Source: a virus
Virus record (IMG/VR): IMGVR_UViG_3300044655_000350
Span: 1 to 30,502 of that record
Reading direction: 5' to 3' (one strand)
Length of the DNA: 30,502 bases
The translations under genes and the position numbers were made by a program. Shown here one piece after another: positions 1 through 30,502 of the stretch. Position 1 is the stretch's first letter. The number at the start of each line of letters is the position of its first letter. The notes below the pieces were generated by a model. That model made no database searches. It was not told the origin of the DNA and worked only from the letters and a program-made list of their open reading frames with translations.

Positions 1-1
1 A

Positions 2-964
2 GAAAACCCATATGAGTGGGTTCCAGCTATTACAAACCAAGCAGGCGAGTTTGCTTTAACGCATGGCTCATTTATTATGGGAGCAATACCAACACGCCAA
101 GAAATACTGGTATGGACTAACTCTGCGCTTTATTCTATGCAATACCTAGGTGCGCCCTACGTGTGGGGTTTTAATATCTTGATGGATAATATTTCTGTCA
201 TGTCCCCTAACTCCATGATTACGGTTAACAACGTAACTTACTGGATGGGTGTGGATAAGTTCTATATGTATTCTGGGCGTGTAGAAACATTGCCTTGCTC
301 TTTACGCCAGTACATTTTTGATGACTTAAATAGAGACCAATCATTTCAAGTATTTGCTGGTGGCAATGAGGGCTTTAACGAGGTTTGGTGGTTTTATGTA
401 AGCAATTCAAGCAATGCCACAGAGGTTGATAAATACGTTATTTACAATTATTTAGACCGTGTTTGGTATTACGGTTCTATGGCAAGAACAGCATGGTTAG
501 ATTCAGGTATTAGAAACTACCCTATGGCTGCAAACTATGAAAACCGTATTTTGTACCATGAGAATGGCTGTTGTGATGGAGCTGGACTAACTCCAGTACC
601 TATTTACTCGTACATTCAATCATCTGACTTTGATATTGGCGATGGTCATAACTTTGGTTTTGTATGGCGTATCTTGCCTGACATAAACTTCAATGGCTCG
701 ACTGTTAATAATCCTTACGTTACCATGACTGTTAAACCTCGCGTTAACTCAGGTACGCCTTATGGTGAAGCCAACAACCCAACTGTTACAAGCCAGGATA
801 ACTTTACATTAAGAGGTTCATACAATATCCAAGAGTTTACTGGACAGGTATACACTCGCATTAGAGGCAGGCAGATGAGCTTTAGGATTGATTCTGATGG
901 ACTTGGAGTAGCTTGGCAACTAGGTTCGCCTCGTATCGATATTCGCCCTGATGGGAGGCGGTAG
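2..964 (+). CDS. P22 gp10-like packaged-DNA stabilisation / tail protein (5'-truncated)
   Basis: The reading frame is open to the left edge with no stop before the first ATG at 77, so the true start is outside the window and about 320 C-terminal residues are seen. The pattern VWTNSALYSMQYLGAPYVWG, then a stretch resembling 'sPNs...vnnvtYWMG..kFYmYsGrve.LPCslr.yiFdd', and a C-terminus ending IRGRQMSFRIDS..LG..WQLGSPRIDIRPDG, is what I know from P22 gp10-type tail accessory proteins of podoviruses, which plug the portal after packaging. P22 gp10 is about 470 residues, so roughly a third is missing. It leads the plus-strand virion arm, and the next gene starts 3 bases after its stop. No signal peptide or membrane segment is apparent. 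Assignment is by motif memory, not by a search. Confidence 0.8.
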   Translation, partial: ENPYEWVPAITNQAGEFALTHGSFIMGAIPTRQEILVWTNSALYSMQYLGAPYVWGFNILMDNISVMSPNSMITVNNVTYWMGVDKFYMYSGRVETLPCSLRQYIFDDLNRDQSFQVFAGGNEGFNEVWWFYVSNSSNATEVDKYVIYNYLDRVWYYGSMARTAWLDSGIRNYPMAANYENRILYHENGCCDGAGLTPVPIYSYIQSSDFDIGDGHNFGFVWRILPDINFNGSTVNNPYVTMTVKPRVNSGTPYGEANNPTVTSQDNFTLRGSYNIQEFTGQVYTRIRGRQMSFRIDSDGLGVAWQLGSPRIDIRPDGRR

Positions 965-967
965 ATA

Positions 968-1279
968 ATGGCATATAATACCCCACTAAAAAAATTAACG
1001 CTTATACCGCCAAAGGCCCCCAACTTACCAATTGCACCCGTTGACTATTCTCAACAGTATCAAGACCAGTTAAGTAATGCATTCCGTCTTTATTTTGGGC
1101 AGGTAGATAACATTACACAAGCATTAACAATACCTGATTCAGGTATAACAGCAGATAGACCTATAAGTACGACCTTAGTTAAATTACAAATAGGGCAGAT
1201 GTATTTTGACACTACGCTAGGTTTACCTATTTGGTGGGACGGTACTGACTGGATAAACGCCGCTGGAACAGTAGTGTAA
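968..1279 (+). CDS. Small conserved tail/neck-type protein, function unknown
   Basis: This 103-residue protein has a proline-rich N-terminus and a C-terminal block, GQMYFDTTLGLPIWWDGTDW, that recurs at the ends of small proteins in podovirus tail modules. A strong Shine-Dalgarno (GGGAGGCGG) precedes the ATG, overlapping the end of the upstream gene. It lies between the gp10-like gene and the cupin-like gene, so a virion or tail-fibre-attachment role is the likely inference. No catalytic motif is visible. It is a real gene by position, RBS and tight spacing, but its role is not established. Confidence 0.75.
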   Translation: MAYNTPLKKLTLIPPKAPNLPIAPVDYSQQYQDQLSNAFRLYFGQVDNITQALTIPDSGITADRPISTTLVKLQIGQMYFDTTLGLPIWWDGTDWINAAGTVV

Positions 1280-1298
1280 TACATGATATTATTAGCTT

Positions 1299-1787
1299 AT
1301 GCAAATAGAGCCTACAGAGTTATCTAAGTTAGTATCTACAGAAGTACCAAGTCGCGTACAGATAGATAAGTTACAAGCTGAAATGGCAACGATGCCTATA
1401 GCGATGAGCTTTAAAACAGAGCATTATTTCTCTGGCGGAATGTACGGTAGGAAGATGACGTTGCCCGCAGGAGTACTACTTGTAGGAAGGGTGCATAAGA
1501 CCGACCACTTATTCATATGCGCTCAAGGTGAAGCAATAGTATGGACTGAAAATGGCATGCGTAAGATACATGCTGGCGATGTAATTCCTACTAAAGCAGG
1601 AACAAAGAATGTAGTGTTAGCTATTACTGAGACTATAGGGTTTACCGCACTTAAAACAGATAAAACAGATGTAGCCGAAGCTGAAGATGAGTTGGTTGAA
1701 AATGACCCTGACTCTCCTTACGGAGTAGGTAACGAATTAAAAGACTGGGCGGTGGCCCTTAAAACAAATCAGATTGAGGGTATATGA
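1299..1787 (+). CDS. Cupin-like protein in the virion module
   Basis: The 162 residues contain a central run of beta-strand-like segments (LPAGVLLVGRVHKTDHLFIC, then GEAIVWTENG.RKIHAGDVIP.KAGTKNVVLAIT, about residues 48-110). The Gly and His spacing and the 'aGD.iptkaG' turn are those of a single cupin barrel. The acidic C-terminus ends in ...LKTNQIEGI. Proteins of this kind are common but uncharacterised between tail and internal-core genes of podoviruses. No obvious Shine-Dalgarno precedes the ATG. It ends with TGA at 1785-1787, one base before the ATG of the next gene. The same frame stays open after this TGA into a Gly/Ser-rich stretch (see findings). No sugar- or metal-binding role can be proved from the sequence. 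Confidence 0.7.
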   Translation: MQIEPTELSKLVSTEVPSRVQIDKLQAEMATMPIAMSFKTEHYFSGGMYGRKMTLPAGVLLVGRVHKTDHLFICAQGEAIVWTENGMRKIHAGDVIPTKAGTKNVVLAITETIGFTALKTDKTDVAEAEDELVENDPDSPYGVGNELKDWAVALKTNQIEGI

Positions 1788-1788
1788 T

Positions 1789-3645
1789 ATGACTTTCGCA
1801 ACATCAGCAGTAGTAATGAGTCAAGTAGCGGCGGCGGAAGCGGCGGCAACAGCAGCGGCAATGGCTGCAACAGCGGGAGGAGCGGCAACGGCAGCTACAG
1901 CGGCAGCTAGCGGAATCGAAGCGGCAACGGCAGCGTCAGCACAACAAGCGGCACAGGCAGCGATGACTGGAGCGGGAGGAGCAACGGCAGCAGCCCCAAC
2001 AGCAGCAATGGCAGCGCCAACAGCAACAGGCGGCATACAAGGTGCTAACCTAGCTAACTTCTCCGGAAATACTATGATAGATGCGGGAGGGTCTTTAATA
2101 GGTGAGTCAGGTGGACCATTAGCTTTACCTTCAACACCCGTAGCCCCGGAAGTAGCGATGCCAGCTCAAGTAGCAACACCAGCGGCGGTTCCAGCGCCAG
2201 CAGGTCTAGAACAAATAGGCCCCAATATGGGACAAGTAAACCCAATGAACTACGGTAACGCAGTTCCAGGCATGCCTTCTACCGCACCTTACGGCGCCAA
2301 CTACGAACAACTATCTAGCGTAACTAACCAAGCTCCTAGTGCGTTTAATACTTCAGCTGGACAATTTACAGGTGTTCAAGGTACTCCACCTAGCGCGTTA
2401 GAACGTGGTTTTGGTAAGGTGATGGACTGGGCCGAGAAAAATCCTCTAACTTCCCTATACGCTGCGTCTACTATGGCTAATGCGTTACTTGCACCGAGCG
2501 ATGAAGAACCTAAGAAAAAACCTAGCTCATTAAGCAAATATAAACTATCGCCTGATTTCCAAGCATCTAGACCTACGCCTAATGTATATAAACCTCAATA
2601 CCAAAGCTTCGCTGAAGGTGGCATAGCCGCACTAGCAGGTGGCAGTTACCCAATGGGCATGCAAGATAACACTCAATTTGCAACTCCAACTCAAATGCCT
2701 ATGAGTGCGGAAGTAGTCAATGCTGATTATGAAATGAAAACATCGCCTTTCTCAGGTGAGCCTGTTCGTATGGCATCTGGTGGAGTAGCTTCGCCCCAAT
2801 ATAATTATGCTCCGCAAGCAGCATTTTCTCAAAGTTCTATGAACAACCCAATAATGGGTTTTGGTAAAGGCGGCGGTAGAGCTGTAGAACCAGTAGACCC
2901 ACTAGCTAATTTTGTTCGTGCTCCTGATGTAGCGCCTAACCCATACAGACCTAGTTATGTCCCTGAAACAGAAACTCAAATGGGACCGCCATCAAACGAC
3001 GCGTTATTAAGTACAGTAGCTAACTGGGGCGGGGCACAAAACCTTTTAAGTACTTACGCACCAAACTTAGCTCCTCCTCAATCAGCTCCGGCAATGGCAA
3101 CTGCACCAGCGGCTAGCGGTCCAGGTTTTAAAGCAGGCGGCATGCCGTCTCCAGATATTGATGTAGGAGTTGTAAGTGAGGACGACCCAGACTTTGCGTT
3201 TACTTCCCCATACAAAACAGCGGCTGGTAGATTAGAGAAGTTATACAAAAAGACACATGTAAATCAGAAACCTCCTGCAGTTGCTCCGGCACTAGGCGCA
3301 ATAGACTTGACCCCTGCTATGACTAAAAAAGCAGCGCAAGGCGGTATTATGGGTGCTGATTCAAACTTAGGCGGTTACGCCGCGGGGGGTAAGTCTAGAC
3401 TACTTAAAGGCCCGGGCGATGGCATGAGTGACGACATACCTGCTACAATTGCAGATAAACAACCCGCTCGTTTGGCTGATGGTGAGTTTGTAATTCCAGC
3501 TGATGTAGTTTCTCATTTAGGTAATGGGTCTACTGATGCAGGGGCTAAACAACTGCATGGTATGATGGACAAAGTGCGTAAAGCGCGCACCGGTAGGAAA
3601 TCGCAAGGTAAACAAATTAATCCTAAGAAATTTATGTTAGCCTAA
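1789..3645 (+). CDS. Alanine/glycine-rich virion protein with conserved C-terminal motif
   Basis: I place the start at the ATG at 1789, not the in-frame TTG at 1774: GAGGG at 1776-1780 sits 8 bases upstream of the ATG. The 618-residue product has three parts. Residues about 10-80 are almost pure Ala/Thr with some Gln and Gly. The middle is disordered, rich in Pro, Gly, Ala and Asn, and carries repeats such as FAEGGIAALAGG and MASGGVAS. The basic C-terminus contains GPGDGMSDDIPATI, LADGEFVIPADVVSHLGNG and TDAGAKQLHGMMDKVRKART. This C-terminal signature is one I recognise from uncultured marine and freshwater podovirus structural proteins. The position before the gp13-like gene suggests an internal core or ejection protein. 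Function beyond 'virion-associated' is inferred. Confidence 0.7.
   Translation: MTFATSAVVMSQVAAAEAAATAAAMAATAGGAATAATAAASGIEAATAASAQQAAQAAMTGAGGATAAAPTAAMAAPTATGGIQGANLANFSGNTMIDAGGSLIGESGGPLALPSTPVAPEVAMPAQVATPAAVPAPAGLEQIGPNMGQVNPMNYGNAVPGMPSTAPYGANYEQLSSVTNQAPSAFNTSAGQFTGVQGTPPSALERGFGKVMDWAEKNPLTSLYAASTMANALLAPSDEEPKKKPSSLSKYKLSPDFQASRPTPNVYKPQYQSFAEGGIAALAGGSYPMGMQDNTQFATPTQMPMSAEVVNADYEMKTSPFSGEPVRMASGGVASPQYNYAPQAAFSQSSMNNPIMGFGKGGGRAVEPVDPLANFVRAPDVAPNPYRPSYVPETETQMGPPSNDALLSTVANWGGAQNLLSTYAPNLAPPQSAPAMATAPAASGPGFKAGGMPSPDIDVGVVSEDDPDFAFTSPYKTAAGRLEKLYKKTHVNQKPPAVAPALGAIDLTPAMTKKAAQGGIMGADSNLGGYAAGGKSRLLKGPGDGMSDDIPATIADKQPARLADGEFVIPADVVSHLGNGSTDAGAKQLHGMMDKVRKARTGRKSQGKQINPKKFMLA
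1820..2036 (+). repeat. Low-complexity GCN tract encoding an Ala/Thr run
   Basis: About 215 bases are built almost entirely from GCG, GCA, GCT, ACA, ACG, GGA and CAA codons, making an imperfect triplet repeat at the start of the virion protein. GCG is much denser here than in neighbouring genes, where GCT and GCA dominate. Antisense translation also gives an Ala-rich frame, a shadow of the repeat. The tract could expand or contract by slippage. Confidence 0.7.
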
Positions 3646-3648
3646 ACT

Positions 3649-4071
3649 ATGGAGATTTCAATCGTACCTGTCGAGCATATCGACAGTGTTTGGCCTTCAG
3701 TAGAACAATACTTAAAAGGCGCTGCTGATTACACTTATGGTAGGTTTACAGTTGGGGATATTAAAAACAGACTGTATACAGCGCCTCAACAGTTGTGGAT
3801 AGCGTACGATGAAGAAACTGTGTATGGAGTGGTTGTAACTGAACTAACTCAATATCCTCAAATGCGTACTTTGGTTATGCATTTTACTGGCGGTACAGAG
3901 TTACCTAAGTGGAAAAACGAAATGCTGCAAATTCTGCAACGGTTTGCTAAAGACCAAGGATGTAGTGTTATAGAAAGTTATGGCCGTATTGGCTGGGAAA
4001 AAGTATTTAAAAACGACGGGTTTAAATCGAGGTTCATGTTTTATGAGCTTCCTGTGGAGAAAGAAGTATGA
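3649..4071 (+). CDS. T7 gp13-like internal virion protein with GNAT/acyltransferase-like fold
   Basis: The 140-residue protein has the secondary-structure order of a small GNAT domain: an N-terminal strand (MEISIVPVEH), helices, LWIAYDEETVYGVVVTEL as the central beta hairpin, TLVMHFTGG before a helix, then GCSVIESYGRIGWEKVFKNDGF as the C-terminal 'W..vf...GFk' segment. T7 internal protein A (gp13, about 138 residues) shares this length, this fold relationship and this position before the large internal core genes, so I infer the same role in core assembly. No clear acetyl-CoA pyrophosphate loop (R/QxxGxG/A) is present, so enzymatic activity is doubtful. Its stop overlaps the next start as ATGA (4068-4071). 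Confidence 0.65.
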   Translation: MEISIVPVEHIDSVWPSVEQYLKGAADYTYGRFTVGDIKNRLYTAPQQLWIAYDEETVYGVVVTELTQYPQMRTLVMHFTGGTELPKWKNEMLQILQRFAKDQGCSVIESYGRIGWEKVFKNDGFKSRFMFYELPVEKEV

Positions 4072-6704
4072 GATATAATCATCTAGATATGTTACCTGAA
4101 GAGGCATTCCAAAAAGTCGGAAAGTCTATAAAACTATATGGTAAAGGTGGAGGTAGTACTGAGTCTACGGGTACCACGTATACAACTAATATTCCAGAGT
4201 ATGCTCAACCTTATGTTGAGACCATGTTGGGCGCGACCCAAAAACAACTGTTTAACATGACCCCAAAAGGGGAAATAACTGGTTTCCAACCGTACACTCC
4301 TTACAGTACAAACGCGCAGGATTACGTTGCTGGCTTCTCCCCCATGCAACAACAGTCATTCCAAAACGCAGCTAACCTACGCGCTCCAGGTCAATTTGGT
4401 CAAGCTACAGACTTAGCAGGCGCATCAGGTTTAGGTTCATTAGGTATGGCTGGGCAGCTAGCTAATACAGGCGCTAATTACGCGCAACAAGCTACAAACC
4501 CTAACGCGGTTCAAGCGTATATGAATCCGTATTTGCAGTCCTCTCTTGCTCCACAGTTAGAATCCATGCGCCGTCAGTATGGTATTACAGGAACTCAACA
4601 ACAAGGCCAAGCAACTCAAGCTGGCGCATTTGGTGGTACTCGTGAAGCGCTTATGGCAGCTGAAAACAATCGCGCTATGAACTCCGCTATGGATAACGCT
4701 ATTGCTCAAGGATATAACACCGCGTTTAACAACGCCCAACAGCAACAACAATTTGGTGCTAACTTAGGACTACAAGGCGGTCAAGCCGCATTAACAGGTT
4801 TAGGCCAAGCTGGTCAAGCTGCAGGTACACTAGGCGCGTTAGGCGGTCAACAACTAGGCGCTCAAAAAGATATTATCGGATTGCAAAATCAATTTGGTGC
4901 ACAGCAACAAGCACAACAACAAAATATGATTAACCAATCTATCCAAGACTACGCTACACAACAACAATACCCAATGATGCAACTAGGTATGATGTCTAAT
5001 ATGTTGCGCGGTTTACCTATGCAAGGCGTTACAACTCAGTCTTACCAAGCCACACCTAATGCATTAACTCAAGGTATCGGTGCACTTGGTACAGGCTTAG
5101 CACTATCTAACGCGCTAGGCGGGGGTAAGGCAGCAGGTGGTGAGATTAAGTCTTACGCGAAAGGTGGTATTGCTTCATTTGACGTAGGTGGCGATGTTAA
5201 GAGTGATTTGTATGACTACTCCCCAGAAAAGTTAAACGAGGTTATTAAGTCTACAGAAAGCGAAACAGTGCGCAACTTAGCGCGTTCCATCCTTAAAGAC
5301 AAGACCGGCATGGCTGGTGGCGGCATCATTGCGTTTGCTGACGGTGATTTAGTAGACGAAGAGAAACAGGCTGTAAAAGATAGGCAAGCGATGAAACATG
5401 CGGGGGCTTACCTCACAGACGTTGCTTCATTACCAGCTACGCTAGTAGACAAAGGGCTAGCAGGTTTGGGTAACTTTGGCGGGCGGGTAGCCAACGCACT
5501 GTCAGGTGAAGCTAAATACCCCACCGATATTGAAGGTAGGTCCATATCGCAAGCGCAAAAGAATTTATTTAGAGATGACCCATACTATAGTAAACAAACC
5601 GATAAACCTGTTGCGAAACCAGCAGCGGCTCCAGTAGCAGCAAAACCAGAGGCAGGGTTACCACCAGCCCAAGAAGTTAAACCGGCTAAAGAAAAACCAG
5701 TAATGGAAAAACCAGCGGGTGGCGCATCTGCAGAAAACGCGGCTCCGGCTCAATCAGCTGCTTACATGCCAACTACTCAATCTGTGGAAGAAGGTATTTT
5801 ATCTGCTCTGCCTAAAGAAGCTCAAGACTACCTAAGAACTAAACCTACTGAGCAAACTACGGCTCAGATTGCGGAGCAACGAAATAAAGACCGTGAAGCG
5901 TTTATGGGTCCGAACACAGCTGCAGCAGAATATCGTAAGTCAGTTATGGACCAAAAAGCTAGCGCTAAAGATGAAGCTGAGCGTCTACAACAAATGCGTT
6001 TGGCAGAGTTCTTTTCTGTGTGGGGTACAACTCCTGGCCCTACTTTGGTCGCGGGTATGGAAGCAGCTAAGAAAACTATTCCTAGTCTAATTAAAGATAA
6101 GGATGACCAGAAAAAAGCTAAGGCCGACCTAGACAAAATTATATATAATCTAGACCAAGCATCTCGCTTAGAAAAAGCTGGTGATTTTGACGCTGCCGCT
6201 AAAATTAAAGCAGACCAAGCTAAAGCCTCTCAATCATGGGGTGAACATTGGTTAAAAGCCGCCGAATCTGAAGCACGTAATAAAACAACGCTACAAGCTG
6301 GTCGTGAGCAAAATGTTAGCCAAGAGAAACAAACTAGAGAAAGAAACGCCAGCCAAGAAAGAGTAGCCTCAATGACTAAAGGCGACATAGCTGAAGCTAA
6401 AAATTTAGCTCTCGCACAAAAAGCAGATGCGCATGTAGATGATGTCAAGGCTAAAATTGCAGATAATAGAAATAAAAAAGAGTATACAGACCTAAAAGGA
6501 AAAGCCGATATAGCGGATAGAATTGACCCTAGTAGCTCTGCGTACGCTTCTCATCAACAGGCTAAAAAAGATTTAGCTAAATGGCAGGCGGATGAAAAAA
6601 GTCAAATAGCTAAAGCTGAAAAAACTAGAGATATTTTCTGGAAAAAAACGGGATTTGATGACGGTAGTGGCACAGCAGGCAATGACATACTCGGAATAAG
6701 ATAA
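4068..6704 (+). CDS. Large Gln/Gly/Ala-rich internal virion protein
   Basis: This 878-residue protein starts with a Gly/Ser/Thr segment (GKGGGSTESTGTT) and then IPEYAQPYVETML, a pattern seen at the start of podovirus internal virion proteins. Residues about 85-330 are a long run of Gln, Ala, Gly, Asn and Leu with helical periodicity. The middle carries YAKGGIASFDVGG and MAGGGIIAFADGD, matching motifs in the preceding Ala-rich protein. Residues about 510-580 are a Pro/Ala/Lys linker, and the C-terminal ~250 residues are Lys/Glu/Ala-rich and probably coiled coil. Translation is coupled to the gp13-like gene (ATGA, GGAG upstream). Position and composition suggest a T7 gp14/gp15-type ejection protein. 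No enzyme motif was found. Confidence 0.65.
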   Translation: MRYNHLDMLPEEAFQKVGKSIKLYGKGGGSTESTGTTYTTNIPEYAQPYVETMLGATQKQLFNMTPKGEITGFQPYTPYSTNAQDYVAGFSPMQQQSFQNAANLRAPGQFGQATDLAGASGLGSLGMAGQLANTGANYAQQATNPNAVQAYMNPYLQSSLAPQLESMRRQYGITGTQQQGQATQAGAFGGTREALMAAENNRAMNSAMDNAIAQGYNTAFNNAQQQQQFGANLGLQGGQAALTGLGQAGQAAGTLGALGGQQLGAQKDIIGLQNQFGAQQQAQQQNMINQSIQDYATQQQYPMMQLGMMSNMLRGLPMQGVTTQSYQATPNALTQGIGALGTGLALSNALGGGKAAGGEIKSYAKGGIASFDVGGDVKSDLYDYSPEKLNEVIKSTESETVRNLARSILKDKTGMAGGGIIAFADGDLVDEEKQAVKDRQAMKHAGAYLTDVASLPATLVDKGLAGLGNFGGRVANALSGEAKYPTDIEGRSISQAQKNLFRDDPYYSKQTDKPVAKPAAAPVAAKPEAGLPPAQEVKPAKEKPVMEKPAGGASAENAAPAQSAAYMPTTQSVEEGILSALPKEAQDYLRTKPTEQTTAQIAEQRNKDREAFMGPNTAAAEYRKSVMDQKASAKDEAERLQQMRLAEFFSVWGTTPGPTLVAGMEAAKKTIPSLIKDKDDQKKAKADLDKIIYNLDQASRLEKAGDFDAAAKIKADQAKASQSWGEHWLKAAESEARNKTTLQAGREQNVSQEKQTRERNASQERVASMTKGDIAEAKNLALAQKADAHVDDVKAKIADNRNKKEYTDLKGKADIADRIDPSSSAYASHQQAKKDLAKWQADEKSQIAKAEKTRDIFWKKTGFDDGSGTAGNDILGIR

Positions 6705-6708
6705 CAAG

Positions 6709-9700
6709 ATGAATATAAACGAAATCAGAGAAAAGTATCCGCAGTACAATGATTTATCTGATGAACAACTAGCCCAAGGGTTACATAAAAAGTTTTATTC
6801 AGATTTACCGTACGAGGATTTTAGTTCTAAAATTGGGTTATCTACTACCCCCGTAGCCCCCCCTACCCCCGTGGTAGACCCTAACTCCAGCGACCTTGTT
6901 CGTGGGTTTAAATCTTACTTACCCCAAACTAAAGAAATATTTGGCGGCGCTGAGGCAATGCTAGGTAAAGCTATAGGTTCAGAGGGCTTGCTTAAAGCGG
7001 GTATCGAGAATGTTCAAGAAGCTAACGTAGCTCAACAAGCTGTATCTCGTGATACTGACTCCTTTACTGACGCATGGGAAAAAGGTATAGGCGCAGTTCT
7101 TACTGATTGGCTACCGTACAACGTAGGTCAAGGGGTGTCTAACATTCTTGAAACAGTTGCTACAGCGGGTGCAGGTGCTGTATTAGGTTCTGCTGCAGGC
7201 CCAGCTGGTACTATCGGCGGAGGTTTAAGCGGAGTAGTAGGCAAACAATTAGTTAAAAAAGGTATCAAAGAAGCTACCGAAAAAATAATGCAAGAAGAAG
7301 GTAAGGACGCAGCTGAAGCTTATGTAGCTAAACAAACAGCTGACTACCTAGCCTCTACTGAAGGTCGCAAAGAAGTTAATAAATACATCGGTGCTACAGC
7401 CGGTACAGCTGCTCAAGCTGGATTACATGGTACAGGCGAGACAACTAGTCGCGCTATAGGCGAAGCCGTGAACCAAGGCCAAGCTCCTCAAGACATAGAC
7501 TTAGCTAGGTTACTACCAGCAGCTGCAGTGCACTCTGTTGCAGACTTCGTTGTATCTAAAATAGGACTTAATGCATTCAAGGGCGCTACTCAACAGGGTA
7601 GTAAATCGCTTGTTTACGATGTTACAAAACTTGTTGCAACCACAGGCGCTAAGGAAGTACCAGCTGAAGAAATTCAAGCTATGGCTGAGCGCTATGGCGC
7701 TAACTTATCCCTAACTGATGCGGAAGCTCTTAAAGAGTATGTCAATACAGCAGCAGCTTCGTTTGCTATGTCTGTTGCACCGGGCGTTGTCGGGGGTGTT
7801 CGTTCGCACTTAGCGGGTAGAGCAGTTGATACAGTTACAGGCGAAATAGACCAAGGGCAAGAGATATCAACCGAGCAAGCTCAACAAACCGAACCATCCC
7901 CAATAGATACTGATGTAGCTGATATACTAAATAATACAGCGGAGGCACAAAGTGGAAGAAGAACGCGTAAAACTGCTGGAGCAAGCACTGATATATCTGG
8001 AGGAACCGACCTTACAGAATCTGCTACCAGAGCTGGAGCAATTGTCGGAGATAGAGTGGATGGGGCTGGAAGCGATGTTGGAACTCTTGAAGTCGGAACG
8101 GATGCGCAGCCAACTACACTAGACGAAGCTAAAACGAAAACAGTCGTAGCTAAAAAAGAAACACCACCGACTGCTAGCTTTATCACGGAAGAAGAGGCAG
8201 AACCTCAAGTTATTAAGGCTGTAGGGGCCGTGACTAAAGAACCATCAGTACAGAATTACTTAAACAAGAACTCGTACTATTCTGCTGCAGCTCCAAAAGA
8301 CGTTAGCACTGCTGTAACTAGAGCTGGGTTAGACCACGCTGATGACATGTTTGACACTGTAGATATTAAAAACGGGGTCTATCCCGCTATCAAACAAAAA
8401 CTAGCTGAATTCAATGAGCCTCAAGAAGTAAAACGAGAAGAACTGCGCGCCACTATGGAAGCAGAGGGTAAAAACCCTAAAATAATTGCGGAAGCCCTCA
8501 ATAAAAAATTCCCTATATATAAATCCATGCAAGACGCTTTAAAATTTATGGACATGAAAGATATTGTATCCATATATAAAGAGAACGCGGGTAAAAAAGA
8601 AATAGATTCAGACGAAGGTGGGGAAGATAGGGTTGCCCACATGGCAGATAGAGATGTATTTACTCAATCTTTAACCCCATTCCAAAAATTAAAAGTAGAC
8701 AGAGACAGTGAAAAGTCATTTGAGGACTTAGTAAAAAGACAATACTCTACTAGAGATGCCTCAGCTACTGACAAACGTAGAACCAGCAAACTTAATAAGG
8801 CGTCAAAATATCTTCAGAGTCTTGACTTAGAAGAAGAACGCTCTGCCGTCCTTAAAGAACTCCGCGAAATAGGTGACATAACTAATCAGACTGCTCTAAA
8901 TACTGAAATTGCAGGGATTGAAACCGCCTTGCAGGCCCAACAACGCGTAAAAAACACTCTTACTAAAAAGCTAAGTAATAAAAGATTAACTGAAAAAACT
9001 AGGACTAAATTACAAGACGAGTTAGATACTCTAGAAACCGAGCGCGCTGAGACAAATAAAAAACTACTTGCTAGCAGAAGCAAACGGGTTCGAAGTTCAA
9101 ACGAAGAAAAAGCTAAGGCGCTTAAAGCTAGGTTAGCTGAGATTACTACTGAGTTAGGGTACACTGAAAAAGAAGAAGTATTTGCTGATATAGATACAAC
9201 TAAAAAAGGCGTAGCTAAGAAAGGCGCAACTCCTCAATCAGTATACGAGTCATCTACCGCTGCTCAGATTGGGGAAAAACTACGTGAGCCTGTAATAGAG
9301 GCGGTGCAAAAAGCTATAGCTACTAAAGCTAACTTAAATGGGCTATTAGAAGTATTAGCAAACGATAAAATAAATGATACGAATTCTCGTAAGCAAGCTG
9401 AGACAGTACTAAACCTATTCAAAAAAGTACCCTACTTAAAAGCACTAAACATAAAAGCAAAAGTAGTATTCGGCACTATGCCAGCTGGTACTAGCGGTAA
9501 GTTTGACCCTGCTACAAATACTATTACTCTAGCTGGTAATAACGGAATATACACGGGTCCTATAAGCCTACCCCAAGTTTTAATGCACGAAACAATGCAT
9601 TATCTTACCGACCATGTAACTAGCAATAGGGCTAAATACTTAGAGTCAATAAAAGACCTTGTACTTAGAGCAGAAAAAGCTGCTGCCCTTAATCGCTTAG

Positions 9701-12700
9701 ACAGAAATTTTAGAAACGCTAGAAATCTATTGGGCCATAAGTACAATATTAAGTCATTAAAGGAATTCATAGCTGAGACGTTTTCTAATACTGAGTTCCA
9801 GAAAGACTTAGCGGAAATCAAGCAATACAAGGTAACAGATAGTACCGGGAAAGAAACTGTAGAAGCTAAAGGAATAGCTCAAAGAGCGAAAAATTTGTTT
9901 GATGAGATAGTTAGAAACATATCTTTAGCTTTAGGCTCATTTGACAGGACAGACTTCGGTGCTCCACTGCAAGAAGCTCTAGAAGACATTGCTGCGATAA
10001 TCTCTGTTCCAACTCGTGGCTTAAAAAGCAAAACGGTTTCCTATGCACAGACAACTAAGAAAGATACGCCTAAACCGCGAGATGTAGATTTAGATACATC
10101 TAATCCTGATTACGCTATAGATAAAAACGACAATCCAAAAACTAGCCACTATATTAGGACAATGTTTACTACAGTTCCTGGCTGGCAAAACGCGGCTCGT
10201 ATTTTTCAAAATGATAGGTACCCAATTAAAACATTGCAAGACCAAATGCAATTGGCTAATAAACTAATATCTGAAGGTAAAGACAAAATGAATAACGTCT
10301 ATACTCAGATTGTTTTATCTACAAGTAACGCCAAAAACTTATTCAAGCAATACGTAGCCGATGAGTCAAACAAACTAAATGCGAGTGTAGGCGAATTTGC
10401 TGAAGCTATGGGCATAGATACAAAAGACGCGCTCGAGTATCTTCATAAGGTGTTAGAGGCTTTGCACGAACCTGAACGTCGTATGACTAAGTATGTACTG
10501 AACGTACCCTTGTCTACTAATGTACAAAAAGGCGAAAAACGCAGTGCGTCTGAACAGCGTACAGCCATAATAAATGTACTTAAAAATAAAAAGTTAAGTA
10601 AAGAAGACGCGCGGGAACTTAGAAAAGAATTAGATAGATTAGTATTTGAAAAAGATGCTAAAGGTAATCTTAAGTATGTGGAGACACAAGGCTCTAGTCC
10701 TATTCCGGGTAATAAAATAATAGACATGAATAGTGAAGTATATAGTGCAACGGGTATGGACCAAGCATCAGTGCAAAATATAAATGACGCATACGATTCT
10801 CACGAGCATAAAGATAAGATAGATAAGGTAATTGCTTCAGTGCAAAAATTAAATAAGGCTACTATTCACCTAAATAAAATAGGTAACTATTATTCTGCTC
10901 CAGTTAATAACTTTGTGAACTTCTATGACTGGAAAAACTACGTCCCGTTAAAAGGCGTAACCAGCACTAAGCATTCAGAAGCTGATGAGATGCTAGACTA
11001 CAACAGCAAACGATTCGGCGCGGAATTGCAAGAAGCCACCTATGCATGGGAAGGCCGACTATCTGCGTCTGATAACCCTATAATCCAAGTCATGTCTGAT
11101 GCAACGCGCTCAGCCTTACGCGCTGGCAGAAAAGATTTAACCCAAGCCATTAAAAATAGTTTAAACAAATCTAAATTAAATCCTAATGGTCAAGGCATGA
11201 TAAATGGTAATGTTAGCTATTCCGTCCCTTTTGAAAACCGTAATGAGCTGGCTGAAAAATATAAAGGCAAAAATACTATATTTCATTACAACGAGGATGG
11301 TAGTGTTGACGTACTAGAAATTAATAACGATAGATTACTTGAAGCTATTCGCAGAACCTATAAAGACACTAACCCTGTTGTAGATATAGCTAATAAACTA
11401 ACAAGCTTTTTGGGTACAGTGCATACCCGTTACAACTACAACTTTGCCCCTATGAACTTTGTCCGCGATATTATGACCAATGCATGGACTATCGGTGCTG
11501 AAATGGGCCCTCTTGAGGCTACTAGGTTTTTAAAAGCTATAAGCGTACAAGTAGTACAAGGCGGATTACCTAAAGCAATGAAAGTATCTTATGCTTACGC
11601 CCACAATGATTACAATAAACTAAAACAGCTTGCTAAAGAAGACCCATACATGGCTGACATGGTTGAGTATATCGAAAAAGGCGGTTTAGTATCGTACTTG
11701 CAAGGCTTCTCCAATAAGTCTAACTTTGAAGAAATGAACCGTAAAATAGGTGGTAATAAAGTAGACAGGGGTTGGGAAGCACTTAATAAAAATTTAGATG
11801 TATGGACTGAGATGTTTGAGATATCTAGTCGTTCAGCAGCATACGGTATTAAAAAGCGCAATCTAATATCCAAAGGACTAAGCGAGAACGCCGCTGCAAC
11901 AGAAGCTGCCGCGTTTACTAAAAACTTAGCCAACTTTGAACAAGTCGGTGAACTAGGTAAAACAATGGGCGCGTTCTATATGTTCTTCCGCCCTTCTGCT
12001 ACAGGTGCGGTGCGCGCTGTAGAGGCTTTATCTCCGGCTTTTTATGGTAGTTTAGAACGAGCTTTACTTCGCCTACCTCCACATATAAAAGATGACGCTC
12101 AAGCTGTAGCAGACTTTAAAAAGAACTATGCACTGCGCCAACACTATGCTCGAATGATGTCCAGTGTACTTATTGCCACAGGCGGAATAATGTATATGAT
12201 GTCTGCTATGACATCTGATGATGACGAACTAGGTCGCAACTCTACTCTTAATGACAACATGTCTCAGTGGACTAGGTTTGCTAGGTTTCACACAAAAGTA
12301 CCATTCACTAATAAAGAAGTAGTTGTGCAGGCTCCATGGGGTTTTGGTCTTGGCGCGTTAGCTGCTACAGGGGCCCAACTAGCTGCGGTGTCACTAGGTA
12401 GACAATCTGTTAAAGACGCTTTAGGTAATGTGTTCCAAATTGGGCTAGACTCATTCATACCTTTACCTGTATCTCGTATGAGCCCGACAGATGCACCACT
12501 TAACTTTGCTATTGACTCTATTATGCCTAGCGTTGCGCGTCCTTTAGTTGAGTTTGCACTTAATAAAAATGGGCTAGGGCAGGATATCTATAACGATGCT
12601 AACCGTCGTATGGGTGATGCGTACACAGGCGGGGATAAGATACCGCAGATATACAAAGACGCGGCTATCTACTTCGCTAATGAATCTAATGGCGGTATCG

Positions 12701-13185
12701 ATATTAGTCCTAATACTCTTTACTTCTTATCAAACAGCTATGCTGATGGGTTTGCACGAGTATTTGAAGAGGCACAAGGTATATATGACCTAGCTGGCGG
12801 ACAAAAAGAATTTAGCCCTAAGCATGATATCCCGTTGATTGGCTCATTCTTTGGCGCTAAAGCCAACGTAGACTCTATGGAGTTTACAAAGGTAGAGAAA
12901 GCAATTAAAGAGAAAGAAAAACGTATAAAAATGTTTGAGCTTGACCCTGAACAGTATGTTAAATATACATCAGCTAATCCTATGGACGAGTACGTTGTTG
13001 AGGCCTATAACAATGCTGTAAATGGTAAGTTAAAAGACTTACGAGCTGAGTCTAATGTTATTCGTAAGAATCAGGCACTGACCCAAAAAGATAAAACTGA
13101 GTTATTGAAAGTACTTACGCTAGAGCAGAACATTATTAAGCGTAACATGATTGATACATTTAAAGCTTTAGAGGTTGAATACTAA
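6709..13185 (+). CDS. Giant internal/ejection protein (2158 aa) with embedded HExxH metallopeptidase motif
   Basis: The N-terminus (INEIREKYPQYNDLSDEQLA) is the short entry motif typical of podovirus internal core and polyvalent proteins. A Gly/Ala-rich hydrophobic stretch follows (about residues 150-180), then a charged coiled-coil region (about 640-830). A putative zinc metallopeptidase core follows: LMHETMHYL with H960, E961 and H964, and a downstream EFIAE (E1019, E1023) offering the third ligand. The C-terminal half contains FAPMNFVRDIMTNAW, a block like the large polyvalent protein domain LPD38, then hydrophobic segments (LIATGGIMYMMSAM and later GFGLGALAATGAQLAAVS) and a charged tail. 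Size and position match T7 gp16, which forms part of the DNA-ejection conduit. Here a peptidase motif is seen rather than the T7 transglycosylase. The domain calls are by eye. Confidence 0.75.
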   Translation: MNINEIREKYPQYNDLSDEQLAQGLHKKFYSDLPYEDFSSKIGLSTTPVAPPTPVVDPNSSDLVRGFKSYLPQTKEIFGGAEAMLGKAIGSEGLLKAGIENVQEANVAQQAVSRDTDSFTDAWEKGIGAVLTDWLPYNVGQGVSNILETVATAGAGAVLGSAAGPAGTIGGGLSGVVGKQLVKKGIKEATEKIMQEEGKDAAEAYVAKQTADYLASTEGRKEVNKYIGATAGTAAQAGLHGTGETTSRAIGEAVNQGQAPQDIDLARLLPAAAVHSVADFVVSKIGLNAFKGATQQGSKSLVYDVTKLVATTGAKEVPAEEIQAMAERYGANLSLTDAEALKEYVNTAAASFAMSVAPGVVGGVRSHLAGRAVDTVTGEIDQGQEISTEQAQQTEPSPIDTDVADILNNTAEAQSGRRTRKTAGASTDISGGTDLTESATRAGAIVGDRVDGAGSDVGTLEVGTDAQPTTLDEAKTKTVVAKKETPPTASFITEEEAEPQVIKAVGAVTKEPSVQNYLNKNSYYSAAAPKDVSTAVTRAGLDHADDMFDTVDIKNGVYPAIKQKLAEFNEPQEVKREELRATMEAEGKNPKIIAEALNKKFPIYKSMQDALKFMDMKDIVSIYKENAGKKEIDSDEGGEDRVAHMADRDVFTQSLTPFQKLKVDRDSEKSFEDLVKRQYSTRDASATDKRRTSKLNKASKYLQSLDLEEERSAVLKELREIGDITNQTALNTEIAGIETALQAQQRVKNTLTKKLSNKRLTEKTRTKLQDELDTLETERAETNKKLLASRSKRVRSSNEEKAKALKARLAEITTELGYTEKEEVFADIDTTKKGVAKKGATPQSVYESSTAAQIGEKLREPVIEAVQKAIATKANLNGLLEVLANDKINDTNSRKQAETVLNLFKKVPYLKALNIKAKVVFGTMPAGTSGKFDPATNTITLAGNNGIYTGPISLPQVLMHETMHYLTDHVTSNRAKYLESIKDLVLRAEKAAALNRLDRNFRNARNLLGHKYNIKSLKEFIAETFSNTEFQKDLAEIKQYKVTDSTGKETVEAKGIAQRAKNLFDEIVRNISLALGSFDRTDFGAPLQEALEDIAAIISVPTRGLKSKTVSYAQTTKKDTPKPRDVDLDTSNPDYAIDKNDNPKTSHYIRTMFTTVPGWQNAARIFQNDRYPIKTLQDQMQLANKLISEGKDKMNNVYTQIVLSTSNAKNLFKQYVADESNKLNASVGEFAEAMGIDTKDALEYLHKVLEALHEPERRMTKYVLNVPLSTNVQKGEKRSASEQRTAIINVLKNKKLSKEDARELRKELDRLVFEKDAKGNLKYVETQGSSPIPGNKIIDMNSEVYSATGMDQASVQNINDAYDSHEHKDKIDKVIASVQKLNKATIHLNKIGNYYSAPVNNFVNFYDWKNYVPLKGVTSTKHSEADEMLDYNSKRFGAELQEATYAWEGRLSASDNPIIQVMSDATRSALRAGRKDLTQAIKNSLNKSKLNPNGQGMINGNVSYSVPFENRNELAEKYKGKNTIFHYNEDGSVDVLEINNDRLLEAIRRTYKDTNPVVDIANKLTSFLGTVHTRYNYNFAPMNFVRDIMTNAWTIGAEMGPLEATRFLKAISVQVVQGGLPKAMKVSYAYAHNDYNKLKQLAKEDPYMADMVEYIEKGGLVSYLQGFSNKSNFEEMNRKIGGNKVDRGWEALNKNLDVWTEMFEISSRSAAYGIKKRNLISKGLSENAAATEAAAFTKNLANFEQVGELGKTMGAFYMFFRPSATGAVRAVEALSPAFYGSLERALLRLPPHIKDDAQAVADFKKNYALRQHYARMMSSVLIATGGIMYMMSAMTSDDDELGRNSTLNDNMSQWTRFARFHTKVPFTNKEVVVQAPWGFGLGALAATGAQLAAVSLGRQSVKDALGNVFQIGLDSFIPLPVSRMSPTDAPLNFAIDSIMPSVARPLVEFALNKNGLGQDIYNDANRRMGDAYTGGDKIPQIYKDAAIYFANESNGGIDISPNTLYFLSNSYADGFARVFEEAQGIYDLAGGQKEFSPKHDIPLIGSFFGAKANVDSMEFTKVEKAIKEKEKRIKMFELDPEQYVKYTSANPMDEYVVEAYNNAVNGKLKDLRAESNVIRKNQALTQKDKTELLKVLTLEQNIIKRNMIDTFKALEVEY

Positions 13186-13388
13186 CCAACGCGCCAAGTA
13201 CGGACACCTAGTAGGTTATCTTTAGATACTACAAACATCTTTACCCGTATACTAGCGCGCTTTGCCCCACAATCAATAGCATAGATTAGCTCCGCTGGGC
13301 GGAGGGTAGGAATAAAGAAACTCTCCCCCACTCTCATCGCCTCAAACGGTAATATCCACTCGGGTTCAACTAATTCATTCGGAGTCAT
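13182..13388 (-). CDS. Small conserved phage protein, function unknown
   Basis: This 68-residue protein contains MRVGESFFIPTLRP, then a Cys-Gly-Ala-Lys-Arg-Ala turn, VKMFVVSKDNLLGVRTWRVG at the end. Such small proteins often close the replication operon of podoviruses, and the fold looks all-beta with a basic C-terminus. The start overlaps the end of the primase-helicase gene by 14 bases, so it is probably translationally coupled. Its TAG stop overlaps the TAA of the convergent giant virion gene. The function is unknown. Confidence 0.75.
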   Translation of the reverse strand: MTPNELVEPEWILPFEAMRVGESFFIPTLRPAELIYAIDCGAKRASIRVKMFVVSKDNLLGVRTWRVG

Positions 13389-16239
13389 CTGCTACCCACT
13401 CTGCTGGGATTTGAGTTTTAAACCAGTATAGATAAGTAGGGTCTGGTGATACCGCAGTTTTCCAGCCAGTAGTTAAGCGACCTTTCTTGTGATTAGGGTC
13501 TAGTATCTTAGCGTCCTGCATCTCTTTCTCAAACTCTCTACTGTTAATATTCTTCTCGCCTAGATACTGTTTGAACGCGGCTTTAGATACTTGCAGTAGG
13601 CTCTTATCTGAATCAATACGCGCGACAATCCCCCCACGCGGCTCCATTACTACCTTACCCTCTTTTATCACTAGCACGTTAGGTAAGTATTTATTGATGT
13701 AGTCAGCTAGGATTGCTGAGTAGTCTGTCTTATTGACCCTAATTACACTGTCTCTAATATTAATCATTTCACCTACTACCTTGTCATAGACTCGTTCAGT
13801 ATCGCAGCGGATGATGCCCGCGTGGTCTGCAATTGTGCCGCCTGTGAAGCATGAGAGTACAATATTTTCATAGAACCTATAAGTAGAATCATCACCAAAA
13901 TCACGAAGAAACTTCTCACGCCACTTCTCCATATTCTCTAATATGTAATTATCTCCCAAGCGATATAGCTCTTTAACGTACATGGGCCCTGCGTGACCGT
14001 GGTGATGCTTCAATACCTCAAACATTTTACGGCCCATTTGTCCGCCACCAGCACCTTTTAGTGGCTCGGGTTTAGGAATTAAGAACTCTACTAAGCGCGC
14101 TGACTCACCGTCGGGACTAGCCTTAATACTCTCGAACTTGGTGTATGCTGACTCATTCGTAGTAAACATAGCGATTAACGATGCTGACATCTCGTGTTCT
14201 CGTTCTGCATTGACTGATGCTTGCATACGGATTTTAGCCTTACCATGTGAGACCTTGTGCGTTAGCTGGGATAGAATCTTAGCGTCTTTGTTACCAATCT
14301 CGTCTACGCCTAGCATGATGTTGTGAAGTCCTAGGTAGCGACCTGTCATGCCGTTGTCTGTAGCGTCGAACACACTCAGCTCGAGCGGGTTACCAAACAC
14401 ACTAAGCCCTGCATACATCGCACCCGTCTTAGCACTGCCCGACCTACCCATGAAACATACCGTAGCACCTGGGGTAGAAGTATATCGCATGAGAGGTGAA
14501 CCGAACCCTATTAGCATGCCAAACGCATGCATCTCAAATCCTGGGGCATTGAGCATATCAACTGACTCACGCCACTTCTCGTATGTACCAGCTGGCTGTA
14601 AAAACTTAGCTATACTTCTAACATAAGGTGATGCGGCAGATTGTACTTCTACACCTGTTTCTAGTATTTCTTTATTGCCTATGACAAAAGCTTTCTTATC
14701 CTCTGTCCACCCCATCTGCATACGCATAATATCTGCCTCTTCTTTGTTAATTAAATAATTACCCCACTTAACTATGTATGTCTGTAAGTACCCAACGTAT
14801 TCCGGAGTAGGGTTAAATAGCACACCGTTGCTAGATAAATAATCTTTAAATCTATCTGTAGCGTAGACAGCCTTCATTGGTAACAAGAACTCACGAGGTT
14901 TGTCTTTTGGGAGTATGAGCTTCATAAGCAAGCATTCGCCGTCTAACGGACTAAACATACGTCGTATAGGAAACAAGTCATTCTGCGATATGAGCTTAGG
15001 CTTTTGGTCGTGCTCTACACCGTCTTTGTCTATCTTAGGTTCGGGTAAGTAATAGATACCGCCATTAGCGCCACGTACGAACGGTCTTAAGTAGTCGGGG
15101 AAGTCCGGAATTTCTTCGCTATTCTCGTCCGTCCTAGGTGCGTCCGTCTTATCTGACGGCTTAGCAATCTTGAGTTCTCTTCCAAGAGGTAAGGCATTTT
15201 TAAACTGTCTATAGTGTTTGCATCCTTGACAGACTCCTGGGTTGGCCTTGTCCATTTCTTCACAAGACAAGGTTCCTGTAATTTTTGCAAGGTACTCATC
15301 GGTACCTGCCTTGCTATATCGGGGGTCTTCCTTGAATAACTCATGCGCCCACTTGCCTCCATCAGAACAGAATTTAATTACAGATAGCGCGCTACGCCAC
15401 ACAGGTTCAGCTAGCTTGTCCCTATTTTCAATAGCATACTTAATTTGCTCACAGCCTACACCGTTCATACTCTTGTCAGCGATTAGCTCAAAGTTGTTCT
15501 CAAAGTTATCCGCTTTGTATATAGCTAGGGTGTCCTCATCCAGCCCTTTACGAACTTTGTCTAGTGAGAATTCTGATTCCTCTACTACTTCAATCTCGCC
15601 TAAGAATTCTTTAAATGACTCAAACGAATAGGTATGGATTTCTGTACTTAGCACCGCGCTTGGCGATGGCGGGTCTGTCTTGTAGTTCAAGGTTTCGGGG
15701 CAACGCATGATGCGAGATAGGTCAGCCATAACAGCTGGGTCAGCATAGATTCGCGCTAAGCAATACTCTTTAAACTTATCCGCATAGGGCAAGTATTCTG
15801 CTGATGCAACGTCTTCTTCCAAAAGCCAATACGCATGGATACCAGTTCCCGAGTCAATAATCACGGGCGGAGGTAGTCCGCTCTCGTCCAAGAATTTATC
15901 TAGTGCTTCAGACGCTTCTTCTTTCGTGATATAGCCTTTGCCAGTATCAGCTTTACTCTCTCCAACATCCAAATCAATAAAGAATGAACGGAAGTAAATA
16001 CTGCTTTCTGCCTTGCGGCTGTACCCATCAAATGAACTAAGTGCTACATAAGTATTAAGCTTTTTCGCTTTGCATTTTTCTATCTCTTTATATACATCGT
16101 CGAGTGTCTCGGCGAACCGGTTAGACGTCTTTCTTGATTCTTGGTCTATTCCAGTAACGCAATAGACACCCAGCCTTGGCAATGCTTTCTCGTAAAATTG
16201 TTTTAACATATAGGCTTTGGGGTCTAAAAAAGCGAGCAT
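13375..16239 (-). CDS. Primase-helicase (archaeo-eukaryotic-type primase domain fused to DUF927-like helicase)
   Basis: The 954 residues begin with a RepB/AEP-type primase domain: FFIDLDVG supplies D89 and D91, SGTGIHAYW supplies H135, and SRIMRCPETLNYK (about 175-187) is the third motif. A Cys cluster (C326, C337, C340, with C263 upstream) may bind a metal. The C-terminal half is a P-loop helicase: Walker A GRSGSAKT (598-605), Walker B IMLGVDE (D646, E647), sensor FTTNES (692-697) and a candidate arginine finger R715. It would make primers and unwind the fork. Neither the ATG at 16239 nor the in-frame ATG at 16209 has a good Shine-Dalgarno. I keep 16239 because the MLAFLDPKAY segment looks coding. 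A terminator-like hairpin covers that start codon. Confidence 0.88.
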   Translation of the reverse strand: MLAFLDPKAYMLKQFYEKALPRLGVYCVTGIDQESRKTSNRFAETLDDVYKEIEKCKAKKLNTYVALSSFDGYSRKAESSIYFRSFFIDLDVGESKADTGKGYITKEEASEALDKFLDESGLPPPVIIDSGTGIHAYWLLEEDVASAEYLPYADKFKEYCLARIYADPAVMADLSRIMRCPETLNYKTDPPSPSAVLSTEIHTYSFESFKEFLGEIEVVEESEFSLDKVRKGLDEDTLAIYKADNFENNFELIADKSMNGVGCEQIKYAIENRDKLAEPVWRSALSVIKFCSDGGKWAHELFKEDPRYSKAGTDEYLAKITGTLSCEEMDKANPGVCQGCKHYRQFKNALPLGRELKIAKPSDKTDAPRTDENSEEIPDFPDYLRPFVRGANGGIYYLPEPKIDKDGVEHDQKPKLISQNDLFPIRRMFSPLDGECLLMKLILPKDKPREFLLPMKAVYATDRFKDYLSSNGVLFNPTPEYVGYLQTYIVKWGNYLINKEEADIMRMQMGWTEDKKAFVIGNKEILETGVEVQSAASPYVRSIAKFLQPAGTYEKWRESVDMLNAPGFEMHAFGMLIGFGSPLMRYTSTPGATVCFMGRSGSAKTGAMYAGLSVFGNPLELSVFDATDNGMTGRYLGLHNIMLGVDEIGNKDAKILSQLTHKVSHGKAKIRMQASVNAEREHEMSASLIAMFTTNESAYTKFESIKASPDGESARLVEFLIPKPEPLKGAGGGQMGRKMFEVLKHHHGHAGPMYVKELYRLGDNYILENMEKWREKFLRDFGDDSTYRFYENIVLSCFTGGTIADHAGIIRCDTERVYDKVVGEMINIRDSVIRVNKTDYSAILADYINKYLPNVLVIKEGKVVMEPRGGIVARIDSDKSLLQVSKAAFKQYLGEKNINSREFEKEMQDAKILDPNHKKGRLTTGWKTAVSPDPTYLYWFKTQIPAEWVADDSE

Positions 16240-16246
16240 GCTCGCT
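16226..16246 (-). terminator. Terminator-like hairpin overlapping the primase start codon
   Basis: On the minus strand a perfect 16-base palindrome, AGCGAGCATGCTCGCT (16246-16231), is followed by a run of T (six Ts counting the last base of the palindrome). This is the form of a rho-independent terminator with a 6-bp GC-rich stem and CATG loop. The central ATG is the proposed start codon of the primase-helicase. It could stop part of the transcription coming from the HTH gene, hide the start codon, or both. Confidence 0.55.
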
Positions 16247-16290
16247 GAGTTAAATAGGGTGGGGCGGTAATAGACAGGTTACTCGTTTAA

Positions 16291-16313
16291 GTGCACGACC
16301 TTCAACTGTGCAC
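16291..16313. repeat. Paired GTGCAC palindromes in the HTH-primase gap
   Basis: Two GTGCAC hexamers start 17 bases apart (16291-16296 and 16308-16313) in the 84-base gap between the primase-helicase and the HTH gene. Each is self-complementary, so together they form a 6-bp hairpin or a paired binding site. A site for the adjacent HTH protein is possible but unproven. Confidence 0.35.
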
Positions 16314-16323
16314 CCCCGTAAAC

Positions 16324-16635
16324 TTAGATACTTCTACCTATCATGCTTTCTATATAGGCTTTTGCTTCCGCTAAATTTTGCGCAGGGAGAATACCCTTTG
16401 CAGTGTCGCTTTCTACTAAGTCAGTAAAGACTTCTATTACTTGTCGGTTTTTATCCCGAACAGGCTTACCACGAAACCAGCTATAAACTGACATACGGGT
16501 TACTTCTAGCGCTTCCGCAACATACTTAGCTGGTAGATTAGCATTTATGCATGCATGGGCTAGTGCGGTGCCTGTTCTATTTGGATTAGCATCTTTAACC
16601 GCTTTGATAAATTTATCGCTATACGTCCGTGGCAT
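16324..16635 (-). CDS. Helix-turn-helix DNA-binding protein
   Basis: The 103-residue protein has a helix-turn-helix at about residues 37-56, AKYVAEALEVTRMSVYSWFRG, with the usual Ala/Val/Ser spacing and a Trp-Phe-Arg-Gly end. A basic segment (KPVRDKNRQ) and a C-terminal helical region follow. The opening MPRTYSDKFI recurs in HTH proteins of podovirus replication operons. AAGGAG lies 6 bases before the ATG. It sits between the zinc-binding ssDNA-binding-type gene and the primase gene, so a phage transcription regulator or origin-binding role is plausible. It lacks a second domain that would suggest a CI-type repressor. Confidence 0.75.
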   Translation of the reverse strand: MPRTYSDKFIKAVKDANPNRTGTALAHACINANLPAKYVAEALEVTRMSVYSWFRGKPVRDKNRQVIEVFTDLVESDTAKGILPAQNLAEAKAYIESMIGRSI

Positions 16636-16645
16636 TCCCTACTCC

Positions 16646-17515
16646 TTACTTCTTAGACCATTTTTTAACAATGTCAGACACGTCCGCTGATTTATCTTCC
16701 GCTGATACTGAAGTTTGGCGTAATGTAGGCTCAGCAGATTCTGTAGCTGGCGCTGATGTAGGTACAAATTGCTCTACGTCCGTTGTCTCTACTTCTCCAC
16801 CACCTTGATATACACTTAGCTTAACAGCACCTTCAGCCGCAGCGCTCTTAGACTGCCTTAATATTGACTCTAGGTCTGCGTCAGGAACTGCACCTGCTGG
16901 TGAGAACAATACTTTCGGTGTAGGTGATTTAGTATCAAACTGCATCTTAGTAATAACTCGGCCTGCACTAACATTGTGTGACGCTAGATGTTGTATGTAC
17001 GGACGGAATGGGTATTTGCCATTATCTTCTTTACCGAAAGAGGACGTAGCTGGAAGCACCAACTGCATTACATCGCCTGATGGGTCATTAGGTAATACTA
17101 TAGCCGCGCGCCATGATAGTTTGCATTTAGTACCTAAGCCATTATCGCCTGAGCCTTTAGCACTATTAACGCACGATGAACAGGTGCTTGCTACTGGGTG
17201 TTTAACTTCTGCATCGGGAGTCTCTGAGTCGTTAGACCAACAAACAGGGCTAACCTTCTCGCCTTCTTTATAGCCTTTATCGTAGAACATGCGTGACGCT
17301 TTGTGCGCCATCTTAACGATGATGATGTTCATGTGACGGTCTTCGATAGCACCGATTTCTTTACCACCAGCATATTTACGGAATACACCGCCTTTGATGG
17401 AGATACGTTTATTGTCCTGTCTATTACCACCTGCAACGGCTAGGGTATCTTCGTCTAGTCCTGTAGATATTAAAGAAGGGTTGTTTGCTAATAGACTTAC
17501 TAATTCATTACTCAT
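16646..17515 (-). CDS. Zinc-binding protein, probable ssDNA-binding replication factor
   Basis: The 289-residue protein has four Cys in a likely zinc site: C92 (in VCWSND), C112 and C115 (in TCSSC) and C131 (in TKCKLSWR). A beta-rich segment (AAIVLPNDPSGDVMQLVLPATS) follows, then a low-complexity acidic/Ser-rich tail (about 230-280) and a basic end (VKKWSKK). The combination of a Cys-containing OB-like core and an acidic flexible tail, in a replication operon, fits a phage ssDNA-binding protein. I cannot place it in a named family. The start has AAGGAAT 8 bases upstream. The gene lies downstream of the SNF2 helicase and the 134-residue gene. Confidence 0.65.
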   Translation of the reverse strand: MSNELVSLLANNPSLISTGLDEDTLAVAGGNRQDNKRISIKGGVFRKYAGGKEIGAIEDRHMNIIIVKMAHKASRMFYDKGYKEGEKVSPVCWSNDSETPDAEVKHPVASTCSSCVNSAKGSGDNGLGTKCKLSWRAAIVLPNDPSGDVMQLVLPATSSFGKEDNGKYPFRPYIQHLASHNVSAGRVITKMQFDTKSPTPKVLFSPAGAVPDADLESILRQSKSAAAEGAVKLSVYQGGGEVETTDVEQFVPTSAPATESAEPTLRQTSVSAEDKSADVSDIVKKWSKK

Positions 17516-17540
17516 GGTAATATTCCTTTAACTAAATTAA

Positions 17541-17945
17541 CTATTGAGCAGTAGGTTTGCGTACTGTTATGCCCAATTCTTTCATTACGTTTACGCCTGG
17601 AGGTAATCCCTCGTTTGCATGCTCGGACATAAACTCTTTAAAGTTTCCTTGATGGATACGTCGTTCCAACAATTCAACCGCTTGGTGTTGTAAAACAAAA
17701 TCACTAAAATTTGTCCAGTCGCTACAATAAAACCGTTCACTCATACGACGAATTACTGTACCGTTTTGTGTCTTAATACTATCTGCATTTGTGTCATTAC
17801 ATATAGATAACATAGACTGTTCAATAAGAGCCATTTCGTCCTTTAGCCCTTTATCTAATGCGTCGTAGTCATGTAGTATTCTCTCGCGTTCCCCCCTAAT
17901 AGTCAAGTATATTTTTACTAATTCTTCAAGATTCGTTGCTGACAT
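17541..17945 (-). CDS. Conserved phage replication-operon protein, function unknown
   Basis: The start is one of two adjacent ATG codons (17948 or 17945). GGGGA suits the second better, giving 134 residues, and the start lies inside the end of the helicase gene. The protein is helical at the N-terminus (a charged Glu/Arg/Lys/Asp-rich coil to about residue 50). It then has DSIKTQNGTVIRRMSERFYC, SDWTNFSDFV, and an ending with LLERRIHQGNFKEFM, GLPPGVNVMKELGITVRK. The pattern resembles a protein often found next to SNF2-type helicases in podoviruses, but I know no function. A structural subunit of the replication complex is a guess. Confidence 0.72.
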   Translation of the reverse strand: MSATNLEELVKIYLTIRGERERILHDYDALDKGLKDEMALIEQSMLSICNDTNADSIKTQNGTVIRRMSERFYCSDWTNFSDFVLQHQAVELLERRIHQGNFKEFMSEHANEGLPPGVNVMKELGITVRKPTAQ

Positions 17946-19506
17946 CATTTATCCCCAGTTCTTCTTTATATAAATCTACTAACTTCTCGTGTAAGTCTTT
18001 CTTGCCTTGTAGCATGTCGTACATCTTGCGTTCTATTTCTGAACCCTGTAGATGCACTACTGTCATGCTGTTCTTCTGCCCTACACGGTCAATACGAGCA
18101 ACGCATTGTATATACGTTTCTACACTCATAACGGGAGACCAAAATACGACAGTATTAGCCGCAGTTAGGGTTACGCCATGAGAAGCCGCTTGAGGCTGAA
18201 TAACTAATACACGAGGATTAGGAGATGATTGAAATCGAGCAATCATGTCTGCTCGGCCCTTTGCTGATACGTCTCCGCAAATTATTTCATTAGTGATTCC
18301 CTGCTTTGTTAGGTAGTTAGCCACTAAAGTAATCGTATGTCTGTATGGTACAAATATAATTATCTTATGTTCTGTCTCTTCTATTACTTCCATAAGCGCG
18401 TTTAGTCTAGGTGATACGTCAAACTCCACCACGTCATGCTTGTCCGTATAGACTGCACCGCCCGATATCTGTAATAGTTTCGTTAACTTGGATGCCGCAT
18501 TGACAGCGCTCACTTGCTCCCCTGCCGCTTCTATTAGGAATTGGTCTTTCAATCCTTTGTAGTACCTAGCTACTTGAGGTGTCAGTGGTACTTCTCTTGT
18601 CTGATACATTAGCTCGGGTAAGTCTAAACATTCTTTTTTACTAAACCTAATAGCAGGTTGTAGCGCGCTGAATACCTCATTCTTCGCGTTCTCTTTAGGT
18701 ATCCATTTGAACCTAGTAATCTGTTGCATTACCTTGTCGCGCCAAGAGGTAAAATACTTAGGGACATGGTGAGGAGAAACTAACCTAGCGAGCCCGAATG
18801 CGTCAAGAGGTGATTGAGATGCAGGGGTGCCTGTTAACATCCATAGTTTCATTGAGGGGGTAATTAGTTTAGCTAGGGTCTTCCAGCGCTTAGTCGATGC
18901 GGTCTTATATGCGTTGGCTTCATCGACAACAATTAGGTCAAAGCCTAATTTCTTTATCTCGTCCTGCACAATGTTCACTCCGTCATAGTTTATGATGACG
19001 AACTCATACTCTCCGTTAAGAATCTTCTTACGCTTGTTAGCGTCTCCGTAGGCTACAGCTACGCTTCTATGCATCGCTGATTTGAATATGTCAGCCTGCC
19101 ATGCGGAATACATAATAGATAGGGGGCATATAACCAGCACTCGCTTAACCAAACCTTGCGACATTAAGTAATCTGCCGCCCATATAACGGACGAGGTTTT
19201 ACCTGTACCTGCTTCGTTGAAGCAGAAGGCGCGGTGGTGTAGGGATAGGAATTCTGCGGTGGTTCTCTGATGGTCAAACGGGGTGTAGATGCCTGGCCAT
19301 TTATAGTCTCTAGAGATAGGAGACGGGATTTTGTCTGTGTAGACCTTAGTAAGATGTTGCATTTCCTCGATGCCCCAGTAGACCACAACGTCAGCTTGCT
19401 TGCCGTCATCGCTTACTATTTCGCATCTGTCTATGTACTTGGTGACATAGGGAACTTCACTGGACGGTAGAGTAAATCTAACCGCAACATCGTCTAATAT
19501 TCTCAC
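17926..19506 (-). CDS. SNF2-type DEAD/H helicase
   Basis: The 526 residues hold the standard superfamily 2 motifs in order: Q80 upstream, Walker A NEAGTGKT (K103, T104), a motif II variant DEAN (195-198), motif III MLTGTPAS (223-230), motif V-like QPQAASHGVTLTAA and motif VI QCVARIDRVGQ (R471, R474). The last, with the 'R.dRvGQ' ending, is typical of SNF2 translocases. The protein should couple ATP hydrolysis to movement on duplex DNA in replication or recombination. The start is GTG at 19506 with AAGGA 5 bases upstream. It follows the only sizeable gap in the core replication block, so it may have its own promoter there. Confidence 0.92.
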   Translation of the reverse strand: MRILDDVAVRFTLPSSEVPYVTKYIDRCEIVSDDGKQADVVVYWGIEEMQHLTKVYTDKIPSPISRDYKWPGIYTPFDHQRTTAEFLSLHHRAFCFNEAGTGKTSSVIWAADYLMSQGLVKRVLVICPLSIMYSAWQADIFKSAMHRSVAVAYGDANKRKKILNGEYEFVIINYDGVNIVQDEIKKLGFDLIVVDEANAYKTASTKRWKTLAKLITPSMKLWMLTGTPASQSPLDAFGLARLVSPHHVPKYFTSWRDKVMQQITRFKWIPKENAKNEVFSALQPAIRFSKKECLDLPELMYQTREVPLTPQVARYYKGLKDQFLIEAAGEQVSAVNAASKLTKLLQISGGAVYTDKHDVVEFDVSPRLNALMEVIEETEHKIIIFVPYRHTITLVANYLTKQGITNEIICGDVSAKGRADMIARFQSSPNPRVLVIQPQAASHGVTLTAANTVVFWSPVMSVETYIQCVARIDRVGQKNSMTVVHLQGSEIERKMYDMLQGKKDLHEKLVDLYKEELGINDVSNES

Positions 19507-19533
19507 AACTATCCTTTACTATATAAAATCGGT

Positions 19534-19548
19534 ACCCCTTACGGGGGT
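19534..19548. promoter_or_regulatory. Small GC hairpin upstream of the SNF2 helicase
   Basis: ACCCC (19534-19538), TTACG and GGGGT (19544-19548) form a 5-bp stem in the 161-base gap 19507-19667. On the minus strand it is followed after four bases by ATTTTATATAG, so it could end transcription from the HNH-like gene or mark a control site just upstream of the helicase RBS. No convincing -35/-10 pair was found in the gap. Confidence 0.35.
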
Positions 19549-19667
19549 CAGTCGACTAAGTTTACGCGGAGTATATATGCAAGGAACACATAACTTAGTT
19601 GGCATGGTTTAGGGGAAAATGAAACAAAACCCCACTATCTCACCCACTCATGTCTAACGGTGAATGT

Positions 19668-19985
19668 TTATTTTTTAGGCTTACGCTCTTTCTTACTTGT
19701 TTCTGACACTAATGCACCTGTAGAGCTACGCTTAAATGAACGGTTTTTAGCCGCTGACTCAATACGCACACCATCTTTATTACTACCACCATTTGATAAT
19801 GCTTTAACATGGGCTATGTCTTTACCCTCGCGTTTGTCCGCATGCCCGTTGCCATTCTTATCGATACCAGTTTTATCCATAGCGCGACGTGCGCGTTGGC
19901 GTTCCATGCGGTCATCTAATTCACCGCGTGATTTCTGTTGTTGGTATTCTTTGGCATAAGGCCGAGGTTTGTTTACATAAGGCAT
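19668..19985 (-). CDS. HNH-like small basic protein
   Basis: The 105-residue, strongly basic protein contains KDIAHVKALSNGGSN (D56, H59, N69) and then AAKNRSF (N81, R82). This is the core of phage HNH-type proteins ('D.dH..pLs.GGsN..sNlr....s.NR'). The canonical first and last His are not obvious, so catalysis may be lost or use Asn. The N- and C-termini are Lys/Arg-rich and probably bind DNA. The start is one base after the stop of the Cas4-like nuclease gene. Nicking or junction cutting during replication or packaging is the inference. Confidence 0.6.
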   Translation of the reverse strand: MPYVNKPRPYAKEYQQQKSRGELDDRMERQRARRAMDKTGIDKNGNGHADKREGKDIAHVKALSNGGSNKDGVRIESAAKNRSFKRSSTGALVSETSKKERKPKK

Positions 19986-19986
19986 G

Positions 19987-20643
19987 TTATCTCTCTTTAT
20001 GGTATTCGCATTCTTTTACTGGGCACCACCCGCATAAAGGAGTTGGGTTTGCCATCCAAGTGTCATTTTCGTACGAAACAGTTAATCTTTCAAGGTCTGG
20101 TGTAAAATAATTCCATAGAGAATCTATCTCACTACGCTCATAAGACTCGGGCATAAAACTATTATGCATCACGAACAACAGCCCAGCCCGTATATACTTA
20201 ACTTCGGGAAAGTGTGCGTAGGTCATAAGAGCCATTAGCTTTAACTGTTTAGCATCGGGGTACTTATTGCTTCCTGTCTTATAGTCTACGATGTGTGCTG
20301 TATCCCCGTCTACTATTAGTAAATCTACTATCCCTCGTACCCATCTATCCTCACTATCAAACGCGCAAGGTTGTTTGTTTCTGTCTAGCGCCATTTCATG
20401 CTCGGGATACTTAGTCCCTTCTATCTCGACTAGCGCGTCTAATACAGGTTTGAACCGTTCATAATTCTTTAGTAACGGAGTGCCGTCACGTACATAATCC
20501 TCTAACGCTTTGTGCACTTCCGTACCGTAAGTCATCTGAGTAGTAGTTTTCTTGCTTACTCTCTTTAGTACTTTAATCTCTTGATACTGCTTCGGACAAT
20601 TAGTGTATTCTTTTAACGCCGAGTAAGACCATGTGTAGTTCAT
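19987..20643 (-). CDS. PD-(D/E)XK exonuclease with Cas4/RecB-type Fe-S cysteines
   Basis: The 218-residue protein starts with SYSALKEYTNCPKQY (C16) and ends with LCGWCPVKECEYH (C204, C207, C212), the one-plus-three cysteine layout of 4Fe-4S Cas4/AddB-type nucleases. Between them are H44 (GTEVHKALE), D107 (RGIVDLLI), D120 and K122 (IVDYKTG) and Q133, which complete the RecB-family active site. It would degrade or process DNA ends, probably host DNA or recombination intermediates, much as T7 gp6 does. It is flanked by polymerase and HNH-like genes. No cas genes or CRISPR repeats are nearby, so a CRISPR role is unlikely. Confidence 0.88.
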   Translation of the reverse strand: MNYTWSYSALKEYTNCPKQYQEIKVLKRVSKKTTTQMTYGTEVHKALEDYVRDGTPLLKNYERFKPVLDALVEIEGTKYPEHEMALDRNKQPCAFDSEDRWVRGIVDLLIVDGDTAHIVDYKTGSNKYPDAKQLKLMALMTYAHFPEVKYIRAGLLFVMHNSFMPESYERSEIDSLWNYFTPDLERLTVSYENDTWMANPTPLCGWCPVKECEYHKER

Positions 20644-20673
20644 AAGTACCCTAGAAAAGTTTTGTTATACTTA

Positions 20674-20922
20674 TTATAGCGCATAATACTCTGTGTGTGG
20701 GGTAATAACTTCTTCAACATGTAACAACTCACCCGCCTCACATTTATGAACCATGTCCTGCTCCGCATCGAAATCATACATCGGTGATAAATACGTAGGA
20801 TTATCAAACGCCCTATACCACACTAAGTATTCCATGTATGCCTCTATACGATGAGGGGTTCTATAATGCTGATACTGTTTCACACTAACATTCTCCGTAA
20901 CTTTGTGCGTAGCTTGCTTCAC
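20674..20922 (-). CDS. Small hypothetical protein overlapping the polymerase 3' end
   Basis: The 82-residue frame opens with GTG at 20922, inside the last codons of the upstream polymerase gene (38-base overlap), and ends 31 bases before the Cas4-like gene. It is rich in Tyr, His and Glu (KQYQHYRTPHRIEAYMEYLVW). No family was recognised and no good Shine-Dalgarno is visible, so a downstream start is possible. Filling an otherwise empty slot in a tightly packed operon is the main support. Confidence 0.55.
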   Translation of the reverse strand: MKQATHKVTENVSVKQYQHYRTPHRIEAYMEYLVWYRAFDNPTYLSPMYDFDAEQDMVHKCEAGELLHVEEVITPHTEYYAL

Positions 20923-22783
20923 ATGATACAGGCAAACTTGCAGCCCAATCGGGTGGGGTGGACATGATGTCCATTATCCAAGCCTTCGCTTCTTCAGCCT
21001 CGTCCTCGGGTACTACGCAAACTGCCGCGTCATGTACTGTTAAGACTACTCTGTACTTCTCGTTTATCTTTATCATCTGCTGACCAACGATAATCCTAGC
21101 TAATGCTTGAACCACGTTCTCAACAAGTGTTCCTCCCCATATACTAACAGGACCTTTCCTAGATTGATAGACGTATCGGCTATTAGCTTCATCGGTGTTA
21201 TAAGAAAGTTTCGGGTATCTGATATACAAGCCGTTCGGTAGTCTTACTCCTTCTTTGGATATTAGTAGGCATTTGTGGTTACCGTAGTAGTACGGCTCAA
21301 CCTCGTAGTTCGCCCCTGTGTCAGCATCCTCGCGCATAAACCCGTTAGCTAAGTCTTGGATAACATCATCGCCTTCGCCCCATAAGCCTACAATCTTGTC
21401 ATTAGTGTCTCGGTATACCTTAACAATACGCTTGCACTCTTCCTCACTTAGTACAGCGCCAGGCGGTTGCGTCTTTAGAGTATGTTGTAGCTTAACTCCA
21501 CCTGTGCCAAAGCCTAGTCCTAACACGCATGTCTTGCCAACGAACCGCTCTACGGGGTTAGCTTTAGTGATAGTCTTCTCGTATATGGTCGATGCAAAGA
21601 TAGAGTAGACGTCCTTGTTGTCCCTAAAATGCTGAACCACGTCCTCCTGCCCTGCTAACCACGCAAGCACCCTAGCTTCAATTTGGCTTGAGTCACAGTT
21701 AATAACTACATAGCCCTCGGGCGCAATGACCGCGTTCTTAAGCGCTTTCTTTTTCTTATCTCGTGACGGTAAGTTTTGAAAGTTAACCTTGTCTGACCCA
21801 GCCCATCGTCCCGTATGCGCGCCGTAGTATTTAAGAGGGATAGGGAGACGCCCTTTGTTGCGAGCTCCAACTTGTATGAACCGTTCAATCCGAGACTCTT
21901 CAATAGTCGATTTAGTGCCAAGTCTAACTGAGCACAACTGCTGTATAAACGGGTCTTCGTTCTCTGAAAGTTCGATGAACCCGACGTCGTTTTTCGCAAG
22001 CGCATAGGTATCCTTTCCTGTGGTAGGGCTTTCTTTCATGGGTACTTTGACGCCAAGCTCAGCGAGTAGCTCAGCAAATTGTTTATTACTCGCTAACTTC
22101 TTACGGACTTCCTCTTCTGTGGCACAACCTAGTCTATCCATCAAGCCCTTTAGCATGTCAGACTTCTCTTTCTTAACATCTTCGAGTCGCTCAACTAATA
22201 ATGCGTCGTCTAAATGGAATATGGGGTTGATAAACATACGGAGCGTCATGTCGATTAACTTTAGTTCGTCTCCCGGGAATTCCTTAGAGAGTATCGTCCA
22301 TAGTTTATATGTTAGCTCAACGTCGTTCTTACAGTATTCACCGTAGCGTTCGAGGTCTCGTTCTAAGAAGTCAGTGCGTCGTTTGCCAAGTGCTTCCTCG
22401 ACTTCAGTGCCTTTAATACCAATGCCGTACTTGTCAGCTAGGATTGACAGAGACCCACCTGCATCTACTCCATGGACTGCGCGCGCTATGCATAGCGTAT
22501 CTAGATATATCTTAGGGACAATACCAAAATGCCAAGACAGAACAGCTCCGTCAAACATGGTGTTGTGGCATAGTAACGACGAGTTCTTCCAATCGTACTT
22601 CTTCAAATAGTTTCTCACCTCATCGTGAGTCCCTGTAAACCATTCCGCAGGTTCTTCGTTAACCTTGACACCTACCCCCACCACTTCAAAGCGAGGGTCT
22701 TTAACGTATTCTTCTGTAGTCTGAGTTCTGAAGCCAAGTCCTTTATCGTAGTATGTTTCAAAATCGACTGTAATTATGTTCAT
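20885..22783 (-). CDS. DNA polymerase A (copy 1), with 3'-5' exonuclease
   Basis: The 632-residue protein has a complete DnaQ-like proofreading domain: D7 and E9 (VDFET), D78 (HNTMFD), Y150 and D154 (YCKND). The family-A polymerase palm and fingers follow: motif A INCDSSQIEAR (D364), motif B R413...K417..., and motif C VLTVHDAAV (H584, D585). The O-helix reads RFVGKTCVLGLGFG. By register with Klenow, position 762 is Leu (L421) and 766 is Phe (F425). It lacks a 5'-3' exonuclease domain, as is usual in phages. The start overlaps the upstream gene as ATGA. A second, divergent polymerase of the same architecture lies about 4 kb to the right. Confidence 0.95.
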   Translation of the reverse strand: MNIITVDFETYYDKGLGFRTQTTEEYVKDPRFEVVGVGVKVNEEPAEWFTGTHDEVRNYLKKYDWKNSSLLCHNTMFDGAVLSWHFGIVPKIYLDTLCIARAVHGVDAGGSLSILADKYGIGIKGTEVEEALGKRRTDFLERDLERYGEYCKNDVELTYKLWTILSKEFPGDELKLIDMTLRMFINPIFHLDDALLVERLEDVKKEKSDMLKGLMDRLGCATEEEVRKKLASNKQFAELLAELGVKVPMKESPTTGKDTYALAKNDVGFIELSENEDPFIQQLCSVRLGTKSTIEESRIERFIQVGARNKGRLPIPLKYYGAHTGRWAGSDKVNFQNLPSRDKKKKALKNAVIAPEGYVVINCDSSQIEARVLAWLAGQEDVVQHFRDNKDVYSIFASTIYEKTITKANPVERFVGKTCVLGLGFGTGGVKLQHTLKTQPPGAVLSEEECKRIVKVYRDTNDKIVGLWGEGDDVIQDLANGFMREDADTGANYEVEPYYYGNHKCLLISKEGVRLPNGLYIRYPKLSYNTDEANSRYVYQSRKGPVSIWGGTLVENVVQALARIIVGQQMIKINEKYRVVLTVHDAAVCVVPEDEAEEAKAWIMDIMSTPPDWAASLPVSCEASYAQSYGEC

Positions 22784-23226
22784 ATTTTATTTTCGTTTGC
22801 TAGTTTTTTAATTGCGGATAGTTCTAGTTCGGATATGGTTGTGTTGCCCATAGTTAGCGTTGTTGATGTTGTTGCACCTGCACCTCCAGTAGATAACAAT
22901 GAGCCTGCGCCGTAGCCTTGACGACTCAATTGACCCTGTGATGTTCGACGTAAAATGTTGTCATACATGGTATCTTTTATCGCACCTGCTGGTTCACCTG
23001 CTATAACATCTAAGAATCTCTCATCCCATGCAGCTATACGGGCGTTAGCTTGGGCTTTAACAAACCCGTCGTGTAATCTGTTCTGTTCGTCGGGGTCTTT
23101 AGTAAGTTCGGTTAGTTCCCCACATAGGTCTACTAGTTGACGTTGTAGGTCTCTATCGTGTACGTCATTGTTCATTCTTTCTTCTGCTACTTTTAAGAAG
23201 TTATCTATTCTGTCTTTCATGTCCAT
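22780..23226 (-). CDS. Hypothetical protein preceding polymerase copy 1
   Basis: The 148-residue protein is helical and acidic in its first 70 residues (DNFLKVAEERMNNDVHDRDL...), followed by a Gly/Ser/Thr-rich linker (GAGSLLSTGGAGATTSTTL) and a short C-terminal helix (SELELSAIKKLANENK). GGAG lies 7 bases before the ATG. Its stop overlaps the polymerase start as ATGA, so the two are probably translated together. No family was recognised. A polymerase accessory role is only suggested by this coupling. Confidence 0.7.
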   Translation of the reverse strand: MDMKDRIDNFLKVAEERMNNDVHDRDLQRQLVDLCGELTELTKDPDEQNRLHDGFVKAQANARIAAWDERFLDVIAGEPAGAIKDTMYDNILRRTSQGQLSRQGYGAGSLLSTGGAGATTSTTLTMGNTTISELELSAIKKLANENKI

Positions 23227-23229
23227 TTT

Positions 23230-23418
23230 TTATCTCCGTTTTTGCCAGTCCTCTTGGCAGTGTTTATCGCACCATCGCATGCCAAACCCAACGGGTTCGT
23301 AGCAGTTCAAGCACTCTCCAGTTACATCAGCTTCTAATACAGGTTTGCGATTGTATTTCTTACGCAGAGCTTCCTCCCGTTCAATATGGTCCTGTGCTAA
23401 GTCTGCGTCATCGCTCAT
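23230..23418 (-). CDS. TraR/DksA-like zinc-finger protein
   Basis: The 62-residue protein opens with MSDDADLAQDHIEREEALRK, the acidic start of phage TraR/DksA-like proteins, and carries a four-Cys zinc finger: C36 and C39 (GECLNCYEP), C50 and C54 (WCDKHC). Such proteins can bind the RNA polymerase secondary channel. The DksA acidic tip cannot be confirmed in so short a protein. It is joined to its upstream neighbour by a TAATG overlap at 23418. Confidence 0.75.
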   Translation of the reverse strand: MSDDADLAQDHIEREEALRKKYNRKPVLEADVTGECLNCYEPVGFGMRWCDKHCQEDWQKRR

Positions 23419-23660
23419 TACTTTTCTTCCTCATAGTGTTCACCCGTAGGGCCATTCTGCCCGATGATATCGAGTCTTTTTTCATCCCAACCAAGGGGAC
23501 AGCTAGTCCACGCACATTCCTTTGTGGCGTCTAATACTTTACCACATATGTCGCATAGAGGGTCTTTCTTTCTAAAGATGTTGTCAAAGTTATCCTCGAA
23601 CTGTTTGTTGTTTACTCGACTCTTAATTAAGTCGCCTGTTACATCATTTCGTGATGCCAT
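23418..23660 (-). CDS. Small zinc-ribbon phage protein
   Basis: The 80-residue protein begins MASRNDVTGD and has NKQFEDNFDNIF then four Cys (C36, C39, C49, C54) in CDICGK...CAWTSC, a likely zinc ribbon. This N-terminal phrase recurs in small proteins of podovirus replication operons. The gene overlaps the preceding 57-codon gene by 17 bases and the next by one base. A nucleic-acid-binding role is likely but unproven. Confidence 0.75.
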   Translation of the reverse strand: MASRNDVTGDLIKSRVNNKQFEDNFDNIFRKKDPLCDICGKVLDATKECAWTSCPLGWDEKRLDIIGQNGPTGEHYEEEK

Positions 23661-23817
23661 TTTCTTTCTCCCGCTTAGCGAGTGTAATCCCTCGCATTAT
23701 TAATCGCTCAAACCCTAACTGCATGAGGTACTGCTTACCTTCCTCATCTATGTCTAGCTCGGCTATTGCACTGCCGTCGGGTTGGTCAATCAAGTCACCA
23801 ATCAATTCTATTTTCAT
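23644..23817 (-). CDS. Small acidic phage protein (57 aa)
   Basis: I read this short gene directly: MKIELIGDLIDQPDGSAIAE..., with a helical, basic C-terminus ending KREKENGITK. AGGAG lies 6 bases before the ATG. The opening 'Mk.El.GDL....dGSA' is like small proteins found in many phages. It is the first gene after the 26-bp dyad at 23832-23857, so it heads the core replication block and is the gene most likely controlled by that site. Function is unknown. Confidence 0.75.
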   Translation of the reverse strand: MKIELIGDLIDQPDGSAIAELDIDEEGKQYLMQLGFERLIMRGITLAKREKENGITK

Positions 23818-23831
23818 GCTGTTCTCCTTAA

Positions 23832-23857
23832 AAAATGTAAAGCATGGTTTACATTTT
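23832..23857. promoter_or_regulatory. 26-bp dyad, probable operator
   Basis: AAAATGTAAA and TTTACATTTT are exact inverted repeats flanking GCATGG, so only one base pair in 26 breaks the symmetry. The site ends 2 bases from the AGGAG of the 57-aa gene on the minus strand. A repressor bound here would cover the transcription start or RBS. A weak -35 (TTGAAC, 23894-23889) lies upstream but no good -10 was seen. Confidence 0.6.
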
Positions 23858-23884
23858 GCTTTGTTTGTACACTATGTGAGCGCT

Positions 23885-23901
23885 TTTAGTTCAAAACTAA
23901 A
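23885..23901. promoter_or_regulatory. A/T-rich hairpin next to the dyad
   Basis: TTTAGTT and AACTAAA are 7-base inverted repeats around CAA, lying between a small membrane-protein frame and the 26-bp dyad. It could be a weak transcription stop or a second protein-binding site. There is no T run after it on the minus strand. Confidence 0.35.
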
Positions 23902-23904
23902 CTA

Positions 23905-24021
23905 TTAGTGTAGACTTACGCATATAATTAAACTCAAAAAAGTGATATATCCGCCAAAACATCCGCAAACAATGCTCATGCTATGTGCATCAAACCCAGT
24001 TGCACCAACGGTTTCAAGCAT
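23905..24021 (-). CDS. Possible 38-aa membrane protein
   Basis: A 38-residue frame begins two bases after the 28-aa frame's stop. Residues about 15-36 (SIVCGCFGGYITFLSLIICV) are one hydrophobic membrane helix. The Shine-Dalgarno is weak (AAGTGA). It is supported by tiling and the transmembrane character, not by homology. Confidence 0.45.
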   Translation of the reverse strand: MLETVGATGFDAHSMSIVCGCFGGYITFLSLIICVSLH

Positions 24022-24023
24022 AG

Positions 24024-24110
24024 TCACTTACCATGTAACTTCTCTGCGTTCTCTTTCATCTTAGCTAGTATGAGCAAGTAATAAAGCTCATCCATCTCGG
24101 CTTTTGTCAT
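24024..24110 (-). CDS. Possible 28-aa peptide
   Basis: A 28-residue frame (MTKAEMDELYYLLILAKMKE...) starts with an ATGA overlap on the stop of the upstream membrane-protein gene and ends in TGA. It would form one amphipathic helix. Translational coupling is the main support. It may be a remnant. Confidence 0.4.
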   Translation of the reverse strand: MTKAEMDELYYLLILAKMKENAEKLHGK

Positions 24111-24325
24111 ACGCTTTGCCCTATGTATGTAGCCTTGCTGTCCTTAAACTGCACCTCGACAGCGCACTCTTGCCCTTTGTTTCCATTGATTAACTTATAA
24201 AACCCGAAACACATGGAAACAATAGCTATAAGTAGCAACGTTACTACAATTACCACTGCTCTATCTGATTTACTACCGCCACAGTCGCACTCACGACCTT
24301 GATTACAGTTTTGGTTACACGGCAT
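24107..24325 (-). CDS. Cys-rich single-pass membrane protein
   Basis: I prefer the ATG at 24325 (GGAGG 6 bases upstream) to the TTG at 24331, giving 72 residues. A short cytoplasmic or periplasmic head with four Cys (C3, C7, C13, C15) is followed by a membrane helix at about residues 23-44 (AVVIVVTLLLIAIVSMCFGF) and a soluble tail ending FKDSKATYIGQSV. The gene overlaps its upstream neighbour by 11 bases. Function is unknown. Small membrane proteins in phage early clusters often act in superinfection exclusion or lysis control, which is a guess here. Confidence 0.65.
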   Translation of the reverse strand: MPCNQNCNQGRECDCGGSKSDRAVVIVVTLLLIAIVSMCFGFYKLINGNKGQECAVEVQFKDSKATYIGQSV

Positions 24326-24578
24326 CGTCAACCTCCAATTTAATTTTGCCTAAGTATGGCCCATATTGTTTAAATGTTATGTTTCCGTTTTCTAGCCAAC
24401 CATATACATTTATATACTGTGGCTCTTTAGGCTGTGGTTTAATGCGGTATTCACTACTACTATCCCATCTCGGCATACCTAAAACATCTAGCCATCTTAT
24501 TTTTAGTTCATCAAAATACTCAATCTCCGCACCATCCGCCCATGCTTTAATTTCTTTGTGCCATTTATGTTGTGCCAT
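24315..24578 (-). CDS. Conserved small phage protein (WADGAEIE type)
   Basis: The start is ATG at 24578 with AGGAGA just upstream. A longer frame from 24602 would use TTG without an RBS. The 87 residues contain WHKEIKAWADGAEIEY, a wrapped middle segment, SSEYRIKPQPKEP and a C-terminal beta segment. This 'WADG.eIe....W...dyRIKP' pattern is widespread in small phage proteins of unknown role. Strong tiling with neighbours supports it. Confidence 0.75.
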   Translation of the reverse strand: MAQHKWHKEIKAWADGAEIEYFDELKIRWLDVLGMPRWDSSSEYRIKPQPKEPQYINVYGWLENGNITFKQYGPYLGKIKLEVDDAV

Positions 24579-24771
24579 CATCTTCTCCTGTAAAGTATTC
24601 AATTACTGTATCCAATGCCCCTATTACTTTGGTGTCGTACTCCACGTCGTCGGGGTGGGTTGAGTGCCAGTCAACTATCTGTCTCCTACTTGACTTCAAG
24701 TGTGCGCCTACTATGGCGTCCAGTATCTCGGCTAACTGTGTTGTGTCTGATAAGTCTAATGTGATTTTCAT
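24565..24771 (-). CDS. Small hypothetical phage protein
   Basis: This 68-residue, acidic, mostly helical protein begins MKITLDLSDTTQLAEILDAI and has WHSTHPDDVEYDTKVIGALD before an acidic tail. AGGAG lies 5 bases before the ATG. The start overlaps the upstream stop as ATGA. No family was recognised. Confidence 0.65.
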   Translation of the reverse strand: MKITLDLSDTTQLAEILDAIVGAHLKSSRRQIVDWHSTHPDDVEYDTKVIGALDTVIEYFTGEDDGTT

Positions 24772-25013
24772 TCTAACTCCTCTCGCTTAATATCTTCTCT
24801 AAAGAACTCTTCTTCATCGATTATAATACGGTGGGCATCGGCTTTCATTTGGTCAAGTACTTCGATTATGCCCTCAAAGGTTTCACTTACTACGGTTGCA
24901 TCGCAGTAGCCCATCAATGAACCATCTCGGTTGTAATACACTTCTTTAATTTCGTAATACGGTTCGTCAAACTCATCGCCATTAAACTTAACCACTCGAT
25001 AGTTCCAACTCAT
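24768..25013 (-). CDS. Conserved small phage protein (MSWNYRVV type)
   Basis: The 81 residues begin MSWNYRVVKFNGDEFDEPYY, followed by EVYYNRDGSLMGYCDA and an acidic helical C-terminus (EVLDQMKADAHRIIIDEEEF). This N-terminal phrase is seen in small proteins across many phages and some plasmids, with no known function. It is coupled at both ends by ATGA overlaps. Confidence 0.75.
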   Translation of the reverse strand: MSWNYRVVKFNGDEFDEPYYEIKEVYYNRDGSLMGYCDATVVSETFEGIIEVLDQMKADAHRIIIDEEEFFREDIKREELE

Positions 25014-25189
25014 ACTTCTACCCCCTCATCGTTGTGCAAGTCTAGCTCGTCGATGTCTATCTCGGATTCTTTACCGCTAGGTAGCTTGCCTATAATAGAT
25101 GTCGGAAAGTGCCCTGTTCTAATTACTTCAACTACGCACTCGCCCTTTTTCCACCATACCCATCGCGGCATTGTTCGTTTAATTTTCAT
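25010..25189 (-). CDS. Small basic/acidic phage protein (59 aa)
   Basis: I choose the ATG at 25189, which overlaps the previous stop as ATGA, over the longer frame from 25213. The product, MKIKRTMPRWVWWKKGECVV..., has a basic aromatic head, a small beta-like middle (HFPTSIIGKLPSGKESEID) and an acidic tail. It resembles a small beta-barrel (SH3-like) but no family was recognised. Confidence 0.6.
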   Translation of the reverse strand: MKIKRTMPRWVWWKKGECVVEVIRTGHFPTSIIGKLPSGKESEIDIDELDLHNDEGVEV

Positions 25190-25545
25190 AATGCTTCTAC
25201 TCCGTTTTTCCAATGAATTAAAAATTGTTTAAACTTCTCTACCCCCGCACCGATTGGCACAAGTATTCCGTCCGTACCCATGAGATAAAACTCTTCTACT
25301 ACCATCGAGCCTGTATCGGTATGCCCTTGGATAATTAGCACGGTAAACCTATCTGCTACTCTAGCTAGCTGTTTAAGCAGTATGTTTTGCCCTACACTAA
25401 TTGCCTCGCCCTCACGTTTCCATTCCCCAACTAGGAAGTACCCGTTGCGCTCCATTACCATGTCAATGTTTGACGGCACAATCTTACCCATCAACCCATT
25501 TAGGTCTTTAAAATCTATATGCACTGCATTGGGGTTACGCATCAT
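25186..25545 (-). CDS. Putative PD-(D/E)XK nuclease (119 aa)
   Basis: The longer frame from 25644 has an implausible Cys/Thr-rich head lying over the DUF3310 gene, so I start at the paired ATGs 25545/25542, four bases past the DUF3310 stop. The protein has NIDMVMERNGYFLVGEWKR, giving D28, E41 and K43, then Q53, the D...ExK...Q layout of a small PD-(D/E)XK nuclease or resolvase. ARVADRFTVLIIQG follows as the next strand. It is one of several nuclease-type proteins in this operon. The active-site assignment is by eye. Confidence 0.65.
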   Translation of the reverse strand: MMRNPNAVHIDFKDLNGLMGKIVPSNIDMVMERNGYFLVGEWKREGEAISVGQNILLKQLARVADRFTVLIIQGHTDTGSMVVEEFYLMGTDGILVPIGAGVEKFKQFLIHWKNGVEAL

Positions 25546-25549
25546 AGTA

Positions 25550-25792
25550 TTAGTCGCCGTATTTAGTCTGCAACAACAACTCGCAGTAGTGGATTGCTTT
25601 CTGTATATCCTCTGCACCGTTTTTTGCGTGGTGTCGGCAGACATACTTAACTATGTTGCCCTCTAAAAACCCCAGCTCGTTAGCCACTATAAACTCTACT
25701 GGTTGTATTGCCATTTCAGCATAGTGATTACCACCCACCTGTTTAGCTAGTGCGTTCTCTTCCTCTAGCATTTCTGTCATTCCGTCGCTCAT
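25550..25792 (-). CDS. DUF3310 family protein
   Basis: The 80-residue protein matches the DUF3310 pattern: NHY (22-24), a Pro (31) before a helix, GNIVKYVCRHHAKNG (45-59) and EDIQKAIHYCELLL (61-74). This small helical family is very common in phage genomes and is sometimes attached to nucleotide-metabolism proteins. Its role is unknown. AGGAG lies 6 bases before the ATG. Confidence 0.88.
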   Translation of the reverse strand: MSDGMTEMLEEENALAKQVGGNHYAEMAIQPVEFIVANELGFLEGNIVKYVCRHHAKNGAEDIQKAIHYCELLLQTKYGD

Positions 25793-25880
25793 TCCATTCT
25801 CCTAATATAAACATACATATCATTCCTAGCCCAAAGGCTTGCCAGTAGCATTGGATGTACTCAATCACTAAGTTTGCCAT
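25743..25880 (-). CDS. Possible 45-aa membrane protein
   Basis: A 45-residue frame starts inside the 3' end of the 55-aa gene and overlaps the DUF3310 start. MANLVIEYIQCYWQAFGLGM then ICMFILGEW forms one hydrophobic helix, followed by an Arg-rich tail. It fills the otherwise empty 25793-25860 interval. The RBS is weak, so it is only a candidate. Confidence 0.42.
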   Translation of the reverse strand: MANLVIEYIQCYWQAFGLGMICMFILGEWNERRNDRNARGRERTS

Positions 25881-26028
25881 TAGCTCTATCCCTCGCATCT
25901 CGTTCTGCTTCTTTATCTAGCATTAGGTAATACCCTGCTATTACTCTACCCTTTTCTTCTTCCGACATATCGTCGGCTGCTACCTTATTAACGTAATACC
26001 CTAGCCTAAAATAATGTTTATCTTCCAT
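25861..26028 (-). CDS. Small hypothetical protein (55 aa)
   Basis: The product, MEDKHYFRLGYYVNKVAADD..., is helical and charged and ends in RDARDRANGKLSD. GGGAG precedes the ATG by 6 bases, and the start overlaps the upstream TAA as TAATG. I read it directly; it is too short for most gene callers but fits the tiling. Function is unknown. Confidence 0.68.
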   Translation of the reverse strand: MEDKHYFRLGYYVNKVAADDMSEEEKGRVIAGYYLMLDKEAERDARDRANGKLSD

Positions 26029-26495
26029 TACCAACTCCCAAAACCTTGTAAACTACTACCTATGGCAACACTTTTAGTCGAACGTCTAAGTCTTTCTCGT
26101 TCTTCCTTAGTCCTAGGCTCTTGAGGTCTATCCATTAGGTTAATTACCCTAGTAACACTAGCTATCTTTTCCTTTACGTCTATTTCTTCTACTGGTGCAG
26201 GTATTTCAATGACAGGTTTTATGTAAGGGGTCGCTGCGTTATATACATATTGTCGCTTAGCACCCACCGTTTGTTTCATTCGAACTAAGTGCCCATGAAA
26301 TGTCAACCACTCTAAGTAGCGCTTACCTTTCTCAAATAATTGCAACTCCTCTACGCATTGTTTAGCTGACACATTTTTACGAGCGGCGATATAGTTATAC
26401 ACAATCTCTTTATTATTGTTTACTTCGGTATCTATTTCGTATTTCTTCCTAACACTTCTTTCACGTTCTTCTTTAATTGTTTGTTCAGTTTTCAT
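26028..26495 (-). CDS. Putative winged-helix-like hypothetical protein
   Basis: The 155-residue protein has a charged N-terminal helix, then IVYNYIAARKNVSAKQCVEEL and FEKGKRYLEWLTFHGHLVR, which resemble the recognition and wing parts of a winged helix. A Pro/Val/Glu linker and a basic C-terminus (EERERLRRSTKSV) follow. AGGAGG sits before the ATG. It is downstream of polymerase copy 2 and could be a phage regulator. The fold call is tentative. Confidence 0.6.
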   Translation of the reverse strand: MKTEQTIKEERERSVRKKYEIDTEVNNNKEIVYNYIAARKNVSAKQCVEELQLFEKGKRYLEWLTFHGHLVRMKQTVGAKRQYVYNAATPYIKPVIEIPAPVEEIDVKEKIASVTRVINLMDRPQEPRTKEERERLRRSTKSVAIGSSLQGFGSW

Positions 26496-26679
26496 TATCC
26501 CCTCCTACTATATCTATTAAAGTCAATGTACTTCCTTGGTCTATATTGCGTAAGCACTCTGCAAGTATCTGCTGTTGCTCTATCGTACTGGGCTCGGGCA
26601 TGCTATCCCCCTCGCTATACTCAATGAAAGCCTTTCTGTACCTAACAATCTCCGTATGTCTTGCCATATCCCGATTCAC
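26485..26679 (-). CDS. Small acidic protein overlapping polymerase copy 2
   Basis: The 64-residue frame opens with GTG at 26679 (or ATG at 26667) within the end of the polymerase gene and ends 11 bases into the next gene. Its C-terminus is helical and acidic (EQQQILAECLRNIDQG...). The overlap length matches that of the 82-aa gene after polymerase copy 1. No family was recognised. Confidence 0.55.
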   Translation of the reverse strand: MNRDMARHTEIVRYRKAFIEYSEGDSMPEPSTIEQQQILAECLRNIDQGSTLTLIDIVGGDNEN

Positions 26680-28465
26680 AATTTAATGGTAATTCTAATC
26701 CCCACTTGGGTCGCATCCTCATGCACATCTCAACATACTCAACTGCTGTTTCAACTTCTGCTTCGGGTACGATACATGCAATGGCATCGTGTACGGTCAT
26801 AACCACCTTATACTTCTTCGCCACCTGTAACATCTGTTCGCCGATAGCGATACGCGCGAGTGCTTGACATACATTCTCGACAACTTTCCCCCCATAAATT
26901 CTGTTTGGAATTGTAGCTTTACCTCTTTTTGTGTCATATACAAACTCCTCTTTGCCGTTCTCGTTAGTTTGCTTACGTAAGTTAGGATACTTAATATACA
27001 TGCCGTTTGGTAATTTAATGCCTTTCCTTCCTTCAACAACTAGCACACCCTTGCGCCCTAGGGGTGCTGTTTGGTCTGCCAGTATTGCCTCCAATGCCAC
27101 ACCCGCTTGTCGCCATAGTAGGGGTATCCACTCATAGGTGCTCCGGTACACGTCGATAATGCGTTTAGTTTCTTCTGCTGTTAGCACCACGTTATCTCGT
27201 AACAACTGCGCTTGGAACTTAACTGAACCCATCCCATACCCTGCACCGAGAATAGTAGTCTTGCCCATGAACCGTTCGGGTTTCGTAATCTCGTTTACTG
27301 GTTTGTTATAGATGCTACTTGCCATAATCTTGTAAACATCCTCACCCCTATCGAACGCATCAACAAGGTCATTCTGTTCTGCTAACCATGCTAGTGTCCT
27401 AGCCTCAATCTGTGAGCTATCGGCATCAACCATCAAATAGCCCTCAGGACCTAAAATTGCATGCTTTAGCACCGAGTTACGGGGTAGGTTTTGTAGGTTT
27501 ACTTTGTCATCTCCACCCCATCTGCCAGTATGTGCGGCATAATATCTTAGAGGGATAGGTAACTTGCCACGATTAGCAATTCCGATAAATCTTTCTGTCC
27601 GTGTTTCCTCTAACGTGGACTTACTACCTAGACGAGCCGCAACTAATGCTTGCACCGTAGGGTTAGGGTGCTCTCCCAATGCTTTGAACTCCTCATCGGT
27701 CTTAGCAAAAGCCCATGTTTCCTTACCTGTGGTTGGGCTAATCTTACGAGGGGGTACTACCCCATATGCTTTTAATACTTCAGCAAACTTATCGTTGCTC
27801 ATCAACTCCTCTTTAGCCATACCGATTGCTGAAAGCAAATCCTCTTTTGATTTCTTAATTTGTTCGAGGTGCACTAACAACACTCGTTTATCTAGCTCGA
27901 GGCTAGGCTCGGTAAACATACGGATGGTTAAGTCAATCAACTTATACTCCACCATCGGGAAGCCCACACTCATTTTCTTAAAAATATCATATGTAAGAGC
28001 CACATCATTAACACAATATTCACCATAACGAACGAGCTCTTCCGCATTAAAGTCTATCCTTCTTTTTCCAAGTGCATTGATTACCTCTGTGCCTTTTACT
28101 CCAGCACCGTAATGTTCTGCTAGTTTTGCTAGGCTACCGCCGACCTCTGTGCCATGAATAGCACGAGCCATAGATAGTGTGTCAATGATTGCTTTAGGGA
28201 AGATGCCAAAATGCCAACTCAATATAGCCAAGTCAAAAACCGCATTATGAGCAACAACCATATTAGCTTGTAAATCCAGTCCATCTAAAAATCCTTGTGT
28301 TTGTTCTTTTGTTCCACTAAACCATACGGGTGCGTTGTCATCTACGCTGACGGCTACACCTACTACTTCAAACTCCGGTGAGCGTATATACTCCTCCGTG
28401 GTCATCTTGCTTAACGAAAAGGTTTGGCTGTAATACGTTTCAAAGTCAATCGTTATTATTTTCAT
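26642..28465 (-). CDS. DNA polymerase A (copy 2), with 3'-5' exonuclease
   Basis: The 607-residue protein has the same architecture as copy 1: proofreading motifs D7 and E9 (IDFET), D78 (HNAVFD), Y150 and D154 (YCVND) at identical positions; polymerase motif A VDADSSQIEAR (D349), fingers R398...K402, motif C VMTVHDAIA (H559, D560). The O-helix reads RFMGKTTILGAGYG: L406 at the Klenow 762 position and Y410 at 766. The copies agree at 28 of the first 59 residues in an ungapped comparison by eye, so they are homologous but long diverged. The start overlaps the upstream gene as ATGA. Both copies look active. Confidence 0.95.
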   Translation of the reverse strand: MKIITIDFETYYSQTFSLSKMTTEEYIRSPEFEVVGVAVSVDDNAPVWFSGTKEQTQGFLDGLDLQANMVVAHNAVFDLAILSWHFGIFPKAIIDTLSMARAIHGTEVGGSLAKLAEHYGAGVKGTEVINALGKRRIDFNAEELVRYGEYCVNDVALTYDIFKKMSVGFPMVEYKLIDLTIRMFTEPSLELDKRVLLVHLEQIKKSKEDLLSAIGMAKEELMSNDKFAEVLKAYGVVPPRKISPTTGKETWAFAKTDEEFKALGEHPNPTVQALVAARLGSKSTLEETRTERFIGIANRGKLPIPLRYYAAHTGRWGGDDKVNLQNLPRNSVLKHAILGPEGYLMVDADSSQIEARTLAWLAEQNDLVDAFDRGEDVYKIMASSIYNKPVNEITKPERFMGKTTILGAGYGMGSVKFQAQLLRDNVVLTAEETKRIIDVYRSTYEWIPLLWRQAGVALEAILADQTAPLGRKGVLVVEGRKGIKLPNGMYIKYPNLRKQTNENGKEEFVYDTKRGKATIPNRIYGGKVVENVCQALARIAIGEQMLQVAKKYKVVMTVHDAIACIVPEAEVETAVEYVEMCMRMRPKWGLELPLNCESGYGKTYGDC

Positions 28466-28920
28466 TTGCCTTTTCCAAACGCACGTTTAGTTTGTTGCGA
28501 TACTACATTGTCAATTTCTGCTTGAGCTTCAGCCATTTGATGTTGGTGCATATACTCGGCTTGTTTTTGCGAGGCTAATTGTTGGTTGGGTTTGAGCCCA
28601 TCGCTTTGGGTTTGCGCAGAAGTATGATAGTTCCCGTCATCAGCACCCGCCAATAGTCTGCCCATAACATCCTTGGTGAACTCCTCGGCACGTAAGGCTT
28701 TTAGCTTATTGTGTAACGTGGCGATTTCTTCATCCTCTAGGAAGTCTAGCTGATACGCATAATGGCGGGGGATATCGGGAGTGCCGATAATAGCTTGATA
28801 GCGTTGTTCTATCTGTTCCATGATATCCCGCCACTTACGAGCAAACAATGGGGCATTATACCCAAACTCCTCGGGGGTGCTATCTATCCGTTCTAGTAGT
28901 ATCTCTACACCTTTGTTCAT
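28462..28920 (-). CDS. Hypothetical protein preceding polymerase copy 2
   Basis: The 152-residue protein is helical: an N-terminal Leu/Glu/Arg-rich part, then DFLEDEEIATLHNKLKALRA, a Gln/Ser/Thr linker and a Gln/Ala-rich C-terminus ending RAFGKGK. The stop overlaps the polymerase start as ATGA, as in copy 1. I saw no clear sequence similarity to the 148-aa gene before copy 1, although both are about 150 residues, helical, and coupled to a polymerase. An accessory role is only inferred. Confidence 0.7.
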   Translation of the reverse strand: MNKGVEILLERIDSTPEEFGYNAPLFARKWRDIMEQIEQRYQAIIGTPDIPRHYAYQLDFLEDEEIATLHNKLKALRAEEFTKDVMGRLLAGADDGNYHTSAQTQSDGLKPNQQLASQKQAEYMHQHQMAEAQAEIDNVVSQQTKRAFGKGK

Positions 28921-29200
28921 TTAGTATCTCCTCTAACAATGTTAGGTTTGTTTCGTTAATCACGATAGCTCTACCGCCCGCATCTCGGATGCTTTGCATC
29001 TCTTTCTCTTGTAGTGCGGTTGGTTTGTTTGTTCCCGCTTTGCACTCTACCCCTAGGAATTGCCCATTGATACAGCAGATAATATCGGGTATGCCACTAC
29101 GACCAAAGCCGTGAGTAGCGGGGAAAAAGTAATATACGCCCTGAGCCTTAAGTAGCTTAACAGCGCGGTCTTTAACTTTCTTTTCAGGGGTTAATGCCAT
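28880..29200 (-). CDS. VRR-NUC domain nuclease
   Basis: The 106-residue protein carries the VRR-NUC active site: GIPDI (G36-P38-D39), then GVECKAG (E52, K54) and Q64, with the GFGRSG loop before it. Free-standing VRR-NUC proteins of this size are common in phages and cut branched DNA or Holliday-type junctions. Its ATG lies where transcription from the promoter just upstream should begin, so its mRNA would be leaderless. It overlaps the next gene by 41 bases and carries one of the CTAACAATGTTAG sites near its 3' end. Confidence 0.92.
   Translation of the reverse strand: MALTPEKKVKDRAVKLLKAQGVYYFFPATHGFGRSGIPDIICCINGQFLGVECKAGTNKPTALQEKEMQSIRDAGGRAIVINETNLTLLEEILNEQRCRDTTRTDR
28933..28947. 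repeat. CTAACAATGTTAGG dyad, copy 1
   Basis: CTAACA and TGTTAG flank a single A, a perfect 13-bp dyad with GT after it. It lies in the coding sequence near the 3' end of the VRR-NUC gene. Two more copies lie at 29674 and 30217. Confidence 0.7.
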
Positions 29201-29206
29201 GCCCCC

Positions 29207-29234
29207 ATGATAACATAGGGTTAGACTTTGTCAA
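29207..29234 (-). promoter_or_regulatory. Strong sigma-70 promoter for the VRR-NUC / polymerase operon
   Basis: On the minus strand, TTGACA (29234-29229) is a perfect -35 box. After a 16-base spacer comes TATCAT (29212-29207), with TG one base before it as an extended -10. Six bases (GGGGGC) separate the -10 from the ATG of the nuclease gene. This is the best promoter I found in the window and it would serve the whole block to the left, using host RNA polymerase. Confidence 0.8.
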
Positions 29235-29284
29235 GGGGTGTGGGGTTTATTTTGTGAGAGGTTAGGTAGAGGGGGGTGGTGGGG
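29235..29284 (+). other. G-tract cluster beside the promoter
   Basis: The plus strand has four G runs of four or more (29235-29238, 29242-29245, 29271-29276, 29281-29284) in 50 bases, starting next to the -35 box. The set could form a G-quadruplex, though one loop is long (25 bases). No gene is in this interval. Confidence 0.5.
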
Positions 29285-29321
29285 TATGTAGATTACTTGC
29301 CCACCTCAAGTTACGAAAGGT

Positions 29322-29357
29322 TTAGCTAACCTAAATTTTTTTGGGGTAGTTAGCTAA
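29322..29357. repeat. Inverted repeat TTAGCTAAC / GTTAGCTAA
   Basis: Nine-base perfect arms (29322-29330 and 29349-29357) enclose 18 bases that include a run of seven T. The left arm region on the plus strand (AGGTT, TAGCT, AACCT, then AAA and Ts) could also act as a weak terminator. It is one of two adjacent inverted repeats in the 223-base gap 29201-29423. Confidence 0.6.
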
Positions 29358-29358
29358 G

Positions 29359-29400
29359 ACCGAATTGCATTTGCATCTACAAGGCTACTAGCAATTCGGT
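29359..29400. repeat. Inverted repeat ACCGAATTGC / GCAATTCGGT
   Basis: Ten-base perfect arms (29359-29368 and 29391-29400) enclose 22 bases. It begins one base after the previous inverted repeat ends. There is no T run on the minus side, so it is not a simple terminator. It may be a binding site or part of an origin. Confidence 0.6.
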
Positions 29401-29423
29401 TGTATCAATAACCCCTACCGATA

Positions 29424-29864
29424 TTATGGGTTGGTAGCCAGTAACTCATTCTTTAAATACCATATTGCGGCTTTGATATTCTCACGCTTGTTCTCGCTAT
29501 TGGAATTAAGAGCATGGGCTACTGCGCTACCTAGATTGTAGTTTAGCTTATACTCGTTAATTAAATCAACCACCTTTACAAACTTTTCCGAGTATTTAAT
29601 TTCGGTATCGGTATTGACTTGCGCCTCAACTTCTGCCTTGGTTTTATATATAGGTTGAACGGTGTTCTCTTGGCTAACAATGTTAGGTAGTTTAGCACCC
29701 ATACTAGCTTTCCTACGCAACTGCGCTTTAACTTCATATACTAACCTTACATCGGCACGGGCTTTCTTAGCGATTTTTTTAGGTATCGCATTAGGGGTTA
29801 CTGCTAGAATAGCTCTAATCCTAGCGGATTGGCTTAATGGTTTATTTGCTGTTTGTGTTGTCAT
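29424..29864 (-). CDS. HTH-like plus DUF3310-like protein
   Basis: The start ATG at 29864 has GGAG 6 bases upstream and is preferred to 29876. The 146-residue product has an N-terminal part (QSARIRAILAVTP, IPKKIAKKARADVRLVYEVK) that looks like a helix-turn-helix. Its C-terminus, YNLGSAVAHAL then KRENIKAAIWYLKNEL, follows the DUF3310 helical pattern ('lGnavkY.lR....eDlkKAiwYL'). A Thr/Val/Glu linker joins the two. A second CTAACAATGTTAG site lies within it. It may be an early regulator; both domain calls are by eye. Confidence 0.6.
   Translation of the reverse strand: MTTQTANKPLSQSARIRAILAVTPNAIPKKIAKKARADVRLVYEVKAQLRRKASMGAKLPNIVSQENTVQPIYKTKAEVEAQVNTDTEIKYSEKFVKVVDLINEYKLNYNLGSAVAHALNSNSENKRENIKAAIWYLKNELLATNP
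29674..29688. repeat. CTAACAATGTTAGG dyad, copy 2
   Basis: This copy is identical over 15 bases (through the final T) to copy 1 at 28933. It lies inside the HTH/DUF3310-like gene, so it is not explained by gene boundaries. Confidence 0.7.
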
Positions 29865-30021
29865 TTCGTTCTCCATTTGAATTTACAAAATCTCGTAATA
29901 CAGCTCTAATTGTGGCTTGAATTTTACTTGGGTAATTCTTAGCAATGTAGTCATATACATCTAAATCAAGCCTTATGCTTAATTGCTTTAGTGCTATGTG
30001 GTTTGGTTTTTTGCCTCTCAT
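29842..30021 (-). CDS. Ribbon-helix-helix protein resembling BrnA antitoxins
   Basis: I read this 59-residue gene directly. Its core, [20 protein letters not shown] then [14 protein letters not shown], matches the 'isIRLDpDVl.......tRInavLRay' ribbon-helix-helix pattern of BrnA-type antitoxins and related repressors. Two purine-rich Shine-Dalgarno sites precede the ATG, and the start overlaps the upstream stop as ATGA. No BrnT toxin is next to it, so it is more likely a stand-alone phage transcription repressor. The Asn-rich tail overlaps the next gene. Confidence 0.75.
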
Positions 30022-30200
30022 TCTCCTTTCTCCTTGTTAAATAAATAGTCTTTCCTATATTCAGACGGCGGTTGCCACCCTTGCTTGCGCCACGTTACCA
30101 TTACATCGGTATCATCGGCTCTCACATACTTAAAGTTTGGGTCTAGTATTGATATTGCTTTGGGGATACTCATTGTTTTTTCTTTTTTAACTAACTGCAT
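30018..30200 (-). CDS. Small conserved phage protein ([11 protein letters not shown] type)
   Basis: The conserved part, [19 protein letters not shown] then [19 protein letters not shown], is a small phage protein of unknown role that I recognise from other podoviruses. The start is ambiguous. ATG 30173 begins the conserved part but lacks a good RBS. ATG 30200 has AGGAG 9 bases upstream and is used here. ATG 30209 abuts the AGGAG. It overlaps the upstream gene. Confidence 0.7.
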
Positions 30201-30492
30201 TAGGTTCATCTCCTAGCCTAACATTGTTAGGCATATTGATTAAATATACTTCCTCATCGCACTTCACACCTACATCGGGTATCTCCCCCAAAACTGGCAC
30301 AAGTTTAAGCATACCCACTCGGGTTCTAACTTCGGGTGGCAATACATCCCTTGCAAACGTAATGGGTTCTTTATCAACAAACGTGAAGTGAAAGGTATCG
30401 CCCGTAATAGCTACATAACACGCACTACCCGCCTCGTAATTATCTGAAAATTGTTTTGATGTGCGCCTAGCATCTATTAAGCCCTCTAGCAT
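30187..30492 (-). CDS. Hypothetical early protein, possibly 5'-truncated
   Basis: The 101-residue protein ([20 protein letters not shown], then a beta-rich middle and an acidic C-terminus) ends with a segment containing the third CTAACAATGTTAG palindrome. The frame has no stop between the ATG at 30492 and the window edge and no RBS is visible, so the true start may be beyond it. No family was recognised. Confidence 0.6.
30216..30232. repeat. GCCTAACATTGTTAGGC dyad, copy 3
   Basis: This is the most symmetrical copy: 8-base arms GCCTAACA and TGTTAGGC around one T. On the opposite strand the core reads CCTAACAATGTTAGG like the other two. It lies just upstream of the AGGAG of the next gene. Confidence 0.7.
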
Positions 30493-30502
30493 ATTAAGGT
30501 TT

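Follow-up and report, generated by a model that had tools for sequence, protein, structure and literature searches.

The window analysed here is an entire virus record of 30,502 nts, and its right end falls just inside the early operon, where the genes described below lie on the minus strand. The end of the record cuts a gene (30187–30501) of which the C-terminal 104 residues are present; it belongs to a fast-evolving family, termed f285, whose full members have about 285 amino acids. Beyond it are genes for a 63-amino-acid protein kept in several relatives (30018–30209), a 59-amino-acid ribbon-helix-helix (RHH)-like protein (29842–30021), an HTH domain joined to a DUF3310-like domain (29424–29876), a VRR-NUC or Holliday-junction-resolvase-like nuclease (28880–29200), a 152-amino-acid protein (28462–28920) and a family-A DNA polymerase, PolA (26642–28465). 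In relatives the DUF3310 domain is matched with an E value of about 1e-20; the window's own HTH/DUF3310-like protein has no Pfam match. The AlphaFold2 model of the RHH-like protein has an extended strand and then helices at residues 20–29 and 34–48. Foldseek with this 59-residue monomer model gave nothing useful, and no RHH relative emerged when PDB sequences were searched with a profile; the basis of the RHH label is therefore the sequence pattern together with the two predicted helices. No IMG/VR relatives of the window RHH were found by direct patterns. The window phage has two related family-A DNA polymerase genes, the other being at 20885–22783. Between the HTH and VRR-NUC genes there is a near-consensus sigma-70-like promoter sequence (TTGACA-16-TATCAT, 29207–29234, minus strand, with TG before the second hexamer), promoter-like by its consensus match of 11/12.

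Within this gene run a palindrome recurs. The sequence CTAACAWTGTTAG has three copies, at 28933, 29674 and 30218, and none elsewhere in the window, which bears out the initial annotation in its report of three copies sharing a 14-mer and of no other full copy. Exact matches to CTAACAATGTTAG are at 28933–28945 (plus strand), 29674–29686 (plus) and 30218–30230 (minus), with no fourth place at up to one mismatch across the window. A palindrome present three times exceeds chance. With up to two mismatches the 14-mer has 6 matches in the window; in 100 shuffles the matches averaged 0.33 and reached 3 at most. The only 13-mers with three window copies are that of the site and its one-base shift (20 Markov-3 resamplings yielded none), and three-copy palindrome families arose in 0 of 150 Markov-2 and 1 of 150 Markov-5 resamplings of the window.

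The first site lies towards the 3′ end of the VRR-NUC frame and also in the leader of the gene for the 152-amino-acid protein, 12 nts upstream of its ATG at 28920. The second is in the interdomain linker of the HTH/DUF3310-like gene. The third, with its core at the 3′ end of the f285-like gene, is extended to a 17-bp dyad on the minus strand (GCCTAACAATGTTAGGC, also written GCCTAACATTGTTAGGC; 30216–30232), an extension that had been noticed earlier, and it adjoins an AGGAG ahead of an ATG at 30209 or 30200. A site in the same f285-like gene end, in the codons for PNNVS, is found in 28 relatives with this 13-bp form (termed N1). Though it was correct to describe all three copies as lying in coding frames, copies 1 and 3 are also directly upstream of ribosome-binding sites, and site 2 alone is truly gene-internal.

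Arrays in related phages

Scanning IMG/VR for the 15-mer CCTAACAATGTTAGG gave at least 120 stretches, in many of which the 13-mer occurs 3–22 times within about 10 kb. Full records of relatives have up to 21–22 copies, and the reversed-pattern control was 0 in 28 of 28. The gene run common to the window and its relatives is f285, RHH, HTH/DUF3310, VRR-NUC and PolA; relatives with the RHH–HTH/DUF3310–VRR-NUC–PolA genes typically carry about 10–22 copies, with almost none outside the early operon. When the motif was counted in whole relatives of 62–67 kb, as the initial annotation had proposed, it proved not to be genome-wide but restricted to one stretch of 10–15 kb that encodes f312, MoxR, VWA, DUF3150-like, f285, RHH and HTH genes. 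The DUF3150-like, VWA/metallopeptidase, MoxR and f312 genes lie beyond f285 in these relatives and are the part absent from the window; judged by synteny, the window phage would have further sites past 30502. In bacterial and archaeal genomes there were only single copies per stretch among the matches listed, which is the chance level. On that ground a host highly iterated palindrome (HIP1-like) or an uptake sequence is rejected.

Samples blind to the sites were obtained by fetching loci by protein (RHH, and PolA with the 26642–28465 product as query) and not by palindrome. About 27 of the 80 RHH-sampled loci have the 13-bp site; the other 50 lack it and instead have an iterated 14-bp sequence, CTAACA-NN-TGTTAG. 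Of the 26 PolA-sampled loci whose early-region genes were covered, 23 have two or more sites of a single prevailing design. (One PolA relative, L436, has the DUF3150-like, VWA and DUF3310 genes and is missing the sites, RHH and f285 alike.) Of 33 records with sites, 31 have RHH; L388 has RHH and f285 and no sites. A PF00589 integrase was detected in 0 of 24 records, the positive controls being matched in 14 of 14.

Five designs are now distinguished: CTAACA-N1-TGTTAG (that of the window), CTAACA-N2-TGTTAG, CTAACA-N3-TGTTAG, ATAACA-N2-TGTTAT and CTGACA-N2-TGTCAG, the last three having been added by the RHH and PolA samples. Most genomes keep to one design, and 13- and 14-bp sites occur together in 0 of the 123 RHH-bearing loci of the first samples. 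The few genomes that mix designs (L012 and L055 clearly; L335, L395, L400, L405, L410 and L401 to a lesser degree) suggest that whatever reads the sites tolerates more than one spacing. The tree of the DUF3150-like gene requires at least 10 design changes, and with N1 or N2 taken alone its well-supported branches force at least five. Between L401 and L407 the intergenic sites went from 14 to 15 bp while the genic sites remained 14 bp, since a one-base insertion in the latter would shift the reading frame. Dispersed palindrome arrays were already known. As far as our searches show, concerted design change within one phage group is apparently new, no description of such switching having been found in the literature searched.

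The sites give a symmetric logo (A C/Y CTAACA W TGTTAG G/R T), in which the base preceding the core tends not to be A and the base following it tends not to be T. Of the N1 variants with a single mismatch, 157 of 170 have the outermost base altered; as mismatches are nearly all outermost, the core is TAACA-W-TGTTA. The central base of N1 in the sense strand is A in 243 and T in 197 cases (start-codon sites excluded), and the sense-strand centre of N2 is biased towards AA, 102:47. There is no directional conserved flank or promoter around the sites in the logo, and an N4-type hairpin promoter was set aside on account of flanks without directional conservation. Leaders and start codons hold 33% of N1 and 58% of N2 sites, against a background of 9–10%, an enrichment of 3–9 times that is accompanied by depletion within genes and is stronger for the 14-bp form. 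Nevertheless, 45% of N1 sites are mid-gene. Spacing is more even than random (mean CV 0.65 versus 0.90), although the significance combined over genomes counts relatives as if they were independent. Often, in relatives, a site is immediately ahead of the terminator after the HTH gene.

Codon choice at genic sites indicates that the palindromes are under selection as DNA, beyond the protein sequence. The control was relatives of another design that carry the same peptide. The MoxR peptide SNIVR is encoded by TCTAACATTGTTAGG in 62 of 63 N1 phages (a count inflated, like those that follow, by relatedness), whereas only a small number of the 21 N2 phages that share this peptide retain these codons and the rest vary. 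Similarly, LTMLG of the DUF3150-like protein is encoded by CTAACAATGTTAGGN in 104 of 104 N1 phages, only the third base of the Gly codon, which is just outside the site, being variable; in N2 phages it has many different codons. Because this adjacent base varies freely in the same sequences, shared recent descent alone is not the cause of the codon identity. Synonymous positions, to which the initial annotation had pointed, show no drift in N1 phages and drift in phages of other designs.

Candidate readers

The sites are very probably read by a phage-encoded protein. L401 and L407 are near-identical, with most genes 95–100% identical, and yet differ in design (N3 versus ATAACA-N2), which argues that the reader is encoded by the phage if, as is likely, the two share a host. 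Identity between them, for genes inside the fetched loci, is 100% for RHH and the DUF3150-like protein, 98.8% for VWA and 99.3% for PolA, with the HTH domain differing by one residue; the divergent genes are f285 (70%) and a few small genes (51–66%). In a second pair, L080 (N1) and L403 (N2), the four differences in RHH all lie away from the strand that faces the DNA, and the HTH domains are almost the same. Conversely, the residues of the RHH strand are diverse (YFP, CTS, HVN, NVS, QLS) although the half-site is constant, and the same is true of the HTH recognition helices. Four phages with sites (L052, L035, L048 and L112) have a DUF3310 protein without a fused HTH domain.

The initial annotation had put forward the products of the RHH gene (29842–30021) and the HTH gene (29424–29876) as binders. 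The two pairs share these proteins while differing in design, and the suggestion does not hold up well. The HTH/DUF3310 protein was set aside as reader on account of near-identical HTH domains that accompany different designs. The RHH protein was likewise rejected, identical versions being found with different designs and different versions with the same design, though mixed genomes show a tolerance of spacing that leaves RHH as reader unlikely and no worse. That the palindromes are operators of either neighbour has, overall, little probability. RHH and HTH proteins often bind dyads of this kind, the occurrence of RHH in 31 of the 33 site-bearing records fits, and RHH and sites are missing together in L436; these points have to be set against the RHH that is identical in L401 and L407 and near-identical in L080 and L403, the variation of RHH strands and HTH helices under a constant half-site, and the phages whose DUF3310 protein has no HTH. 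The broader part of the earlier claim, a set of sequence-specific sites at the early end, is upheld by DNA-level selection and by confinement of the sites in relatives.

Among the universal early proteins f285 is the best candidate reader, though it is a weak lead. No other of them has as many columns that separate the designs (22 of 277), and the 70% identity of f285 between L401 and L407 is flanked by neighbours at 98–100%. However, it is the fastest-evolving family and pairs of the same design diverge too. The AlphaFold2 model of f285 has a pLDDT of 91. With the whole chain, Foldseek against the PDB was uninformative and a second look gave a best Z of 6.7 (Nqo15); in BFVD there were only unnamed phage proteins, and no relatives were found in cultured phages. 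The model thus resembles no DNA-binding fold so far recognised, and the presence of f285 in L388, which has no sites, also counts against it. A MazE-like reader was ruled out, there being no MazE-family gene in 18 site-bearing records.

Comparison with described systems

The closest described case is the dyad array of Cluster O mycobacteriophages, in which a 17-bp dyad, TGTTCGG-N3-CCGAACA, has more than 30 invariant copies per genome (34 in Corndog), both intergenic and genic and mostly away from promoters, with a dimeric binder predicted and function unknown (PMC4351075). The phages described here are similar in having, in relatives, at least 10 near-invariant dyads per genome (the window shows 3) at genic and intergenic positions, in the absence of orientation to transcription (clear for N1; N2 leans to AA), and in having no integrase (PF00589, 0 of 24 records). 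Different are the half-sites, CTAACA/TGTTAG and variants, and the hosts. Moreover, the Cluster O dyads are genome-wide and of one fixed design, whereas those here are confined to the early operon and have undergone repeated concerted switching of spacing and half-site.

Cluster A stoperators, bound by L5 gp71, are 13-bp sequences (GGTGG[c/a]TGTCAAG) of which about two dozen are dispersed in the genome, with a consensus that differs by subgroup (PMC5712189). Binding to them lowers downstream expression; they lack symmetry, run in the direction of transcription and are read by a prophage repressor (PMC5712189). Site number and dispersal are similar here, but the sites are perfect dyads, the N1 centre is unbiased and there is no PF00589 integrase. 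The Start-Associated Sequences of Cluster K (GGGATAGGAGCCC) are non-palindromic, 3–7 bp before starts, and have ribosome-binding potential (PMC3203893). They too are short repeats that recur at numerous non-structural genes with a preference for translation starts, though the palindromes are at leaders or starts in only 33% (N1) or 58% (N2) of cases and nearly half of those of N1 are mid-gene. MtvA, a MazE-like antitoxin of plasmid pPAD8, binds TAACATTGTTA (PMC11826091), which is the 11-bp core of the N1 site; MtvA has a single promoter target, and the match is probably a coincidence. Neither CTAACAATGTTAG nor CTAACATTGTTAG was found printed in the open-access literature searched.

Two cultured phages have the same phenomenon with unrelated half-sites, and MoxR and VWA genes in common. 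Planktothrix phage Pag-Yong1 (OL906435.1; L497) has 21 copies of GGTTCA-N3-TGAACC, compared to at most 4 in resampled sequence, and also 20 copies of GTTCAG-N-CTGAAC; no description of its array was found in the literature searched. Rhizobium phage RHph_TM3_14A (MN988472.1; L244) has 12 copies of GTTACC-N6-GGTAAC, distributed over early genes and replication genes (resampled sequence gives 2 at most), and searches in it for the families f285 and RHH found neither. MoxR and VWA genes as a general partner of arrays are rejected, as SBP1 has both and no array.

What the palindromes may do

Given an N1 centre without clear strand preference and flanks without a promoter, the best reading of the sites is that they are bound by a two-fold-symmetric phage DNA-binding protein. 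The proposal preferred here, held tentatively at close to but short of an even chance, is that the palindromes are double-stranded DNA sites of one dimeric phage protein, which most likely lowers early transcription by roadblocks. A single phage-encoded dimer would bind all of the palindromes, ten to twenty of which tile the early operon every ~0.5–1 kb, both at the starts of genes and in intergenic stretches as well as within long genes. As the protein accumulates, each bound dimer would partly block RNA polymerase, and early transcription would fall or stop, in the manner of stoperators. Roadblock silencing is the least secure step; it is suggested by the stoperator analogy, the even spacing, the filled long genes and the lack of promoter association, but genic sites and start enrichment would also fit other roles. 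Against an array with a dedicated reader is L388, which has no sites despite having RHH and f285.

It is somewhat unlikely that the palindromes instead act in RNA, as operators in early mRNA in which a hairpin with a stem of 5–7 bp and a loop of 3, 4 or 5 nts near ribosome-binding sites would serve a phage protein or an RNase as its recognition element in controlling translation or decay. The enrichment at leaders and starts and the lean of N2 centres to AA in the sense strand are what this would lead one to expect, the longer forms fold at −6 to −8 kcal/mol, and a reader of one loop size would explain a single design per genome. But the N1 centre is nearly strand-neutral, 45% of N1 sites are mid-gene, the 13-bp core alone yields only −1.1 kcal/mol, single mismatches in N1 break the outermost pair in 168 of 170 and no match was found in Rfam. 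A phage DNA-organising or partition-like protein, whose dimers would bridge or compact the early region without direct effect on transcription (compare MatP and ParB), is unlikely. The 13-bp odd dyads are similar in layout to matS, though matS, GTGACRNYGTCAC, differs in sequence. Regular spacing, filled long genes and the lack of a promoter link would all suit such a protein; restriction of the sites to the early operon rather than the whole genome, and their concentration at gene starts, would not, and the 24 records without a PF00589 integrase suggest no obvious need for partition. The replication-type role that had also been raised fits poorly with 10–22 copies and with replication genes that lack sites. 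For a host transcription or nucleoid factor exploited by the phages there is precedent in the use of CtrA by pilitropic alphaproteobacterial phages (PMC9437464). However, no bacterial or archaeal stretch among the matches listed has more than one copy, phages that are nearly identical can have different designs and a given design holds throughout the operon, all of which makes a host factor distinctly improbable.

A wider proposal is possible but on balance doubtful: that a large, uncultured and probably lytic phage group controls or organises its early operon via palindromes whose reader, perhaps f285, is a DNA-binding protein of a type not yet recognised, and that this reader has repeatedly switched spacing and half-site, each switch being carried through the entire array. 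Since Corndog, lytic phages have been known to carry dispersed palindrome arrays to which neither a function nor a reader was assigned. This uncultured group offers hundreds of genomes, several independent design changes and, at the level of codons, a natural experiment on DNA selection, while L401 and L407 are sister phages that differ in little beyond design and a few genes. With such material the reader should be findable by comparison and the function testable, and Pag-Yong1 and RHph_TM3_14A, with arrays of their own, may serve as bench models.
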